Virus record (IMG/VR): IMGVR_UViG_3300010371_000033
Coordinates: 1 to 64,000 of that record
DNA length: 64,000 bases
Source of the DNA: a virus
Strand: one strand, 5' to 3'
A program made the position numbers and the translations under genes. The notes under the pieces are model-generated. The model made no database searches and was not told the DNA's origin. It worked only from the letters and a program-made list of their open reading frames with translations. Shown here piece by piece: positions 1-64,000 of this stretch (position 1 is the first letter of the stretch; each line of letters opens with the position of its first letter).

Positions 1-74
1 ACCGAGGGGAGCTTCTACCTCCTTACACGTAACTGGAGTTGAGAATGCGGGTTCGAATCCTGCCAGCCGCGCCA
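1..74 (+). tRNA. partial, irregular tRNA, anticodon probably TCT (Arg)
   Basis: The 5' end lies outside the window. A perfect T-arm (47-63) and a 3' acceptor strand with encoded CCA (72-74) are visible. The best anticodon arm is a 5-bp stem 7-11/19-23 around loop 12-18, giving anticodon TCT. Between this arm and the T-arm lie 23 nt containing GTAACTGGAG, which looks like a D-loop but sits where the variable loop should be. The same arrangement recurs in the tRNA at 3883. Identity as Arg is inferred from the anticodon only. Confidence 0.6.
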
Positions 75-79
75 ATTTT

Positions 80-156
80 GCCCATGTAGCTCAATTGAAT
101 AGAGCAGTCCTTTCCTAGGGGAATGGTTGGGAGTTTGAGTCTCTCCATGGGCGCCA
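80..156 (+). tRNA. tRNA-Arg(CCT)
   Basis: Full cloverleaf: 7-bp acceptor GCCCATG/CATGGGC, D-stem GCTC/GAGC, anticodon loop TTCCTAG (anticodon CCT, reads AGG), 5-nt variable loop, T-arm stem GGGAG/CTCTC, discriminator G and encoded CCA. The first anticodon-stem pair is a G-A mismatch. It starts five bases after the previous tRNA, so the two probably come from one transcript. Confidence 0.9.
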
Positions 157-173
157 AATAAAAAGGTATTCAC

Positions 174-365
174 ATGAGCATAAGTTCATCCCGAACACCA
201 GAAGAGGCTCTTCTAGAATGTGATAGACTGATAACTTACTATCAATCTGTTATGAATGCATCTATTGTATCTGATCTAAATCCTACAGCTGCGCGTGATC
301 TTTTATATTCTGCGATTGCTGTGAAGAGAGACATTCAATTAAGAATCAGAAATAATTCTAACTGA
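174..365 (+). CDS. small hypothetical protein (63 aa)
   Basis: I do not recognise this protein. It starts at an ATG 17 nt after a tRNA, with an AAAGG-like ribosome site. The sequence is mostly predicted helix, with a Glu/Leu-rich first half and a basic second half (VKRDIQLRIR). It has no membrane segment and no cysteine cluster. Small genes of this kind lie between the tRNAs throughout this block. Confidence 0.6.
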   Translation: MSISSSRTPEEALLECDRLITYYQSVMNASIVSDLNPTAARDLLYSAIAVKRDIQLRIRNNSN

Positions 366-403
366 CATTTATCACTCGTTAATAAATCTTTAGTGAATTA
401 CGG

Positions 404-437
404 TATAATAATTCCTGTTGAATCAACTCTACTGGAG
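404..437 (+). promoter_or_regulatory. promoter -10 box plus conserved leader
   Basis: A perfect TATAAT (404-409) is followed by TTCCTGTTGA and then TACTGGAG, the ribosome site of the next gene. The same string with small changes occurs at 2827-2857. No good -35 hexamer is visible 17 nt upstream, so activation by a phage factor or an extended -10 is possible. Confidence 0.6.
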
Positions 438-443
438 AATATC

Positions 444-767
444 ATGGACACGCATGCTCAAGTCGTTAAAGCTATGCAGCAACTTTTGAAGAATCCTGAC
501 TTGTGTGTGAACGTATGCTGGGAAATAGCAGCTAACTGCCCAGTCTATTTTCTTCAAGCTGTTGATGAAGTATGCCCAGATATCAAAGAAGCATCATTAC
601 CCTTGGTCGAAAGAGTGCGCAAATTAGCTTACTCACTTCCCCGTTCCGACTCCAGCGTAGGCAAGGTTGAGTTCATCAAAGCCCATCGCCAATTGACAAA
701 GATGGGGTTAAAAGAATCAAAAGACTGGGTAGAAGCCAACTGGGCTGAATTTGGTCCACGCTGTTAA
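444..767 (+). CDS. protein with L7/L12 C-terminal-like motif (107 aa)
   Basis: The start is the ATG at 444, because a strong CTGGAG site sits just upstream; a longer reading lacks a ribosome site. Residues 72-97 (KVEFIKAHRQLTKMGLKESK then DWVE) closely resemble the helix-turn-helix of the ribosomal L7/L12 C-terminal domain (family pattern KVAVIKAVR..TGLGLKEAKDLVE). In L7/L12 this face binds translation factors. The first 65 residues are helical and not recognised. Mimicry of the ribosomal stalk is inference; the motif is what is seen. It has its own TATAAT promoter at 404. Confidence 0.7.
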   Translation: MDTHAQVVKAMQQLLKNPDLCVNVCWEIAANCPVYFLQAVDEVCPDIKEASLPLVERVRKLAYSLPRSDSSVGKVEFIKAHRQLTKMGLKESKDWVEANWAEFGPRC

Positions 768-806
768 AAAGCAATAAATGACTTCAGTTCTTCAATGATT
801 GATTTG

Positions 807-956
807 AAACTTGGCGGCGTGGAGAGTAGACACGCACTTGCATGCAGGAGTGGCCTGCCACCGGGAGCCCTATTTAAGATTCACTGGCGGATCGTACCCA
901 CGACAATAATCAAAACGCGCAGTTGGAGTAACGCCCAACCCAAGTTTCCCTTTTTT
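807..956 (+). ncRNA. structured small RNA with closing stem and T-run
   Basis: No gene fits this gap. The ends pair as AAACTTGG (807-814) with CCAAGTTT (940-947), followed by CCC and six Ts. Inside are hairpins GCGTG/CACGC (817-821/831-835), GCAGG/CCTGC (844-848/854-858) and GTTGG/CCAAC (922-926/935-939). The last one abuts the closing stem as a T-arm abuts an acceptor stem. It lacks a TTCRA loop and CCA, so it is not a normal tRNA. T4 carries two stable RNAs of unknown role (C and D) in its tRNA cluster; an equivalent role is inference. Confidence 0.55.
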
Positions 957-966
957 GGAACCAATC

Positions 967-1264
967 ATGAATAATATGAAAATTCGCTATCATAAGGAAG
1001 ATGTAGATCAAACCATTAAATGAATCAAGCAATACAATCCATATTACGACTCTAGACAAGCGAAATGGTCAGATGACGCTATCCGGAAGTCTATTATGGA
1101 TAGCATTGAGATAATGCGTGACTCAGAAGTGCCGTGGACTTCAACCATGGGGTATGTGATTTTTTAAATGTTTTGATGATGAAGAAGGTTTCATTGATGT
1201 AGAGATCGCGATGAATTGCAATTTGCCTCGCAATATAATCCAAGAACCCATTATTTTGAGCTGA
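967..1264 (+). pseudogene. hypothetical protein gene broken by a stop and a frameshift
   Basis: From the ATG at 967 a protein-like frame runs to an in-frame TGA at 1021, continues to a TAA at 1165, and then resumes one base out of phase (CFDDEEGFIDVEIAMN...) to a TGA at 1262. The shift falls at a run of six Ts (1160-1165). Removing one T and reading through the TGA gives about 98 codons ending three bases before the next ATG, as in a normal phage gene row. I do not recognise the product. Programmed recoding or a homopolymer sequencing error cannot be excluded. Confidence 0.5.
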
Positions 1265-1266
1265 TC

Positions 1267-1479
1267 ATGAATACTATTGAATTAACTCCAGAGTTCATTG
1301 ATGCTGTGAGTGCAGGTGCTAGTGCACTTGTAACTATGGCAGAAGAACTTCAGAGAAATGAACATTACAACGAAGACGGCCCAATCGGAGAATTGGTTCG
1401 AAAAACTGTTGAAAGCAACTATCAAAAAGTTGACCTCTTGAGAGGTTGGCTGGTACGAATTGAAGGAAAAGAAAAGTAA
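1267..1479 (+). CDS. small acidic hypothetical protein (70 aa)
   Basis: Starts at the ATG at 1267, three bases after the preceding broken gene; a TTG 51 nt upstream in the same frame has no ribosome site. The protein is acidic and helical (FIDAVSAGASALVTMAEELQ) and is followed by an Arg/Lys-rich end. Its stop overlaps the next start (TAATG), so the two are probably translated together. Function not recognised. Confidence 0.6.
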   Translation: MNTIELTPEFIDAVSAGASALVTMAEELQRNEHYNEDGPIGELVRKTVESNYQKVDLLRGWLVRIEGKEK

Positions 1480-1883
1480 TGAGAGCTTATACAATTGTTA
1501 ATATGTACATGCAGGGCATTCATGCCGGCATTCAAAGTGCGCATATCTTGTCTGAAATGGCGTTGGATTCTGCAAGCAAACCAGATCATAAATCTGCTGC
1601 GACTTTCTACAGTTGGGCAACGAACGACAAGACTCTCATTGTACTGAATGGCGGTAGCAACAAAAATCTTCGCAAGATGATGGATTTGATTGAACCTGCT
1701 TGCGATAAGCTTGATTTGCCTTTCGCTTACTTCACTGAATCAGAAGAAGCTTTGGATGGGGCATTGACTGGATTTGGATTGATTGTTCCGTCAAGGATCT
1801 ATGAATCTGGTGTCGCTAATGACTACCGCACTTCTGAAAACAGTATTTCAAGTTGCCTAAATTTGCTTCAATTAGCGCGATAA
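1479..1883 (+). CDS. hypothetical protein, possible PTH2-like fold (134 aa)
   Basis: The ATG overlaps the stop of the gene before it. The order of elements (N-terminal strand YTIVNMYMQGIHAGIQSAH, then a helix, then a strand DKTLIVLNGG, a helix of about 15 residues, LPFAYFTE and a late strand GFGLIVPSRIYE) resembles the peptidyl-tRNA hydrolase 2 layout, in which the early K-G-K...Q-x-x-H segment is catalytic. Here Q-S-A-H is present but the Lys residues are not obvious. Its place directly before a tRNA gene is suggestive only. Enzyme activity should not be assumed. Confidence 0.55.
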   Translation: MRAYTIVNMYMQGIHAGIQSAHILSEMALDSASKPDHKSAATFYSWATNDKTLIVLNGGSNKNLRKMMDLIEPACDKLDLPFAYFTESEEALDGALTGFGLIVPSRIYESGVANDYRTSENSISSCLNLLQLAR

Positions 1884-1890
1884 TAAATTT

Positions 1891-1984
1891 GGTCCTGTAG
1901 TGTAATTGGAAGCACCGACTGCCTTATAAACAGTGAGCGCCAGATTAGCGCCGAGCGTGGGTTCGATTCCCACTGGGACCACCA
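1891..1984 (+). tRNA. type II tRNA, anticodon uncertain
   Basis: Acceptor GGTCCTG/TGGGACC, D-stem GTGT/GCAC, T-arm GTGGG/CCCAC with loop TTCGATT, discriminator A and encoded CCA are clear. A long variable region with a GCGC/GCGC hairpin makes it type II (Leu, Ser or Tyr class). The anticodon stem ACTG/CAGT encloses nine bases, CCTTATAAA, instead of seven. A C-A pair would give a normal loop with anticodon TAT; a shifted reading gives TTA or TAA. Amino acid identity is left open. Confidence 0.75.
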
Positions 1985-2000
1985 ATTTTAGGAATATATT

Positions 2001-2207
2001 ATGTCACATCATCATTCCTTCAATACACAACCACGCAAGCGCATGCGTCAAAAGGACGCATTGATGCGCTGGAAGTGGCGGTTGAGCAAAAAGGGACAAT
2101 TATCGAACAAGCTCACAGATGAACAGGAACGTTCATTTTGTTCAGCTGCTATTGAAATCTGCAAACAACAGATCGCCTTTATCGAAGCCAAAGGCATAAC
2201 AGCTTAA
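2001..2207 (+). CDS. small basic hypothetical protein (68 aa)
   Basis: Begins with MSHHH, then a strongly basic stretch (RKRMRQKDALMRWKWRLSKK) and a neutral helical end. It lies between two tRNA genes, 17 nt after the CCA of the first and 7 nt before the second. The basic N-terminal half suggests nucleic-acid binding, but no known domain is recognised. Confidence 0.55.
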   Translation: MSHHHSFNTQPRKRMRQKDALMRWKWRLSKKGQLSNKLTDEQERSFCSAAIEICKQQIAFIEAKGITA

Positions 2208-2213
2208 ATTCTT

Positions 2214-2290
<77 letters not shown>

Positions 2291-2298
2291 AATAGGAA

Positions 2299-2580
2299 AT
2301 GATTATGGAGATTAACGCTGTTATTACAACTGCAGAACATCGCACTGTAGATATACGTGTTGAAGATGTATTTGAAATATTCTGGAGAAAGATCATTAAC
2401 AAGTTTGGTGTACCAGCAAAAGCATACATAAATTTAGACGGCATGTGGGAAACTTGGGAAGACACAGGTCACGGTTCAGGCATATATGATACTATCCGGA
2501 AGGCAACACCAGAAGAAGTGAGTGTGGTTGGCGCATTTGCAAAAATGCGTGAGTTTATTAGGGATAAATATGAACGCTGA
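2299..2580 (+). CDS. hypothetical protein (93 aa)
   Basis: ATG at 2299 or 2305 (MIMEINA), nine bases after a tRNA, with AGGAAA as ribosome site. Mixed alpha/beta and acidic, with the segment FEIFWRKIINKFG and a Trp-rich middle (GMWETWED). The last 11 nt overlap the start of the following gene. Not recognised. Confidence 0.6.
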   Translation: MIMEINAVITTAEHRTVDIRVEDVFEIFWRKIINKFGVPAKAYINLDGMWETWEDTGHGSGIYDTIRKATPEEVSVVGAFAKMREFIRDKYER

Positions 2581-2788
2581 AGATAATTTGCTTGATAATA
2601 TTGACTATCTAAAACAGAAGTTGAATGAAGCAAGGGAAGAATTGGAACGGATGAAGAACAATATCAAAAATGCTCAACCAGTGACAGTCAATTCCCTGAA
2701 TTACATGAAAGACGTCCTAGAAGGTTATTACGAAATTGGCATTGGCCGCTATCCAAAACCCAATTACGTGTTTTTGCATGTTGACTGA
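2570..2788 (+). CDS. hypothetical coiled-coil protein (72 aa)
   Basis: The start is the ATG at 2570 with a TAGGG site upstream, overlapping the end of the preceding gene in another frame. Residues 8-36 form a clear heptad pattern (NIDYLKQKLNEAREELERMK), so it is probably a short coiled coil, followed by a YYEIGIGRYPKPNY tail. Function unknown. Confidence 0.6.
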   Translation: MNAEDNLLDNIDYLKQKLNEAREELERMKNNIKNAQPVTVNSLNYMKDVLEGYYEIGIGRYPKPNYVFLHVD

Positions 2789-2826
2789 CGTTTAACTTAG
2801 ATTAAGTTATCTTACTTAAAATGTAG

Positions 2827-2857
2827 TATAATTACTCCTGTTGACAAACTTACTGGA
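2827..2857 (+). promoter_or_regulatory. promoter -10 box plus conserved leader (second copy)
   Basis: TATAAT at 2827-2832, then TACTCCTGTTGA and TACTGGAG before the ATG at 2865. This matches the element at 404-437 almost base for base, although the genes downstream are unrelated. As there, the -35 region is poor. Confidence 0.6.
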
Positions 2858-2864
2858 GTACGTC

Positions 2865-3218
2865 ATGAACATCAATCGTTGGAAAATCAAGGATTTCAAA
2901 GAAGCCGAAAAGGTTGCTGAGAAGTTGACTGAGGAAACGTTGGTGCGCCATGTCGCAGTTGATGCGGGCTCAAATGTTTTTCCACGCTTTGGTGCTATTC
3001 GCGTACCACAAGTTGGTGATGCTGTCAGTTATGCTTTCAATGGTGACTATTATCCTGATGGCTACATCGCCTCCGTTTCCAGTGGAGTCAAGATGGTTAT
3101 CAAGACTTCTAAAGGCCACGTGTATTATCGCCACTTGAAGACTGGCTGTTGGATCATGAAAGGTGGCACATGGCGTTTGGTCGATGGCCATCGTAGCGAA
3201 TTGAATCCCAGTTTCTGA
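2865..3218 (+). CDS. hypothetical protein (117 aa)
   Basis: Start chosen at the ATG at 2865, eight bases after a strong CTGGAG site. The N-terminal third is a charged helix (FKEAEKVAEKLTEETL). The rest is a beta-rich region with repeated aromatic residues (GDAVSYAFNGDYYPDGYIAS, KTSKGHVYYRHLKTG, GGTWRLVDGH) that looks like a small beta-barrel. It has its own promoter copy at 2827. I do not recognise the family. Confidence 0.65.
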   Translation: MNINRWKIKDFKEAEKVAEKLTEETLVRHVAVDAGSNVFPRFGAIRVPQVGDAVSYAFNGDYYPDGYIASVSSGVKMVIKTSKGHVYYRHLKTGCWIMKGGTWRLVDGHRSELNPSF

Positions 3219-3240
3219 GAATAGAAGTAAGGAGAGCAAT

Positions 3241-3414
3241 GTGTTAGCCGAAGCCAGTTATCCATACCAAGATTGGGAGACTGAAGTCTTGCAAGATTTT
3301 CCCAATGCTGAATTCACTGACAATGATGCAATCGCCGTGGTGAATGGGGTTGAAACTCTTGTTTCGACGTATTATCCGCATCAAAACTTTGCTCGTTGGT
3401 GGCTGGAGAAATGA
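3241..3414 (+). CDS. small hypothetical protein, GTG start (57 aa)
   Basis: The GTG at 3241 follows a strong AAGGAG site by a normal distance; the ATG two bases earlier hits a stop at once. The frame gives an acidic, aromatic protein ending NFARWWLEK. The stop is one base before the next gene's ATG. No family recognised. Ribosome site and tight packing are the evidence that it is real. Confidence 0.6.
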   Translation: MLAEASYPYQDWETEVLQDFPNAEFTDNDAIAVVNGVETLVSTYYPHQNFARWWLEK

Positions 3415-3415
3415 C

Positions 3416-3634
3416 ATGTATGACTCTATCTACACTCACAGAGAACGCACAGTAGCCAATCATACAATTGGCGAAGCTCTTGAAAGTGCAAAACGCAGGC
3501 TGATTGAAAAGGATTTTGGTGGCTATTTCTGTGTTGATTCAATTAGCAATCGTTCCTTGCATGACAAAATCACTCTGGAAGAGCTAAATAACATTGCTGA
3601 AAGAATAGTGGAAGATAGCTTGTATTATGACTGA
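3416..3634 (+). CDS. hypothetical protein (72 aa)
   Basis: ATG at 3416, one base after the preceding stop. Begins MYDSIYTHRERTVANH and continues with helices (GEALESAKRRLIEKDF) and a Cys in GGYFCVDSIS. No recognised domain. It ends eight bases before a tRNA-Gln. Confidence 0.6.
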   Translation: MYDSIYTHRERTVANHTIGEALESAKRRLIEKDFGGYFCVDSISNRSLHDKITLEELNNIAERIVEDSLYYD

Positions 3635-3642
3635 TGATATGT

Positions 3643-3716
3643 TGGGGATTAGTTCAATGGTAGAATAGATGGCTCTGAACCATCAGACAGCAGATCGATA
3701 CTGCTATCCCCTGCCA
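3643..3716 (+). tRNA. tRNA-Gln(CTG)
   Basis: Acceptor TGGGGAT/ATCCCCT with an unpaired first position (T against T), D-stem GTTC/GAAT, anticodon arm GATGG-CTCTGAA-CCATC giving CTG, T-arm AGCAG/CTGCT, discriminator G and encoded CCA. A weak first pair is known to be a recognition feature of tRNA-Gln; the other Gln tRNA here has the same T-T pair. Confidence 0.9.
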
Positions 3717-3733
3717 TTTATGGAGCTGAGATA

Positions 3734-3879
3734 ATGAATTACAAGTTATATCTTCTGCTGTGTGCTGTATCTGGTTTAAATTGTGGATTTTTATCCACTC
3801 TCTTGCTACATCAATAATCGTCAATTTAATCATTTGTGGTTTGTTGAGCGCAGTTTACTTGGTATGCAAGGAAAATTAA
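3734..3879 (+). pseudogene. small membrane protein gene, apparent frameshift
   Basis: From the ATG at 3734 a hydrophobic peptide of 27 residues (MNYKLYLLLCAVSGLNCGF...) ends at 3817. One base out of phase the frame continues as a second hydrophobic helix (SIIVNLIICGLLSAVYLVC) with a charged end KEN, stopping at 3879. Joined, the two give a typical small two-helix phage membrane protein, so a one-base indel near 3800 is likely. The short first reading could instead be a real peptide. Confidence 0.35.
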
Positions 3880-3882
3880 TCT

Positions 3883-3963
3883 ACCCGTGTAACCAGCATC
3901 GCTACGAACGATGACTAAGGTAATTGGAGGCAGATGCAGGTTCGAATCCTGTCGCGGGTGCCA
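3883..3963 (+). tRNA. irregular tRNA, anticodon ACG (Arg), no normal D-arm
   Basis: Acceptor ACCCGTG/CGCGGGT, T-arm GCAGG/CCTGT, discriminator G and encoded CCA are sound. A perfect anticodon arm CATCG-CTACGAA-CGATG gives ACG (Arg). Only seven bases, TAACCAG, separate the acceptor strand from this arm, so there is no normal D-arm. The interval after it (22 nt) contains GGTAATTGGAG, which resembles a D-loop. The irregular tRNA at the window start has the same order. It may be an unusual functional tRNA or a decayed one. Confidence 0.65.
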
Positions 3964-3979
3964 ATTTTAGGGTTTGATT

Positions 3980-4219
3980 ATGGAACACGACCCTAACAAA
4001 GCTATAGATAACGTCGTCAAAGTCATTGATGATCATCTTCCAATTTTATGTAAAGAAATGTTACAATTTGAAGATGATAGAGGCAAAGGCTTGCGCATGA
4101 TTTACTGCGAGCAATTGTTAGCTGACGCAGGCATGAGTAATTACAATGCTCAAGTGATAGTGCAAAATTTAATCAGACACGCAGCTGTCAAGAGAATTTG
4201 CAAAGAATTTGAAGAGTAA
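3980..4219 (+). CDS. hypothetical protein (79 aa)
   Basis: Starts MEHDPNKAIDNVVKVIDDHL at the ATG 17 nt after a tRNA; an in-frame TTG six bases upstream is less likely. Acidic helical protein with no recognised domain. The next gene begins three bases after its stop. Confidence 0.6.
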   Translation: MEHDPNKAIDNVVKVIDDHLPILCKEMLQFEDDRGKGLRMIYCEQLLADAGMSNYNAQVIVQNLIRHAAVKRICKEFEE

Positions 4220-4222
4220 ACT

Positions 4223-4453
4223 ATGAACAATCTAGAAGAAGCTTTTCAAGACATCAAATTTTTAAATAATATACGAACGAAGTTTCAATCTGGCAACGAA
4301 ATTCCTGTTACGGAAGCATGTATTACAAGACAAGAATGGGAAGCTGTTGATCGCATTCTTAAAGCACAAGCAAGAGATTTAGCTGTTTTGGAGAGTAAGC
4401 TAGACTTAAAAAATTGGAGAGTGAATTGGGCTGGGCCCAAGGTGGTTTGCTAA
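4223..4453 (+). CDS. hypothetical protein overlapping a tRNA gene (76 aa)
   Basis: The ATG follows three bases after the previous gene. The protein is helical (LEEAFQDIKFLNNIRTKF). Its last 12 codons and stop lie inside the tRNA-Ser gene at 4416-4506, with the stop in the anticodon loop. Either the tRNA was inserted into the 3' end of a longer gene or the gene drifted into the tRNA. Function unknown. Confidence 0.5.
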   Translation: MNNLEEAFQDIKFLNNIRTKFQSGNEIPVTEACITRQEWEAVDRILKAQARDLAVLESKLDLKNWRVNWAGPKVVC

Positions 4454-4506
4454 ACCATTCGTTCGGTGAAGAACCGAATCGGGATCGTAACCTGCTCTCT
4501 CCGCCA
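4416..4506 (+). tRNA. tRNA-Ser(GCT)
   Basis: Type II tRNA. Acceptor GGAGAG/CTCTCC with one T-T mismatch inside, anticodon arm GTGGT-TTGCTAA-ACCAT giving GCT, long variable arm TTCGG/CCGAA, a weak T-arm with loop ATCGTAA, discriminator G, encoded CCA. The D-arm is G-rich and paired. It overlaps the 3' end of the preceding gene by 38 bases. Confidence 0.83.
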
Positions 4507-4604
4507 TCTGGTACACTTTATGAAAATTTCTAAATAACTCGAACAAGATTGTTTGAGTAGAAACTACAAAGTTGAAGTGAAATTGACTAAGAAATGAATT
4601 ATAT

Positions 4605-4692
4605 GCCCATGTGGTGGAATCGGTAGTCACGGCGGACTTAAAATCCGCTGCTCTAATAAAGCGTGTCGGTTCGAGTCCGACCATGGGCACCA
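4605..4692 (+). tRNA. tRNA-Leu(TAA)
   Basis: Acceptor GCCCATG/CATGGGC, D-region GTGGAATCGGTAG, anticodon stem GCGGA/TCCGC with loop CTTAAAA (anticodon TAA), class II variable arm TGCTCTAATAAAGCGTG, T-arm GTCGG/CCGAC, discriminator A and encoded CCA. Confidence 0.93.
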
Positions 4693-4712
4693 AATAATTA
4701 TGGAGCAATATC

Positions 4713-4904
4713 ATGAAGACGACTGAAGATATTATTCTTGAAAACGTAGAGAAAGCTATCAAAGACTACAATGACGTACCTAAGCACACTAGCAACAAAC
4801 TTCTTTATCGGTGGTATGCGTTTGGAGTAATTTCTTCAGCTTTCACTTCTTTACATTTTCCTTCACATGAATATTACAGTTATCTTGAACGCATAAATAT
4901 ATAG
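4713..4904 (+). CDS. small hypothetical protein (63 aa)
   Basis: ATG after a GGAGCAATATC leader. Acidic helical N-terminus (TTEDIILENVEKAIKDYND), then an aromatic-rich part (LLYRWYAFGVISSAFTSLHF) that may contact a membrane. No family recognised. It sits between tRNA-Leu and tRNA-Gln. Confidence 0.55.
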   Translation: MKTTEDIILENVEKAIKDYNDVPKHTSNKLLYRWYAFGVISSAFTSLHFPSHEYYSYLERINI

Positions 4905-4909
4905 AATGA

Positions 4910-4985
4910 TGGGGACAAACGCAAGTGGCTGAGCTGGATGCCTTTGAAGCATTCGTAGTCGGATCGAAACCGACGTCCCCTGCCA
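4910..4985 (+). tRNA. tRNA-Gln(TTG)
   Basis: Acceptor TGGGGAC/GTCCCCT with a T-T first position as in the other Gln tRNA, anticodon arm GATGC-CTTTGAA-GCATT giving TTG, T-arm GTCGG/CCGAC with loop ATCGAAA, discriminator G and encoded CCA. The D-arm is weak; its loop AAGTGGCTGA resembles those of Ser tRNAs. Confidence 0.82.
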
Positions 4986-4990
4986 ATTTT

Positions 4991-5066
4991 GGGTTGTTAA
5001 CAATTACGGTTAATGTACGCGCCTGAAGAGCGCAGGAAGTAGGTTCGACTCCTACACAACCCACCA
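4991..5066 (+). tRNA. tRNA-Phe(GAA)
   Basis: Acceptor GGGTTGT/ACAACCC, short D-stem ACA/TGT, anticodon arm CGCGC-CTGAAGA-GCGCA giving GAA with one C-A mismatch at the stem base, T-arm GTAGG/CCTAC with loop TTCGACT, discriminator A, encoded CCA. Five bases separate it from tRNA-Gln(TTG). Confidence 0.88.
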
Positions 5067-5096
5067 ATTTGAAATTTGATCAGTTAGGATAAAGTC

Positions 5097-5582
5097 ATGA
5101 GCAAGTCAAATTACGACAAGAAGATCACGATTGAAGAACTTCAGGAATTCATGAAAAGTGTTGGACCAAACACCAAGGTGTTCTATGGCTCTGACTCTGA
5201 ACGCTATAAGCATAATGGTGTTTGGTATGCTGATTATTTCTGTGTTATCGTGATTCATGTTGATGGATGCCATGGCGGAAAAGTGTTCGCTGAAGTCTCC
5301 ACTGAAGCAGATCATGACCAAAATGTTGACCGTCCTTTCAACCGTCTGATGACGGAGACGCAGAAGGTTGCAGAACTTTTCTTAAGGACCAAGGAAGTGT
5401 TCTATGACTATGAAATTGAAATTCACTTGGACATCGCACGTGATGAGAAGTGGGGTTCAAACTGTGCTGCACAGGCAGCGACTGGTTACATCAAGGGTGT
5501 GTGTCAAGTTACGCCTGTATTGAAGAATGACTCCTTCGCGGCATCGTTCTGTGCCGACCGTGGTAGGGAATTCATTCACTGA
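5097..5582 (+). CDS. YkuK/DUF458-like RNase H-fold protein (161 aa)
   Basis: The pattern of an early acidic motif YGSDSE (30-35), a strand YFCVIVIHVDG, a long helix with VDRPFNRLMTETQKVAEL and the strand EIHLDIARDEKWGSN is that of the YkuK/DUF458 family, predicted to have a ribonuclease H-like fold. Asp33 and Asp113 would be candidate metal ligands. The family's substrate is not established. In this context, processing of the surrounding tRNA/RNA transcripts or host RNA is possible but is inference. Confidence 0.7.
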   Translation: MSKSNYDKKITIEELQEFMKSVGPNTKVFYGSDSERYKHNGVWYADYFCVIVIHVDGCHGGKVFAEVSTEADHDQNVDRPFNRLMTETQKVAELFLRTKEVFYDYEIEIHLDIARDEKWGSNCAAQAATGYIKGVCQVTPVLKNDSFAASFCADRGREFIH

Positions 5583-5590
5583 TAAGTAAT

Positions 5591-5705
5591 GGTTGGTGGT
5601 CAATTAAGCGTTGACTTAAATTCAAGGGAATCGGAGTTAGCTGCTCCGTAACCGAGGGAATGTCCGAGCAATAAGCAAAGACTACACCAACCACTACCTT
5701 TTTTT
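5591..5705 (+). ncRNA. structured small RNA with closing stem and T-run
   Basis: Ends pair over 8 bp, GGTTGGTG (5591-5598) with CACCAACC (5685-5692), followed by ACTACC and seven Ts. Internal hairpins: GTCAA/TTGAC (5599-5603/5611-5615) and CGGAG-TTAGCTG-CTCCG (5632-5648), the latter shaped like an anticodon arm. There is no T-loop consensus or CCA. It has the same overall plan as the elements at 807 and 5926, and its end ACTACC-T7 matches that of the 5926 RNA. Confidence 0.55.
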
Positions 5706-5713
5706 GATGGGAA

Positions 5714-5917
5714 ATGAAAATGAAAACGTATCAATTATCCGCAAGTGTAACTGTAAGTGCCTACACTGAAGTTGAAGCCAACAGTCTTGAAGAAGCGATA
5801 GAAATCGCAAAAGGACGCTCTGTTTTGATTGGTGATGAAAGAAGCGGCGTGTTTGTAGATGAAATGTGGGCAATTGATGAAGCAGATGGTGAACCAACAA
5901 ATATACATGAAGCGTAA
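5714..5917 (+). CDS. small acidic hypothetical protein (67 aa)
   Basis: Starts at ATG 5714 (or 5720) after a GATGGGAAATG leader. The layout of a strand (YQLSASVTVSAYTEVEA) then SLEEAIEIAKGRS and acidic strands resembles the small beta-alpha-beta proteins common in phages. The pattern EANSLEEAIEIAK is seen in many unnamed proteins. It lies between two structured RNAs. Function unknown. Confidence 0.6.
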   Translation: MKMKTYQLSASVTVSAYTEVEANSLEEAIEIAKGRSVLIGDERSGVFVDEMWAIDEADGEPTNIHEA

Positions 5918-5925
5918 GAGATGAT

Positions 5926-6049
5926 GGTAGTGAATGCGGAGGCTGATCCGCAAGGAATGGTGACCGAGTGGCGTATGGGCTGCGGGGTCAAAAATCCTAA
6001 ATCCTCCATACAAGTCAGAGAATCCAGCACTGGCCACTACCTTTTTTTT
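5926..6049 (+). ncRNA. structured small RNA with closing stem and T-run
   Basis: GGTAGTG (5926-5932) pairs with CACTACC (6035-6041), followed by eight Ts. Inside are TGCGGA/TCCGCA (5935-5940/5947-5952) with a six-base loop and a large arm GTATGG/CCATAC (5973-5978/6006-6011). The segment GACCGAGTGGC resembles the D-loop of class II tRNAs, but no CCA or TTCRA loop is found. Third member of the set with 807 and 5591. Confidence 0.55.
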
Positions 6050-6112
6050 GAATGCGACGAAGCGATAATATTGAATTAGATAGCGATCATTGTGCTTAAG
6101 AAGGATAAGATC

Positions 6113-6513
6113 ATGATGACCCCGACCGACATCGATCTGGCGCATGCGCTGCGTGAGTTGATCCCATACGCGGCCGAGTGTGCGGCATGTCCCGGTTACA
6201 GGATCAAGAATGCACGCGCTGCCCTCGCTGCACACGAATCCCGCGCTGCGGAACCGGTGTATCAGGTGCGTCATTCTCAAACTTGGGCAGACGTAAATAA
6301 ATCGGATTACGACATATCCAAATCTGAACGCCGCATTCTCCACACCCACCCGAACCGGCGCGGGATGTTGTGCAAACCATCCGCAATGCGCTGATTCTTT
6401 CGGCATGGTCGAGTCATAATGATTCGGCAACGGCGGCGCAGATGAGACAAGCGGCAATCCTGCTGTTCGGTCAAGAAATGTTCGATGCTGCGATAGAGAA
6501 GGAAAACAAGTGA
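6113..6513 (+). pseudogene. GC-rich acquired gene with one frameshift
   Basis: From ATG 6113 (MMTPTDIDLAHALRELIPYA) the frame ends at 6394, but the adjacent phase carries on coherently (PPEPARDVVQTIRNALIL... to EKENK) to a TGA at 6511 that overlaps the next ATG. The switch lies around 6350 in the CACCCACCCG tract. Joined, it gives about 133 codons with the look of small proteins of proteobacterial prophages. The first part is clearly richer in G+C than its neighbours, suggesting recent transfer. Sequencing error at the C tract is possible. Confidence 0.5.
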
Positions 6514-6866
6514 TGAACACGATAAGTGGTTTCGTTGAAATCCCATCTGTTGATCTTAAACTTGCGTGTAAGAAATTTCTAGACGCACAACAAAAGATGA
6601 TTGATGATGAAAGAGAAATGCTGATTCAAAAAGAAATGAGTCGCATGTTCTTCCGTGCAAAGAGACGTGACATAGCTATTGCAAGACTACAAACCAGAGT
6701 CAAATATGGTGTTACAGAATGGATTCGCGCTAAGATGGTTGCATCATTTCGCAGATATGATGTTGAGGATCTTTATGATTCAGCATGCATGGCTCCGAGT
6801 GTTTTAGTGAATGCCAATTTTGCAAGTCTATTGAGACCATATCTAGAAACGGATGCATTCAAATGA
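6513..6866 (+). CDS. hypothetical protein (117 aa)
   Basis: ATG overlaps the TGA of the preceding broken gene (TGATG), and its own stop overlaps the next ATG. Mostly helical and charged (FLDAQQKMIDDEREMLIQKE, then RAKRRDIAIARLQTRVKYG). No known domain. The overlaps on both sides suggest coupled translation with the phosphatase. Confidence 0.6.
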   Translation: MNTISGFVEIPSVDLKLACKKFLDAQQKMIDDEREMLIQKEMSRMFFRAKRRDIAIARLQTRVKYGVTEWIRAKMVASFRRYDVEDLYDSACMAPSVLVNANFASLLRPYLETDAFK

Positions 6867-7552
6867 ATGATCTCGTAAAACATTTCAGCAAGAACACAGA
6901 TGGTCGAGACTTTATTGTAGGTGACCTGCATGGGTGTTTTGATTCTCTTCGCCAATCATTGTCTGATGTAAATTTCAATGAATCCACAGATCGCTTGTTC
7001 AGTGTTGGTGATCTTGTTGATCGTGGAACGCAGTCTGAGGAATCCATTGATTGGATTGCCAAACCTTGGTTTCATGCTGTCCGCGGAAACCATGAACAAA
7101 TGGCTATTGAAGTATTCGGTGGTGGGTGGCCTGAACATAATTACATCTCCAATGGCGGAAAATGGTTCACCAGACTCCCACCAGAGAGACAGAAATTGTT
7201 CGCACAGATTTTTGAAACTCTACCCATTACCATAGAAATAGATCACCAGATTGGAAAGATTGGCATCGTGCATGCTGATTGTCCTTACTCTGATTGGCAT
7301 TCTTTTGTTAATGTTCTTAGCTCTGATGAAAGTGATGAATCAGACAACATCATTTATGAAATGAGCATCACTGAAAAAGCTATCTGGTCCAGGACTCGCT
7401 TTCAAAAGCAAGACACTTCCAATGTGAAAGGTGTTGAACGTATCTATGTTGGACATACTCCCATCAAGGAGTGGACGATTCTAGGGAATGTTTATTTCAT
7501 CGACACTGGATGTGTGTTTGGTGGCAAGTTGACTCTGTTGGAGATCAAATAA
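6863..7552 (+). CDS. PPP-family metallophosphatase (Ser/Thr phosphatase-like, 229 aa)
   Basis: Shows the full PPP signature: GDLHG (20-24), GDLVDRG (49-55), RGNHE (74-78), GIVHADCP and YVGHTPI. Those Asp, His and Asn residues bind two metal ions. Spacing and length match the phage lambda NinI (221-aa) protein phosphatase type, which hydrolyses phosphoserine, threonine or tyrosine. The start is ATG 6863, overlapping the previous stop; a longer upstream reading is only overlap. The target is unknown. Related bacterial enzymes also hydrolyse dinucleoside polyphosphates, so that role is the main alternative. Confidence 0.88.
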   Translation: MNDLVKHFSKNTDGRDFIVGDLHGCFDSLRQSLSDVNFNESTDRLFSVGDLVDRGTQSEESIDWIAKPWFHAVRGNHEQMAIEVFGGGWPEHNYISNGGKWFTRLPPERQKLFAQIFETLPITIEIDHQIGKIGIVHADCPYSDWHSFVNVLSSDESDESDNIIYEMSITEKAIWSRTRFQKQDTSNVKGVERIYVGHTPIKEWTILGNVYFIDTGCVFGGKLTLLEIK

Positions 7553-8196
7553 TGTACAATGACGAATATGTGAGCACGAAAGATCTTTTGAAATACACAA
7601 GCTACAAGAAGTATGTAGATGAACTTCTAAATTCAAATGGTAGAGTGAGTCATGTGTACATACCTATGTCTCCACTCATCAAAACCAAGGAACTGCAAAG
7701 AGCTGTTCATAAGTATGCTGGCAATGGTGTTGTTAGCACTTATGAAAACACCAACCATGAACTTGTTGTTTCAAGGATACACGTAACTACTTCCCCCAAT
7801 CTAAATTTGAAAACCATCGAGAAAGATACAGATTCCAAGAAAACTCCTTTCATCTTCAAAGTGGGTGATAAAGGCAAGACGGTAGCTGGGGAGTCTTATG
7901 AGGTTGTTGAACGTACAGTAGCACTGAGAGTTAAGATCACCGACAAATTCGGACGTGTAAGAAACGCAATCAGGAAGGAAAATGGGGAAGTCGTTAATGG
8001 ATGTAGTTATCAAAATAAAGAAAAATATAAGCTTCTACCACCCACTGAAAAACGAACTGTTTATTTGAATGTTTATCCAAAAAATACATTCTCTCACGAC
8101 ACACTAGAGGCTGCGAAGCGGAATGCTGATAAGGACGTTTTAGCTGTTGGCATACCTGTTATGATTGAATTCTCTCGCGAAGAAAGCAGTATTTGA
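7552..8196 (+). CDS. hypothetical protein (214 aa)
   Basis: The ATG overlaps the TAA of the phosphatase gene (TAATG). The N-terminal part is helical with DLLKYTSYKKYVDELLNSNG; the middle is a beta-rich basic section (FKVGDKGKTVAGESYEVVER, then VRNAIRKENGEVVNGCS) suggestive of a small barrel. The end carries HDTLEAAKRNADKD. No family recognised. Its neighbours suggest a role in host takeover, but nothing direct shows this. Confidence 0.65.
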   Translation: MYNDEYVSTKDLLKYTSYKKYVDELLNSNGRVSHVYIPMSPLIKTKELQRAVHKYAGNGVVSTYENTNHELVVSRIHVTTSPNLNLKTIEKDTDSKKTPFIFKVGDKGKTVAGESYEVVERTVALRVKITDKFGRVRNAIRKENGEVVNGCSYQNKEKYKLLPPTEKRTVYLNVYPKNTFSHDTLEAAKRNADKDVLAVGIPVMIEFSREESSI

Positions 8197-8511
8197 ATGT
8201 TCAATGTTTATCTAGATGATGTTAGAAAGGAACCTGTTGAATGGGTTCGAACCAAGACTGCACCTGAAACTGTATCAATGTTGATAGAACATCAAGGACA
8301 AATCAATATATTGTCACTGGACCATGATCTTGGAGAATGTGAGCATGCTGGAACAGGCCATGATGTTGTTTTGTTCCTTGAAGAACAGGTCTACAACAAT
8401 CCTAAATTTATCTTCCCGAAACAAATACAATGTCATTCTGCGAATCCAGTTGGGAGGGACAGAATAGAACAAGTGATAAGAAAATTGAGAAGAATGGGTA
8501 AGATTGTTTGA
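8197..8511 (+). CDS. cREC (cyclic-phosphate processing receiver-like) domain protein (104 aa)
   Basis: Begins MFNVYLDDVRKEP and contains SLDHDLGE, then HSANPVGRDR near the end. These are hallmarks of the cREC family, a stand-alone receiver-like fold found in phages and bacteria and proposed to act in cyclic-phosphate processing. The LDD motif and the DHD motif would form the acidic pocket. ATG directly follows the previous stop; the terminator starts at the gene's last base. Biochemical function of the family is a prediction, not proven. Confidence 0.75.
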   Translation: MFNVYLDDVRKEPVEWVRTKTAPETVSMLIEHQGQINILSLDHDLGECEHAGTGHDVVLFLEEQVYNNPKFIFPKQIQCHSANPVGRDRIEQVIRKLRRMGKIV

Positions 8512-8537
8512 GGAGCCGAAAGGCTCCTCTTTTTTTT
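8510..8537 (+). terminator. strong rho-independent terminator
   Basis: An 8-bp perfect stem GAGGAGCC/GGCTCCTC (8510-8517/8522-8529) with a GAAA tetraloop is followed by eight Ts. It ends the rightward accessory block where it meets the leftward late operon. There is no T-run on the other side, so it works for the + strand only. Confidence 0.95.
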
Positions 8538-8692
8538 ACACAACTATCAGAAAATCATTTATTTTTAAAAACAGGCCAGAAAATTCCCAACAAATTCAAT
8601 AATTTAGAAACACCAAATTTACAGAATTTTCCTGAAGCTACAAACCCTTGGCTCATGCTTAAATCAGCGAAAATCAAAGATTCTGGTCAGAG

Positions 8693-9073
8693 TTAATCTA
8701 ATCCTTTAAGTAGTTGCTTAGCCTTTTCATCTTGTAAAATTGCTTCCGTGTAGATAGGCAATTTCAAGTCTTTGACGATAACAGGCAAAAATCCCAAGAA
8801 TTCAATGAAAGGGGTTATCACGCACCAATCTTGTTCAGGCACTTTGAAATACAGCATTGTTGTGCAAGCTGGTCCAAAAAGATTATACAATATCACGAGA
8901 TGGTTTAGAAGCAGACGTTCTTTGATCTCGCCAGTTTCCTGGTATCTGCTACACAGTCGCTTTACATATCTGAAACGACAAAGATCTTCCTCAAACTCTT
9001 CCTTCGAGATACAAGACGGATTGTTATAATGTTTAGCTGCGAAGAGTTCGAATGTATCTTTGGTGAGAATCAT
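8693..9073 (-). CDS. conserved T4-like phage protein of unknown function (126 aa)
   Basis: Start taken at MILTKDTFELFAAKHY, one base after the stop of the big adhesin gene; the longer reading begins inside that gene. The core (EEDLCRFRYVKRLCSRY, ERLLLNHLVILYNLFG) is familiar from unnamed proteins widespread in T4-like cyanophages and related phages. The conserved ERLxLNHLVxLxNxFG block suggests a compact helical protein. It is the last gene of the leftward run. Role unknown. Confidence 0.8.
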   Translation of the reverse strand: MILTKDTFELFAAKHYNNPSCISKEEFEEDLCRFRYVKRLCSRYQETGEIKERLLLNHLVILYNLFGPACTTMLYFKVPEQDWCVITPFIEFLGFLPVIVKDLKLPIYTEAILQDEKAKQLLKGLD

Positions 9074-9074
9074 A

Positions 9075-12000
9075 TTACTTGTTGCTGATATAAGACAAGG
9101 AAATTCCCACATTAGGAGTATTAGCGGAACTGGTTCCATCACTCACAGTACACCAAGCAGTGCCAGAAGCACTAGTAATACTATCAGCTCTAAAAGAAAC
9201 ACTAGCATCAGTGTTCGCGTTTGTAATGTAAATATTACCACCGTCTGTGCTGGTAGTGGTAACATGCCAATTGTATGTGTAGGAACCATGCCCATTGTGG
9301 CCAGCCGCTACGGTTGATGGACTGGTAACAGCTGTGCCTTTTATTGCAAGTCCCGATGCTGCTCCTGACGCCTGTGTACTGTTAACTGTAGCACTCACAG
9401 GTGTGTAAGTTATCGTAACAGCAGAATACATGGTGCCTGTGACTGGTCCAGCTATCGTTTGCCCATTCAATAGAATAGACGCATTGTAGCTATACACAGC
9501 ATTAGCAGTTGTAGAACTCGTCAATGTTAGTGAACCACCTGTGTTGCCGCCATTGATAGCAACTGTTCCAGTTGCGCCACTGGATTTCACGATACTTAAC
9601 TGATAAGCGCCACCAGTAGCATTAGAACTCAATGCTATGGTTGATTTGGCAGTTAGACTTCCACCACCTGAAACAGCGGCATTCGCAACAGATACGCCAA
9701 ACGCTGGGTTGTAAACTGTTGCAGTCAAGGCATAATTTCCAGATGTTAATGTTGTTATCAAATTACCATCTGGATCATATACATTACAAGTCTGGTAAAT
9801 GGTTCCAGTTGTTGTACCAACACTTCCCCTCGTCTGTGTGGTCGTAATATATCCATTTGAACCACCTGGAGTTGACCATGCAGGAATTGTTCCTGAAACA
9901 CCATTCATTATCCAGAAAGCATAATCACCTGAACCTGTGAGTCCATTTAAAATGCACTGTGATGATGTAGTCTGAGCGAAGTTGAAGCCAGCAGCAGACA
10001 CATTGCTTGGTGTTGTTAGAGTGTAATTAGGAACGGTTCCTGTAGCTGATAGAGACACCTGTTTGGTAGCACTTTGAATCACGGTGCCATTTGTAAGAAC
10101 ATTGAATGTCACATTGTATGTCGCGGATGATGTTGTGTGCAGACCTGTAACACTCAAAGTACAACTAGTGTTACCAGCGCCATAATTCACGGATGCACTG
10201 CCGGAAACAGGTGCAGCTGAAACTTGGTAACTCACTCCAGGAATAGAAGCATTCGCGGACGCAGTCAAAACAATTGATGCAGTTGAAGTGAATTGTGCTG
10301 ATTGCGTGTTAGATGTTGGGCCTGAAATCACCAATGCTGGATCATAGAGCTGTGAAGACACTTGAATTGTTGGTGTAGGACTTACTGTGGCAACAGCTGT
10401 TCCATTCACGTACAAAGTAACAGCGGCAGGATAACCAGAAGCTGATAAAGAACCAATATCACTCTCTGTTAAATATCCAACCCATTGGCTGTTTCCTGAA
10501 CCTTGTAAATAATTACTCGTAAGTGCACCAGAAACAGCTGTCCATGCTCCCCATGTCCAAACCGGCGCGCTTATAGAAGAATTGCAAGTTGCTGTTTCAA
10601 TTCCATAAGCAGTCTGGGCACTTATCCAACCCGCCACGATACTGTTTGCACCTGACACGGATGGAGAAGGATCATAATTGTTAGCAGTCAATGATACGGT
10701 TGATGCCCAACCAATGTCATTTGATGATGCTTCATAGAATGAGATTGTTGGTTGAAAGGTGATTGTGTCTGAAAGATTCTGATAAGTCGCACCAGTCTTT
10801 AATGAATAATTCATTCTCCAATGGACGGTGTTTTGCACCCCATTTGTCAGAACAGGAGCGTCTCCTGTGTTTGATACAGCAACAGATAACGCAGTTGCTC
10901 CATTCCACAAAGTCAAAATGTAGCTGCCAGAAGCTGTTTGAGCCGTGTATCCATAGACAGCAGAATTGCTGAAGCTTATTACAGGATTTGGGAAGTAGGA
11001 ACGCAGAATCACAGGATAGCTAAAAGTCTGCACCAATCTTCCAGAATCATCTAACAGATTGCCTGAAATAGTCGTGGTGTAATATGCAACAGGCGCAGCT
11101 GATGTCAGAGTGGTAGTGAATCCAATAACAGATGCTGTTGTGTTAGAGGTGAAACTGTAACCACTCGTTGTGTTAGAGCAATTCCAACCAGACAGTGTGT
11201 ATCCAGAAATATTGCAAGTTGGTGTTGTTGTGATGTTTAAGTTGGAAGCAGTTGAACTCAACAATTGCGTGTTGGTTGCGTTAGAAGGAACAGAAAAACT
11301 ATAAGCATTCTGCTGGGCAATTAAACTGAATGTTTGGGCTGATGAAGTGTAAACCACCGCATTACTGTTGGGATCTACAGCAGTAACTTGCCATGACTCA
11401 ACCACTGTATTAGTTGATGGCACAACTGTTGTTTGAGTCCAAGTTGCAGTTGAGTTATTGGCAGAACCAGATGTTGAGAATGTTGGGGAGGCGCCAGAAG
11501 TGTTAGAATAAATCCAACCCACTTTACCTGATGATGTTGCTGTTGCTGTTGCAATCGCTGTTTGTGCTGCATATCCAGATTGCGTGTTTGACACTGGTGT
11601 GACAAGTATTGTTAATCCATAAGTACCAGCCACCAAGGTCACAGTTTGTGTATTTGCATTCAGAGACCAATTGGTTGATGTATCATAACAATTAGCTGTG
11701 ATGTTGTAAACAGCATTGGTGAATAGATAAGTGTTGGCATCAAGAGATAATGTTAATGAAGCATTTTGATTGTTATTTGCTACTGATAAAATGGCATTTG
11801 AACCAGAAACTTTAGTAGCAGACCAAACAACATTAGTTCCTGGTGGAGTATTGCCAGAAACAGCTAAGACAACAGAAGAACTCAATGGACCACTGTTGGC
11901 ATATTGAGCATTAGAAGTTGGACCTGAAACAATCAAATTGTAAGGTTGAACAGTGGCACTCAAGTTGACATTTGTTGTTGGACCTGATATTGTGATTGAT

Positions 12001-13364
12001 CCATAAGACAGAGTGGGTGTTATTCTCCAAGCTGATGTATTGCTTCCTGTGCGTTGGGAAATAACATCAGATAATGTTATACTAGCTGGCGTTACGCCAA
12101 CAACACCAGATGATAGTGACACATTAGCAACGCCAGAAACAGCATTGTATATCCATGCGAATGTTCCTGCTTGATAAGTTGCGTAACCAGATGTTGCTGC
12201 AGTCTGAGCAGTAAATCCTGTAACAGAAACATTAGATGGTGGTATGTAATCTAAGCCATACACCAATCCTTGCATGGATATATTCGCAGAATGCGTCGTG
12301 ATAAGAGTCGTCAGAGTAGCATCAGAATACATATTGGCTGTAACAGTCACGATGCTGTTTGCTCCGCCATATGTGGTAGAATTAGCAGCTATCAGAAGAG
12401 ATAGATTGGCGGTTAAATTACCAGAAGCTACTGTCAAAGTAGCCGCGTTGCTCCCTGAAACAATAGTACTGTTCCAAGTGATTACTGAACCAGGAGTATT
12501 GCCAGATACAGAAAATGGAGCGGAAGCATACAATGGACCTGAATTAGATGAAACAACAACATTTGCAGGTGCAGTAAAAATGAAATCATTAGAATACATA
12601 AAAGCTGAAACATTGGCTGTCACTCCACCACCTGTAACAGTTTGCCCTGAGAGCATGACCAATGCTGTCAACTGATATGAAGTTGCATTTACCAATCCAG
12701 CTCTAGAAGAAGATGCTGTAAGCGTGACTGTGTTGCCATTGATTGAAACTGCTGAAGTATTATTAGGAATCACATTCCAATTAATAGTTGAGCCAGGAAC
12801 GTTAGCATGGGCTGTAACTGCCAAGGTTGCAATCTGGTTGCTGTAACCATTCGCAAAGGAAACAAATCCTGAAGGAACAGAAGTGAAAGTCAAATTGGAA
12901 TTATAAACATTCGCTTGTAAATTGACGTACACCGTGTTGCTACCAATCAAAGTGTTTCCATAATAGACTGAAGCAGTCACTCCAGCATTGGCAGCAGAGT
13001 TACCGATGCTTGATCTAGACAATGAAAGGGACGCATTAGCACCAGAAGAAGTGAAAACAGTTGCGTCACCAGCAATAAGATTAGATGACCAAACTATATT
13101 GGCTTGGTAAACATTGGTCAAGAACTGCAGATTGACACTAGAATTAGCTGTGAAATAACTAGATTGACTGTTACTCAAAGGGCCAACGATAGGTCCAACA
13201 CCATATTTGCCTGATAGATCAGCAAAACTGATAGCACTTTTGGTAGGTATGTCAGCAGCAATACCTGTTAACGCTCTGACTAAAGTATCATTGATGGTGA
13301 TAGGAGCAGTCTGAGCGAAATTTAATTGCTGGTTTACACCTGAAAAGGAAGTATTAGTTGGCAT
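9075..13364 (-). CDS. giant repetitive tail fibre/adhesin-like structural protein (1429 aa)
   Basis: Almost entirely Ser, Thr, Asn, Ala, Gly and Val in alternating beta pattern, with no cysteine-rich core or enzyme motif. The N-terminus (VNQQLNFAQTAPITINDTLV then a SFADLSGKYG segment) looks like the attachment part of a phage fibre. The remainder is a row of Ig-like units in which AQTA or AQTT recurs (at about residues 16, 385, 595, 810, 920 and 1130), followed by a Trp-containing strand. The C-terminal 120 residues (GNIYITNANTDASVSF and beyond) would be distal. Its place at the end of the baseplate/fibre operon supports a receptor-binding or decoration role, by inference. Confidence 0.8.
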   Translation of the reverse strand: MPTNTSFSGVNQQLNFAQTAPITINDTLVRALTGIAADIPTKSAISFADLSGKYGVGPIVGPLSNSQSSYFTANSSVNLQFLTNVYQANIVWSSNLIAGDATVFTSSGANASLSLSRSSIGNSAANAGVTASVYYGNTLIGSNTVYVNLQANVYNSNLTFTSVPSGFVSFANGYSNQIATLAVTAHANVPGSTINWNVIPNNTSAVSINGNTVTLTASSSRAGLVNATSYQLTALVMLSGQTVTGGGVTANVSAFMYSNDFIFTAPANVVVSSNSGPLYASAPFSVSGNTPGSVITWNSTIVSGSNAATLTVASGNLTANLSLLIAANSTTYGGANSIVTVTANMYSDATLTTLITTHSANISMQGLVYGLDYIPPSNVSVTGFTAQTAATSGYATYQAGTFAWIYNAVSGVANVSLSSGVVGVTPASITLSDVISQRTGSNTSAWRITPTLSYGSITISGPTTNVNLSATVQPYNLIVSGPTSNAQYANSGPLSSSVVLAVSGNTPPGTNVVWSATKVSGSNAILSVANNNQNASLTLSLDANTYLFTNAVYNITANCYDTSTNWSLNANTQTVTLVAGTYGLTILVTPVSNTQSGYAAQTAIATATATSSGKVGWIYSNTSGASPTFSTSGSANNSTATWTQTTVVPSTNTVVESWQVTAVDPNSNAVVYTSSAQTFSLIAQQNAYSFSVPSNATNTQLLSSTASNLNITTTPTCNISGYTLSGWNCSNTTSGYSFTSNTTASVIGFTTTLTSAAPVAYYTTTISGNLLDDSGRLVQTFSYPVILRSYFPNPVISFSNSAVYGYTAQTASGSYILTLWNGATALSVAVSNTGDAPVLTNGVQNTVHWRMNYSLKTGATYQNLSDTITFQPTISFYEASSNDIGWASTVSLTANNYDPSPSVSGANSIVAGWISAQTAYGIETATCNSSISAPVWTWGAWTAVSGALTSNYLQGSGNSQWVGYLTESDIGSLSASGYPAAVTLYVNGTAVATVSPTPTIQVSSQLYDPALVISGPTSNTQSAQFTSTASIVLTASANASIPGVSYQVSAAPVSGSASVNYGAGNTSCTLSVTGLHTTSSATYNVTFNVLTNGTVIQSATKQVSLSATGTVPNYTLTTPSNVSAAGFNFAQTTSSQCILNGLTGSGDYAFWIMNGVSGTIPAWSTPGGSNGYITTTQTRGSVGTTTGTIYQTCNVYDPDGNLITTLTSGNYALTATVYNPAFGVSVANAAVSGGGSLTAKSTIALSSNATGGAYQLSIVKSSGATGTVAINGGNTGGSLTLTSSTTANAVYSYNASILLNGQTIAGPVTGTMYSAVTITYTPVSATVNSTQASGAASGLAIKGTAVTSPSTVAAGHNGHGSYTYNWHVTTTSTDGGNIYITNANTDASVSFRADSITSASGTAWCTVSDGTSSANTPNVGISLSYISNK

Positions 13365-13369
13365 ACTCC

Positions 13370-13795
13370 CTACTCATTAATGATGGGTGTTGTATTACTT
13401 TCCGCATCGACGACCAAAGGAGGCATTCCAGCCAAAACAGCAGGTTCAATTTGAATGACTCCATATAAAGCTTTCATGACTGTGTTATCAGAAGGGTCCG
13501 TCAACAATACATTGTATGAAAAATTGCCTGAAGGAATTGTAAGCATGACTCCAGAATTAGCAACCAATGTAATAGTACCATTTAAATCTGTTGAAACTCC
13601 CACTGTATACATAGTTGGAGTTGCATTCTGCCACAACATTGGAGATGTTGTTATATAACAAACACCATTTGCATTCGTCAAATCAACCACTGCACCTGAT
13701 CCTGTTCGAGCATTCCAAACAGCTCTATTCAGAGTGGTACCTTGTGATATGGATAAATCAAGGCGAACAGGAAGGAAATCAAACATCTGATTCAT
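13370..13795 (-). CDS. fibre/baseplate accessory beta protein (about 141 aa)
   Basis: Start near the ATGATG after an AGAAAGG site, overlapping the end of the preceding fibre gene in another phase; ATG 13798, 13795 or 13786 are all possible. The protein opens FDFLPVRLDLSISQGTTLNR and runs as strands to YNVLLTDPSDNTVMKALYGV, a pattern resembling N-terminal domains of baseplate upper (BppU-like) proteins that dock fibres. That resemblance is by eye. It lies between an S74 fibre and the giant adhesin, so an adaptor role is plausible. Confidence 0.65.
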   Translation of the reverse strand: MNQMFDFLPVRLDLSISQGTTLNRAVWNARTGSGAVVDLTNANGVCYITTSPMLWQNATPTMYTVGVSTDLNGTITLVANSGVMLTIPSGNFSYNVLLTDPSDNTVMKALYGVIQIEPAVLAGMPPLVVDAESNTTPIINE

Positions 13796-14714
13796 CATCC
13801 TTTCTGATATTAATTGCTGATTGAGCTGAACGTGCGCTTTCATCAAAAGCAGCCTGAGCCTTATAACGAGTCTGTGCAACCGCAATAGGATGGAGCTCAT
13901 GAATCAGTCTATCAATCTGTCCCTGTTGTCTCTGCACGATTGCTAACAGAACAGGAATCAGTCCTATGTAATTGACACCAAGATATCCATCTGACTCTCC
14001 ACCCACGCAGTAGGGTAATATCTTCTGCAAATCTTGGGCAATAACACCATGACTATGAAGACCTGCTAGAGGACCTGCCAATTCATTCCAATCAAATTCA
14101 ACAGCTGGTAATTCATCTAGAACCTTGTTTATCAAATCATTCTGAATAGGTTTAACATTGTCCTTCAATCTCTTGTCTGAAGGTTGAAATCCTTGAATGT
14201 TTCCTGTGGCATAAATGTTACCATAGACGGTGACATTAGCAGATACGGAAGTGTTACCTATGGAAACAACATCAGATATTGAATTAGCAACAACAGTCAT
14301 GATGCCAGCAAAAGATGAATTACCAGATGCTGTCAATGTGTTAGTTGATGTTGATCCAGTGACTGTTACATTGTTTCCAACTGAAACTGCTCCATTAGAA
14401 ACAATGGATCCTTTTGATGTTAGAGAGCTCGCAGCATCCAATACAACAGCAGTACTCTGAAAAGTCAACGCATTAGATGAAGTTGTAATGGTATTGGCAT
14501 TTAATGTGTAAACAACAATCGCACCATTATGTGTGACGGTTCCAATTGTAGCAACGTAGTTGTTGCCTGAAAATTGAGTCGCGTTCGCAGGCGATGTGTC
14601 AGAAGTTAAAGCCACATTATTCAATGCGTTAGCAGACAAATTGGTGTTGTTGAGCCAACCAGAAAAGGTTGAAGCTGTATTCACTGTCCACAAAGTATTG
14701 CTGCTAATTGCCAT
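13779..14714 (-). CDS. tail fibre with C-terminal intramolecular chaperone (Peptidase S74) (311 aa)
   Basis: The first two thirds are short Asn/Ser/Thr/Gly-rich repeats typical of a trimeric shaft (TVTGSTSTNTLTASGNSS). From about residue 178 the motif SDKRLKDNVKPI starts an endosialidase-type chaperone domain, with HSHGVIAQDLQKILP and LGVNYIGLIPVLLAIVQ following. In this family the domain assembles the trimer and then cleaves itself off, using the Ser and Lys/Asp near its start. A helical tail (residues 255-311) follows, as is usual. The 3' end overlaps the next gene. Confidence 0.9.
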   Translation of the reverse strand: MAISSNTLWTVNTASTFSGWLNNTNLSANALNNVALTSDTSPANATQFSGNNYVATIGTVTHNGAIVVYTLNANTITTSSNALTFQSTAVVLDAASSLTSKGSIVSNGAVSVGNNVTVTGSTSTNTLTASGNSSFAGIMTVVANSISDVVSIGNTSVSANVTVYGNIYATGNIQGFQPSDKRLKDNVKPIQNDLINKVLDELPAVEFDWNELAGPLAGLHSHGVIAQDLQKILPYCVGGESDGYLGVNYIGLIPVLLAIVQRQQGQIDRLIHELHPIAVAQTRYKAQAAFDESARSAQSAINIRKDDESDV

Positions 14715-14928
14715 GGTTCATTAAATCCTTGAGGAGTTGCTTGATCTCAGTCAAGTCTTGCTCTAACTTGTTAATTCTGTTATTATTTAGTTTGGATTCT
14801 TGCAATCTTTGACGTTCACGCCTGTAAGCTTCTAACTTGCTAATATTAGTGTTCAGTAAGACACCATGATTTCTATCAACTGTGAAATCTGGATATTCTT
14901 TTGCTCGAAAAATGACCTGTTCTATCAT
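14704..14928 (-). CDS. small conserved phage protein with coiled coil (74 aa)
   Basis: Contains YPDFTVDRNHGVLLNTNISK followed by LEAYRRERQRLQESK and a heptad repeat (INKLEQDLTEIKQLLKDLM). This combination (VDR..G.ILNTD..Y..Y...R followed by a coiled coil) is common in small proteins next to fibre genes of T4-like phages. It overlaps the fibre gene downstream by 11 bases. It may be a structural linker or an assembly factor; function is not known. Confidence 0.75.
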   Translation of the reverse strand: MIEQVIFRAKEYPDFTVDRNHGVLLNTNISKLEAYRRERQRLQESKLNNNRINKLEQDLTEIKQLLKDLMNHGN

Positions 14929-14931
14929 ATC

Positions 14932-16575
14932 TTACATCTGTTGGGCTAGAGCTCTAATATCATTCAATGTTGGCACTATATTGGTATTGGTACCATCAAC
15001 TGCTAAAATAACCTTGATAGCGAACGCTTTGTAATTTACAAAAACTCCATTGCCGTTTGTATATTGAACAGCTTGAACAACACCATTTACGACTGGTTGA
15101 TATGCGGTCCCTGCGATGGTTGGCACTGCATTACCAAAAGTGAATTGGTATTCACGATAATCTTCAGTGTCTTTTGGATCAGAATAGATGCCGACATTAG
15201 AAATTTGAACCATCTGTGTCCAAGGCTCTGAATCAAAAGAGGTTGAATCTTCTGAATTCCAGATCTTAGAGTACACATAAACTTCTGTACCAGCAGGTTT
15301 GTAAGCATCAATCCAGATATTCATGGTTTCAGCGTCCATGCCTTCAGCCAGCACAACAGTTTCGCTTATGTATCTCGTCAAAGCAGCACCCAAGTCTCCA
15401 GATTCTCCAGCAGTGTTGGAATTGATCTGGTTGCTATACACTATCAAAGAATGTTCTTTGGTGTCAATGATAGGAGACAGATAATCAGAATTGGAAATCA
15501 TGTTCACACGCAATTGTGTTGAAGACGCATTTCCCAAGGAAGCCACTTCATTTGACTTGCTCAAAGCAAAATGAGTCGCGTCTGTAAATTGTTCTTCAGT
15601 CTGAATTGGGATCGTTCTCCAGGTTGAATCTAAGACAGGAGTGGTTCCATTGGGTTTGGTAGTACCCAAGAACTGATATGAAACACCTGTCATACTATCA
15701 GTTGGGCTACCAATTTTAGCAGTCAGGCCATCTGTTTGAATATCATAAACACTATTGATGGTAGAAATGGCTTGTAGAAATGCCCCATTCAAACTCTTCT
15801 CAACTGGTGCACGGACGATCTGGATAAGTTGGCCATTAGAGAAATTGCCTGTGCTGTTGTAACAATACAGAAGTCCATTGGTAAGATCGTATTTGTTGAT
15901 CTTAGCATAAATCAAGGTATTGGCTTGTGAATTTGCAGTCAGACCATAAACTTCATCACCTGCAACAATGTCAATAGGACCACTTAGGAAATTCGTATTC
16001 GCTAGAACAAAGATTTCTGTATTTCCTTTGACCAGTCCCGCATATGCTGTATTAGCAATGTTAAATTGTGCACGGTAGATAGTGTACTTCAGGTCCTCAT
16101 TAGGGATCTCGGCCCAGACGTTTGAGTTCTTAGCATAGTAGAGTGAACCACTTGCTGGGTTTGAAGCTACAACAGAACCTGAATTAATATCCACATCTCC
16201 AGCTGCTGCGGTCCAGATTTCATAATCAGGAGCAACACCCAAAGGTTTTACAACCATAGCATACGTGGTGTTAGATTGTAGAAATACCAATCTGTTGAAT
16301 GAGAACACAGTTTGGGCTGTGCCTGTGTTAGAAGCAACAACTGAACCTGCCGGAAGGGTGCACGTAGCACCCAACACCGGCTGCGAAACATCTGGTAAAC
16401 CTTTGCTGAGATTCACCAATTGCAATTGTACACCAAATGAAGAAGAAACCGCGCTGAAGAACAGCGCAATATCGCGAACATAAATTCCAGAGATGCCTGT
16501 TGGAGTTGTTACCGTAAAGGTCTGCGCGATAGAAGCGTTTGCGTAGTTTACAGATGTCTGATTCTGTGTGGCCAT
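14932..16575 (-). CDS. baseplate/fibre structural protein (547 aa)
   Basis: Beta-rich, no catalytic motif. The N-terminal half has a sugar-binding-like jelly-roll flavour (QTFTVTTPTGISGIYVRDIA, SNTTYAMVVKP). The C-terminal 200 residues (YISETVVLAEGMDAETMNIW, then YVYSKIWNSEDSTSFD and YKAFAIKVILAVDGTNTNIV) match, by memory of the family, structural proteins encoded beside the DUF4815 protein in T4-like cyanophages. It follows the 1831-aa protein by 12 bases. Probably part of the wedge periphery or fibre network. Confidence 0.75.
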   Translation of the reverse strand: MATQNQTSVNYANASIAQTFTVTTPTGISGIYVRDIALFFSAVSSSFGVQLQLVNLSKGLPDVSQPVLGATCTLPAGSVVASNTGTAQTVFSFNRLVFLQSNTTYAMVVKPLGVAPDYEIWTAAAGDVDINSGSVVASNPASGSLYYAKNSNVWAEIPNEDLKYTIYRAQFNIANTAYAGLVKGNTEIFVLANTNFLSGPIDIVAGDEVYGLTANSQANTLIYAKINKYDLTNGLLYCYNSTGNFSNGQLIQIVRAPVEKSLNGAFLQAISTINSVYDIQTDGLTAKIGSPTDSMTGVSYQFLGTTKPNGTTPVLDSTWRTIPIQTEEQFTDATHFALSKSNEVASLGNASSTQLRVNMISNSDYLSPIIDTKEHSLIVYSNQINSNTAGESGDLGAALTRYISETVVLAEGMDAETMNIWIDAYKPAGTEVYVYSKIWNSEDSTSFDSEPWTQMVQISNVGIYSDPKDTEDYREYQFTFGNAVPTIAGTAYQPVVNGVVQAVQYTNGNGVFVNYKAFAIKVILAVDGTNTNIVPTLNDIRALAQQM

Positions 16576-16587
16576 TTATATCTCTCT

Positions 16588-19500
16588 TTACTCTTTCTTA
16601 ATGGTGACTCTGCCATTAGTCGTGTTATGAACAGAAACATAGAAGTCTTTCTGTTCACCAGCCCAGTAGCACAAATCTTGGCCAGATATTGAAATTCTGT
16701 TCACTGTTCTTTCTTGAACAGGTTCTACTTTCATAATAGTATCCCAGAACACATATGGGGTCTTTCCTATTTGTCTTGAATCCATTACAGGCAATTGTTT
16801 GCCTAATGAATTCTCTGGTAGGAATCTCTCGAAATCACGTCCTTCGAGAGGAGTAGATGAAGAAATCACGACTGTGGCGCCACAAGCCATATGTAGTCTG
16901 AAACATGGTTGCAAACTTTGGTAAGCGCGACTGATGCGACGAGACAATACATTTAGATCCTTATGCCTACACGCTGAAATCAAATCATCCTTAGCATATT
17001 CACCAATTAGTTTGTTATCAAGTGGAGTGTAGGATTGCACATCAGCGCATCCACCGCCACCACCCATTGGTCGAGTTGGTTGTATCTGTGTGATAGCATT
17101 CATTGTCATCTGCATACTTACATTAGCCAGTGATGTGTTACCAGAAACATATGTAGCAGTCACTCTGTAAGTTGAAGTGGTGTTTGAAGCGCCATTCTGC
17201 AAGAAAGCCCAGAATTGGTTGTTGCTTGGCGGATTCCACTTGCTGTTAAATATTGTGTTTGAACCTGAAATTGGTGTGATAGCCCAATTCCAATATGCGC
17301 CAGGAACTGTGTTAGAGCTCGTTGCTTGGAACACAATACCAAATCCGGCTGCGCAAGTCACATTATCAGATACGATGTCTCTCAATTGTGAATTCCACAC
17401 GTTACCAGCTGGTGGTGGCATTCCTGTCACTTCTAGATAAGCAGTGATTTGAGGGACCACATTTGGAGAAGGTGGTGGGAGAGCAGGAACCAATCTGCTC
17501 AACTTATAAGACTGAACAGTAGATGAAGTCAAGCCAGAAGAGTCTTTCGTAGTCAATGTCACGTTAACTTGTTGTGTATTGGTCAACATGTTAGAATATG
17601 TATGACTTACAGATTGTCCTGGAGTTGTAATGACCTGTGTTGAACCATCACCAAAATTCCAAGTCCACTGGCTGATAGGATTGCTACCAGCTGCTGAAGT
17701 GTCAATGAAATTCAATGTTGGGAATGTAGGGGTTACAGTGGTAAGTGACGCAGTTCCAGAAGTCAATTTGAAAGCTGCTGTTGGAGCAGTGTTCGCTCTA
17801 ACAGGCACAGTTGTTGGTGGTGGTAATGATGGAGGAGGAGCTGGTGGTGGCACTCTGTAAACTACATCAGCAATAAACACAGCAGCCGCTCCAGAAACAG
17901 GAGCGTCTGTAACCGCATCAATTGATGAATCCAATACAGTTACAACATGTTGACCACCCATGAAGTAGTTGGCTGGTATGCTCAATTTGGCATACAAGTT
18001 ACCACGTGAATCGGATTGCAGAGCATTTCCCCAAGTTCCTGATCTTGTTACTAGACTATCATCAGATGTGTTACCAGAAGCGTTATATGTACCAGGAGCT
18101 GCCCACTGGTTTGCAAGAACACTGTCAATGTATATATTGTATTGTGTATATGGTTTCAAACCACTCGTGACAATGGCCAATTGTCTGGTTGAAATATAAG
18201 ACTGTACAGAGACATTGATATAAGTGGCATCATTCAAAGAATAACTGTTTGGATTGTTTTCATTACCACTTAGAATTGTAGCACTGCGCAATGAATTGGA
18301 TTCGCTGTTGGAAGCAGCAGCCAATGAAGTCTGAACAGATTGTCTCCACCAACCAAAGGTCATTGTTAATGGTGGACCTGCCATCTCAGCCAACGCCATT
18401 GTTGCTGGTGATCCATCAGAAGATATAGATGCTGCTGGTGCAAATGCTTCTACTTCAGACCAGAAATCAGGATACACACGCATACTACCAGCGAAGGTTG
18501 GTGGCATACCAGACAAGAATCTTTCATCTGTTGCATAACCTTGGGTAATATGTGGAACAGAATTATAAGCAATTGACAATGAGTCGCCAGTCTGTTGAAT
18601 GTTTTGAGAGTCTGCACCACTGTATTGCAACTCAACGAACCAAGGATAAATCAATGGACGTGCATAACTGTTCTGAGCGTCGATAGCAATCTGATATTGT
18701 GGAAGATCAGTCCTACCAAAAGCATGGCTGGACATTGGATCAACGAAAATACCATTCTTGAATTGTTCTTGACCATTACCATTGATTGTGCTGGTTGAAG
18801 CTGCAGCATTCTCGAGGGTATTCAATGTTACATAGTATTCAAGCTGTGATATACGCTGGTCTAATGAAGAAATATCATTCATCGTATAACGACGATGGCT
18901 CTGTAAAGATACCGCCATATCATAAGTTGCAGGAGCATTTGGAAACTCCTGTTGTTCATTAGAAGGCAAAGAAGGATATGGTGGTACTGTGATGCTAGCA
19001 ATGGCCAAATTTGTATTCGCGTCATAAGTAGATAGACGTGGATTCAAGGATGGCACACCTTCAGCAATATTAAATGAACCTGAAGAACTTAACAACAACA
19101 AGTCCTTTCGTCCTACATAATGTGTTGCGTTACAAATGAAGTTTCCAGATGGGAAAGGAGTTTGTCCTGTTGTTCTGGCATCAAACGTGTTAGAGTCAGT
19201 AGGATTCAAAGTGGCATTTGACAGAGAGTTACCAATGTTAGCTGTTGCTGTCTTGTAAGGACGGAAATCAACACAATCTCTCAAATTGTAGGAAGTCTGT
19301 TGTGAAATTGAGAAGAAGGTGGGAATTTCTGCAGTCTTGATCGACGCAAGTGTATTGGCTGAAACCGTGTCATCCACAGGATAACTATCAATGCTGAAGA
19401 AGCCAGACCCTGTTGTGTTGTTAGGAGTGAAATGATCAACCATCACAACCATCAACTGGTTGGCATAAGCAGCTACATTCGCAGTTGGAGATAGACTCAA

Positions 19501-22083
19501 GGAACCCAATTCATAATATCCATCACGTTCTCCATTATCAACAATAAAATCATTGATATGGTTAATGGAAAGATCAGGTGAAGAGTTGGTAATCGCGTAT
19601 ACTGCTGTGACATTCAAAATATCTGGCAATCCGAGACACCAAGGACCAATGTCCAAACCTGTGTTGGCTGGCTGAATTAATACAGTGGTGGAGCGATTGA
19701 TTTGTTTTGCTGTCTGTGTAGCACCTGCACGCAAAGCATAGAACTCCATTACAACGTTAGCTGTGCCAGTGTAATTCAGTCCTACATTTGCAAAGCCTGC
19801 CGTGGTATTGCTGAACGTGACTGTACGAGTCGCGCCATCAAGAGGAATTGTTCTTCCTTGTTGTTCAATACGCCAGATCTTAGCTGAAGCATTTGCAACA
19901 GTGCAAGTGGTTTGAAGAGCAGTAGAGTTGACTACAGATTGCACTAACCACGAACCACTGTTGGTTCCCACCACATCCCCAGGATAGAACACAGAGTTGC
20001 CAATAGCTGGGGACGAACATGTTATCAAACCATTGGCAGAAGTTACAGCATTGTTTGCAATGACAGCGCTTGCTGTATTAGACACAACAGTTAGAGTAAT
20101 ATATTGTAGTTCCGCTTGTGTTGCTGAACCCACGCCAAATCCTAGTTGTTCTCCAGAAACAGGTACAGAGAAGGCAACTTTACCTGTTGTATCCATTGAG
20201 GTAGGAACAGAAGCCATGAAATAATAATTGGTGTCAGAAGCACCATTTGCATTTACCAAACTCTTGGTTGCACTTGATCCCAATGAAAAAACCAATGGTG
20301 TGTAAGCAGAATCAACTAGAGTTGCATTTACAGTTGAAATATCAGCAAATGCGTTATTGCCTGATGATGTATAAACTAGACTCTTAACAGCAGGGAATCC
20401 AGTGTTAGATGACATGGATATATCAAACAGATAAGCATTAGAAATACTGTTTGGTTGTCCTTGAAGAGACTGGACAGGCAACAATTCCCTTAGAATAGCA
20501 GTGCCAATCTGATTACCTGTTGGTGCAGTTAAAGAGTTCTTTCCTGTTGACACGGCATGTTGAGCAGTGTCATACAATAGAATTTCAGTGTCTCTTGGGA
20601 AGTAACCAACTAATTCATCAACTGTTAGATAGTTACCATAGGAAGTTGTTACCACTATGCTGTTAGAAGAAGTTGTATCTGTACCACGACGTTCTACAAC
20701 ATCCAAACTTGACAGCATCTGAATGCGTTCACCTTCTACATACGCCAATCCTGGCTGCACTGTCAAAAGAACACTGTTTGCATCAGCAGGATTGGTATTT
20801 GAAGACACCAAGAATGGCTGTATAATGAAGTGGCCTGCTTCCTCATAAGTGCGCTCAGCAAGCGCATCACCCAATGTGCTGTATTGTGGATCAGTCTTTT
20901 GAAAGACCGCACCAGTGTTAGAAAATTGCACGATTGGAAAGAAAGTGCTGTTAGATGAAAGCGAAGAAGTCGTTACAGAAACAAGATTGGCTGTCAACTT
21001 CAAGCGATATGCACCAGGAGCATTATAATTTGGATAACCAAGCGCATTATCAGTCAATGATGGATCAATGTCTTCAGTGATGATAGAGGCTGATGTTACA
21101 AATCCTAATGAATAATTAGCTGGAGTTGCTGTATTAGGATTAACAACAATGGTTTGTGGATCAACATTTACAAAGAATCCAGACTGATAGACCACACCTT
21201 CAGAAATATAAGCGCCATATGAATAACCACTTGCGTCTGTATTGGTAAAAGCTGCATTAGTTGTAAGAACACCATTCGCTGGAGCTGAAATATAAGGATC
21301 AGAACCAGAGCACAACATGTTGATTGACCCAATCAATGCACCAGTATCATATACAAAGCTGTTGATGCCTGTGTTGGTTGCAGGAGTGTTCAGCAATATC
21401 AAAGATTGTCCAGTCTCGAAGAAGTCCTGAATATTATTTACAACGATAGTCTGTGCAGCAGTATTTACAGCTACAATCACACCTGTTGCTAGAACATTCG
21501 CTGTGTTGCCAGTCTGAACGCATTGTACAACAGAACCAATAGAACCAATGAATCCAGTCACAGATGAGTTACATGTTAAAACGATGTCTTCGACATAAGA
21601 AGTGTTAGAACTGTAAACATTAAGATATTCACCAGGAATAAATTTGGTGTTACCTGTTGAACCAGGAGCCGTGTAACGAACAAAGAATTTACCAGGATTT
21701 TGTGAAGCGAAACCTGCCTGTGTTGAAACCAAATAAGCTTGAACACCAGAAGTGTTACCAACAACTACAGCGCCTGTTAGCAGAGGATCATTCTGCGCCA
21801 ATGAAGAATTGTTTACAAAATGGTCAGCTAGAGCAACCCACTCAAGGTTAGGGATATATTCAATTGAGCACCCTTCAACCACACTGCCATTCTTATATAC
21901 TGTAGAAGCAAACTCGCTGATCTGATTTTGAATTTGTTGCTGTAGATTATTAACTTCACGGGTTTGAACAGCAACTCCAGGACGGAACAAAATCTGGTAA
22001 TAATTCTTGGTCGCATCAAAGTCAGCAAAGAAAGGCGCTGCTGCTAATAGATTGGAAATTGTTGGGTCAAAATTAGATGGCAT
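16588..22083 (-). CDS. DUF4815-like structural protein with PKD domain and Hint-like C-terminus (1831 aa)
   Basis: The N-terminus (FDATKNYYQILFRPGVAVQT, REVNNLQQQIQNQISEFAST) is the DUF4815 type found in T4-like baseplate/fibre proteins. After a long beta region comes a Pro-rich linker (PPPAPPPSLPPPTT, about 1412-1425), a PKD domain with WTWNFGDGS (about 1430-1530), further strands, and a Gly5 tract. A Cys at about 1679 then opens a 153-aa domain with GATVVISSSTPLEG, KVEPVQERTVNRIS and a terminal VHNTTNG (His1819-Asn1820-Thr1821). This order matches Hint (intein/hedgehog) domains, which cut or splice themselves. The block-B His is missing, so activity is uncertain. Confidence 0.82.
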   Translation of the reverse strand: MPSNFDPTISNLLAAAPFFADFDATKNYYQILFRPGVAVQTREVNNLQQQIQNQISEFASTVYKNGSVVEGCSIEYIPNLEWVALADHFVNNSSLAQNDPLLTGAVVVGNTSGVQAYLVSTQAGFASQNPGKFFVRYTAPGSTGNTKFIPGEYLNVYSSNTSYVEDIVLTCNSSVTGFIGSIGSVVQCVQTGNTANVLATGVIVAVNTAAQTIVVNNIQDFFETGQSLILLNTPATNTGINSFVYDTGALIGSINMLCSGSDPYISAPANGVLTTNAAFTNTDASGYSYGAYISEGVVYQSGFFVNVDPQTIVVNPNTATPANYSLGFVTSASIITEDIDPSLTDNALGYPNYNAPGAYRLKLTANLVSVTTSSLSSNSTFFPIVQFSNTGAVFQKTDPQYSTLGDALAERTYEEAGHFIIQPFLVSSNTNPADANSVLLTVQPGLAYVEGERIQMLSSLDVVERRGTDTTSSNSIVVTTSYGNYLTVDELVGYFPRDTEILLYDTAQHAVSTGKNSLTAPTGNQIGTAILRELLPVQSLQGQPNSISNAYLFDISMSSNTGFPAVKSLVYTSSGNNAFADISTVNATLVDSAYTPLVFSLGSSATKSLVNANGASDTNYYFMASVPTSMDTTGKVAFSVPVSGEQLGFGVGSATQAELQYITLTVVSNTASAVIANNAVTSANGLITCSSPAIGNSVFYPGDVVGTNSGSWLVQSVVNSTALQTTCTVANASAKIWRIEQQGRTIPLDGATRTVTFSNTTAGFANVGLNYTGTANVVMEFYALRAGATQTAKQINRSTTVLIQPANTGLDIGPWCLGLPDILNVTAVYAITNSSPDLSINHINDFIVDNGERDGYYELGSLSLSPTANVAAYANQLMVVMVDHFTPNNTTGSGFFSIDSYPVDDTVSANTLASIKTAEIPTFFSISQQTSYNLRDCVDFRPYKTATANIGNSLSNATLNPTDSNTFDARTTGQTPFPSGNFICNATHYVGRKDLLLLSSSGSFNIAEGVPSLNPRLSTYDANTNLAIASITVPPYPSLPSNEQQEFPNAPATYDMAVSLQSHRRYTMNDISSLDQRISQLEYYVTLNTLENAAASTSTINGNGQEQFKNGIFVDPMSSHAFGRTDLPQYQIAIDAQNSYARPLIYPWFVELQYSGADSQNIQQTGDSLSIAYNSVPHITQGYATDERFLSGMPPTFAGSMRVYPDFWSEVEAFAPAASISSDGSPATMALAEMAGPPLTMTFGWWRQSVQTSLAAASNSESNSLRSATILSGNENNPNSYSLNDATYINVSVQSYISTRQLAIVTSGLKPYTQYNIYIDSVLANQWAAPGTYNASGNTSDDSLVTRSGTWGNALQSDSRGNLYAKLSIPANYFMGGQHVVTVLDSSIDAVTDAPVSGAAAVFIADVVYRVPPPAPPPSLPPPTTVPVRANTAPTAAFKLTSGTASLTTVTPTFPTLNFIDTSAAGSNPISQWTWNFGDGSTQVITTPGQSVSHTYSNMLTNTQQVNVTLTTKDSSGLTSSTVQSYKLSRLVPALPPPSPNVVPQITAYLEVTGMPPPAGNVWNSQLRDIVSDNVTCAAGFGIVFQATSSNTVPGAYWNWAITPISGSNTIFNSKWNPPSNNQFWAFLQNGASNTTSTYRVTATYVSGNTSLANVSMQMTMNAITQIQPTRPMGGGGGCADVQSYTPLDNKLIGEYAKDDLISACRHKDLNVLSRRISRAYQSLQPCFRLHMACGATVVISSSTPLEGRDFERFLPENSLGKQLPVMDSRQIGKTPYVFWDTIMKVEPVQERTVNRISISGQDLCYWAGEQKDFYVSVHNTTNGRVTIKKE

Positions 22084-22084
22084 T

Positions 22085-23866
22085 TTATGGACTCAAGAAA
22101 ACATGAATGGTATCTGAAGGAGAAACCGGATTGTGTAAGACAGGTGTAAAATTGCTAAGGTAGATTATTTCACCACTGTAGGGTTCAAGACTTGGCGCTC
22201 CTGTTATGGTATTTAGTGTCAGTTTCGCGCCCGAAGACAAACCAGTCAATACTTCACCGACTTGAATGTTTCCTTCCCAACCTGTTACATCAACAGTCAG
22301 AGCTGAAGCATTAGCAGCTGCTACAACTACAATTCCGTTTTCAGCTGATCCTTGAAGTATCTCACCAGTCTGGAAGAAAACACCACCGTCAGAAACAAAT
22401 TTCATGGACACACGTTGATTGAATGAAATGTGTGTGTAAGGATTGTTGTTCTGATAGAAAGTAGGATTTTTTAATATACCAGCAGACCTGTAAGTAAAAT
22501 TGACATTAGCTTCACCCAAACCGAAATTAGAGTCAGTATTGGATAAAATAGCTGTTATGCCGATGGTGTTAGCGAACAATTCTGACGCAACATTAGAACC
22601 ATGTCCGCCAGCAGGACTGATAATCGCTCTCAAGGAAGCGTTGGCACCAAACACACTTGGAGTCTTAATTAAAGCAGTCGCAAAATGGTATCCGGAACCA
22701 GGATTCAAAATAATCACATCAGAAACACCACCATTGGTGTTAGCAACTGTTGCATATGCACTGAAATCTGTTCCATCTCCAAGAACCTGCACAGCAGGTC
22801 CTATCTGATACTGATAACCAGCATTGATTTGGTTTGCAGTAAATGAGCCAGCTACTGTGATTTGTTGATATGGACCAGCAGATACAGAACTCAGGATAGA
22901 GAAATTATTTACTATGCCGCCTGCTCCCCAAACTGTTAGATAGCATCCTTGATAATAGTTTACATAAGGACTAGGTTGGGCAGACAGGTAAATGCTTCCT
23001 GCTCCATTCGCTCCTGTTGAAACAATCACACCACTAGATGTGGGATAATTTGAACCAGAGCTTGCGACATCTACACTGTATATGGCTCCATCCACAGCAT
23101 TGTTAGAAGTATTGGCTTCCTGATACACAGGAATCATTGAGGTTGTTGAATAAGGTTGTGTTGGTGGCAATGTGTACAGATACATCCATTGGTAACCATC
23201 TGACAACACAGGTGGGAATGCTTCTGATGAATTAACAGTAGGTTGCACTGTGCTAGGCATTCCTTGCGCGTTATTCAAACATTTGTAGACAACACCAGAG
23301 CTATTCACGACAAAAAATGATTCATTAGACAAATCAGGATCTTGGTCATCATACTTTGCATAGACGGTATTGCTGGTCCATCTATTCAGAGGAACCATCA
23401 TCATAAAAGTATTCGGACCAAGTTTCTCACCCATCATCATCTGTTGATAAGGAACATAGAATGTGCCATTAACAGACGTGTTTACAGCGTCTGGAGTTGG
23501 ATCATTCACGAAAGGTTCAGAACGTCCAACAAACATATAGTAAGAGTCAGCATCAATAATAGAAACAAGATTAGCACCTGTACCAGTGTTACCAGCAACA
23601 GAAAGAGAAGGTGCTATGCTATACAATCCGCTGGTGGTAACATTCGCTTCTGTTATCACACCATTGGGATCAGTCATCACAGTGGCAATTGCATCAGGTG
23701 TTAACACTGGATCATTAGGATCACGGGTGAAAACAATATTGGTGCCATTAGAATAAGCAGTGCCACCATTTTCAATCTGAACAATGGAAATGGGTCCCTG
23801 CATAGAAGCAAGCACATCAGTATTAAAAATTTGGGAGAATCCTGAGAGAATTACATTCTGTGCCAT
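22085..23866 (-). CDS. 8: baseplate wedge protein gp8-like (593 aa)
   Basis: Start taken at MAQNVILSGFSQIFNTDV, which overlaps the stop of the upstream gene; an extra 22 codons upstream lie inside that gene. The early segment YYMFVGRSEPFVNDPTPDAV and the later NESFFVVNSSGVVYKCLNNA, GMPSTVQPTVN, SDGYQWMYLYTL are the signature of the gp8 family in T4-like phages. In T4, gp8 is a dimer in the baseplate wedge contacting gp6, gp7 and gp10. The C-terminal half is extra beta material. Two bases separate it from the next gene. Confidence 0.82.
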   Translation of the reverse strand: MAQNVILSGFSQIFNTDVLASMQGPISIVQIENGGTAYSNGTNIVFTRDPNDPVLTPDAIATVMTDPNGVITEANVTTSGLYSIAPSLSVAGNTGTGANLVSIIDADSYYMFVGRSEPFVNDPTPDAVNTSVNGTFYVPYQQMMMGEKLGPNTFMMMVPLNRWTSNTVYAKYDDQDPDLSNESFFVVNSSGVVYKCLNNAQGMPSTVQPTVNSSEAFPPVLSDGYQWMYLYTLPPTQPYSTTSMIPVYQEANTSNNAVDGAIYSVDVASSGSNYPTSSGVIVSTGANGAGSIYLSAQPSPYVNYYQGCYLTVWGAGGIVNNFSILSSVSAGPYQQITVAGSFTANQINAGYQYQIGPAVQVLGDGTDFSAYATVANTNGGVSDVIILNPGSGYHFATALIKTPSVFGANASLRAIISPAGGHGSNVASELFANTIGITAILSNTDSNFGLGEANVNFTYRSAGILKNPTFYQNNNPYTHISFNQRVSMKFVSDGGVFFQTGEILQGSAENGIVVVAAANASALTVDVTGWEGNIQVGEVLTGLSSGAKLTLNTITGAPSLEPYSGEIIYLSNFTPVLHNPVSPSDTIHVFLSP

Positions 23867-23867
23867 G

Positions 23868-25499
23868 TTATGAAACCTGTATGCTGGACTGCCATCCAAA
23901 TGATGATGATTGGCGTTGTACCATTCTACCAAACATCTGCGTTCCTGCTACATGCCAACCATTCTTAACAATGCTAGCATATTGATCTGGTGATAATGAA
24001 GATTGAATCTCGTAACTATAATTCTGATAATAATATGAATCCTGCAGATATTTATCATAGTCTAGAAAACCCTGGGTGTTCTTCCACTTACCATATCCAT
24101 AGCCAACTCCAACAATCTGTGCAATACCATTTGCAAATATACCCTTGTTGTTTGCGCTGAATAATCCAAGATGTTCTCTAGACACAAATCCTATTCCAGA
24201 CTGTTTCACAACAACATTGGCAATGGCTCCAGAACCAAATGCAGCGAAACCAACAATGTTAGCATCTGTTCCATCCAGAACACCATTCAGATCTAGCAAA
24301 TGCAAGGAAGCAATCACTGGATTATTTACTGTGGCGGTTATCTGTGAAGTGTATCCAGCACCAGGGTTGACTGAAGTTAAAAGCTCTATGGTGCCGACTT
24401 CAATAGTCTTTATGTTAAGTGCTACTTCTAGGGGTGTGCTGATATTGGCAGAAGGGTCCTCAGGAAAGCCATATGATGTTGCATGCAAGACAGTGTTGGT
24501 GTAAGGATAAATGAAATCATTACTGCATGTTACATTGAAAGTATTAGACAATGAACCAATTTGAAATGTCGCTCCTGAACCAGGATCTGTATTAGACTGT
24601 GTGATAGTTATGCTCTGATCTGTGAAACCAATTGAATCAGTGGTGGTATTAACATATCCAACGCCACCATCAACGATCTGAAAATTCACAACACCATTCT
24701 TAGGCTCAACTGCTGACACAACACCCACAGCATTAATTGCTGGATTGGTTTCTGTTGTAGCAAGGAAGACGTTTAGATTATCACCAATATCAAAATCTAG
24801 ACCACCTTGATAGACTAACACTCCACCTAGAGATCCTACTATGTAAGGTGTATTCAATGAATCCATCAGCATACTGCTAAATTTGATAGCTTCATTGGGA
24901 ATGAATGTTCCTGATATATTGCTAACATATAGAAGATAAGAACTCTTGCTCTTTGAGAGCATCCTTCTTTCAAACCGATACACATAAGCAGTTGCACCAG
25001 ATTGTGCTCCAGTTACTATGCTTCCTTCAGTTTTCACCAATACAGGACTGTAAGACACTTCTATGTAATTCTCTTCATTCCAAATACCATCTGATGTTTT
25101 GAAAAGATCATTGCCTGGTCTATACACATCAACATCTTCGCCATAAAGAGCATTAAACAAATATTTTATGCCTTGGGTTGAACCTTTCATCCCGATGATT
25201 TGTTTGATGTTCTTAACCAGTGATCTTACATCAGCATCAGAGAAATTGGCAAGAGGTATACCCTGTAGATATTTGGTTTCAAAGTGAGACAGATATTGAG
25301 GCAGAGTGGTGTCAATGTCTCTGTTAAGCATTAATGCTTGAGACTTTGCGTCAATGTTACCTTCTAATCCAAGCCATGTGTAATAGGCCTGAAGGAAGGC
25401 AATGAACAAAGGACCATTCTGTCTATAGATAGAAGGTAATTGTTGAGGAATATATGGAGCTTGATTTGTTTCTAGTGAAAATATATCAGGCGTTGACAT
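23868..25499 (-). CDS. 7: baseplate wedge protein gp7-like (543 aa)
   Basis: N-terminal helices QQLPSIYRQNGPLFIAFLQA and the segment GMKGSTQGIKYLFNALYGED, followed by VYRPGNDLFKTSDGIWNEEN, are those of the shortened gp7 versions found in T4-like phages outside enterobacteria. The rest is beta-rich with Gly/Asn turns. T4 gp7 is 1032 aa, so this is about half. The position between gene 6 and gene 8 fits. It overlaps gene 6 by 14 bases. The symbol is based on position and the N-terminal pattern. Confidence 0.75.
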   Translation of the reverse strand: MSTPDIFSLETNQAPYIPQQLPSIYRQNGPLFIAFLQAYYTWLGLEGNIDAKSQALMLNRDIDTTLPQYLSHFETKYLQGIPLANFSDADVRSLVKNIKQIIGMKGSTQGIKYLFNALYGEDVDVYRPGNDLFKTSDGIWNEENYIEVSYSPVLVKTEGSIVTGAQSGATAYVYRFERRMLSKSKSSYLLYVSNISGTFIPNEAIKFSSMLMDSLNTPYIVGSLGGVLVYQGGLDFDIGDNLNVFLATTETNPAINAVGVVSAVEPKNGVVNFQIVDGGVGYVNTTTDSIGFTDQSITITQSNTDPGSGATFQIGSLSNTFNVTCSNDFIYPYTNTVLHATSYGFPEDPSANISTPLEVALNIKTIEVGTIELLTSVNPGAGYTSQITATVNNPVIASLHLLDLNGVLDGTDANIVGFAAFGSGAIANVVVKQSGIGFVSREHLGLFSANNKGIFANGIAQIVGVGYGYGKWKNTQGFLDYDKYLQDSYYYQNYSYEIQSSLSPDQYASIVKNGWHVAGTQMFGRMVQRQSSSFGWQSSIQVS

Positions 25500-27303
25500 A
25501 TGGCACCACGTTGACGGTTACATTTTGTGGTGTAATAGAAAGAATCTGACTGCTCCCAGCTATAATGTCTGAAGAGTGAAGTTGAGCTGTGAAAGATAAA
25601 ACATTAGATGAGGAAGGCATCGCTTGAATAATAAATGGAACGATAGAAACTTGCCCTGTAGCATAATCCACAGAACCAACAGATGGAGTCAAAACAATTT
25701 CTGTATTGCTGGCCATTACAACATTTAATACACCCAAACCATTATCCTGAATCAAAGCTTGTGTGTTTGAAGTGTAATAGAACACAGAACTAGAAAACAC
25801 TGGGCTGAAACTAGAAGGATAAAGAGTTGGAGATGAAAATGGGTAGTACAGAGGATTCTGATAATTGAAGGAATAACCTGTAACCACTCCAACAGGAGGT
25901 ATGTAATTCTTAATTAAAGATGTTGTGAATTGCATACTGATTATTGAAGCGTCGATAGCAGTAATGCTATTTGACAATGGTGTTTCCCAGAAACTTGCAC
26001 CGAACTTCTCTAGACTCGTCTGATCATATGTTAGGATCGTGTCAACGATTTCTGCTGTCAACTCTTGTGGGGATGAAGAAGTCTTCAATGGATTGTAAGC
26101 AACAGTGCATTCAAGATTGATATTGTAGATATCTGGTTGTATGACTTTTGCTGTTAAACCCAAAGACATAATAGGTTGCAAGAATCCAATCACTTCATCC
26201 GCAAGATTTGAGGGAATGAAATCTAATCCTGCGAGTTTTCCACTTACCAACACGATTCCATATTGTTTTTGAGGTGTAGCATCCTCACCACCATAAGCTG
26301 CAACTGATTGAAATTGCGGGAAATTATCTTGGATTAATTCCTTATAATCATCTGGAGTAATAGCTTTTCCCTGGGTCTGGTAGTATCTAGGAGCTGAGAA
26401 CTGGACGCTTTCACTTGTTTCTCGTTCAGATCCTCCAGCAGCGATTGTATTGGCGGCAGATATGTTGATAGTGACACCAACCAATCCTGTATTGGACATG
26501 GGGCTGAAGTTCCCAACACCATTGCCACCTGTCCCAGATGTTTCCCTGTAATTAACAGTGACTATATTGCCAGGAGATAAAGCAGCTCCAATCCTACCAT
26601 TTCCAAACACTATCTGATAATAATTGTCTCTATATCCTTGCAAGAACCAAACTTGACTGTTAGATGTTACACCAGAGAATCCTGAAGAATAATTCCAAGT
26701 CGCGGTTGTTAGGTCAGAAACTGAATTCTGCACACTCACATAGATGGAAGTGGTGTCAACATTTGCAGACTCCAACCCGAACAGACTTGAATTACCAGCC
26801 ATGGTGTTGGAAACGAAAGTTTCTGTAATCAGTCTGCCTTCATAGAAGTTGACATTGGCAGTCCAATTATTCTCAGAAGTTAATACAGTTGGAGTATCCG
26901 TGATAAATGTTAATGAGGAACCATTAGAACCAGTCGCTGAAACAGCAAATCCTGTTGGTAAAACAACCACTCCTGGTATATCATTGCCTCCCAATTGAAC
27001 CTCAAGATTAACAAATGCAGAGGTTCTAGAGCGAGGGGAATAGTTTAGTTCTTTTGCGTGAGAAACAATAGACTCCCTCAACTGCGCTGAATCAAGAAAC
27101 ATCTCACTAGCAGCAAAGTTAAGATAAAATGCTTTCAGTGTGGTGTTGTATGTTAACAGGTCTAACAATACAGAAATGTTTGAACCTTCATAATTCCAAT
27201 CTTTAAACAAGTCTTGTTGACTCATGAAGAGTTTCAAGGACTGTTTAAGTGTCTGAAAGTCTAATTCTGAACTCGTTAGATAACCTGGTGTTGTATTTGC
27301 CAT
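25486..27303 (-). CDS. 6: baseplate wedge protein gp6 (605 aa)
   Basis: MANTTPGYLTSSELDFQTLK followed by FKDWNYEGSNISVLLDLLTY, NTTLKAFYLNFAASEMFLDS and ELNYSPRSRTSA is the conserved gp6 N-terminus. The middle carries the baseplate J-like core (RYYQTQGKAITPDDYKELIQ). Length is close to T4 gp6 (660 aa). Gp6 dimers form the ring that ties the six wedges together around the hub. One base separates it from gene 25 upstream. Confidence 0.92.
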   Translation of the reverse strand: MANTTPGYLTSSELDFQTLKQSLKLFMSQQDLFKDWNYEGSNISVLLDLLTYNTTLKAFYLNFAASEMFLDSAQLRESIVSHAKELNYSPRSRTSAFVNLEVQLGGNDIPGVVVLPTGFAVSATGSNGSSLTFITDTPTVLTSENNWTANVNFYEGRLITETFVSNTMAGNSSLFGLESANVDTTSIYVSVQNSVSDLTTATWNYSSGFSGVTSNSQVWFLQGYRDNYYQIVFGNGRIGAALSPGNIVTVNYRETSGTGGNGVGNFSPMSNTGLVGVTINISAANTIAAGGSERETSESVQFSAPRYYQTQGKAITPDDYKELIQDNFPQFQSVAAYGGEDATPQKQYGIVLVSGKLAGLDFIPSNLADEVIGFLQPIMSLGLTAKVIQPDIYNINLECTVAYNPLKTSSSPQELTAEIVDTILTYDQTSLEKFGASFWETPLSNSITAIDASIISMQFTTSLIKNYIPPVGVVTGYSFNYQNPLYYPFSSPTLYPSSFSPVFSSSVFYYTSNTQALIQDNGLGVLNVVMASNTEIVLTPSVGSVDYATGQVSIVPFIIQAMPSSSNVLSFTAQLHSSDIIAGSSQILSITPQNVTVNVVPYVNA

Positions 27304-27304
27304 C

Positions 27305-27688
27305 TCAACGAACTCTCAACAAAGGGATAGATAAAGTTTGTACAGCAGGAAATTGTCCGACGGAGTAGATGATAGTTGCAGAATACCCAGTCTGTTGTGG
27401 ATAAGCAACACATTTCACATCAATTAAATTAACTCTTGGTTCATAGTTCTGAATAGTGGTCTTGATATATTCTTGAATCAACTTGGTCACACCACTATCT
27501 GGAGTTTCAAACAAAAGAGCTTGCAAGTCTGTACCAATATAAGGATCAAGCAATCTTTCATAACGGTTGGTTAGAATCAAATTCTTTAGAGATGCTCTAA
27601 CCGCATTCTCATTCACAACCATACCCAAATCTCTTGAAAGAGGATTCTGAAGGAAAGCTGTTGAGAAATCAGAGTAAATGGTATTCAT
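27305..27688 (-). CDS. 25: baseplate wedge protein gp25 (127 aa)
   Basis: Matches the GPW/gp25 family in size and pattern: a disordered start, then NENAVRASLKNLILTNRYER, LDPYIGTDLQALLFETPDSG and EPRVNLIDVKC. The family fold is lysozyme-related but here structural; gp25 nucleates sheath polymerisation and sits next to gp6 and gp53. It is followed directly by gene 6, as in most contractile tails. Confidence 0.93.
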   Translation of the reverse strand: MNTIYSDFSTAFLQNPLSRDLGMVVNENAVRASLKNLILTNRYERLLDPYIGTDLQALLFETPDSGVTKLIQEYIKTTIQNYEPRVNLIDVKCVAYPQQTGYSATIIYSVGQFPAVQTLSIPLLRVR

Positions 27689-27696
27689 CGTGTTAT

Positions 27697-28686
27697 TTAT
27701 TGTACAAATCTTGGTATCTTAACAGCAGGCACGTCAGGAGGTTCAGCTGCTGCTGATGCAGGTTGACTTTCACCTGATTCAATTTCAATCGCATCTGCAT
27801 CCACAGCAAAGAGAGGTCCACCACTCACACTCACGCCTTCACCCTGCACATTCAATTGCGCACCACCCTTAATATCCATTTCTCCCTGAGAAGTAATTTT
27901 CAGGGATTCAGAAGCACTGATCACAATGTCTTTTCCGCCTAATGTTAAAGTTTTTCCAGCGAGCAAATTCATGTTGCCTGAAGACGTGATGTTACAATCT
28001 CCACCCACTATGACATTCTGCCCATTTGCCACCACTTCAAACTTATCTCCTACAGAACGATGTACAATGCTACCATTTGGATGCACTTCCGTGAATGTTC
28101 CGGATGCATGAAATATCTGAATGCGTTCAACACCATCAGTGTCATCTAGTTCTATTACATTACCACCATCTGTATGAATCACATGATTGTGAGGATATTT
28201 GGCATTGTACTCGCTCTTGGGTTCAGACCAATTACCACCAGAAGCAGTCGGCACATCAGAAGTAATGCTGCCACGTGAGTACGAAATGGGGTTATTCGTT
28301 GATAGATCTGCCCGAGCCAATGGCGAAGTGGTAGGCTTGTTCACTACCTTGGGATAGATGCCTGATGGGTCAGAAAATCCCCTAGATTTGTCTTGTGGTC
28401 CTGGGATACCATCCAGTTTGATAATGATGATGGGTTGCTGCGCTTGTTTACCATCTAAAAAAATGCCAAAAACCCAGTCACCTGGCAAGACCATTGGAGC
28501 AGACATTGAAGCTGATCCATTTCCAAAAGTGGCCCAAGGAAGTTGTTCTGTTGGAAGAGATGCTCTGTCCTCTGTATGATACTGGAGGCATCGAACACGC
28601 ACGCGATTCACACCTTCTGGATCATTGATATCTTCAACGACGCCAATGAACCATGACATTTGATAGAAAGGATGTGCTGCGCTCAT
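27697..28686 (-). CDS. 5: baseplate hub spike gp5-like, without lysozyme domain (329 aa)
   Basis: N-terminal OB-fold: FIGVVEDINDPEGVNRVRVR, LPWATFGNGSASM and GDWVFGIFLDGKQAQQPIII, the gp5/VgrG pattern. After a linker comes a region of short repeats (GDCNITSSGNMNLLAGKTLT and so on) that forms the trimeric beta-helix needle. T4 gp5 has a lysozyme domain between the two; at 329 aa this version has none. The lysozyme appears instead in the protein at 34931. The stop overlaps the next gene by four bases on the upstream side. Confidence 0.85.
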   Translation of the reverse strand: MSAAHPFYQMSWFIGVVEDINDPEGVNRVRVRCLQYHTEDRASLPTEQLPWATFGNGSASMSAPMVLPGDWVFGIFLDGKQAQQPIIIIKLDGIPGPQDKSRGFSDPSGIYPKVVNKPTTSPLARADLSTNNPISYSRGSITSDVPTASGGNWSEPKSEYNAKYPHNHVIHTDGGNVIELDDTDGVERIQIFHASGTFTEVHPNGSIVHRSVGDKFEVVANGQNVIVGGDCNITSSGNMNLLAGKTLTLGGKDIVISASESLKITSQGEMDIKGGAQLNVQGEGVSVSGGPLFAVDADAIEIESGESQPASAAAEPPDVPAVKIPRFVQ

Positions 28687-29282
28687 GCTATTGTCTCTCT
28701 TGCTCTTCTAATTTGTTGAGAAATTCTCATCTTGTTTTTGGTTTCTTCTGAAAATATTCTCCCTTGTCTGGCTTTCTTCAGATTTTCTTTATGCTTCTCC
28801 GAATGCGGTATCCCTTTATTCCAAGACGGTTTCCCTATATGAGAATCAGACATTTTTGCTCTCGTTGAATCATCAAAATGTTTTCCTTTATTCCAAGGTG
28901 TCCTTCCCTTATTATAAACCGACAATTTCTTTCTGGTAGACTTAGATACCACTCTACCCTTCGGACATATAAACTTTGTGCCACCATTGTGTTTGTTATA
29001 CCATCTGGGATTTCTAGCTGCATCGAAGAATGTTAAAATTTGCTCTTCCCAATATCTACATTGTTTGGTTGTTCCATACACCAAAATATCTCTACTAAAA
29101 TCTTCTGACCTCTTTGAATATTCTTCAAACATATGATTTACGCGCACATCTCTGCCCATGTCCTTCCTGTAACATCCGTCACAAATATATCCATCATCTA
29201 TAGATCCTTTATGATATCCTACATAATTCATATCTAATTTAGAATCATACCAATTATAGAGAAATGCTTCTTGAATATTCAT
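28683..29282 (-). CDS. GIY-YIG-type homing endonuclease with NUMOD3 repeats (199 aa)
   Basis: Starts MNIQEAFLYNWYDSKLDMNY, then YVGYHKGSIDDGYICDG: a divergent GIY-YIG nuclease core. The C-terminal half carries three or four NUMOD3-type DNA-binding repeats (GRTPWNKGKHFDDSTRAKMS, GKPSWNKGIPHSEKHKE, GRIFSEETKNKM). It overlaps the hub genes on both sides by four bases, so it sits in the operon without an intron. Free-standing enzymes like T4 SegA-G spread by cutting related phages near their own site. Confidence 0.85.
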   Translation of the reverse strand: MNIQEAFLYNWYDSKLDMNYVGYHKGSIDDGYICDGCYRKDMGRDVRVNHMFEEYSKRSEDFSRDILVYGTTKQCRYWEEQILTFFDAARNPRWYNKHNGGTKFICPKGRVVSKSTRKKLSVYNKGRTPWNKGKHFDDSTRAKMSDSHIGKPSWNKGIPHSEKHKENLKKARQGRIFSEETKNKMRISQQIRRARETIA

Positions 29283-30592
29283 ATTATCTGCGAACCGACC
29301 TCCGTGTAGATATCTTTGGAAGGACCATCTGATGCAACATCGCAAAATGTTTTATAGATCTCACCTACTCTAACCGCATGATGCAGATTAATGATTAGAT
29401 ATTGACCACTCATCAAAGCATCTGGTCTTGGTTGCGTCACGCCTGATATTTCATTCGTTGAAATCTTGATCAGATGACCTGCACGCATTTGCGCGTTGCC
29501 ATTCAAATGCAAATGATAGTTGATCTGCTTAAACAATCCATGTTGTGCCATAGCCTTGTGGAAATTATCTGCGAAGGTGTTTACAACTCCATAAGCACTT
29601 GGATCACCTTTCACCGCAACAAAGCTTCTCACTCCCATTATATTGTTGTTAGACTCTGTTACCCAATCATTGTAATTATGACTCAAATCAACAACAGGTT
29701 TTTTACCCAATAACTGCACAGATTGGTAGTTATCTTGATAGTTGAATGTCTTAGATTTAATGCTTCGATTCATATGATTGAACTGAATCAATTCATTCTC
29801 GAAGACACCTGACATTCTGCTTTTCTGGCTAGATATTCCATGATGCACATAATCTATGATACGATAGAAATCAGTTTGATCGCCATTCTGATTCATATCT
29901 ATGCTTAGATTGTAGTTCCAGACATTATTGGACTGCTGGGCATCTGATACGATCCCTTTCAGACTCTTGAAATAGAATCCATCCACATCTTGATAGAAAT
30001 AGAATTGTTGGCCTGCACCATTCTTTGATGATACAGCATGCGGACATACAGACTTGATACAATCATAGGGAGCATGCATTGTGCTGATGTACTTCAAAGT
30101 CTCTGTTGTTTGTTCTATTGTCAAGTTTGCAGAATTGATTTCTAATAGATTGGTGGCTATATCCTTAATGATGTTGCTGGTCTTGTCATTGTAGGACTTT
30201 GCTACTGTTGCTTTCTTGTTTACCAGTGCGCTCTTATCAACAGCTGAAATGCTGTAAGTTCTTGCTTTGGAGTTATTGATTCGATTGCTGTTATGAATAG
30301 TCAATATATTCAAAGTGATATCTACTTTCTTGGAGTCCTTCTGTCTGTTAAACAACAAAAGATGTAATTGGTCTCCTGGTTGGATTCCATAATTGACGAA
30401 AGCATTAGCTGCATCAACAATTTCAACAACCATGCTTATCGACATATTATTCAAACTCTCATACACATCTATTGCTGTTGCCATGCTACCAATATCTATA
30501 ACTCTGTCACTGCCATTCTTGATCAATTGTAGACCATAGGCGAACTCATCAACCTTGTTCTTGTTATGGTAGTAGAGAACAGGCGTGGTCAT
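29279..30592 (-). CDS. 27: baseplate hub protein, gp27-like (437 aa)
   Basis: A beta-rich protein with the segment MVVEIVDAANAFVNYGIQPG, GDQLHLLLFNRQ and then YSISAVDKSALVNKKATVAK and SNIIKDIATNLLEI. This tube-domain pattern (small barrel, then the conserved S-x-I..DI...LL helix) is that of gp27/gpD-type hub proteins, which form the trimeric ring linking tail tube to spike. Size (T4 gp27 is 391 aa) and position between 53 and 5 agree. Sequence similarity to T4 itself is low, so the call leans on context. Confidence 0.72.
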   Translation of the reverse strand: MTTPVLYYHNKNKVDEFAYGLQLIKNGSDRVIDIGSMATAIDVYESLNNMSISMVVEIVDAANAFVNYGIQPGDQLHLLLFNRQKDSKKVDITLNILTIHNSNRINNSKARTYSISAVDKSALVNKKATVAKSYNDKTSNIIKDIATNLLEINSANLTIEQTTETLKYISTMHAPYDCIKSVCPHAVSSKNGAGQQFYFYQDVDGFYFKSLKGIVSDAQQSNNVWNYNLSIDMNQNGDQTDFYRIIDYVHHGISSQKSRMSGVFENELIQFNHMNRSIKSKTFNYQDNYQSVQLLGKKPVVDLSHNYNDWVTESNNNIMGVRSFVAVKGDPSAYGVVNTFADNFHKAMAQHGLFKQINYHLHLNGNAQMRAGHLIKISTNEISGVTQPRPDALMSGQYLIINLHHAVRVGEIYKTFCDVASDGPSKDIYTEVGSQII

Positions 30593-31119
30593 TGTTGAAG
30601 AAGCGATTCAAGCTCAAAGAGCAGGTTGGGTGCTATGTTCTTGTCAATCAACTGTATGTTTCTCATGCTCTCATTTGTATTCCATTCATCTTGATAAGCT
30701 GACACGGAATTGAATAAAGTTTGTTTCTGACCAGAGAAATGGCTATAACTCGTTGGGGTCACAATAGGATAAGTTGAATCAGTTTTATGCTGATAATATA
30801 GAATGGTAGACTGAGCATTTGCTTGCGAACCATATTTGTCTGCAATGTATGCATCAAAGTCAGCTTGAGATTTGACCCATTGACTGGTGAAGTCAGTTAT
30901 ATCATTTGCAACAGCGATTAACCAAACATAGGAGATATCATTGTAATAATTGAAAGCTACGACTGTAGGCGTCTCACCTTCTTTTACAGTGTATGGATAC
31001 AACAATGTATTGTTCTGAATGATATTGTCAGGGATCTTAACAGATAATGTAATATTTCTTAATTTTCTGTTCGTGTACTTATCAACCACCAATGGAAAGT
31101 TCTCGAAGAAATCTGTCAT
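30589..31119 (-). CDS. 53: baseplate wedge protein gp53 (176 aa)
   Basis: The segment YPYTVKEGETPTVVAFNYYN followed by DISYVWLIAVANDITD is the LysM-like motif typical of gp53. Length is close to T4 gp53 (196 aa). In T4, gp53 clamps the wedge to the hub at the gp6/gp25 core. It overlaps the hub gene downstream by four bases and follows gene 48 by three. Confidence 0.9.
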   Translation of the reverse strand: MTDFFENFPLVVDKYTNRKLRNITLSVKIPDNIIQNNTLLYPYTVKEGETPTVVAFNYYNDISYVWLIAVANDITDFTSQWVKSQADFDAYIADKYGSQANAQSTILYYQHKTDSTYPIVTPTSYSHFSGQKQTLFNSVSAYQDEWNTNESMRNIQLIDKNIAPNLLFELESLLQQ

Positions 31120-31122
31120 CTT

Positions 31123-32139
31123 TTATTCCCCAAGAGTTGATGGTTGAAATATGCTATCCGTACCAGACTTAGACTCATCAACAGCTGGCGCACTGTCTTT
31201 ATATCCAGAGTCATCAAAAGCTTCGCGTGTAAGTTGTTGAATTTCTTGAATTCCCAGATTCAGGGTCACGGCTGTTGGAGCTTTGCTGGTGCCGAAGAAT
31301 GAAGCTTGTCCGAATGGAGCATAATCCATAGATACAGATGTGATCGCAGCTCTAGCGAACTGATAGAGATACTGTGTTCCATAGTAGGAAATTTCAACTT
31401 CATCAGGCATATTCAAAAAGAAAGTCTGTCCTTGCACTTGTTGCGACCCTTGATTTTTGTAGGGAAGAGAATGATACATAAAGGCATCACAGATCTTCTT
31501 GATGGCATCAGATTCAGCTTGACTTGTCGCAACCATATAGAAAGATAGTTGATAGGATCGAGATTGCACATTCCTGAAAGTTGCAACATTGAAAGGATTG
31601 ATTACATTTCCTAACATCTGGTCAATAGCGGCTTCTCCAGATGCGCCACCTAGCAGTTTGCTGGCTGCTGCTTTTCTCAAAGCATATTGAGCTATGTTTC
31701 CTGCGTCATTCAATGCTTCGCCGAAATTCTCTATGGCACCACCAAGAGCTCCTTTATTATCAGCTGCTTTCTTCCAATCCTCCGCAAATTGTGCGCCAGC
31801 CTTCGCCGCGAATCCTAGAATACCAGTATCTACACCTGCATAATTCAATCCCAATTGCATCTGTAATTGAATAGGTAATGGAAGTGAAATTGATGCGCCA
31901 TTCATGCTGCTAATGAATTTGGTGTTTGTTTTCTGACTCTGATAATCGTATTTCACGAAGCGAAACAGAGTGCCAAATTGAATTGATTCTGAAGGAAAAC
32001 GCAACATCTTGGAAGAAGGACTAACTCCATTCTGGGTCTCTGCCATTGCATTTTCTACAGGTGATAATGATATTGGTTGTGACGTGCTTATGTTAGGCAC
32101 ATCATACGGAAGAGATGTGAATGGCGGAACAGACGACAT
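31123..32139 (-). CDS. 48: baseplate tail-tube cap, gp48-like (338 aa)
   Basis: Contains NVINPFNVATFRNVQSRSYQ, LSFYMVATSQAESDAIKKIC and AFMYHSLPY, matching the gp48/gp54 tube-cap family (T4: NPR.E.L...P..R.F.FDF...P). A Gly/Ala-rich central insert (about 115-165) is predicted helical. In T4, gp48 caps the hub and starts tube growth. First gene of the leftward late operon, 33 nt downstream of a late-type promoter. Assignment to 48 rather than 54 is by position and length. Confidence 0.78.
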   Translation of the reverse strand: MSSVPPFTSLPYDVPNISTSQPISLSPVENAMAETQNGVSPSSKMLRFPSESIQFGTLFRFVKYDYQSQKTNTKFISSMNGASISLPLPIQLQMQLGLNYAGVDTGILGFAAKAGAQFAEDWKKAADNKGALGGAIENFGEALNDAGNIAQYALRKAAASKLLGGASGEAAIDQMLGNVINPFNVATFRNVQSRSYQLSFYMVATSQAESDAIKKICDAFMYHSLPYKNQGSQQVQGQTFFLNMPDEVEISYYGTQYLYQFARAAITSVSMDYAPFGQASFFGTSKAPTAVTLNLGIQEIQQLTREAFDDSGYKDSAPAVDESKSGTDSIFQPSTLGE

Positions 32140-32191
32140 TAGAATGCCTGACTAAATAGAGTTCTAGCGAATATTTAGCTTAATTTCTCAG
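32140..32191. promoter_or_regulatory. two divergent late-type promoters
   Basis: On the + strand ACTAAATA (32151-32158) lies 33 nt before the ATG at 32192. On the - strand GCTAAATA (32172-32179, complement) lies 33 nt before the ATG at 32139. Both resemble the T4 late element TATAAATA, with C for the first internal A. The symmetry in a 52-bp gap makes the pair convincing. Recognition would be by gp55 with gp33, both encoded in this window. Confidence 0.65.
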
Positions 32192-32638
32192 ATGCCCCAA
32201 TATCTCCAAGGACGTTACAGCCCAATCAACACGAACAAATATCTAGGCAACCCAACCAAGATATTCTACAGATCATCATTAGAACTGGCTTTCATGCGAT
32301 ATTGCGATTTACATGAAGGTATTGTAGGATGGTCGAGTGAAGAAATTATAGTTCCTTATCGTGATCCATCTAGAGGGAACAAATTACATCGTTATTTTCC
32401 AGATTTTTTCATAAAAAAGAAAGATACAGATGGGTCGGTAAAATCAGTCATGGTTGAGATTAAACCAAGCTCACAGCTGAAACCACCTATAAGGAAATCA
32501 AGATTGACAAAGAGATATATCAATGAAGCTGTTGAGTATGCTAGAAATGATGCAAAATGGGATGCGGCCAAAGCATATTGCAAACAAAGAAATTGGCAAT
32601 TCATAGTTCTTACAGAAAAAGAGATCCTAGGGAAGTAA
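32192..32638 (+). CDS. 4: head completion protein gp4 (148 aa)
   Basis: MPQYLQGRYSPINTNKYLGN, FYRSSLELAFMRYCD, HRYFPDFFIKKK and VMVEIKPSSQ are the conserved gp4 motifs. The E...PDF...EIK pattern is that of PD-(D/E)XK nucleases. T4 gp4 (150 aa) acts after DNA packaging to complete the head so that the tail can join; a nuclease role is predicted by the motif. First gene of the rightward late run. Confidence 0.9.
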   Translation: MPQYLQGRYSPINTNKYLGNPTKIFYRSSLELAFMRYCDLHEGIVGWSSEEIIVPYRDPSRGNKLHRYFPDFFIKKKDTDGSVKSVMVEIKPSSQLKPPIRKSRLTKRYINEAVEYARNDAKWDAAKAYCKQRNWQFIVLTEKEILGK

Positions 32639-32639
32639 C

Positions 32640-33275
32640 ATGCCAGGCATTCGTTTTACAGAGTCTGTTTTCGATAAAATATGGCGTGAAGCCTCTGCAA
32701 CGAATGTCAATCTAGCAGAAAAGAACAAACAAGCTATTCAATGGTTGGCTGACACTGTTTCCAATCGCCCAGGAAGAATTTCTGATCAACAGCTACATGG
32801 CAATTACAAAAATTATGCGCAGTCAGTGAATCAGAATGATGCTGGCAGATTGTATCTATTTCACTACTATCCAAAATATCACCAAACACTTCCCTATTAT
32901 GACACCTTCCCGCTGGTGATACCGATTGAATTCTACACAGGATCATCAGCAGGATTTCTAGGTCTGAATCTGCATTATCTTGAACCCATCAAACGTTTGA
33001 AATTGTTAGATGGCCTATTGGAGAGTTTTCAGACCACGAGCGGGAACAGAATGTTCCTGACTTACAAACTTCTGAAAGGTGTTTCACAGACAGGACTTTA
33101 CAAACCTTGTGTCAAACGTTATCTCACTAAACAATTGCGATCCAATTTCATCCCCATTGAAAGAAAGAATTGGGAAATAGCTCTGTTCTTGCCGGTTGCA
33201 AGATTTAAGAAACAATCACAACAGTTTGTATGGAGTCAATCTAACCAAGTTGCTGGATTGCATCACAGGATATAG
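32640..33275 (+). CDS. 2: DNA end protector gp2-like (211 aa)
   Basis: LPYYDTFPLVIPIEFY, GFLGLNLHYLEPIKRLKLLD, LYKPCVKRYLTKQLRS and WEIALFLPVARFKK form a pattern I associate with the gp2 (DNA end protector) family in T4-like phages of aquatic hosts. In T4, gp2 binds the ends of packaged DNA and shields the injected genome from host exonuclease RecBCD. It is adjacent to gene 4, as in T4. The link is by remembered family pattern and position rather than motif-level proof. Confidence 0.65.
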   Translation: MPGIRFTESVFDKIWREASATNVNLAEKNKQAIQWLADTVSNRPGRISDQQLHGNYKNYAQSVNQNDAGRLYLFHYYPKYHQTLPYYDTFPLVIPIEFYTGSSAGFLGLNLHYLEPIKRLKLLDGLLESFQTTSGNRMFLTYKLLKGVSQTGLYKPCVKRYLTKQLRSNFIPIERKNWEIALFLPVARFKKQSQQFVWSQSNQVAGLHHRI

Positions 33276-33279
33276 AAGA

Positions 33280-34116
33280 ATGTTCAATATTGAAGATTTC
33301 AAAAGTCAGAACAGAATGGGGTTCAGTCGCAACTCCTACTTTTATATGTCTATCTATCCTCCAAGATTTTGGGCGGGACAAAATACATCCTTCTTGAGTT
33401 ATCTATGTTCTGGAGCCCAGTTACCAGGAATAAGCATTCTTGCTCCTGATATTGCTAAATGGGGTTATGGACCCACCAGGAAATATCCTGTTGGCGTCTC
33501 ACATCCTGATATTGCATTAACCATTTATTCTGATGGACAAGGCAACGCAATTGATTTCTTTGATCAATGGACTAGGAACATTGTGGCATATGGTGATCCT
33601 CAAGGACAAGTAAATGGAACGCCATTCGGATTGGTTCAATATCCAGACAATTATCTAACAGATATAGATCTATTCTACATGAGTGAATCTGGCAATGAGC
33701 AGGAATTAATTCGCTGTAGATTCATTGATGCTTTCCCCATCGGCATGGGTCAAATTAATGTTAACTGGGCTGGTCGCTCGCAAATCTCACAGTTCCTTGC
33801 ACCATTCAATTACAGAACTTTCTTCATAGTCAAGAATCAGGTAGACTGGGATAGTGGGTCAATCATTCCTAATGGCATGTACTACAACAATATGTATTCC
33901 CCTCTTGATTCTGGAGACATATTCTCTGTTACATCAGGATTTGTTGGTTTGAATGGAATCACTTCTTCATTATCATCTTCACTACAGAATATTCTGTCGC
34001 CTCTAACCAACATCGCTCAAAAAGTTCAATTGGTGGGTGGTATTGTTCAGAGTGATGTAATGTCTCTGAATAGTATCATAAATAATTCGACATCTTCTTT
34101 GAATATAGGTTTTTGA
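33280..34116 (+). CDS. 54: baseplate tube initiator gp54-like (278 aa)
   Basis: Start at the ATG 4 nt after the previous stop (GAAGAATG). The run YFYMSIYPPRFWAG, FLSYLCSGAQLPGISILAPD and IALTIYSDGQGNAIDFFDQW has the strand order of the tail-tube fold shared by gp19, gp48 and gp54. T4 gp54 (320 aa) forms the ring on which the tube grows. The C-terminal 60 residues are Ser/Asn-rich and probably extended. The exact T4 equivalent is inferred. Confidence 0.65.
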   Translation: MFNIEDFKSQNRMGFSRNSYFYMSIYPPRFWAGQNTSFLSYLCSGAQLPGISILAPDIAKWGYGPTRKYPVGVSHPDIALTIYSDGQGNAIDFFDQWTRNIVAYGDPQGQVNGTPFGLVQYPDNYLTDIDLFYMSESGNEQELIRCRFIDAFPIGMGQINVNWAGRSQISQFLAPFNYRTFFIVKNQVDWDSGSIIPNGMYYNNMYSPLDSGDIFSVTSGFVGLNGITSSLSSSLQNILSPLTNIAQKVQLVGGIVQSDVMSLNSIINNSTSSLNIGF

Positions 34117-34117
34117 T

Positions 34118-34780
34118 ATGTCTCTACCGCAAATAAAACATCCTTTGGCTGAAATTACAGTCCCATCATTGAAAAAGAAATTAAGATTCAGACCTTTCAC
34201 GGTTGAAGAAGAAAAGATCATGTTGATGGCTGCTTCTTCAAAGAATGATTCACCTATCCTTGCAACCAAACAAGTGTTAAACAATTGTTGCGCTGACACG
34301 TTGGATGTAGATAAGTTGGTGTCTTTTGACTTAGAATGGTTGTTTATTCAATTGCGTGCTATATCTGTTTCTAATATTTTGGAAGTAACCATAGATGATG
34401 AAACAATTCAAGTTGATCTAAACAACGTAAAGATTGAATATCCAGCTTCAACAGACAATCGTATTATGTTATCAGAAGAGGATAAGATTGGTGTTGTTTT
34501 GAAATATCCAACTTACAATGATTTAGAGCAATTCTCTGAATCTAAAGATGGTTCTTTAACCAAGGTTATCATAGAACAAATATTTCAGGGTGAACAAGTA
34601 TTTGATCCTAAGGAATATACTGAAGAAGAGATTCAAACATTCTTAAATAGATTGTCTGTGGCACAAATGAACAAGATAGAAACATGGATTGATAACATAC
34701 CTTATGTTTATCTTGATGTTACCTTGAAAAATGGCACCACGCAGAGGCTCCGTGGTATCCGAGATTTTTTCGCATTCTGA
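34118..34780 (+). CDS. 26: baseplate hub assembly protein gp26-like (220 aa)
   Basis: LPQIKHPLAEITVPSLKKKL, RFRPFTVEEEKIMLMAASS and LVSFDLEWLFIQLRAISVSN match the T4 baseplate family (gp26). In T4 gp26 takes part in hub assembly with gp51, gp27, gp28 and gp29. Length is about that of T4 gp26 (208 aa). Its stop overlaps the next start (TGATG). Confidence 0.85.
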   Translation: MSLPQIKHPLAEITVPSLKKKLRFRPFTVEEEKIMLMAASSKNDSPILATKQVLNNCCADTLDVDKLVSFDLEWLFIQLRAISVSNILEVTIDDETIQVDLNNVKIEYPASTDNRIMLSEEDKIGVVLKYPTYNDLEQFSESKDGSLTKVIIEQIFQGEQVFDPKEYTEEEIQTFLNRLSVAQMNKIETWIDNIPYVYLDVTLKNGTTQRLRGIRDFFAF

Positions 34781-34929
34781 TGGGATACAATAACATATCA
34801 AATTGGTATTCCACGACTAACCTACTAAGATTCCACCAAAAAATAGATGATCAGACCATTATGAATTGGTTACCTTTTGAAAGAGATATCTATATGGATT
34901 TAATTGCAAAAGAGATAAAGAAGAGTTAA
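34780..34929 (+). CDS. small protein, possible gp51-like hub assembly factor (49 aa)
   Basis: ATG overlaps the TGA of gene 26 and the stop is one base before the next gene's start, so translation is coupled. It encodes NWYSTTNLLRFHQKIDDQTI followed by MNWLPFERDIYMDLIAKEIK. The LPFxxRxIYxxLI segment is common in the very small proteins after gene 26 in T4-like phages, where T4 has gene 51 (a hub assembly catalyst, 249 aa). Homology to 51 is not shown. Position and motif are the evidence. Confidence 0.6.
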   Translation: MGYNNISNWYSTTNLLRFHQKIDDQTIMNWLPFERDIYMDLIAKEIKKS

Positions 34930-34930
34930 C

Positions 34931-37102
34931 ATGCCCATCAATCCTGAAGAAATTGGAAAAGCAGCCCAAGGAATAGAAAAAGCTGTCGCTGCTATAGAAA
35001 AGAGTGGCGGTATAGGTAAAGCTGCGGAATCAATTGCTTCCAAAGGTGAGCAAGCTGTACAGAGTGCTAGCAAGTCTGCCAGAACATATGCGCGTGACGC
35101 CAGAGGTAGATTTATCAGTGTAACCAAGGGAGCTCTCAAGACCAGCGCAACAGCATCAGCAGGAGCCGCTGTAGAAAATCTCATAACATCTCCTAAAAAT
35201 TCTAGTGATGATTCAAATCAGGACTCCTCTCAACAACCAGGAGCTTCAAGGAACAAAGTTGTTCCAAATCCGGGAGCAATATCACCAGTTGGTAGGATTG
35301 ATTTACCCCATATAGATTCTGCGGAAAACATAGCCAGCACTGTGGATGAGTCTGCTTTTACTGATACAAGAGGATTAAAAGGATCTTCAGATAAAGGTTC
35401 AGAAAACATTTCCAACAGAAAACTCAACAAAATCATTAATTTGCTTGAGTCTATATTATCTGTGGAAAAACGCAACACAGCCATAATGGGAACAGGTTTC
35501 AGAAATGTAGAAAATGCTTTCTTCATGTCACAAAATGCGATAGCTAATAGAATGCAAGCACAAGACATGGAGAACACCACTTCCGGGAAAGGAGGAGGTT
35601 TTCTAGGTTCTGTGATGTCTAATCCACGTGCTGCTGTGATGGGCAGTCTGAAAAGTCTAGGGGTTGCTGCTTTAGGAGCATTTGCCGCAGGTGCTGCAAT
35701 TGATGTAATAAAAAATCATGGTGACAAGAAGGACACGGAAACGCGCCAAGCAGTATCAAAGACGCAAAAAGATATCATTTCAAACTACAAAGATGAATAT
35801 GGTAAACGTTGGGCGCAAAAACTGGTAGGGGATGACTTCAGTCAGCAACAACGTGATAACGGATTCTTAGAAGAATTAGCTAATGGTCAAGGACCAGCTG
35901 CTCTGTATCTGCCTATCAAAGAAGCATTCGACAAAGCATCCAAGAAAGATAAACAAGACATAATAGATGCCATCGCTGCACTTTTAAAAGTGGCTCCAGA
36001 AAAAGTTGAAAAACAAATTGCTCATGAAAATATCAGAGCAGTACAAGTAGCAAAAGCTGCAGAAACAGGCGTCATGAATGCAGCAATACACGCTGCCGCC
36101 AGTACGGTTGGAGGTGGAATAAAGTATGGAGGAAAGGCTGTGGGATGGCTATCAACCACGGCAGGCTCTGCGTTTGACTTCTTCGGCAATCATAATATAG
36201 GTTCTTTCTTGAAAAAAGAAGGAAGCACTATATCAAAGAATGCTACAGCCAAAGGTGATGAGTTATCAAGAAACATCAATAGTGGAACAGAATACATCCC
36301 ATCAACTGGCAAATTGAACGCTTTCTACAATCCCAATTCTTATAAAGCAGGTGAGATGTCATTTGATATCGGCACTGCAGCATTCATGCCTGGTGGTAAG
36401 ATAAGAACAGCTTCTATGTTCGCCGCTGGTGGTCTTGACTTACTAGGTAATGATTCAAAATATTTCGGACAGAATACATTTCAGATGGACAAAAAGTCAG
36501 GACAACAAAAAAAACTGACGTCCGAAGAAGAAGCAAGAGCCAAGAAAGCTATTGCGTTCTTTCAAAGCAAAGGATGGTCTAAAGATCAAGCATCAGCCAT
36601 CGTAGGAAATCTATTACAGGAAAGCAATTTAGATCCGAATGCTGTTAATCCAAAAAGCAAAGCAAGAGGAATAGCACAATGGCTTGGATCAAGAGTAAAG
36701 GACTTTGAAAAACAAGAACATACCCCACTGGAAGGTTCAGGAATTGAACAACAATTAGATTTCGTTAATTGGGAACTGAATCATAGTGAAAAGAAAGCTG
36801 GTGATGCTATTAAAGCAACATCTAACATTCAAGATGCAACAACAGCAGTTGCGAATAAGTATGAACGCATGGGTGCTGATGAAAGCATGATGGATAGAAG
36901 AATATCATATGCCGAGGCAGTTTCAAAACAATTTGATGTTGACTCAATCAAACCACGAACGCAAATGGCTTCAACTGCTGGACCATCTTCGCCAATTACA
37001 GTCAGTCAGGGCGCAACCAACATTAGTCGTAACACAACCATTCAATCAGCATCAGCCGCTGCGCCATCTTATCTACAGGACAGTGTAGCTTCATCTATTT
37101 GA
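34931..37102 (+). CDS. hub/tape-like protein with tail lysozyme domain (723 aa)
   Basis: The first 70 residues are Ala/Lys/Ser-rich helix (KAAQGIEKAVAAIEKSGGIG). The centre has an Ala-rich hydrophobic stretch (VAALGAFAAGAAIDVI) and long helices. Residues about 535-675 (AIAFFQSKGWSKDQASAIVG, NLLQESNLDPNAV, ARGIAQWLGSR, QLDFVNWELNHSEKKA) form a phage tail lysozyme domain, with the Glu in LLQESNLDP as likely catalytic acid. The position matches T4 genes 28-29 (tape measure). It probably supplies the peptidoglycan-cutting activity missing from gp5. A membrane-pore role of the Ala-rich segment is inference. Confidence 0.78.
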   Translation: MPINPEEIGKAAQGIEKAVAAIEKSGGIGKAAESIASKGEQAVQSASKSARTYARDARGRFISVTKGALKTSATASAGAAVENLITSPKNSSDDSNQDSSQQPGASRNKVVPNPGAISPVGRIDLPHIDSAENIASTVDESAFTDTRGLKGSSDKGSENISNRKLNKIINLLESILSVEKRNTAIMGTGFRNVENAFFMSQNAIANRMQAQDMENTTSGKGGGFLGSVMSNPRAAVMGSLKSLGVAALGAFAAGAAIDVIKNHGDKKDTETRQAVSKTQKDIISNYKDEYGKRWAQKLVGDDFSQQQRDNGFLEELANGQGPAALYLPIKEAFDKASKKDKQDIIDAIAALLKVAPEKVEKQIAHENIRAVQVAKAAETGVMNAAIHAAASTVGGGIKYGGKAVGWLSTTAGSAFDFFGNHNIGSFLKKEGSTISKNATAKGDELSRNINSGTEYIPSTGKLNAFYNPNSYKAGEMSFDIGTAAFMPGGKIRTASMFAAGGLDLLGNDSKYFGQNTFQMDKKSGQQKKLTSEEEARAKKAIAFFQSKGWSKDQASAIVGNLLQESNLDPNAVNPKSKARGIAQWLGSRVKDFEKQEHTPLEGSGIEQQLDFVNWELNHSEKKAGDAIKATSNIQDATTAVANKYERMGADESMMDRRISYAEAVSKQFDVDSIKPRTQMASTAGPSSPITVSQGATNISRNTTIQSASAAAPSYLQDSVASSI

Positions 37103-37110
37103 GAACAATC

Positions 37111-37521
37111 ATGGCAGATCCTAACTTCCCTAATCTAGACAGTATCACTGATCCAGTCATCAGAGCCAAGCTGGCTTATCTGATGGAAAAGTCTCTGCTG
37201 CAACTGGAAGCACAAAGATGGCAGGCTAGACGTCTGATGGCATGGGTAGCTTTGGGTGGGATAATGCTTTTCACAGGATGCATGTTATTCTTTGTGAAGT
37301 CATCCATAATGGCATCACTGGCTGACGTGGTGACTTGGTTCTATCTTTCCACAACAGCTATCATTGGTGCTTACATAGGCTCTAGTGCGATGACTTACAT
37401 TGCGGCAGTCAAAGCTAAGGTGTACCCTGCATCACTTCCTGCTGACTTAGCCATCAAAGATGCAAAGACCCCATTTGATGAGCTAGAAAACGAAATTATG
37501 CGGTCTAAGAAACCTAGCTGA
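37111..37521 (+). CDS. two-helix membrane protein, holin candidate (136 aa)
   Basis: Start at MADPNFPNLDSITDPV, since the longer reading has no ribosome site. Two hydrophobic helices, about 46-66 (LMAWVALGGIMLFTGCMLFF) and 76-100 (VVTWFYLSTTAIIGAYIG), separated by a short loop, with charged ends. Such proteins beside a lysozyme gene are often holins, and the WFYLSTTAIIGAYIG helix resembles that of a small family of phage holins. A tail or envelope role is equally possible. Confidence 0.55.
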   Translation: MADPNFPNLDSITDPVIRAKLAYLMEKSLLQLEAQRWQARRLMAWVALGGIMLFTGCMLFFVKSSIMASLADVVTWFYLSTTAIIGAYIGSSAMTYIAAVKAKVYPASLPADLAIKDAKTPFDELENEIMRSKKPS

Positions 37522-37954
37522 TTCCGTTCTGGAATTTCATAAAGTTTACAGCCGTGCTTATTTGAAATGTTCTGTTGTTGATGATCTTGATGATGCTGTC
37601 CAGCGCACCAACCTTTTCTATCTGATAAGCCAGTTTGGACTTCATCAAAATACAGTCATCATCAGACTCTAACACTTCATCTACTTGACTCTTGAGTGGA
37701 GTCGCCTTGAGCCAAGGCTTCCAACCTTCAGCATCAAGTTCTTGTTTATTCATCTCACCCAAAACCCAAGCACGCTTCTTTGACTTCAACTGAGCAAAGT
37801 CATTCTGCAATTTCTGCAATAAAAGTTTCTGTTGTGAGTAGAGCCTGAGATATTTGGAATGCAAGACAGATATTTCAATCGCGCAGTTATCCAAATGGTT
37901 CTTGTCTATCTTGGCATCCTTATCCCACTCATCTAGGAGTTGGTCAAGTGTCAT
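37514..37954 (-). CDS. uvsY: UvsY recombination mediator (146 aa)
   Basis: MTLDQLLDEWDKDAKIDKNH, ISVLHSKYLRLYSQQKLLLQ, AEGWKPWLKATPLKSQVDEV and the end INNRTFQISTAVNFMKFQNG follow T4 UvsY (137 aa) along the whole length. UvsY forms a hexamer that loads UvsX on gp32-covered single-stranded DNA. It converges with and overlaps the + strand membrane gene by eight bases. Confidence 0.92.
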   Translation of the reverse strand: MTLDQLLDEWDKDAKIDKNHLDNCAIEISVLHSKYLRLYSQQKLLLQKLQNDFAQLKSKKRAWVLGEMNKQELDAEGWKPWLKATPLKSQVDEVLESDDDCILMKSKLAYQIEKVGALDSIIKIINNRTFQISTAVNFMKFQNGIS

Positions 37955-38029
37955 TCATCATCTCTGTCATCACACCAACATATACATATAAACAACAATA
38001 TCATAAAGAGTGGTATCATCCAGTACATA

Positions 38030-38557
38030 TCAATAGTTCTTTTTTATCTGTTCTATTGTAAATTGGCGATACACAAAACTTGCGGTTGATTCAATATACG
38101 TGACGTCTGTGTCTGCAACATTGGCAGTAAACCCAGATAAAGACTTCGGCAGCACATCTACAAAGTTTGCCTGTAATATAGGTTGTTTATGATAATCATG
38201 TATGACCAAAGTCAAATCAGAATATAAATCCATGATCTTACCAGATGGTTCAATTGATGCTCTGTCAAGGAAGGACTTAGGAAATCCAATTCCATAAATC
38301 CATTTGTAGATTTCAAGCCAGTTTTGCATCATGGCATCTACTTTGAATTTAATTGACAGTTCCTCAAATTGAAGTTTGTCAGCTGGCAAAGGAACAGGTG
38401 TGAAAGGAGTTGAAAGTTGAGGATTGCTCATAAACAATCCAGGAATCTGAACACCCGTCACCATGAAAGAGACAGATGGTAATTTCTGAATTGACAACTC
38501 AAAATGGAGAGCAGCAAGAAAGTCCGCTGCTGGTGAATTAATTATTGGTTGGTTCAT
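38030..38557 (-). CDS. tail-tube-fold structural protein (175 aa)
   Basis: Start at MNQPIINSPAADFLAALHFE with an AAGGGA site; the longer reading runs into the upstream gene. ALHFELSIQKLPSVSFMVTG, FTPVPLPADKLQFEELSIKF and NWLEIYKWIYGIGFP are a pattern of tail tube-like proteins present in many T4-like phages, where they are labelled only as structural. A late-type promoter lies 24 nt upstream. It could be a tube terminator or minor tube protein; which is unknown. Confidence 0.7.
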   Translation of the reverse strand: MNQPIINSPAADFLAALHFELSIQKLPSVSFMVTGVQIPGLFMSNPQLSTPFTPVPLPADKLQFEELSIKFKVDAMMQNWLEIYKWIYGIGFPKSFLDRASIEPSGKIMDLYSDLTLVIHDYHKQPILQANFVDVLPKSLSGFTANVADTDVTYIESTASFVYRQFTIEQIKKNY

Positions 38558-38720
38558 GCCATGGTCCCTTGCTAACCTTATATTTATCTTGAACCATGCA
38601 GGAATTACCCATGAGCCACATGTACAGGGGACACAAGAAAAACGCACATCTATTGTTCATTACTTTGCTGACTGCGTCACCAGCCCAATATAATCCCCAG
38701 CAAACACAATATGCTATCAT
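38538..38720 (-). CDS. small membrane-associated protein (60 aa)
   Basis: The ATG overlaps the dexA stop by four bases (ATGA), and the last 20 bases overlap the structural gene. MIAYCVCWGLYWAGDAVSKVM and CPLYMWLMGNSCMVQDKYKV resemble a small protein type frequent in T4-like phages (YWLGD..SR.M...LYPLYN.LM..S...D). One or two hydrophobic helices are likely. Role unknown; tight coupling suggests it is real. Confidence 0.65.
   Translation of the reverse strand: MIAYCVCWGLYWAGDAVSKVMNNRCAFFLCPLYMWLMGNSCMVQDKYKVSKGPWHEPTNN
38581..38588 (-). promoter_or_regulatory. late-type promoter
   Basis: On the - strand GATAAATA followed by TAAGG, one change from T4 TATAAATA, 24 nt before the ATG at 38557. 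It lies inside the upstream small membrane gene, so the structural gene can be switched on late while dexA upstream is read earlier. Confidence 0.6.
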
Positions 38721-39316
38721 ACCAATCCCAAAGACCTTAGAAACACGAAATCCCGGACGACATCATATGCAGGATGGTGTGCTTTGTTCTTTTCATTCAA
38801 CTTCATGAGCAAAATTGTTCCTTCATCAGAAACTTTATCAGCATCCATGTATCCATTCTGTTTCTTTGAAGCCCCCAGAACATCAATGGCTGTTCTGATT
38901 TCTCTAATTGACCACCAATTCAATTTCAAATCAGCATTGCATGGAAACAAATTAGTCAGCCATTCCAGATCTTTAGAACCACGTTGCCAAATGAAAGCTG
39001 CGGAGTCTTCATAGAATCCCTTCTCCAGCAGAAACTTCTTGAATTTATCATGGCACTCTGTAAGAGAAATGGAATTGGTCTGATCCATTACAAGATCACG
39101 GACATCATTTGATTGTTGTGCCCAGAACTGCAACGTTCCTGCCTCTCTCACTGATCCTCTCATTTCCTGTTCTTCAATCCTAGGATGAAGAATGATCAGG
39201 TTCTTGAGATTGTCTTTCATAGATAGCTGGTCATCTGTTACCAACGCGGCGAACATTGGAACGATGGCATTATCTTTGGTACCAAGTGTTTCACAGTCTA
39301 TGATTAAATTTTTCAT
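38717..39316 (-). CDS. dexA: DexA-like DEDD 3'-5' exonuclease (199 aa)
   Basis: MKNLIIDCETLGTKDNAIVP has the DxE motif (Asp7, Glu9) in the form typical of T4 exonuclease A, then REAGTLQFWAQQSNDVRDLV, the SIREIRTAIDVLG segment, and HHPAYDVVRDFVFLR with the final His/Asp. T4 DexA is 227 aa and degrades DNA 3' to 5'. The ATG overlaps the stop of a 42-codon upstream gene. Confidence 0.88.
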   Translation of the reverse strand: MKNLIIDCETLGTKDNAIVPMFAALVTDDQLSMKDNLKNLIILHPRIEEQEMRGSVREAGTLQFWAQQSNDVRDLVMDQTNSISLTECHDKFKKFLLEKGFYEDSAAFIWQRGSKDLEWLTNLFPCNADLKLNWWSIREIRTAIDVLGASKKQNGYMDADKVSDEGTILLMKLNEKNKAHHPAYDVVRDFVFLRSLGLV

Positions 39317-39441
39317 TCGGTAATTCTAAGTGCAATTTGTTCAAAAAAACCGAGCCATAAAATTAAGTCAGTGGACCCATGAAAATATCTGATTTTCCTG
39401 CTTTTTGCGCTAACATAATCAACTACTTCTAGACGCGACAT
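39313..39441 (-). CDS. small hypothetical protein upstream of dexA (42 aa)
   Basis: From the ATG at 39441 an open frame MSRLEVVDYVSAKSRKIRYF ... FEQIALRITE ends at a TGA that overlaps the dexA ATG (ATGA). An AGGA lies right before the start, closer than ideal. Coupling to dexA and the sensible composition argue for a gene. No family recognised. The rest of the 39442-39498 stretch shows nothing clear. Confidence 0.45.
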   Translation of the reverse strand: MSRLEVVDYVSAKSRKIRYFHGSTDLILWLGFFEQIALRITE

Positions 39442-39498
39442 TTCCTGTACATACAAACCTGTGGACAGAAGCTTAAAGTGCTTAAATTTGACGTCTCT

Positions 39499-39825
39499 TC
39501 AGATCAGCACATGAAAACCATTTCTGATGTGTCCATAATTATCTTTCATCTTCTTTCTTTCCAAAAATCCTTTGTTAGTTAAAGACCTAATTGCGTCATA
39601 CACTCTCTCAACAGGTATGTTGCACTTTTCAGACAGAGTGTTAGCACTCAACCAACATCTACTTTCATCCCCAAATTCATAGGCACGAATCATCAAATAG
39701 ACTGAAATCTCGTTGAACCCAAGTTTCTTTTGCACTATCAAGGGACAAAGCTGATCACTGTAGATTTTTGCGTAAGGGTTCGTCACGTAAAGACCTCTGA
39801 AAATGCATGATTGTATTCTACTCAT
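39499..39825 (-). CDS. winged-helix DNA-binding protein (108 aa)
   Basis: Start placed at MSRIQSCIFRGLYVTNPYAK; a 12-codon longer form would begin inside the repeats upstream. Residues about 40-108 form a winged helix: ISVYLMIRAYEFGDESRCWL, SANTLSEKCNIPVERVYDAI, RSLTNKGFLERKKMKD and a wing ending GFHVLI. This is the fold of MarR/replication-initiator N-terminal domains. Three 23-bp repeats lie directly upstream, as expected for an autoregulator or iteron-binding replication initiator. Which of the two it is cannot be told. Confidence 0.7.
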   Translation of the reverse strand: MSRIQSCIFRGLYVTNPYAKIYSDQLCPLIVQKKLGFNEISVYLMIRAYEFGDESRCWLSANTLSEKCNIPVERVYDAIRSLTNKGFLERKKMKDNYGHIRNGFHVLI

Positions 39826-39836
39826 GGCTCGTACAA

Positions 39837-39905
39837 ATATTGGTTTAAAGCAGGATGGCATATTGGTTTAAAGCAGGATGGCATCCCGGTTTAAAGCAAC
39901 GTGGA
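39837..39905. repeat. three 23-bp direct repeats (iterons)
   Basis: Two perfect copies of a 23-bp unit (39837-39859 and 39860-39882) that begins ATATTGGTTTAAAGCAGGAT, and a third diverged copy (39883-39905) keeping GGTTTAAAGCA. The period is about two helical turns, so the boxes lie on one face of the DNA. They sit between the winged-helix gene (- strand) and the uvsW promoter (+ strand). An operator or replication-origin role is inferred. Confidence 0.85.
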
Positions 39906-39980
39906 AATCAGTGATTTTTGATGAAATTGTTCTTCATGAACAACACCTTACATGTGATTTTAATTTACCCTAACAGCTTA

Positions 39981-40008
39981 TTGAACAACTAATTGAACAG
40001 AGTATTAT
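39981..40008 (+). promoter_or_regulatory. sigma70-like promoter upstream of uvsW
   Basis: TTGAAC (39981-39986), a 16-bp spacer and TATTAT (40003-40008), about 95 nt before the uvsW start. A second TTGAAC lies at 39993. The leader between the promoter and ATG holds no gene. Expression in region 5 would start here. Confidence 0.5.
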
Positions 40009-40102
40009 AAGAATTATTAAATTTCTTCAAGAATCGGGACTTTGGCAAGAGAACGGAAAACTTCGGAATATTTTTTGAATTTCAATCAGTTAATATAGCT
40101 GC

Positions 40103-41620
40103 ATGAGAGAAATAACAATTGTTCCTGTTTATCTAGAATCAGGGAAACAATCTTATGTTCACATGAGGATCCTTTCAGATGATGAAGGAGTCTTTAGAGA
40201 AGTTTTAGAACACTTTACATTTGAAATTGAAAATGCACAATTTCATCCATTGGTTAAGGCTAAGCGCTGGGATGGCAAAATCAGATTGATGAAACCCAAT
40301 GGTATTCTTTATAGAGGTCTTAAAGAAGAAATACAACATCTATGTAAAGAAAGAGATATCAATATCATTGATGGATTGAAAGAACCTAAAATCATTCCTG
40401 ATACAGAAAGAGTGAAGGATATTCTTTCAGAACTCAAAAAGAGTTTTCCTCATAATCTTTATCCTCACCAACTTCAGGCTTGGTATCAAGCAATCACAAA
40501 GAAAAGATACACATTGATATCACCAACATCATCAGGAAAGAGTCTAATTATCTATTTGATTTATAAATATTTCAATCAAAGAACCCTTCTAATTGTTCCT
40601 AAGATCAACCTCGTGTCTCAAATGAAGGGAGACTTTCTTTCATATGGTTGTAAAGAATCTGAAATTCAAATCTTGATGGCAGGAGAGTCTAAAGAACTCC
40701 GTCCTGAAACAAAGATTCTGATTTCAACTTGGCAATCACTCGCAACTCTTGATAAAGAATTCCTTCAGAACTTTTCAGTCTTGGTTTGTGATGAGGTGCA
40801 TCATGCAGCTGCTAAGACTCTAACCAAACTCGCTGAATACATGCCAAATGCTGACATCAGGATTGGTACAACAGGTTCTTTAGATAGCATCAAGTCTAAT
40901 CAGATGACAATTCAAGGATTGTTCGGACCCATTCGTCAATTCATTAAGACTCGGGAATTAATGGATAAGGGCATGGTCAGTGATTTGATTGTTCATATGG
41001 TGTTTTTGAGTTACACTCAAGATGAGCGAAAGAGATTAATGAATGATTGTAAACAGTTGAGAACGCTACCAGATTACAAAAAAGGTGATACTTACAGATA
41101 TGAGATGGAATGGTTGATTGAACATCAAGCTCGTCGTAATCTCATCCAAGATTTTGTCATGGATCTGAAGGGTAACACGATGGTTTTGTTTCATCGTGTT
41201 GAAAAAGATGGACTTAGAATGTTTGAAGAAGTCAAAGCAAAGTTCCCTGATCGAAGAGTGTTCTTGGTCTATGGTGCAACTTCTGTAGATGCCAGAGAAG
41301 AAATTAGAAGCATTCTTGAGAAAGAAACAGGCGCGGTTGTAATTGCTTCTACCAAAGTGTTCAGTGAAGGTGTGAGCATTAAGAATCTTCATAATGCTAT
41401 TGTGATTGCTCCAACTAAATCTATTATTACTGTTCTTCAGTCTATTGGAAGAATTTTGCGTTTGAATGAAGGTAAGATAAACGCTCATTGGTTTGATATT
41501 GTTGATGATTTAAGAGTTGGTAAACATAAGAACTATGCGTTCCGTCATGCAGAGGAACGTTACAAGATTTATAAAAGTGAACAACATGTAATAAAAGTTG
41601 AGGAATGTCCAGTTAGATGA
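40103..41620 (+). CDS. uvsW: UvsW SF2 DNA/RNA helicase (505 aa)
   Basis: Walker A SPTSSGKS (140-147), a DEVH box (230-233), TTGSLDS and late motifs GVSIKNLHN and QSIGRILR define an SF2 helicase. The N-terminal 100 residues with FHPLVKAKRWDGKIRLMKPN are the UvsW-specific DNA-binding domain. Length equals T4 UvsW (503 aa). It unwinds R-loops and branched DNA and switches replication from origin to recombination mode. The stop overlaps gene 55. Confidence 0.96.
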   Translation: MREITIVPVYLESGKQSYVHMRILSDDEGVFREVLEHFTFEIENAQFHPLVKAKRWDGKIRLMKPNGILYRGLKEEIQHLCKERDINIIDGLKEPKIIPDTERVKDILSELKKSFPHNLYPHQLQAWYQAITKKRYTLISPTSSGKSLIIYLIYKYFNQRTLLIVPKINLVSQMKGDFLSYGCKESEIQILMAGESKELRPETKILISTWQSLATLDKEFLQNFSVLVCDEVHHAAAKTLTKLAEYMPNADIRIGTTGSLDSIKSNQMTIQGLFGPIRQFIKTRELMDKGMVSDLIVHMVFLSYTQDERKRLMNDCKQLRTLPDYKKGDTYRYEMEWLIEHQARRNLIQDFVMDLKGNTMVLFHRVEKDGLRMFEEVKAKFPDRRVFLVYGATSVDAREEIRSILEKETGAVVIASTKVFSEGVSIKNLHNAIVIAPTKSIITVLQSIGRILRLNEGKINAHWFDIVDDLRVGKHKNYAFRHAEERYKIYKSEQHVIKVEECPVR

Positions 41621-42186
41621 CTTATAAGAAAAATAGTTTTGTGAAGGGAAAATCAGGGAAACCTAAGTCTTCCGTATATTATGTAGATAACCAAAAATTT
41701 TATGAAGCATGTTTAGAACATTACAACAGAGTTCAGGCAGCCAAAGAACATAGCAAACCAAATCCTCAGATATCCAATTACATCGGCGAGTGTTTAATGA
41801 AGATAGCTGAGAAGATGACCGAGAGTAGCCACTTCAGAGGATATGATTTCAAGGAAGACATGATAGGCGACGCGATTGAAAATTGCATCATGTACTTCAA
41901 CAATTTTGACCCCATCAAATATAAGAACCCATTTTCATATTTCAGTCAGATATGTTACTTTGCTTTTCTTAGAAGGATTGGCAAAGAACGTGATAGAATC
42001 TACAATCAATACAAGCTTTCAAAGAATGCCAGATTTGTAAATAATGATTCCATTCACAACATCTATGATGAAGAGACAGATCAATTCATTCCTTATGAAG
42101 TTGAAGACACAGTAGCAATGCAGACGTTTGTTGAAAAATATGAAACTGCTGCAAAGAAGCGCAAGGAAAAGAAAGATGAAGTTTAG
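41617..42186 (+). CDS. 55: late sigma factor gp55 (189 aa)
   Basis: SNYIGECLMKIAEKMTESSH, FREYD-like FRGYDFKEDMIGDAIENC, FDPIKYKNPFSYFSQICYFA and FLRRIGKERDR are the sigma region 2 motifs of T4 gp55 (185 aa). It binds host RNA polymerase and reads late TATAAATA-type promoters, such as those noted at 32151, 38581, 61995 and 63317. The end overlaps the next gene by 11 bases. Confidence 0.95.
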   Translation: MTYKKNSFVKGKSGKPKSSVYYVDNQKFYEACLEHYNRVQAAKEHSKPNPQISNYIGECLMKIAEKMTESSHFRGYDFKEDMIGDAIENCIMYFNNFDPIKYKNPFSYFSQICYFAFLRRIGKERDRIYNQYKLSKNARFVNNDSIHNIYDEETDQFIPYEVEDTVAMQTFVEKYETAAKKRKEKKDEV

Positions 42187-42433
42187 AAAACGACCTCTTG
42201 AAGTTGAAGCAATTCAACTTACTAAAGAAAATAGGGATGAATTTTTGGAGTGGTTAGAAACTCACAAATGTCCATCTACATGGTATGTTGCTCAACAAGA
42301 GTTAGGCATTTACACTCTGGAAGGAACATTGACTGTTTCTGATGGTGATTGGGTGATCAAGGGCATTAAAGGAGAATTCTATCCTTGCAAGCCAGACGTA
42401 TTTGAAGAGACTTACGATAAGATTGAAGAATGA
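42176..42433 (+). CDS. conserved phage protein (85 aa)
   Basis: ATG at 42176 lies inside the end of gene 55. KFRKRPLEVEAIQLTKENRD at the start and GDWVIKGIKGEFYPCKPDVF at the end are the features of a very widespread phage protein family (vEAiq...GDwIikGv.GEfypc.pdvFe.tYe). Its function is not known. It overlaps gene 47 by four bases. Confidence 0.85.
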   Translation: MKFRKRPLEVEAIQLTKENRDEFLEWLETHKCPSTWYVAQQELGIYTLEGTLTVSDGDWVIKGIKGEFYPCKPDVFEETYDKIEE

Positions 42434-43491
42434 AAATTGCTATCATAACAGACTTGCACTTTGGTGCAAGAAACGATAATCCAGCTATACTGTTTCATCA
42501 GAAGAAATTCTTTACGAATCAGTTCATTCCTTTTGTTGCAGATAAAAGCAACGAAATTAGGGCTGTCTTTTGTCTGGGCGATACATTTGATAGACGCAAA
42601 CAGAGTAACCATCTGTCAGTTTATGAAGCCAAGCAGGTATTGTTTGATGCCATACATAGGTTGAGTTTGCCTTTCTATGTCATCGTTGGTAATCATGATG
42701 CTTATTTCAAGAACACTAATGAAGTCAACACTCCAAGAATAGTCCTTCGTGACTACTCGAATCTGGCAGTGATTGATCAACCATCAGAAATTGTTTTGGA
42801 TGGTAAGACATTTTGCATGCTTCCATGGATATGTCCTGATAATTGGACCAAGACCAAGGAGTTACTAAAGTCAACGAAAGCCAAAATCTGTTGCGCGCAC
42901 CTACAACTCCAAGGGTTTGAAATGCACCAAGGATCTCCTGTCTCCGAAGGCATGCCCGTATCACTCTTTGAACAGTTCGACAAAGTGTTGACAGGACACT
43001 TTCATCATCGCTCTACCAAAGACAACATCTACTATCTCGGCACACCTTATGAAATGACTTGGGCTGATTATAATGATCCAAGAGGATTTCATGTACTTGA
43101 CACAGACACCATGGAGTTGGAGTTTCATGAGAATCATAATCATTTATTCAAAGTAATTGAGTATGATGATTCAAATCTTGTTATGGGCGATTATACTTGT
43201 AAAGATCAATACGTGAAAATCAAAGTAGTGCGCAAAAACAATCCAGCTTTGTTTGAAGAGTTTTTAGAAAGTGTAGAAGGGACTGCGCCTGTTGAATGTA
43301 AAGTTCTAGAGGAATACAAAGAAGTCAATATGGGTGATATTCAAGAATTAGAAGCAGGTGAAGACACTTTGACCTTCTTGTTAGATACTATGAAGACTTA
43401 TGCTGAATTTTCATCTGAAGAGGTTTTGTTGAGAGCTCAAGTTAAACTAAAGGAACTGTATCAACAAGCGCACGACATGGTTGAAGATTAA
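42430..43491 (+). CDS. 47: recombination nuclease subunit gp47 (SbcD/Mre11-like, 353 aa)
   Basis: Metallophosphoesterase motifs TDLHFGAR, LGDTFDRR, VGNHDAYF and GHFHHRS are in order and bind two metal ions. Length is close to T4 gp47 (339 aa). With gp46 it forms the Mre11-Rad50-like complex that resects DNA ends for recombination and degrades host DNA. The stop codon overlaps the gene 46 start, ensuring matched amounts. Confidence 0.95.
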   Translation: MKIAIITDLHFGARNDNPAILFHQKKFFTNQFIPFVADKSNEIRAVFCLGDTFDRRKQSNHLSVYEAKQVLFDAIHRLSLPFYVIVGNHDAYFKNTNEVNTPRIVLRDYSNLAVIDQPSEIVLDGKTFCMLPWICPDNWTKTKELLKSTKAKICCAHLQLQGFEMHQGSPVSEGMPVSLFEQFDKVLTGHFHHRSTKDNIYYLGTPYEMTWADYNDPRGFHVLDTDTMELEFHENHNHLFKVIEYDDSNLVMGDYTCKDQYVKIKVVRKNNPALFEEFLESVEGTAPVECKVLEEYKEVNMGDIQELEAGEDTLTFLLDTMKTYAEFSSEEVLLRAQVKLKELYQQAHDMVED

Positions 43492-45200
43492 TGCATATAG
43501 AATTTGAAGCTGTCCGATACAAAAATTTTTTGAGTACTGGAAATGATTTCCTAGAAGTTAATCTGTCAGCCAGCGGAAAGACGCTTGTGGTTGGTAGAAA
43601 TGGTCATGGCAAGAGCACTTTGTTAGATGCAGTCTATTTTGCTCTATTTGGTCGACCATTCAGGAACATCAACAAAGGTAAACTAGTCAATTCAATCAAC
43701 AAGAAACAGTGCGTGGTTGAGCTTAATTTCAAAGTTGGTTCTAACCAGTATCTTGTAAGACGTGGCATCAAACCAGACGTCTTTGAAGTGTACCAAGATG
43801 AAGTGCTGATTGATCAGAACGCGAGTGTGCGTGATGATCAGAAACAATTTGAGAAGAACATTCTTGGTGGTCTAACTCCAAACGTCTTCAGACAGCTGGT
43901 TGTTCTTGGATCAGCTAATTATGTTCCATTCATGCAATTGACGACTGCTCAACGTCGTGAAGTCATTGAGAATTTGTTAGACATTAAAGTCTTCTCTGTG
44001 ATGAACAGTTTGCTCAAAGATAATGTCTCTGAAAATAAGCGCAACATTCAAACCAACCAGAGAGATGTTGATAATGTTGATAGTCTGATTACTGCACAAG
44101 AAGAACAATTGAGGCTGTCTAATGAAGGACAGCAAGAAAAGAAAGACAAACTTGAAGCAGAGATTCAGCTGAAGATTGCAGAGCAAAATAGATTGTCTGA
44201 TCTTTTCCTTGAATTGAAAGAACCAAGTGAATATGACTTCAGTCAAGAACAGAAGGTGATTGATAAGTCATTAAAATTGCGTGACTTCAAGAGTAAAATT
44301 GTTGCCAAGATTCAGGGATTTAGCAGTATTGTTTCCTTCTTTGAAAATCATGATACATGCCCTACTTGTTCCCAAACAATCACTGAAGAGTTGGCTCAGC
44401 AAAAGACGAAAGAAAATCAGACGGAAATTGATAAACTGAAAGATGGAATGGGACAGATTGAAATTGAACAAAAAAAGACCAATGATAGACTTCAAGAACT
44501 AAAGAATGAAAAAGATGAAAATTCAAAACGAAAGTCTGCCATTGATAACAATACCAGAGCTGTCGCAGAGATTGAAAGAGAAATAAGATCACTGAGAAGG
44601 ATGCAGGAAAACATCACGGAAGTTCAGCAACAACCTATCATTGATGCAATTGAGTCCTTGAAAGATAAAAAGCGTGAGAGACAAGCGGTCCTGAAGAGTC
44701 TTATGGAAGACAAAGAAATCTGTTCCTTGATTGTTCCTATGCTCAAGGATGGTGGCGTGAAAGCAAAAGTTATTCAACGTTATATTCCTGTGATCAATCA
44801 ACACATCAACCATTATCTTGAAGCACTTGATTTCTTCGCACAATTTACTTTGGATGAAGAATTCAATGAGAAGATCCTATCCCGTCATCGTGATGATTTT
44901 GAGTACAACTCTTTTTCAGAGGGCGAGAAGTTGAGGATTGATATTGCCATATTGTTCACATGGCGTGATGTTATGAAGATGCGTAATACCATCACAACCA
45001 ACCTGTTAATCATGGATGAAATATTGGATCGTTCAATCGATCAACAAGGTGCTGATGAATTTTTGAAATTGTTAAATGAAGTATCATCCAGCTCAAATGT
45101 ATTCGTGATATCACATCGTGGAGCTGAATTAGCTGAAAAATTCAACAGAGTTTTGAAATTTGAAAAGAATGGCAATTATACTACGTTGGTTAATGAGTGA
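43491..45200 (+). CDS. 46: recombination nuclease subunit gp46 (SbcC/Rad50-like ATPase, 569 aa)
   Basis: Walker A GRNGHGKST (35-43), long coiled coils (about 170-420) broken by a zinc hook CPTC (about 290-293), an ABC signature near FSEGEKLRID and Walker B LLIMDEILD. T4 gp46 is 560 aa. The complex with gp47 opens and resects DNA ends. The last codons precede a 9-nt gap to the dioxygenase gene. Confidence 0.95.
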   Translation: MHIEFEAVRYKNFLSTGNDFLEVNLSASGKTLVVGRNGHGKSTLLDAVYFALFGRPFRNINKGKLVNSINKKQCVVELNFKVGSNQYLVRRGIKPDVFEVYQDEVLIDQNASVRDDQKQFEKNILGGLTPNVFRQLVVLGSANYVPFMQLTTAQRREVIENLLDIKVFSVMNSLLKDNVSENKRNIQTNQRDVDNVDSLITAQEEQLRLSNEGQQEKKDKLEAEIQLKIAEQNRLSDLFLELKEPSEYDFSQEQKVIDKSLKLRDFKSKIVAKIQGFSSIVSFFENHDTCPTCSQTITEELAQQKTKENQTEIDKLKDGMGQIEIEQKKTNDRLQELKNEKDENSKRKSAIDNNTRAVAEIEREIRSLRRMQENITEVQQQPIIDAIESLKDKKRERQAVLKSLMEDKEICSLIVPMLKDGGVKAKVIQRYIPVINQHINHYLEALDFFAQFTLDEEFNEKILSRHRDDFEYNSFSEGEKLRIDIAILFTWRDVMKMRNTITTNLLIMDEILDRSIDQQGADEFLKLLNEVSSSSNVFVISHRGAELAEKFNRVLKFEKNGNYTTLVNE

Positions 45201-45209
45201 GATCAAATA

Positions 45210-46565
45210 ATGCAATTGAATCAGAACGCTGAAAAGATAGTATTACCTGCTCCTTACAACATGGATTATTTGTTGGGTGAATGGTTGGACAAAGAGCATT
45301 ATGATCGTGTGATTGATAGTGATTGTGATGCTTATCAGAAACCATTATTTGGCGATGTGACTGAACAGAATTGTTTGTTCCGTTTTAGAAAGAATGTCTT
45401 TTCAGAAAATGAACAATCTCAAGCCTATGAAGGACTGATTAACGCAGCTGGTCAGTCTCAAAATAGAGGCATGGCGGCTGGCACACGTCATGAAAAATTG
45501 AATCAACGTGAGTGGGTCACAGATGCACAACAGGATCTTCTGGATTCTGTTTTTGCGCCTGCTAGATTAGATGGCAGAGACCCTGTTCAAGAAGCGCTGG
45601 ACGCTTATCATCCTTCCACTGGTCAATCCCCTGGCAGCAGTGTGCGTGGAACCGTTTGGTTGAGGGAAAAGATCACTTCAACTTACAACAATTACAATGT
45701 GAATGATATCGTTGTTCAGTTTCTCAAGGAAAAAGTCAAGCCTGCTTCCTACCTGGAACGTCAACAGCTGGTCAGAGAATTTATCGATCAATATCAATCA
45801 GATACAAATTATGCCAATCCTGTGAATTCAGGTGTTGCTGGCGCAATGGGTCGTTACCCAAGAATCCCTTATGCACGATTGACTTCTTATAGTCGTGACT
45901 ATCCAGAACTCTTTGCCAAGAGTTTCCCTTATTTGCATGACTTGAACCAATTTTTCAAGGAGCTGTTGCCAAATCGTTGGCAATTACAACGTGACGCAGC
46001 TGATAAGATTGATCCCAGATTTCTTGTGGCCGACACTGTCTTCAGTACAATCACGGTAAACAAAACGTTTCGCACGGCTGCTCATCGTGATGCTGGAGAC
46101 TTTGGTCCTGGCTTCTCTAATCTTGGAGTTGTTTCAGCTGGCAAATCCTACAAGGGTGGTTATCTTGTACTTCCTGAATTTAAAGTGGCTATCAATATTC
46201 GTCCGGGTGATTTGTTATTGATTGACAATCATGCGTGTATTCATGGTAACACTCCAATTGAACCTGAAGATTCAAATGATAGTCCTGAAGACATTATTCG
46301 TTGTAGTGTTGTTGCCTACTTGAGAGAAGATTTATTGGAAGCGGGTGTAAAGGAATATGAAGATGCCCGTTATCAATTTATTGAAGAACGTCGCAATAAC
46401 AAAAGTCATCCGCTTTGGCGTGAACGCTGGAATGGAGTTTCGCCATCATGGGACAGTTCTGAAGAGTGGTTCAACTGGCTGAAGAATAAATATGGAAGCC
46501 AAGGTGATGAGTGGATTCAAAAACATCACCATGTGCAAACTAATCTGGAAAGTTTCTTCGCATGA
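45210..46565 (+). CDS. TET/JBP-like 2OG-Fe(II) dioxygenase (451 aa)
   Basis: The C-terminal half has TVNKTFRTAAHRDAGDFGPG with the iron ligands His292 and Asp294, then GGYLVLPEFKVAINIRPGDL, a distal His345 in CIHGNTPIE and Arg364 in RCSVVAYLRE for 2-oxoglutarate. This order, including GGxLxLPE and GDLLLID, is that of the TET/JBP family, which hydroxylates 5-methylcytosine or thymine in DNA. The N-terminal 230 residues are not recognised and may bind DNA. Its placement between gene 46 and peptide deformylase in a replication block fits DNA modification. Target base unknown; no cytosine methyltransferase is in the window. A protein or nucleotide hydroxylase is the alternative. Confidence 0.78.
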   Translation: MQLNQNAEKIVLPAPYNMDYLLGEWLDKEHYDRVIDSDCDAYQKPLFGDVTEQNCLFRFRKNVFSENEQSQAYEGLINAAGQSQNRGMAAGTRHEKLNQREWVTDAQQDLLDSVFAPARLDGRDPVQEALDAYHPSTGQSPGSSVRGTVWLREKITSTYNNYNVNDIVVQFLKEKVKPASYLERQQLVREFIDQYQSDTNYANPVNSGVAGAMGRYPRIPYARLTSYSRDYPELFAKSFPYLHDLNQFFKELLPNRWQLQRDAADKIDPRFLVADTVFSTITVNKTFRTAAHRDAGDFGPGFSNLGVVSAGKSYKGGYLVLPEFKVAINIRPGDLLLIDNHACIHGNTPIEPEDSNDSPEDIIRCSVVAYLREDLLEAGVKEYEDARYQFIEERRNNKSHPLWRERWNGVSPSWDSSEEWFNWLKNKYGSQGDEWIQKHHHVQTNLESFFA

Positions 46566-47113
46566 ACAATGTTACAGGAACAGCTAAATTAACTGACCCG
46601 TTGGATAGAGATTTAATTCCTTCATCACACAAGTTGTTGCATGAAGTCATGCCTGTGTTTAATTTTATGAACCCAGACATGAGTCCTGTGGAGTTGTATA
46701 ATATATTGGGTCATAACATGGTCCGTTACAATGGACTAGGACTATCCGCTAATCAATTAGGTATCCGTGCTCGCTGTTTTGTTATGCGAGCCGAGGAAAT
46801 AATTCCAGTGTTCAATCCTAGAATTATTTCTACTTCTACTGAAACAGTCATGATGAAGGAAGGTTGTTTGAGTTTCCCTAATCTTGCACTGTCGGTGGAA
46901 CGTCCAAGACAAATCAAAGCTCGTTTTTTTGATCCTACTGGTCAAGCTAAAACTGTTGACTTGATTGGATTATCTGCTCATGTATTCCTGCATGAAATGA
47001 ATCATTTGGATGGTATAACTTTTGATCAACTTGCTAAACCATTCGCGTTGAAACTAGCCAAGGAGAAGGCTGCCAAACTTAACAAGAAATTAAACAGAGG
47101 ACGTAAAGCATGA
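46562..47113 (+). CDS. def: peptide deformylase (183 aa)
   Basis: The three motifs are present: GLGLSANQLG (58-67), EGCLSFP (100-106) and HEMNHLDG (144-151), so Cys102, His144 and His148 bind the metal and Glu145 is catalytic. The third motif has Asn where the common form HExDH has Asp, which is tolerated. Phage deformylases remove formyl groups from new proteins. The gene overlaps its neighbours by four bases on each side. Confidence 0.92.
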   Translation: MNNVTGTAKLTDPLDRDLIPSSHKLLHEVMPVFNFMNPDMSPVELYNILGHNMVRYNGLGLSANQLGIRARCFVMRAEEIIPVFNPRIISTSTETVMMKEGCLSFPNLALSVERPRQIKARFFDPTGQAKTVDLIGLSAHVFLHEMNHLDGITFDQLAKPFALKLAKEKAAKLNKKLNRGRKA

Positions 47114-47820
47114 GTAAGATGCTCTTTTTGGATATAGAAACTGCGCCATCAGTTGCGTATGTTTGGTCATTATTTGGTAATGATGTCATTCCTATTGATA
47201 GAATTGTAAGTCCTGGCTACACTCTTTGCTTCAGTGCAAAATGGAAAAATAAAAGTAAGATGCATTTCCATTCCGTACATACAGATGGCAAAAAGAAGAT
47301 GCTTGAAGCTGCATGGAATTATCTTGACGAAGCTGATACAGTTTGCCACTACAATGGCGCTAGTTTTGATATTCCGACATTGCGTGGTGAGTTCATGACC
47401 AACCATATGATGCCTCCTTCTCCATTCGTACAGATTGATCTCTATAAGACAATCAAAACAGCGAAGTTGGCAAGCCGCAAACTTGATTATGTTTGCGACC
47501 AACTGGGTCTTGGAAATAAAGTAAGACATAAGGGAATGGGTCTGTGGAAAGGATGCATGGCAGGTAAAGCAGCAGACTGGAAAATCATGACACGCTACAA
47601 CAAACATGATGTGGTACTGCTTGAAGACTTGTTCTATGAAATTGAACCTTGGGTGAATGGCATTCCTGCTAGCAAAGATGAATGCAAGCATGTCAACATT
47701 ATCAAGAAAGGAACATATGCTACGAACAGTAGTGTATATCAGAGGCATTATTGCAAGGATTGCAATCACTACATCAAAGGCCAATTATTGTATCGTGTTC
47801 CTATGAAATTGAGAGCGTAA
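47110..47820 (+). CDS. DEDD 3'-5' exonuclease with C-terminal zinc ribbon (236 aa)
   Basis: LFLDIETAPS (Asp8, Glu10), CHYNGASFDIPTLRGEF and RYNKHDVVLLEDLF are exo I, II and III of the RNase H-like, polymerase B type exonuclease family. At the end, CKH near residue 206 and YCKDCNHY form a likely zinc ribbon. Proteins of this type are common in phages and cut 3' ends of DNA or RNA. Substrate unknown. Confidence 0.85.
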   Translation: MSKMLFLDIETAPSVAYVWSLFGNDVIPIDRIVSPGYTLCFSAKWKNKSKMHFHSVHTDGKKKMLEAAWNYLDEADTVCHYNGASFDIPTLRGEFMTNHMMPPSPFVQIDLYKTIKTAKLASRKLDYVCDQLGLGNKVRHKGMGLWKGCMAGKAADWKIMTRYNKHDVVLLEDLFYEIEPWVNGIPASKDECKHVNIIKKGTYATNSSVYQRHYCKDCNHYIKGQLLYRVPMKLRA

Positions 47821-47821
47821 T

Positions 47822-48106
47822 ATGAGTGATGTTAAAGTAGTGAAATTGATTACAGGTGAAGAGCTTTTGGCTTCTGTGACAGATTATGTAGAGACAATGA
47901 TGCTTGAAAAGCCATATGTCATGGTGATGGGTCCAGAAGGTGCTGGTATTATGCCTTGGATGCCTTACGCTGAGACTGATAATGTGGAAATTGATAAGAA
48001 CAAAGTCATTGCTGTTTTAGAGCTTAAAGAGTCTGTTAAGCAGTCTTACAGTAAGATGGTTGGTAAGATCATTTTGAATGAGAGTAAAATTCATTTAGCG
48101 AGCTGA
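47822..48106 (+). CDS. Sm-like fold phage protein (94 aa)
   Basis: VKVVKLITGEELLASVTDYV opens like an Sm1 motif, followed by LEKPYVMVMG and IMPWMPYAETDN. This is a small family frequent in T4-like cyanophages and relatives, for which an LSm/Hfq-like barrel is plausible. RNA binding is inference. It starts two bases after the exonuclease gene. Confidence 0.65.
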   Translation: MSDVKVVKLITGEELLASVTDYVETMMLEKPYVMVMGPEGAGIMPWMPYAETDNVEIDKNKVIAVLELKESVKQSYSKMVGKIILNESKIHLAS

Positions 48107-48111
48107 TTAAC

Positions 48112-48291
48112 ATGGATATTATTGATATTTTGGGATTGATATTATTTTTGTATGCGGTTACAACTACAATAGCATTGTTAATTACTGATTTTATTGTGAA
48201 AGAAGATTTTGGTTGGTTTCAGGCATTTCTATGTTTCATTTGGCCTGTATCCTTGATTGCATATTTGATAAACAGAATGTGGGAGAAATAA
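48112..48291 (+). CDS. small two-helix membrane protein (59 aa)
   Basis: ATG 48112, five bases after the preceding stop, TAA directly before the next ATG. Two hydrophobic helices (IDILGLILFLYAVTTTIALL and FQAFLCFIWPVSLIAYLI) joined by KEDFGW, ending NRMWEK. Function unknown. Confidence 0.6.
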   Translation: MDIIDILGLILFLYAVTTTIALLITDFIVKEDFGWFQAFLCFIWPVSLIAYLINRMWEK

Positions 48292-48582
48292 ATGAATAAT
48301 CCTGTTAAGATTCGTGCGAAGTTCCGTGTAGCACAAGTTTTACCTTATAAGAATGAAAATGGTCAGACCACTCTAGAACATTGGGAAATGTATGCTGTTG
48401 GAGGTAATGGTGTACGTCATGGTTATCCTGAAGACGGTTCAGATGAAGATAATACTTTTTCTAAGTGGACACCTAATGCTCATCTGACTATGGATGTTCA
48501 GAATCCTAATTTGTTTGGAATGCTGAAAGTCAATGATAAGTATTATGTCGACTTCACTTTGGCTGAAGAAACAACTGTATGA
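48292..48582 (+). CDS. conserved phage protein (96 aa)
   Basis: VKIRAKFRVAQVLPYKN, then FSKWTPNAHLTMDVQNPNLF and GMLKVNDKYYVDFTLAEETT form a beta barrel-like pattern seen in small proteins of many phages (RAKF.v......f...TP.g...l.i.N..a...f..g..YYVDFt.A). Function not known. Begins right at the previous stop and its stop overlaps the following start. Confidence 0.75.
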   Translation: MNNPVKIRAKFRVAQVLPYKNENGQTTLEHWEMYAVGGNGVRHGYPEDGSDEDNTFSKWTPNAHLTMDVQNPNLFGMLKVNDKYYVDFTLAEETTV

Positions 48583-48740
48583 TTACAGAAGAACAGGCTA
48601 GACTGTTGTGTGAAGCGTTTGGAGTTTTTGAGTTGCTCCAGGATGAAGAGGAAACTGGACTTCTAGAAGAACATAATCCTTCAATGCTGGATGCGTATAT
48701 AGACTTGTACCAGATGGCTTATGGAGAAGGATGGTCATGA
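48579..48740 (+). CDS. small acidic hypothetical protein (53 aa)
   Basis: ATGA overlap with the previous gene at its start and with the next gene at its end. Acidic helix (EEQARLLCEAFGVFELLQDE, LDAYIDLYQMAYGEGWS). No family recognised. The overlaps argue for a real gene. Confidence 0.55.
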   Translation: MITEEQARLLCEAFGVFELLQDEEETGLLEEHNPSMLDAYIDLYQMAYGEGWS

Positions 48741-48904
48741 AAACTTACGCTGTAATTGATGATTTTGGTGATGATTGGGAGGAAGGACGCATCGTCCATG
48801 AGGCAGATACTCTGGACAGAGTTTATGAATGGGCAGAAGAAAATAATTTTCATAGCGCGTCCATAGTGTCCATCGAAGATGATATCAGAGAGATTGTAAG
48901 ATGA
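48737..48904 (+). CDS. small acidic hypothetical protein (55 aa)
   Basis: ATG overlaps the preceding stop. MKTYAVIDDFGDDWEEGRIV, then ADTLDRVYEWAEENNF and a strand SASIVSIEDDIREIVR give a compact beta-alpha-beta protein. Not recognised. A 17-codon frame overlaps its end and is probably not a gene. Confidence 0.55.
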   Translation: MKTYAVIDDFGDDWEEGRIVHEADTLDRVYEWAEENNFHSASIVSIEDDIREIVR

Positions 48905-48955
48905 AGAGTGATAAGCTAATGGTACCAGTTGGCATTACAAAGGCTAAGAAATAAC

Positions 48956-49822
48956 ATGGAATTAAAGATCACCAGAGAAGAATTTTCAAAGAAGAAACTT
49001 ATGATCTGCTGCCCTATGTATGGCGGCATGTGCACTGGCGTTTTCACACAATCAATGTTGAAACTTCAAGGATTGTGCCAACAATATGGGATTGGATTTT
49101 CAATCAATTTCCTTTTCAATGAGTCTCTGATTCAGAGAGCTAGAACCTATTTGACTGATAGTTTTATGCGTTCTGATTGCACGCATCTTTTGTTTATTGA
49201 CTCTGATATTCAATTTGAAGCCAATGATGTGCTCTTTCTTCTTGGTTTGCAGACTGATGAGTCACCTTATGATATCATAGGTGGTGCATATCCAAAGAAG
49301 ACCATCTCGTGGGAGAAGGTAAAGCAAGCGGTGGATGCAGGAGCTGCTGACAAGAATCCAGCTGATCTTGAAAATTTCGTTGGAGACTTTGTCTTCAATC
49401 CAGTGATGCCAGATGAAGTAAAAGAAGGTCAAGCATACCAATTGCGTTTAGATGAGCCTGTAGAGATTATGGAGTTGGGCACAGGTTTTATGATGATCAG
49501 ACGCTCTTCATTAAAGAAATGGGAAGACGCGCATTCTGACAGACTGTATTTGCCTGATCATGTACGCACCAAAGATTTCGATGGGTCAAGAGAAATTTAC
49601 GAATACTTCACGGTCAAGGTTGATCCTAAGAGCAAGAGACTCCTATCTGAAGACTATCAACTCTGTCATGAGTTCCGTGATCTTGGAATGAAAGTGTGGT
49701 TGTGCCCATGGATGCGATTGGGTCATCTTGGCAGTTATTTGTTTGGAGGATCATTACCAGCATTGGCTAGCGTAGGAGTTTCAGCCACTGCTGATCCTTC
49801 CAAGCTTGTTGATAAGAAATAA
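48956..49822 (+). CDS. GT-A type glycosyltransferase (288 aa)
   Basis: Start at ATG 48956 (MELKITREEF); an upstream TTG has no ribosome site. LMICCPMYGGMCTGVFTQSM opens the nucleotide-sugar fold, and HLLFIDSDIQFEANDVLFLL carries the DxD metal motif (Asp82-Ser83-Asp84). YPKKTISWEKVKQA and ELGTGFMMIRRSSLKKW, LLSEDYQLCHEFRDLGMKVW follow as acceptor side. Many T4-like phages carry this type; T4's own glucosylate hydroxymethylcytosine but have a different (GT-B) fold. Substrate may be modified DNA or a surface sugar. Confidence 0.82.
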   Translation: MELKITREEFSKKKLMICCPMYGGMCTGVFTQSMLKLQGLCQQYGIGFSINFLFNESLIQRARTYLTDSFMRSDCTHLLFIDSDIQFEANDVLFLLGLQTDESPYDIIGGAYPKKTISWEKVKQAVDAGAADKNPADLENFVGDFVFNPVMPDEVKEGQAYQLRLDEPVEIMELGTGFMMIRRSSLKKWEDAHSDRLYLPDHVRTKDFDGSREIYEYFTVKVDPKSKRLLSEDYQLCHEFRDLGMKVWLCPWMRLGHLGSYLFGGSLPALASVGVSATADPSKLVDKK

Positions 49823-49833
49823 GGAAGAACATT

Positions 49834-50256
49834 ATGTGTGTTGTATCATTCGTTGGCAAGCATTATGAGGATGAATTCAGTAAGAAGCCGTACAGGCCAT
49901 GGGAAGCTCCGACAGTTCCGGGTTGGCCACCAACATATTATCCAAAACCATCTGATGAAGAAGTGAAGAGGCAAATAGAGAAACTTCAAAATGGTGTTGT
50001 TTCTAACGAAGAAATCAAGAAACAGGTTGAAGAGCTTAGAAAGCAAGTAGAAGAGATGAAAAAGTTCTTGATTGAAGCTCTTGAATATGACAGACTTTAC
50101 AAACAACCAGATTGTGAAAATGATCTCAAGATTGCATTCTTGAAGAAAGTTGCGGAGTCAGTTGGTCTAACCTTGGATGATATTTTTCCAAACAAACCAA
50201 CTCCACCACCTTCCCGTTTGATAAAGGAACACCAGACTCCTAAAAAGAAGAAATAA
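49834..50256 (+). CDS. conserved phage coiled-coil protein (140 aa)
   Basis: MCVVSFVGKHYEDEFSKKPY, PWEAPTVPGWPP, then a heptad region about 50-85 (NEEIKKQVEELRKQVEEMKK), YDRLYKQPDCENDLKIAFLK and a Pro/Lys tail. This MCxVSxVGxxYxxxF start plus coiled coil plus E.PDCE.D.K...LKK segment recurs in phage genomes of many kinds. No role is known. Confidence 0.8.
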   Translation: MCVVSFVGKHYEDEFSKKPYRPWEAPTVPGWPPTYYPKPSDEEVKRQIEKLQNGVVSNEEIKKQVEELRKQVEEMKKFLIEALEYDRLYKQPDCENDLKIAFLKKVAESVGLTLDDIFPNKPTPPPSRLIKEHQTPKKKK

Positions 50257-50259
50257 TAG

Positions 50260-50499
50260 ATGGATTTTGAAGCTAATCTGACTTCCTTTTGTAGTGAAAT
50301 ACAATACTTGGTAAACAATGGCCACACTTATCTGGAGTCATTGACTTTGTATATTGATATGCACAATTTGGATGTTGAAACTGTTTCACAGATGGTTAAA
50401 AAGAACAAAGCATTGATGGAGAATTTAGCAGCGGAATGCTCTGAAAACATGATGTTAAAAACCAAGAAAAAAGATTCATTGAAAAAGTTTTTGAAGTAA
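50260..50499 (+). CDS. 33: late transcription coactivator gp33-like (79 aa)
   Basis: FCSEIQYLVNNGHTYLESLT, HNLDVETVSQMVKKNKALME and the end MMLKTKKKDSLKKFLK fit the gp33 pattern (F...I..iv.....y.eai...ce..n.e.e.va.li......k...ea...n.lk...l). T4 gp33 is 112 aa and joins RNA polymerase to the sliding clamp at late promoters. Gene 45, its partner, is two genes downstream. Confidence 0.75.
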   Translation: MDFEANLTSFCSEIQYLVNNGHTYLESLTLYIDMHNLDVETVSQMVKKNKALMENLAAECSENMMLKTKKKDSLKKFLK

Positions 50500-50532
50500 A
50501 GCGATATACAATAATTGAATTGGAGATAGTCT

Positions 50533-50733
50533 ATGTCTGAAAATAATAATACTAACTATGGTGGAATCGGTTTCACTGGATTGTTAACCATAGTGTTCAT
50601 CGTTTTGAAGCTGACGCATGTTATTAATTGGTCATGGTGGTGGGTTCTAGCACCTACTTTAATCCCATTAGGATTGATTGTAATTATTTTGTTGATAGCG
50701 ACGTTTGTCTTTTATATTAACAGTAGGAGTTGA
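50533..50733 (+). CDS. small membrane protein (66 aa)
   Basis: A GGAGAT site precedes the ATG. NYGGIGFTGLLTIVFIVLKL and WWWVLAPTLIPLGLIVIILL are two transmembrane helices with a short Trp-rich turn. This YGGIGF...LTIVFIVLKL...WSWWWVLAPTWIP type is common among small phage membrane proteins. Role unknown. Its stop overlaps the gene 45 leader. Confidence 0.75.
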   Translation: MSENNNTNYGGIGFTGLLTIVFIVLKLTHVINWSWWWVLAPTLIPLGLIVIILLIATFVFYINSRS

Positions 50734-50735
50734 TT

Positions 50736-51416
50736 ATGAAGTTGTCTGAACGCACTGTTTCATTATTGAAAAATTTCGCTGGTATCAATCCCAGCATCCT
50801 GATCAAACCAGGAAATGTTTTGCAAACTATCAATCCAATGAGTAGCGTGATTGCGACTGCCACGATTGAAGAGTCTTTCCCTAAAGAATTTGCGATCTAT
50901 GACTTGAATCAGTTCTTGTCTGCAATTTCTATGTTCAAGGATTGCAACATTGAATTTGGTGAAGGATATCTAGAGTTGAAGGGTGAGGGAAGTGCGACGA
51001 TTCGCTATTGGTGCGCTGAACCATCTTTGATTAAGTCAAAGGTGTCTGAAGTTAAGTTGCCAAGCGAAGATGTTCAATTCAATTTATCTGAAACAGCATT
51101 GTCTAAGGTTCTGAAAGCTGCTTCAATTCTTGCTTTGCCGGAGCTTGCTTTTGCATCTAATGGTGATACACTATCTGTTAAGGCAATTGATAGTCGCTCT
51201 AGTTCAAGCAATTCAATGGATGTTGAATTGTGCAAGAATGAAAGTGGTAGCAAATTCAATATTATCTTCCAGGTTGATAACTTGAAGATGCTTGTTCAAG
51301 ACTATGCTGTGACAGTTTGCGCCAAGGGTATTACCAAGTTTCATAGCACAGGCAAGAATGAATATGAATTGACATATTATGTAGCTTCATCTGTTCACTC
51401 AACATTCGCGAAGTAA
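50736..51416 (+). CDS. 45: sliding clamp gp45 (226 aa)
   Basis: MKLSERTVSLLKNFAGINPS, ILIKPGNVLQTINPMSSVIA, FPKEFAIYDLNQFLSAISMF and the end ELTYYVASSVHS match T4 gp45 (228 aa). It forms a trimeric ring that holds polymerase gp43 on DNA and also activates late transcription with gp33/gp55. The ATG at 50736 is chosen over an in-frame TTG two codons earlier. Confidence 0.95.
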   Translation: MKLSERTVSLLKNFAGINPSILIKPGNVLQTINPMSSVIATATIEESFPKEFAIYDLNQFLSAISMFKDCNIEFGEGYLELKGEGSATIRYWCAEPSLIKSKVSEVKLPSEDVQFNLSETALSKVLKAASILALPELAFASNGDTLSVKAIDSRSSSSNSMDVELCKNESGSKFNIIFQVDNLKMLVQDYAVTVCAKGITKFHSTGKNEYELTYYVASSVHSTFAK

Positions 51417-51427
51417 GAGGCAATAAA

Positions 51428-52375
51428 GTGATTTCTACTAATACTAATGAATTTTTGTGGGTCGAAAAATTTCGTCCCAAGACAGTTTCAGAAACTATTC
51501 TTCCAACAACATTGAAGAAAACATTTCAGACGTTTGTTGATCAGAAGAATATTCCTAACTTGTTGTTGAATGGTGGCGCAGGGATTGGCAAGACTACCGT
51601 AGCTAAAGCTATGTGCAGTGAGTTGGACTGTGATGTTCTATCAATCAACGCAAGTCTAAATGGTAATGTTGATACACTAAGGAATGAAATAGCACAATTC
51701 GCTTCTACTATGTCTTTCAAGACTGGTAGAAAGATTGTATTCCTGGATGAAGCTGATGCGTTGACTGATGCAACTCAAAAGGGTTTGCGTGGCTTCATGG
51801 AAGAGTTTGCATCAAACTGTGGATTCATTCTGACTTGTAATTTCAAAAACAGGATCATTGATCCTCTTCATTCAAGACTTTCTATCATTGAGTTCTCCAT
51901 TCCAAAAGAAGAACAACCAAAGCTAGCTATGGAATTCTTCAAGAGAATGGAAGAAATCTTGGAGACTGAAGGAGTTGGTTATGATAAGGAAGCTGTGGTT
52001 GCTCTAATCAAACAGCATTTTCCAGATTGGAGGAGAGTGATCGGTGAGCTTCAACGCTACAGTGCTACAGGGTACATAAATACAGGTGTACTGGCAACTG
52101 TAAAAGATGAAGATTTTGACGAATTGGTTGGGTTGTTGAAGAACAAGAAGTGGAATGAGATGAGAAAGTGGGTGGGTGAACACACTGATGTTGAACCAAA
52201 CGCATTACTCCGCAGGTTCTATGATCAATCCAAGTCGGTTGTTAAACCTGCGTCAATTCCAACGTTGGTGTTATTGCTAGCTGAAACTCAATACAAGTTG
52301 CAGTTTTCAGCTGATTCAGAAATTTGTATCGCTGCATTTCTAACTCAAGTTATGAGTGAAGTTTCATTTACTTAA
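51428..52375 (+). CDS. 44: clamp loader large subunit gp44 (315 aa, GTG start)
   Basis: FLWVEKFRPKTVSETILP, Walker A GGAGIGKTT (49-57), Walker B with FLDEADALT and the sensor CNFKNRIIDPLHSRL define the AAA+ clamp loader. T4 gp44 is 319 aa. Four copies with one gp62 open the clamp. The GTG at 51428 has a GAGGC site upstream and no ATG fits. Confidence 0.95.
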   Translation: MISTNTNEFLWVEKFRPKTVSETILPTTLKKTFQTFVDQKNIPNLLLNGGAGIGKTTVAKAMCSELDCDVLSINASLNGNVDTLRNEIAQFASTMSFKTGRKIVFLDEADALTDATQKGLRGFMEEFASNCGFILTCNFKNRIIDPLHSRLSIIEFSIPKEEQPKLAMEFFKRMEEILETEGVGYDKEAVVALIKQHFPDWRRVIGELQRYSATGYINTGVLATVKDEDFDELVGLLKNKKWNEMRKWVGEHTDVEPNALLRRFYDQSKSVVKPASIPTLVLLLAETQYKLQFSADSEICIAAFLTQVMSEVSFT

Positions 52376-52386
52376 ACAGGTGATTT

Positions 52387-52587
52387 ATGGTATTCAAGAA
52401 GAAAGTTAAACCAACATTTGAACAGTGGTCTCAACTAAAGGAAACAATTACACAATTTCCGTTGACTCCAGCTGTTATTGTTTCGGAGTTTCAAAAGAGT
52501 CGTGGTGTAGACTTGAATCGTGTGCGTATTGATGCTATGCGCGAAGAATATGAGAAAATTTATGGCGAAGGCGAAGAAAACTTGTGA
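52387..52587 (+). CDS. hypothetical protein between 44 and 62 (66 aa)
   Basis: Begins MVFKKKVKPTFEQWSQLKET, then TPAVIVSEFQKSRGVDLNRV and a helical end. It overlaps the start of gene 62 by 26 bases. Not recognised; a helix-turn-helix is possible in PAVIVSEFQKSRG. Confidence 0.6.
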   Translation: MVFKKKVKPTFEQWSQLKETITQFPLTPAVIVSEFQKSRGVDLNRVRIDAMREEYEKIYGEGEENL

Positions 52588-53029
52588 GGTTGCAGAACTA
52601 ACAGATGGTACAAAAGTAGGACTGTTTGATCTAATATCAGACGTATCTTACAACAAGACTGACTTGTTGCATGACAAACGTACTGGACTGGTCAAGACAA
52701 ATGTTCTAAGAGTCTATGTTCCTTACATGGTTAACAGAGCATTTTCATTAGACCTGTCGTCTATTCTTGATGCTCAGATTATGAATGAGTCCTACTTCCT
52801 GAATCCTGATATTCAGCATGATTTTTATCTACATGCATTGCGTAAGGCAAAACGATTCAACAAATGGCCCAAAACAGTTATTGAAGATGAAATCAAGATC
52901 ATTTCTGAAGAATATCAAGTTAATGTCAAGCAGGCCAGAGAAATTGCCAGAACTTTGACTAAAGAACAAAAAAACATCATTCTAACAAAACAACAAAGCA
53001 AGGGTGGCAAAGATGGAAGAAAACAATGA
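52562..53029 (+). CDS. 62: clamp loader small subunit gp62 (155 aa)
   Basis: Start at MAKAKKTCEVAEL; the longer reading overlaps the previous gene. LFDLISDVSYNKTDLLHD, YVPYMVNRAFSLDLSSILDA, NPDIQHDFYLHALRKAKRFN and KWPK are the known gp62 landmarks (T4: F...N...S...D.......Y.PFMVNR.LS). T4 gp62 has 187 aa. It lies between 44 and regA as in T4. Confidence 0.9.
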   Translation: MAKAKKTCEVAELTDGTKVGLFDLISDVSYNKTDLLHDKRTGLVKTNVLRVYVPYMVNRAFSLDLSSILDAQIMNESYFLNPDIQHDFYLHALRKAKRFNKWPKTVIEDEIKIISEEYQVNVKQAREIARTLTKEQKNIILTKQQSKGGKDGRKQ

Positions 53030-53432
53030 TCCGTTTGATGGAGTTGGTCTGAGGATCACCCTTCCGAGCACTGATGGTGCCTTTTTAAAGATCAAGGAAA
53101 CTTTGACCCGTGTAGGGTTATATTCAAAGTCTGATGGTCGTCAAGTGTTGGTGCAGTCATGCCATATTCTTCACAAGCGTGGCGAATATGCAATTGTACA
53201 TTTCAAGGAAATGTTTTCTCTGGATCATAGGGATTCAACTTTTACTTATCAAGACGAGGCAAGACGAGACGCTATCGCAATTTTGCTTCAAGAGTGGGGT
53301 TTGTTAACTCTGCTCGACCAACCTGCCACTTTAGAGGCTGATCGAAAGGCAGCGAAGTTCAAAGTTGTGTCCTACAAAGATAAATCTAATTGGTTGTTGA
53401 AGAGTAAGTACACGTTTTCGCAGAGAAAGTAA
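53013..53432 (+). CDS. regA: translational repressor RegA (139 aa)
   Basis: FLKIKETLTRVGLYSKS, LVQSCHILHKRGEYAIVHFK, EMFSLDHRDSTFTYQDEARR and EWGLLTLLD are very close to T4 RegA (122 aa), with a longer tail. RegA binds the start regions of early messages, including its own, and blocks translation. Start at ATG 53013 inside the end of gene 62; this overlap matches T4's coupled layout. Confidence 0.95.
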   Translation: MEENNDPFDGVGLRITLPSTDGAFLKIKETLTRVGLYSKSDGRQVLVQSCHILHKRGEYAIVHFKEMFSLDHRDSTFTYQDEARRDAIAILLQEWGLLTLLDQPATLEADRKAAKFKVVSYKDKSNWLLKSKYTFSQRK

Positions 53433-53441
53433 GAGCAGAGA

Positions 53442-53546
53442 ATGAAATTAGACATGTGCGTCTACATTCTTTACAGTTTAGGGTCATGCTGTTTTCTGGC
53501 AGGGTCGCTATTAACCATTTGGTTGAAACTGAGAGGAATACAATGA
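53442..53546 (+). CDS. small membrane peptide (34 aa)
   Basis: ATG 53442, with GAGCAGAG upstream, to a TGA that overlaps the next ATG. One hydrophobic helix (MCVYILYSLGSCCFLAGSLL) and a short basic end. Coupling to the following gene supports it. Function unknown. Confidence 0.5.
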   Translation: MKLDMCVYILYSLGSCCFLAGSLLTIWLKLRGIQ

Positions 53547-53803
53547 CTGTTGATGTGGGAAGACCTCCAATGATTGGATTTCCTAATTGTGATAAAATTG
53601 TTGAAGACATTCGCAAAAAAGAAGATGAAGATATTATTTCAAGAACTTTAGATGGAACCGATGTATTTTATGGTGGTGGTTATGTAGAAGGTGTAAATGT
53701 TCCCACACCAGCTTGTATAAATGATGTAATTTGGTATGGTGTCACGGAACAAGAAGAATCAAAGTTTGAGCATAATGAGTTTTACAATAGACCTATCTGT
53801 TGA
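53543..53803 (+). CDS. hypothetical protein (86 aa)
   Basis: Start at MTVDVGRPPMIGFPNC, overlapping the previous stop (ATGA). Acidic, with VEDIRKKEDEDIISRTLDGT, YGGGYVEGVNVPTPACI and three cysteines. No known family. The gap to the next gene is 11 bases. Confidence 0.6.
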   Translation: MTVDVGRPPMIGFPNCDKIVEDIRKKEDEDIISRTLDGTDVFYGGGYVEGVNVPTPACINDVIWYGVTEQEESKFEHNEFYNRPIC

Positions 53804-53814
53804 GGATAAATACA

Positions 53815-54228
53815 ATGGCAAACAAGAAGAAAGACGTGATAGTTTCAGATGTTACTGTTTCTAAGAAGAAGAACAAAGCAGTTAAGAAAGTTGTGAAGAA
53901 AACTGCAACCAAAAAGACCGTGGCGAAGAAGGTCAAGAAAAGTCAAGCGGTGAGTCAGAGCCCAGTGTCTAGGACTAAAACACTGAAGGGGCAATTGACG
54001 ACTACTGTGTCTAAAGTAGATACTAATACACCAGTTAACAGATGGGCCGCCCCTATTGATCCTCTTTTGGCAGATAAGTTGGAACTGATTGATGATATAC
54101 AATGCTCTAATACTTTTGAAATGAGAGAGCACAAGATGCTTGAAGCTGCTAGAATTGAACAACAGGATAAAGTCGAACTCAAGATTCCGTTTTGGGCTCG
54201 CATTTTGTGGTGGTTTGTTAAGAAGTGA
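53815..54228 (+). CDS. Lys-rich basic protein with hydrophobic tail (137 aa)
   Basis: Residues 1-50 hold about twenty Lys in KKxxKK and KKTATKKTVAKKVKK patterns like histone H1 or bacterial HU-like tails. The middle is neutral and acidic (DPLLADKLELIDDIQCSNTF). The last 17 residues form an amphipathic, Trp-rich helix (LKIPFWARILWWFVKK). This suggests one end bound to DNA and the other to a membrane, by inference. The stop overlaps the next GTG. Confidence 0.65.
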   Translation: MANKKKDVIVSDVTVSKKKNKAVKKVVKKTATKKTVAKKVKKSQAVSQSPVSRTKTLKGQLTTTVSKVDTNTPVNRWAAPIDPLLADKLELIDDIQCSNTFEMREHKMLEAARIEQQDKVELKIPFWARILWWFVKK

Positions 54229-54530
54229 ATGAGAGAGAAAAGCAAGCCTTTCTGACCTATGCTGATGCTATTATAGCTGAATGCCACAAAGTCAGATTCG
54301 AAGAAGGTGTACCTGGTTCAGCTCGCTATTCTAATATGGAAGAGAAATTGACTGAACCACGACAGTTTTATGTCTTGGGTCATAGTGATGGCCGTGAAAA
54401 GATGGCTAAAGAAATATTGAACATCATGAAAGCCTTGCAGACAGTTGAACAAAAATATAGTGATGAGATTGTTAAGCAATCATTAACAAAAATTGCAAAG
54501 GATCCAAGATGGAAATTGAAAAAGAATTGA
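54225..54530 (+). CDS. hypothetical protein (101 aa, GTG start)
   Basis: The only in-frame early start is the GTG at 54225, overlapping the preceding TGA. Helical and charged (FLTYADAIIAECHKVRFEEG, MKALQTVEQKYSDEIVKQSL). No family recognised. Its last bases overlap the following gene by 22. Confidence 0.6.
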   Translation: MNEREKQAFLTYADAIIAECHKVRFEEGVPGSARYSNMEEKLTEPRQFYVLGHSDGREKMAKEILNIMKALQTVEQKYSDEIVKQSLTKIAKDPRWKLKKN

Positions 54531-54781
54531 TTGCAAAGGAATTGCGCAAACATTCTCAAGAGCTTCGAGCAAAAATAGATAACAATCTGACGAATGCAAC
54601 ATGTACAAAAAATTTTGAACGTGATAGTGAAATCATCAATTGCGAATGTCACGCTATCTTTAAATTAGAGCAAAAATACAAGAAGAAGCATGATAAGCTT
54701 GTAAGAAAATATAGCAAACGTTCCACATGTTTGCGTGGATGTAAAATTTGTAACAGAATCCGAAATTGGCTGCATATTTGA
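54509..54781 (+). CDS. hypothetical Cys-containing basic protein (90 aa)
   Basis: ATG overlaps the end of the gene before. A helical charged N-terminus (MEIEKELIAKELRKHSQELR), then NCECHAIF and a CLRGCKICNR segment. The four late cysteines (C-x-C and C-x3-C-x2-C) could hold a zinc ion. Not recognised. Confidence 0.6.
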   Translation: MEIEKELIAKELRKHSQELRAKIDNNLTNATCTKNFERDSEIINCECHAIFKLEQKYKKKHDKLVRKYSKRSTCLRGCKICNRIRNWLHI

Positions 54782-54789
54782 GGTGATTC

Positions 54790-55374
54790 ATGGCACAGAA
54801 GAAAGAAGTGGTAAGTGGATCATTGGATGATCTGAGGATAGAACGCAGCGGTGTTGGTGATGTTAATGGTAAAGGTCGTGGTTCAGCTGCTCGTTTCAAC
54901 GCAGGTAAGATGAGGTATGATTTGCTTGATATTGGAGTGTTAATAGAGTCACTTAAAATTGAGTTGGAGGATTCCCTGTACTTGCCTGTTTTGGAAAGTC
55001 TTTCCAAATGGCAACATGGTGGCACGTCTGAAGATTTATTGCAATCTGCACTGACTCTTTCTATATTGACTTCCAGCAACTGGAGTGAGAATCCAGCTTG
55101 TATAGGTTATGTTCCCTGGGATCAATGTGCTGAAGTTTTTGAATATGGTGCCAAGAAATATTCAGAATGGAATTGGTTGCGTGGCCAGTCTTGGTCTATT
55201 CCATTTGCTTGTTGTTTAAGGCATTTGGCTAAGATTTCTAGAGACGAATGGATTGATCCAGAATCTGGCAAAACACATCTTGGCCATTTTCTTTGTAATG
55301 TAATGATGCTATGCTACTTTGAGAAGGAATACACGGAAGGCGATGATCGTCCTCCATTCCTGAATAAAGAATGA
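54790..55374 (+). CDS. dATP/dGTP diphosphohydrolase-like protein (194 aa)
   Basis: GRGSAARFNAGKMRYDLLDI, CAEVFEYGAKKYSEWNWLRG, WSIPFACCLRHLAKISRDEW and HLGHFLCNVMMLCYFEKEY are the signature of the dATP/dGTP diphosphohydrolase family (DUF5664 type; all-alpha NTP pyrophosphatase fold). Glu and His/Asp in the two helices bind metal. In phages that replace adenine by 2-aminoadenine a related enzyme removes dATP. The position just before gene 43 suggests control of the nucleotide pool. Confidence 0.82.
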   Translation: MAQKKEVVSGSLDDLRIERSGVGDVNGKGRGSAARFNAGKMRYDLLDIGVLIESLKIELEDSLYLPVLESLSKWQHGGTSEDLLQSALTLSILTSSNWSENPACIGYVPWDQCAEVFEYGAKKYSEWNWLRGQSWSIPFACCLRHLAKISRDEWIDPESGKTHLGHFLCNVMMLCYFEKEYTEGDDRPPFLNKE

Positions 55375-55381
55375 GGATCCA

Positions 55382-57892
55382 ATGCGTTTCTATACTAATG
55401 TTGTCAATCGTGGAAAGAACATCTATGTTCGAGGTTGGGCTGAAGGCAAACGTTGGGCTGAAGTAATACCATACAAACCACGTCTTTATATCGAGAACAA
55501 TAAACAACTCACGGCAGGTAAGTGGGTTGATATGATGTCCGGTAAAGCACTGGCACAAGTTGATTTTGATAATATCTATGAAGCTAAAGACTTCATCAAA
55601 CAATATGATGGGTTGAATGATTTTCATATCTATGGATCAACTGATTGGACTGGTCAATACATATTTGATGTTTTCCCAGGAGAGGTGCATTCTGACCTGA
55701 ACAGGATCAATGTGCTGTTTATGGATATTGAAGTAGATTCTAAGAATGGATATGCTTCTGTAAACAGTGCTGAGAATGAAGTCATCTCAATTACGATCTG
55801 CACGCGTGGTAAGTATTATGTATTGGGTTTGGTTGACTTCAAAGTGCCAGAAGGCAAGAATGTTCAATATCACAAGTGTAGCAGTGAACGTGAACTCCTT
55901 GTTATCTTTCTACAATGCTGGGAGAAGGCCGATCCTGACGTTGTAACAGGATGGAACACCAATGGCTACGACTTACCTTATCTGATCAATCGCATTTCTC
56001 GAGTCTTTGGAGAGGAAGAATGCAAGAAGCTTTCTCCATGGAGAAAAATGCCAGTCTTGAAGGACGCAATTGGTAAAGCTGGTCGCAAAACGATCAAACC
56101 TTACATTGATGGCATCGCTTGTCTTGATTATTATGATCTCTACACCAATGGTAAATTCGTTCAAAGTCAACGTGAAGAATACACACTTGACTATATTTCT
56201 AGATATGAACTTGGTTCTGAAAAGACAGATTACAGCCAGTATGGATCACTTGCGAAATTTTATGAACAGAATCCACAGCTCTTCATAGAATACAACATCC
56301 ATGACGTTGAATTGGTTGTTGCTCTGGATGCCAAGTTGAAGTTTCTTGAGCTGGTCTATTCGATGGCTTATGATGCCAAAGTCAACTATCAAGATACTTT
56401 AGGATCAGTGTTCATCTGGGAAAACATCATCCGTAATCACCAGATGTCTAAGGGAATGGTTCCGCCATTAAAGAAAGACGTGGGCGAGAAGAACCAATCT
56501 ATTGTAGGTGGTTATGTCAAAAACCCAAATCCTGGTATGTATCATTGGGTTGTAACCTTTGACGCGTCATCCCTGTACCCTTCTTTGATTCGACAATTGA
56601 ATATCAGTCCAGAGACACTTCAGGGTGTAATGTATTCTGTCGACAGGTCTGACTTAGATGGTAGTGGTTGGGAAGAAGCGAGGGCGTTGGCTCAAGAAAA
56701 CAATTGGACGATTGCTTCTAATGGCGCAGCTTTTGATGTTGAAAGAAGTGGATGTCTACCAGAATTGATGTACATCTATTATCAGAAAAAGAATGATGCG
56801 TCAAAACTTCAAATTGAAGCAGAAAAAGAGTTACAGCTGAAACCTGGTGATAAGGAATTAGAACTTCGCATTCAGAATCTGAAGTCAAAGATATTCGCAA
56901 CCAAGGTGCTACTCAATTCTTGTTTCGGTGCAACATCTAATCCTTACTTCCAGTTCTCTGACGATAGAATCGCGGAAGCAATTACAACTTCAGGTCAGAC
57001 GTTGATTCAGACCGCTGCAAAAAGAGTCAATGCACAATTTTGCAAGATCATGAAAAGCAATCGTGATTACATTATTGCTTCTGATACAGACTCAATTATT
57101 GTGGATTGTTCTTCAATTGTTGAAGCTGCCAAATGGAATGGTTCTTTGAATCCAACTGCGTCTGTTGAAGAAACAACCAAGTTCCTCAATAGATTGTGCG
57201 AAGCTAAACTGAACCCATTGCTTGATGAAATCATGGATGAGATAGTTAGCAAGACTCATGCTCGTGAAAAAGCAGTGTTCATGGTGCGTGAAGCAATTTG
57301 CGACACAGTAGTTTGGGTGGCTGCTAAGAATTACATGATGCGCATTTGGAACAACAAAGGCGTCACATACAAGAATCCTAAATACAAGATCATGGGTCTT
57401 GAAGCTGTTCGTTCTACCACTCCAACTGCTTGTAGAAAAGCTTTGAAGCATTCAATTGAATTGATACTAGATGAAAATCAACAGGGATTGTTAGATTACA
57501 TAGAGGAATTCAAGAAAGTATTTTGGAACTCTGATTATTCTGAAGTCAGTAAGAACATTAGCGTGAGATTTGGTTCACCTGTTGTTACTCAACAGATCAG
57601 AGCAGCAACAGTGTATAACAATGCCATCAAAGAAAGAAATTTGGAAAATCTCTATTCTTTGATATCACATGGTAGTAAAATACGCCTCTTGCATCTAAAG
57701 AAACCAAATCCATTGGGGTCTGATATTATTGGATTCCCAGAAGGCAAGCTTCCAAAGGAATTTGGAATTGACAAGTATATTGACAAAGAACAAATGTTTG
57801 AAAAGACATTCATGGTTCCGCTTGAAAAGATGGTTAAAGCAGGTGGAATGAGTATTAAGCAAGAAGATTCATTGTCTGCATTTTTTGTTTGA
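55382..57892 (+). CDS. 43: DNA polymerase gp43 (family B, 836 aa)
   Basis: Exonuclease motifs MDIEVDS (Asp115, Glu117) and NTNGYDLPYLINRI; motif A DASSLYPSLI from Asp394; motif B KVLLNSCFGATSNPYF (Cys-Phe where YG is usual); motif C ASDTDSI with Asp568 and Asp570. T4 gp43 is 898 aa. The last residues SLSAFFV are a likely clamp-binding tail; a similar end is on the GT-B protein at 61549. Proofreading polymerase for the phage genome. Confidence 0.97.
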   Translation: MRFYTNVVNRGKNIYVRGWAEGKRWAEVIPYKPRLYIENNKQLTAGKWVDMMSGKALAQVDFDNIYEAKDFIKQYDGLNDFHIYGSTDWTGQYIFDVFPGEVHSDLNRINVLFMDIEVDSKNGYASVNSAENEVISITICTRGKYYVLGLVDFKVPEGKNVQYHKCSSERELLVIFLQCWEKADPDVVTGWNTNGYDLPYLINRISRVFGEEECKKLSPWRKMPVLKDAIGKAGRKTIKPYIDGIACLDYYDLYTNGKFVQSQREEYTLDYISRYELGSEKTDYSQYGSLAKFYEQNPQLFIEYNIHDVELVVALDAKLKFLELVYSMAYDAKVNYQDTLGSVFIWENIIRNHQMSKGMVPPLKKDVGEKNQSIVGGYVKNPNPGMYHWVVTFDASSLYPSLIRQLNISPETLQGVMYSVDRSDLDGSGWEEARALAQENNWTIASNGAAFDVERSGCLPELMYIYYQKKNDASKLQIEAEKELQLKPGDKELELRIQNLKSKIFATKVLLNSCFGATSNPYFQFSDDRIAEAITTSGQTLIQTAAKRVNAQFCKIMKSNRDYIIASDTDSIIVDCSSIVEAAKWNGSLNPTASVEETTKFLNRLCEAKLNPLLDEIMDEIVSKTHAREKAVFMVREAICDTVVWVAAKNYMMRIWNNKGVTYKNPKYKIMGLEAVRSTTPTACRKALKHSIELILDENQQGLLDYIEEFKKVFWNSDYSEVSKNISVRFGSPVVTQQIRAATVYNNAIKERNLENLYSLISHGSKIRLLHLKKPNPLGSDIIGFPEGKLPKEFGIDKYIDKEQMFEKTFMVPLEKMVKAGGMSIKQEDSLSAFFV

Positions 57893-57901
57893 GGATTAGA
57901 T

Positions 57902-58948
57902 ATGGCAAATGTTGAATTACTGAAAAGATTAAAAGCAGCATCAACTATTGATGAAACATCAATGCTGGAAGATTCAGTGGTGTTTCAGAAAAAGGATTTG
58001 GTTCAGACTCCTGTTCCAATGTTGAATGTTGCATTATCAGGCATGCTGGATGGCGGATTTGCTTCTGGCTTGACGGTATTTGCGGGTGAGAGCAAAAGGT
58101 TCAAGACTATGTATGTCTTGATTTGTGCTGCTGCTTATCTGAAGAAATATCCTGATTCTGTTCTTTTGTTTTATGATTCTGAATTTGGTACTCCACAATC
58201 ATATTTCAGTTCACTTGGTATTCCTCTGGATAGAGTGATTCATACACCTATTACAACTGTTGAACAATTGCGTTCAGATATAGCCAATCAGTTGAATGCT
58301 ATCAAGAAAGGAGACAGAATTTTCATTGCAGTTGATTCTGTAGGAAATCTTGCGTCTGCAAAAGAAGTCAATGATGCCTTAGACGAGAAGTCCGTAGCAG
58401 ATATGACACGCGCCAAACAATTGAAGTCTCTCTTTCGTATTATCACTCCACAGTTGACATTGAAAGATGTTCCATGTTTTGTTGTTAATCATACTTACAA
58501 AACCATGGAGCTTTATTCCAAAGATGTTGTATCTGGCGGAACAGGTGTTTATTATAGCTCTGATAACATCTTTATTATTGGTCGACAACAAGAAAAAGAA
58601 AAAGATAAATTGTCTGGTTTTAATTTCATTATTAATGTAGAGAAGTCACGTTTTGTAAAGGAAAAGAGTAAAATACCGATTAGTGTTTCTTTTGAGCATG
58701 GTATGCAAAAGAATTCTGGATTGCTTGAATTGGCTCTTGAGTTGAATTATGTAACTTCGCCAAAATTGGGACAATATGCTTTCGTGAATCGCAAGACTGG
58801 TGAAGTAGAAGATAAGACATTCAAAAAGACCGAAACCACTAAACCAGAATTTTCCAAACGTTTGTTGGATGATGTTGATTTTCAAGAAGCTGTTAAGGAT
58901 AAGTTTCAGATTGCTAGGACAGCTCTGTTTAAGAATGATGAGGAATAA
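57902..58948 (+). CDS. uvsX: UvsX recombinase (348 aa)
   Basis: RecA-fold with Walker A-like GESKRFKT (62-69; T4 has GPSKSFKS), FYDSEFGTPQSYF, FIAVDSVGNLASAKE and VNHTYKTMELYSKDVVSGGT. Length is near that of T4 UvsX (391 aa), with a shorter end. It makes filaments on single-stranded DNA and starts recombination-dependent replication with UvsY and gp32. Confidence 0.96.
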   Translation: MANVELLKRLKAASTIDETSMLEDSVVFQKKDLVQTPVPMLNVALSGMLDGGFASGLTVFAGESKRFKTMYVLICAAAYLKKYPDSVLLFYDSEFGTPQSYFSSLGIPLDRVIHTPITTVEQLRSDIANQLNAIKKGDRIFIAVDSVGNLASAKEVNDALDEKSVADMTRAKQLKSLFRIITPQLTLKDVPCFVVNHTYKTMELYSKDVVSGGTGVYYSSDNIFIIGRQQEKEKDKLSGFNFIINVEKSRFVKEKSKIPISVSFEHGMQKNSGLLELALELNYVTSPKLGQYAFVNRKTGEVEDKTFKKTETTKPEFSKRLLDDVDFQEAVKDKFQIARTALFKNDEE

Positions 58949-58950
58949 GA

Positions 58951-60366
58951 ATGCCACAACCAATCGAAGTTGAAATTTTAAACGGTTTGGTGTTTGATTC
59001 GGAGTTTGCTAAGCTTGCTTTGCCGCACTTTGAAGATGAATATTTTTCTGATGATGGTACAAGAACAGTTTTGAGCCTTGCTCGTGATTATATTGGTAAG
59101 TACGGAAGTCAACCAACGATTGATGCTTTAGCAATTGATCTGCAATCTGTAAAAGAGTTGACACAGGACCAGTTTGAAGGTGCTAAGAATGTTATTCAAG
59201 AATTGAAACCGAGTGAAACTGACTACAAATGGCTGGTAGATAAAGCTGAAGGATTCTGCCAAGATCGTGCTTTGTATCTTGGTATCATGCAAGCCATTCA
59301 CATTGTTGATGGTAAGGAAACCAAGCATGGTATCTCTAAAGGAGCAATTCCTGACTTACTGCAAAAGGCATTGGCTGTCAATTTTGATCGTTCCATAGGT
59401 CATGATTACTTTTCTCAAGCTGATGCTCGTTTTGCATTCTATCATAATGATGAAGAACACATACCATTTGATCTGGAGATGCTCAACCGCATCACCAAAG
59501 GTGGTTTGTACCGCAAGACTTTAAATGTTTTCACCGCTGCACCAGGAGTTGGTAAAACTCTGACAATGTGCCATATGGCTGCATCATATGTTGCATCTGG
59601 TTTGAAAGTTCTATACATCACAATGGAAATGTCTGAAGAAAGGATTGCTCAGAGAATTGACGCGAACTTACTTGATGTATCCTTGAATGAGATAGAAAAT
59701 ATTTCTAGAGCGGATTTTGATTCCAGAGTGCAAAGAGCACGTTCCAGAATGACGGGTGATATAGTCATCAAAGAATTCCCGACTGGTGGTGGAAACGTCA
59801 ATCATTTCAGACATTTACTTTCTGAATTGGACCAGAAGAAGAGATTCAAACCGGATGTTATCTTCGTTGACTATATGAATATTTGTTCATCAGCCCGTTA
59901 CCGTAATGGCGATGGAGCAAATAGTTATTCTGTCGTGAAAGCTATTGCTGAAGAGTTGAGAGGCATGGCGGTTGAATTCAATGTTCCCGTTGTTACAGCA
60001 ACACAGTTTAACCGTGAAGGAGCGGGTTCGTCTGATCCTGAAATGACGAATACATCAGACAGCTTCGGAACACCCATGACGGCTGACTTGCAATTGGCAA
60101 TCTACTCTACTCCAGACCTGGATGAACAGGGTAAGTTGGTTATCAAGCAATTGAAGAATCGCTACAATGATAAGACAGAATACAAGAAGTTTCTGTTAAG
60201 AGTGGATAAGAGCAAAATGCGTTTGATGGATGATGATGTGCTGGAAGGATACTCAACTTCTTTGTCTGATAAGGAAAAGAAGAACATTGAAGAAATGTCT
60301 AATGCTCGCAAACCAACACATGATGAAAAATCATTTGGTGGGTTTGATTTTGGAGAGGATGAATAA
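58951..60366 (+). CDS. 41: replicative helicase gp41 (DnaB-like, 471 aa)
   Basis: An N-terminal helical domain, then AAPGVGKTLTMCHM (about 196-210), LYITMEMSEERIAQRIDANL, VIFVDYMNICSS and TATQFNREG give a DnaB-type RecA core. T4 gp41 is 475 aa. It unwinds DNA at the fork and works with a primase, which is not in the window. It follows uvsX by two bases, as in T4. Confidence 0.96.
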   Translation: MPQPIEVEILNGLVFDSEFAKLALPHFEDEYFSDDGTRTVLSLARDYIGKYGSQPTIDALAIDLQSVKELTQDQFEGAKNVIQELKPSETDYKWLVDKAEGFCQDRALYLGIMQAIHIVDGKETKHGISKGAIPDLLQKALAVNFDRSIGHDYFSQADARFAFYHNDEEHIPFDLEMLNRITKGGLYRKTLNVFTAAPGVGKTLTMCHMAASYVASGLKVLYITMEMSEERIAQRIDANLLDVSLNEIENISRADFDSRVQRARSRMTGDIVIKEFPTGGGNVNHFRHLLSELDQKKRFKPDVIFVDYMNICSSARYRNGDGANSYSVVKAIAEELRGMAVEFNVPVVTATQFNREGAGSSDPEMTNTSDSFGTPMTADLQLAIYSTPDLDEQGKLVIKQLKNRYNDKTEYKKFLLRVDKSKMRLMDDDVLEGYSTSLSDKEKKNIEEMSNARKPTHDEKSFGGFDFGEDE

Positions 60367-60367
60367 T

Positions 60368-61549
60368 ATGCGCGTATGTGTACTCTATTGGCCTATCAGT
60401 GGTGTGGGTGGTATCTCAACTTTCATGAAGCATATGAAAGCAGTCGCAGATGATCGTGGAGATACATTCCATGTTCTCTGTTCGCCAAATCAGAAAGGTA
60501 AAGAAGTTGGGTTATTGCCAGAAGCAACTGAAGTGGCTGGTGGTTCATCTAACATCTTGATTGATGGATATGTGCCGCATCATCCATCTAACTTCGAGAA
60601 GTCCGCTGATTTCATCGCCAAGAATTATGACGTGGTTCTAACAGCCCATTTATGTCCAAGACCTAACAAGTCTTATGGTGAAGAACCCGTTTTCTTAAAT
60701 CTTCTGAATGAATTGCATGCAAAAAATGTTAGAATGATTGGATTCATTCATGATGGGTATTGGGACACTTACAAGGAGTTCGGCATTCCAACTCTTGAGT
60801 TAATGCAGAAAACAATTATTGCGCAGCCAACTTATGCCAAACCAATTCTAACAGAAAAACACTATCCAATTGAACCAACTTATCTGGCCATTCATCCACG
60901 AATTCTAGAAGCCAATAAACTTGAAGGCGATCAAAGAAATCGTAAGCGCGTTGTCTGGTTGCCACAATGGAAGCGCATCAAAGGTACACACCTGATGCTA
61001 CAAGGACTTCCTGAGGCAGAACAGATAGGATATGATGTACATCTTTATGGATGCGGCATTGATTATTACAACGCATGTTTGGAAGATAGCTGGAAGAAGA
61101 TGATTGGTAAAGATCTATTCCGTCCAGATTGTTCTGGCCAAGGAACAGCAACTTATTTCGGTACAAGACCATACAACGAAGTTTCTGTTGCTTTACAACA
61201 AGCAACTTTCTCACTAGATTTCCAAGGTCACAGTGCAAAATATAAGACTGCATATGAAACTGGTTCTTACAATTATACTCATCTTGAAAGTCTATATTGG
61301 GGATGCGTACCTGTTGTGCATAAAAATTTCTTGAAGAATGACATACCAGATGATTTGGTTCTTGCTCTTGACCACCCTGAAATGTGGGCAAACGCCATCA
61401 AGAAGTATTGTAGCTTTAATTACCCAACCGAAAAAGCCAGGGAGTATGTATTGGAACATCATTCTGCTACAAGGCATTATGACCAGACATTTTCAATGGA
61501 ATGTAAAGAGATTAAGGAAGAAGGTGGTCTTTCGGCATTCTTTGTATGA
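60368..61549 (+). CDS. GT-B type glycosyltransferase (393 aa)
   Basis: Start at MRVCVLYWPISGVGGISTFM, two bases after the helicase stop. The Rossmann start with GVGGISTFMKHM, VVWLPQWKRIKGTHLMLQGL, VHLYGCGIDYYNAC and a final E-containing sugar-binding part (LESLYWGCVPVVHKN) form the GT-B/GT4 layout. The C-terminus GGLSAFFV repeats the end of gp43 (SLSAFFV), suggesting clamp binding, so it may work on replicating DNA. That would fit DNA glycosylation; a cell-surface role is the alternative. Confidence 0.8.
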   Translation: MRVCVLYWPISGVGGISTFMKHMKAVADDRGDTFHVLCSPNQKGKEVGLLPEATEVAGGSSNILIDGYVPHHPSNFEKSADFIAKNYDVVLTAHLCPRPNKSYGEEPVFLNLLNELHAKNVRMIGFIHDGYWDTYKEFGIPTLELMQKTIIAQPTYAKPILTEKHYPIEPTYLAIHPRILEANKLEGDQRNRKRVVWLPQWKRIKGTHLMLQGLPEAEQIGYDVHLYGCGIDYYNACLEDSWKKMIGKDLFRPDCSGQGTATYFGTRPYNEVSVALQQATFSLDFQGHSAKYKTAYETGSYNYTHLESLYWGCVPVVHKNFLKNDIPDDLVLALDHPEMWANAIKKYCSFNYPTEKAREYVLEHHSATRHYDQTFSMECKEIKEEGGLSAFFV

Positions 61550-61926
61550 ATCGTTGGACTTACAATGGTTTTGACTATGATGAATCTAAAGGAGCATTCG
61601 GATTCATCTATTTGATTACAAATCTTGAAACAGGCAAAATGTACGTCGGTAAGAAAAGTTTCAAGAGATGGGATGGAGAAGAGAGCGATTGGAGAACATA
61701 TCATGGCTCATGTAAGAGTCTGAATGAAGACCTGCGTGAAAAGAACTCTTTGAAGAGAGAGATTCTCTACATTTGTGAAACTGAAGAAGAAATGGATAAA
61801 CTGGAAATTGAAGAGCAATTAAAGCGTGATGTTGTGAATGATCCTAGATATTACAATCGCAGAGTTGGGGATAGATTTCTAGGCATGAAACGTGTGAATG
61901 GTAGGCTACAGAAGAAAACAGCATGA
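61546..61926 (+). CDS. GIY-YIG endonuclease-like protein (126 aa)
   Basis: GAFGFIYLITNLETGKMYVG and KKSFKRWDGEESDWRTYHGS hold the GIY-YIG core with a likely catalytic Arg/Glu further on (REILYICETEEEM). It lacks the NUMOD DNA-binding part. It is clearly related in its first 60 residues to the larger enzyme at 62028. The ATG overlaps the glycosyltransferase stop, and the stop overlaps the remnant gene start. Confidence 0.75.
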   Translation: MNRWTYNGFDYDESKGAFGFIYLITNLETGKMYVGKKSFKRWDGEESDWRTYHGSCKSLNEDLREKNSLKREILYICETEEEMDKLEIEEQLKRDVVNDPRYYNRRVGDRFLGMKRVNGRLQKKTA

Positions 61927-61988
61927 AACGTGTGGTAGATAACACTAAACCAGTGAAGATTGTTATAGAGCCTCATGCAGACAATTAG
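61923..61988 (+). pseudogene. N-terminal remnant of PIG-L-type deacetylase gene (21 codons)
   Basis: ATG overlapping the previous stop gives MKRVVDNTKPVKIVIEPHAD, then Asn and a TAG. The IVIEPHAD end matches the first strand and zinc motif (HxDD) of the deacetylase encoded at 62755, whose own copy reads QIVCETHADDAFLSMG. So this looks like the original 5' end of that gene, cut off at the active-site codons by the insertion of the homing endonuclease. The two copies differ at many third positions, so they are not a recent duplication. Confidence 0.65.
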
Positions 61989-61994
61989 AGAAAG

Positions 61995-62002
61995 TATAAA
62001 TA
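61995..62002 (+). promoter_or_regulatory. T4-type late promoter TATAAATA
   Basis: A perfect match to the T4 late consensus, six bases after the remnant stop and 25 nt before the endonuclease ATG at 62028. Mobile endonuclease genes of T4 also carry late promoters of their own. Confidence 0.8.
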
Positions 62003-62027
62003 TCTTCAATTGAATAGAGGATATTTT

Positions 62028-62786
62028 ATGAAGGAGTGGATATATAAAGGCGAAGAATTAGCACAAGTTCCTGGCAATGCATTTGGATTTATCTATTGCA
62101 TAACTAATGTTAATTCTGGGCAGAAATATATAGGCCGAAAACAATTTGTCACCCAAAAAGGAGTAGAAACAAATTGGAAAACTTATTTTGGGTCTAGTAT
62201 GCATTTGTCTAAAGATGTAGAAAAATTAGGCAAAAAATGTTTTCTTAGGGAAATTATTAGCGTTCACTCATCTAATTCAGAATTGTGTGAAGCGGAAGTG
62301 ACGGAACAAGAGAATAGAAATGTTCTGTATGAAATTTTACCCAATGGCGAAAGAGCATATTACAACAGATGTATAAAAGGCAAAGAATTTTATATCAATA
62401 TGTTGGAGAAATGGCAAGACCCAGAGTACAGGAAGCATCAAGAAGAAATGCATAAAGAAACATGGAAAAATCCAGACTATAGGAAGAGGATGTCTGATGC
62501 TCATAAAGGACAAGTCCAATGGAATTTAGGATTAAAAGGAACGCAACCTGTTACAGAAGAATTAAGAGCAAAGAGAAGAAAGTTATCCAGACAACTGTGG
62601 AATGATCCAGTTTATAGAGAAAATTGTTTGAATGCCTGTAAATCAGAGGATCGAAGAAAGAAGTTGTCTGATGCCCATAAGGGTAAAAAATGGATAACTA
62701 ATGGCAGCAGAAGCGTTCTGTTTAGAGGAGAAAATCTCCCAGAAGGTTACAGATATGGCAGGAAATATTCCCCAAATAGTTTGTGA
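62028..62786 (+). CDS. GIY-YIG homing endonuclease with NUMOD-type tail (252 aa)
   Basis: The start is the ATG at 62028 after an AGAGGA site; a TTG 18 nt earlier is less likely. NAFGFIYCITNVNSGQKYIG and RKQFVTQKGVETNWKTYFGS give the nuclease core. YRKRMSDAHKGQVQWNLGL, RKKLSDAHKGKKWI and RGENLPEGYRYGRKY are DNA-binding repeats of Seg-like enzymes. Its 3' end overlaps the deacetylase start by 32 bases. The insertion splits the deacetylase gene (see the remnant at 61923). Confidence 0.88.
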   Translation: MKEWIYKGEELAQVPGNAFGFIYCITNVNSGQKYIGRKQFVTQKGVETNWKTYFGSSMHLSKDVEKLGKKCFLREIISVHSSNSELCEAEVTEQENRNVLYEILPNGERAYYNRCIKGKEFYINMLEKWQDPEYRKHQEEMHKETWKNPDYRKRMSDAHKGQVQWNLGLKGTQPVTEELRAKRRKLSRQLWNDPVYRENCLNACKSEDRRKKLSDAHKGKKWITNGSRSVLFRGENLPEGYRYGRKYSPNSL

Positions 62787-63321
62787 AACCCATGCCGATG
62801 ATGCCTTTTTGAGTATGGGGCAGCATTTAGAAGATTGGCATAAACAAAGGATTCCTACAGCTATTGTTACAGTTTTCAGTGGTACTAGAAAGAGAGCTGT
62901 AGATGCACAGAAATACGCAGATGCTGTAGGAGCAAAATGGGAAGGTTGGGGGTTTGTAGAAGGGGAACCATTACCCAATGATCTTTCTATGTATTTGCAA
63001 AATTCAAAAATATCTTTATTTCCTTTCTCGGAAAGTGTTGAATGGTATATAAATCTTGCTCTAACACACCCGGAACATAAGAGGGTAAGAGAGTTGCTGG
63101 AACCTGCGGCAGCTGGAATGTATGTTGATCAGCCTTATGCTATCACACAAAAGAATGCTCCTATTGTAACAGAACTCATGAAAGGAAGAACAGTTCTGAG
63201 TTACAAACATCCTGGGAAGCGTAAGTATCGCCACATTCCTCTGTTCAAAGACCAATCAAAGTTCTTTTATTTCAACAATGAAGAGAAACTTCTTCAGACC
63301 TTTGAAATGATCGTCCAATAA
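62755..63321 (+). CDS. PIG-L/LmbE-type N-acetyl sugar deacetylase (188 aa)
   Basis: Starts MAGNIPQIVCETHADDAFLS: His13 and Asp16 match the HxDD zinc motif (family AHPDDE, here A replaces the last E). Then AIVTVFSGTRKRAVDAQKYA, GFVEGEPLPNDL and THPEHKRVRELLEP, where His108 is the second zinc ligand. Family members remove acetyl groups from N-acetylglucosamine on lipids, mycothiol precursors or antibiotics. Here, next to glycosyltransferases, it might trim a sugar on DNA; this is inference. The first residues come from the inserted endonuclease segment. Confidence 0.8.
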   Translation: MAGNIPQIVCETHADDAFLSMGQHLEDWHKQRIPTAIVTVFSGTRKRAVDAQKYADAVGAKWEGWGFVEGEPLPNDLSMYLQNSKISLFPFSESVEWYINLALTHPEHKRVRELLEPAAAGMYVDQPYAITQKNAPIVTELMKGRTVLSYKHPGKRKYRHIPLFKDQSKFFYFNNEEKLLQTFEMIVQ

Positions 63322-63324
63322 ATA
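63317..63324 (+). promoter_or_regulatory. late-type promoter AATAAATA
   Basis: One change from TATAAATA, 25 nt before the ATG at 63350, the same spacing as for the element at 61995. It overlaps the stop of the deacetylase gene. Confidence 0.5.
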
Positions 63325-63349
63325 AAATAGTTATTTACATAGAGACAGA

Positions 63350-63904
63350 ATGATGAAGACTTTCACTGAATTCTTGGTAGAATCTTCCTTCACCCACGAT
63401 AGGAAAGAATATGAAAGTCATCCTTTCCTGAAATCTAAAGGACTAACCAGATTGCGCAATGGCGCAAAAATTGTCGACAGTGATGATGGATCAATCTATC
63501 ATGATCATTCTTCTAAAAATCCTCATGTAGTATATGCGTTCAAACAAGATGGCGAACATCATGTGCATGTTTATCCTGGAGATCCTAGATCAACAGAACC
63601 CACACATGCTGGAGTCGGCAAAACTCCAACCGAAGCAATGAATAATTTGAAACCTTTCAAACAGTATGCCAAGAAATATTTAGATGAGTCTGTTCTGAAG
63701 GAATTCCATCCAACGCCTGCTGGAAAGGAAGTTCCTGGGGCCGAGAGTGATCAAGGCGCTGAGAAATATGTCAAACAAGTGAATGGCAAGTGGGCACTGG
63801 TTTCACGTCATACTGGTCGTCCATTGAAATATTTTGATAGCAAACCTTCTCGTGAAGAGGCTGGCAAAGCTCTCCGCACGGTTGAATACTTCAAACACTC
63901 TTAA
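63350..63904 (+). CDS. conserved phage protein, possibly structural (184 aa)
   Basis: MMKTFTEFLVESSFTHD resembles the MKTFxEFLxE starts of capsid-associated and prohead proteins in T4-like phages. The following parts (SDDGSIYHDHSSKNPHVVYA, DGEHHVHVYPGDP, KPFKQYAKKYL) are a His-rich alpha/beta region. AALVSRHTGRPLKYF-type segment near the end (WALVSRHTGRPLKYFDSKPS) also occurs in other phage proteins. A late promoter precedes it. Function not known. Confidence 0.7.
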   Translation: MMKTFTEFLVESSFTHDRKEYESHPFLKSKGLTRLRNGAKIVDSDDGSIYHDHSSKNPHVVYAFKQDGEHHVHVYPGDPRSTEPTHAGVGKTPTEAMNNLKPFKQYAKKYLDESVLKEFHPTPAGKEVPGAESDQGAEKYVKQVNGKWALVSRHTGRPLKYFDSKPSREEAGKALRTVEYFKHS

Positions 63905-63953
63905 TTTTGAATCAAACTGGCTTACACTAAACTTTTCCTAGTTGGAGGAGTTT

Positions 63954-64000
63954 ATGAGTCTGCCCAAAATTGAATTATGGAATCAGTCTCCAACTGAATT
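63954..64000 (+). CDS. partial gene at window end
   Basis: A very strong TTGGAGGAG site is followed by ATG 63954 and MSLPKIELWNQSPTE before the window ends. Too short to identify. The gap 63905-63953 before it may hold a promoter but no clear one was found. Confidence 0.6.
   Translation, partial: MSLPKIELWNQSPTE

Follow-up and report, generated by a model that had tools for sequence, protein, structure and literature searches.

A variant Hint domain at the C-terminus of a baseplate-region phage protein and its phage-tail subfamily

The last 153 residues of a baseplate-region phage protein of 1831 amino acids form a true Hint domain, which is carried on a glycine linker and belongs to a distinct phage-tail subfamily. 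The gene is located in a stretch of viral DNA of 64,000 nucleotides (hereafter the window), which is part of an IMG/VR record of 84,701 bases and comprises a tail gene block of the T4-superfamily type on its minus strand; all features of the window given below lie on that strand.

The domain and its fold

The carrier gene (P0001; 16588..22083) encodes a DUF4815/VrlC-like tail protein of the baseplate region. This class assignment is based on profile matches of the ORF to Pfam DUF4815 (4.5e-47) and phrog_358 (4e-193), on 43% identity to the VlrC protein of DLP_6 and on the baseplate gene order. Directly upstream, a baseplate wedge subunit was found (22085..23932; phrog_438), and the adjoining baseplate wedge genes include a phrog_17744 match and a gp6-like wedge protein (25486..27303; Pfam and PHROG matches). 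Within the carrier, residues 1462-1523 form a PKD domain (17515..17700; Pfam PF18911, 1.8e-7). Elsewhere in the window, a 1429-aa protein (9075-13364, minus strand) with many Ser/Asn/Thr-rich repeats is likely another tail or fibre protein and has no Hint domain. No second copy of the variant Hint was detected in a search of the 84.7-kb record.

The variant ('SxxTP') Hint domain itself (residues 1679-1831; 16591..17049) follows a Gly5 linker that was read from the ORF translation (residues 1674-1678; 17050..17064). It starts with Cys1679 (17047..17049), the predicted N-terminal nucleophile, and its block G comprises His1819-Asn1820 (16624..16629), the latter being the putative site of Asn cyclisation. 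The 11-residue tail TTNGRVTIKKE (16591..16623), with Lys1829 and Lys1830, ends the protein. Block B reads S-S-S-T-P (residues 1741-1745; 16849..16863), and HMM alignment to the SEEH motif of gp41-1 puts Thr1744 at the place of His B:10 of inteins. The sequence-only reading had built its proposal of an intein-related domain on Gly1674-1678, Cys1679, GATVVISSSTPLEG, KVEPVQERTVNRIS and His1819-Asn1820-Thr1821 followed by ten residues; each of these is found at its proposed place in the 1831-codon ORF, and the absence of the block-B His was confirmed as well. In the alignment, the domain of the window keeps all family-invariant positions.

The identification as a Hint domain is borne out by sequence profiles, by the predicted structure and by the conserved Cys/Ser1 and His-Asn. 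A family profile from 11 relatives, with the window left out, matched, of the 1043 fragments from all six frames of the window, the carrier ORF alone (E=5e-21). Compared against PDB sequences, a six-member profile matched the gp41-1 intein (5.7e-6), the BIL domain 2lwy (0.007) and Hedgehog (0.09), while a profile from a deep alignment gave 1.1e-4 to the gp41-1 intein. Structure prediction and comparison, the check suggested for the Hint horseshoe, revealed that fold and not a structure lacking it: the AlphaFold model of the window domain (pLDDT 86.5, pTM 0.83) found DnaB inteins as its best Foldseek matches (E 1.5e-6), and a structural aligner gave Z 17.5 to Hedgehog and to the RecA intein. 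For a second subfamily member, modelled from 47 sequences, the pLDDT was 91 and the match to the Ssp DnaB intein had Z 17.5; in both models the tail after the Asn is disordered. One might still suspect a chance resemblance within a repetitive structural protein, for which only the low identity to known inteins speaks; the family profile and the fold match rule this out, and we give it practically no weight.

Composition and conserved residues of the subfamily

A tblastn search against phages revealed relatives of the domain at the C-termini of tail-region proteins of the Xanthomonas phages PhiXhv-12/15/16, XacN1 and LucasX, the Erwinia phage Ep032 and the Stenotrophomonas phage DLP_6, and a further relative is encoded on a Microbulbifer plasmid. 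Scans of viral DNA with single sequences delivered no relatives; these came from an alignment and, after it, from a search with the pattern [FY]AAG-x6-I-x-[TS]-H-N at the DNA level. The pattern gave 63 viral stretches, most of which are members by HMM, and the removal of duplicates led to 60 distinct aligned proteins, mostly found by the pattern.

Position 1, which is not part of the search pattern, is Cys in 47 and Ser in 13 of these proteins and is never occupied by another residue. The Ser members form one clade in the tree and thus the change from Cys to Ser is a single event. Block B has the form S-x-x-T-P instead of the T-x-x-H of inteins, with Thr in 59 of 60 proteins and His in none, so that the missing block-B His is, as judged from this alignment, a rule of the subfamily and not a peculiarity of the window copy. 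The equivalent of Asp F:4 is lost as well (Arg, Thr or His in 46/60). His-Asn is present in all 60 proteins, for which it was selected by the pattern, yet it was also found in every tblastn relative and is kept at about 20% identity. At +1, Ala, Val, Ile, Leu, Pro and Gly predominate; Cys, Ser or Thr occur in six proteins and Pro in another six. The tail beyond the Asn has 3-12 residues in 56/60 proteins and contains Lys in 59/60, compared to 9.8 expected from composition. Four proteins have tails of 12-61 residues and still carry a Lys at +5 after His-Asn, and thus the tail Lys tracks the Hint domain and not the end of the protein. It is the sole conserved Lys of the subfamily and, besides the penultimate His, its most conserved basic residue. 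Most members are preceded by a Gly-rich linker (a mean of 6.2 Gly over the 12 residues that lead up to position 1), with Gly at -1 in the window and in 35/60 relatives.

Scans with the domain alone showed that no Pfam, NCBIfam or PHROG model covers it, and our literature search, which covered few subscription journals, found no account of these Hint domains of virions. The subfamily is thus without a curated model, and it fails defining features of both inteins and BILs, namely the block-B His and, for inteins, the conserved +1 nucleophile. With class 1 inteins (gp41-1, DnaB, RecA) the window domain shares the Hint fold over residues 1-144 (Z 16-17.5), Cys at position 1, the penultimate His and the terminal Asn. 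In contrast to them, it lacks His B:10 with its TxxH motif and Asp F:4, it is C-terminal, and an 11-residue tail takes the place of a functional C-extein; its subfamily lacks a conserved Cys, Ser or Thr at +1. Type A BILs resemble it in the His-Asn end, in the absence of a conserved +1 Cys/Ser/Thr (at the level of the family, the window having Thr) and in the 2lwy comparison (profile E 0.007, Z 15.0), but they differ from a subfamily that has Thr for the block-B His throughout, a poly-Gly linker, a conserved Lys tail and phage tail proteins as carriers. The Hedgehog autoprocessing domain is likewise a C-terminal Hint with Cys1 (Z 17.5), while the window domain ends with His-Asn and, with only 11 residues past Asn1820, has no sterol-recognition region.

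Canonical Hints of phage virion proteins (HNK-GGGG; L149, L116, L128 and others) occupy the same place in these proteins and have Gly linkers and a basic residue after His-Asn as well. Unlike the variant, they possess T/SxxHP in block B and a different block F, and they can sit within the chain. Dozens of them (CFxAGTxI...TxEHPF...VHNK) were seen in L081-L171 inside or at the end of virion proteins with poly-Gly after them, in tandem in L084, L128, L132 and L171. The residue after His-Asn is Lys or Arg, also in six copies that were not selected for it. Both types occur in tandem in L012 (ORF 5292-8477) and L059, where a canonical Hint with block-B His and an HNK end directly precedes a Gly tract and a variant Hint in the same protein.

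Taken together, at least 60 phage-tail domains that uniformly lack the block-B His and have the nucleophile, His-Asn and the tail Lys represent a natural system for studying how a Hint domain works without that His, and the subfamily might deliver a new cleavage or ligation tool.

Possible self-processing and its alternatives

A 2014 review (PMC4031507) counts two inteins without the block-B His, one of them a pseudogene. In the Tko CDC21-1 intein, which lacks His B:10, Lys58 is reported to compensate for it (PMC4031507). Like the subfamily, this intein has kept its N-terminal nucleophile. However, its Lys is located inside the intein, whereas the sole conserved Lys of the subfamily lies in the tail after the Asn, and its -1 residue is Leu (PMC6333167), compared to Gly in the window. 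The N-S acyl shift of the Ssp DnaB intein is abolished when the block-B His is missing and Gly stands at -1, and it is restored by bulky residues at that position (PMC6333167). Consequently, the window domain either needs another activator or its N-terminal end is inactive.

Our leading guess, which we put forward tentatively, is a Lys-assisted, BIL-like self-processing of single turnover instead of splicing; it is put first because the tail Lys is the most conserved basic residue besides the penultimate His, and each of its catalytic steps is inferred, whereas the fold and the conservation are shown. Cys1679 would attack the carbonyl of the preceding Gly1678 to form a thioester, while a Lys of the short tail, which in Hint domains leaves the fold next to this junction, might provide the activation for which the block-B His is missing, in analogy to Lys58. 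By hydrolysis or aminolysis the baseplate protein would then be detached from its Hint domain, and cyclisation of Asn1820 would release the tail without joining the exteins. BILs, which lack a +1 nucleophile, still cleave or join (PMC4031507). The Hint homology and fold, the Cys or Ser at position 1 of all 60 proteins, the His-Asn of all tblastn relatives, the near-invariant tail Lys, the architecture of the VrlC junction and the presence of the module on unrelated tail proteins support processing. Against it count the loss of the block-F Asp, the combination of Gly(-1) with a missing block-B His that is inactive in Ssp DnaB (PMC6333167), the six Pro residues at +1, the origin of Ser1 in one event and the phage Cr30, where the carrier is split without a Hint. 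Furthermore, since the tail is disordered in both models, these do not support a placement of the Lys at the active site. The subfamily further suggests that self-processing may affect many proteins of the tail tip, the fibres and the baseplate; the sequence-only reading had proposed that it would serve as a maturation switch.

The main alternative, at less than even probability, is that the fold was kept while cutting was lost. The domain would then stay tethered at the C-terminus through its flexible Gly linker and act as an adhesin, a cap or a surface for assembly, with Cys/Ser1, His-Asn and Lys serving structure or binding. The uniform loss of His B:10 and the block-F Asp fits this scenario, as do the inactive Ssp DnaB combination (PMC6333167), the long Gly linkers and conserved tails expected of a domain that stays attached, and a further copy without Cys and His-Asn in PhiXhv-12 and Ep032. 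However, the restriction of position 1 to Cys or Ser in 60 proteins and the persistence of His-Asn at about 20% identity are hard to understand without chemistry.

Somewhat unlikely in our view is a C-terminal reaction alone, in which Asn1820 would cyclise with the help of His1819 and clip the short tail, leaving Cys1 a structural role. While the invariant His-Asn and the loss of all N-side activators would agree with that, the tail is itself conserved, being short and with Lys in 59/60 proteins, which is odd for waste. In addition, Pro at +1, as in six members, is unfavourable for C-terminal cleavage, and position 1 remains a nucleophile.

Rather improbable is a new Hint chemistry, in which the tail Lys would either replace His B:10 or be the nucleophile itself, the Gly-Cys thioester being resolved onto a Lys of the tail, of a neighbouring virion protein or of the host surface as an isopeptide bond. 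If so, a Gly-linked C-terminal module would cleave or covalently tether many unrelated phage tail proteins.

Very improbable, finally, is a true splicing intein with the last 11 residues as C-extein. The sequence-only reading had called His-Asn-Thr the classic intein C-terminal junction; the three residues are indeed present, and Thr at +1 would suit splicing, but the label misleads, because Cys, Ser or Thr occupy +1 in only 6/60 proteins and the C-extein has 11 residues in the window (3-12 in 56/60 proteins). Ordinary extein splicing is thus unlikely, and we rejected it; no gene-interrupting copy of the variant subfamily was seen either.

Carrier proteins and the VrlC junction

The Hint-bearing carriers are unrelated to each other and comprise DUF4815/VrlC proteins (window, DLP_6), GTA/lambda-J-like tail tip proteins (Phage-tail_3, phrog_1101), a tail collar fibre, a tail fibre and others. 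Clustering placed 24 carriers in one group and 11 in a second, with twenty smaller groups besides, several of which contain sequences cut short by contig ends. Judged from these sequences, the variant Hint is a mobile module that tail proteins carry at their C-terminus. The neighbouring genes are lineage-specific, which ruled out a universal partner gene downstream. The copy of XacN1 belongs to ORF231 (BBA65379.1), in which a Gly is followed by CVAATSYV and the His-Asn stands in YTHN; a public set of virion proteomics data exists for this phage (PXD008065), but no ORF23x is mentioned in the main text of the corresponding paper.

Among the DUF4815/VrlC proteins of T4-superfamily phages, to which the carrier itself belongs, the Hint of the window is placed where two halves meet that related phages encode as a single chain. 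The next gene of the window (P0002; 14932..16575, 547 aa) corresponds to the C-terminal half of a long protein, based on its match to phrog_358 positions 1413-1581 and to the C-terminal half of single-chain relatives, so that phrog_358 spans both the P0001 and the P0002 product. In seven relatives (Rhizobium RHph_I1_18, Ochrobactrum OC, Variovorax V45v66, Stenotrophomonas Moby, Synechococcus S-CREM1, Pelagibacter HTVC008M and Dickeya Ds25CZ) both halves are one chain with a linker of 40-207 residues and without a Hint. The viral contig L149 encodes a single VrlC-like chain (2272-aa ORF) with two tandem canonical Hints in the linker exactly between the halves, while L116 has separate genes for the two halves, the first of them with two canonical Hints and a short domain at its end. 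The first gene of the window and of DLP_6 is closed by a variant Hint, and the gene that follows encodes the second half. A gene split and a putative protein-level separator are found at the same place, and one might speculate that the ancestral job of the Hint at this junction was to separate two halves, which would now be done by the gene break. However, Cr30 has two genes that are split at another point without a Hint, and thus a gene split needs no Hint. As to a descent from a single insertion at this locus, the window and DLP_6 Hints stand apart in the tree, although the window branch is long and an AU test did not reject a shared clade (p 0.245).

Further observations concern individual records. 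In L148 (about 4745-4803), the reading frame shifts within the Hint at the VrlC junction, where a stretch coding for TKNIEDVLI is repeated; this may be a real mutation or an assembly error. The DLP_6 record opens with an unannotated frame (L005:3-1655) that holds a second variant Hint and probably spans the record start. L060 comprises two successive variant Hint genes, the first with a Pro-rich, poly-Gly extension of 61 residues past His-Asn. A contig binned to a Methanoregulaceae archaeon (L018) carries a GTA/lambda-J-like tail tip gene that ends in a variant Hint, and is probably a misbinned phage or prophage contig. In Ep032 and PhiXhv-12 (L006:6336-6758, L002:6339-6758), the gene directly after the Hint-bearing one encodes a second family-like domain without Cys1 and His-Asn. 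The Hint domains of these two phages (OQ603359.1 and PV764601.1, respectively) are 99% identical, while their recorded hosts belong to different families.
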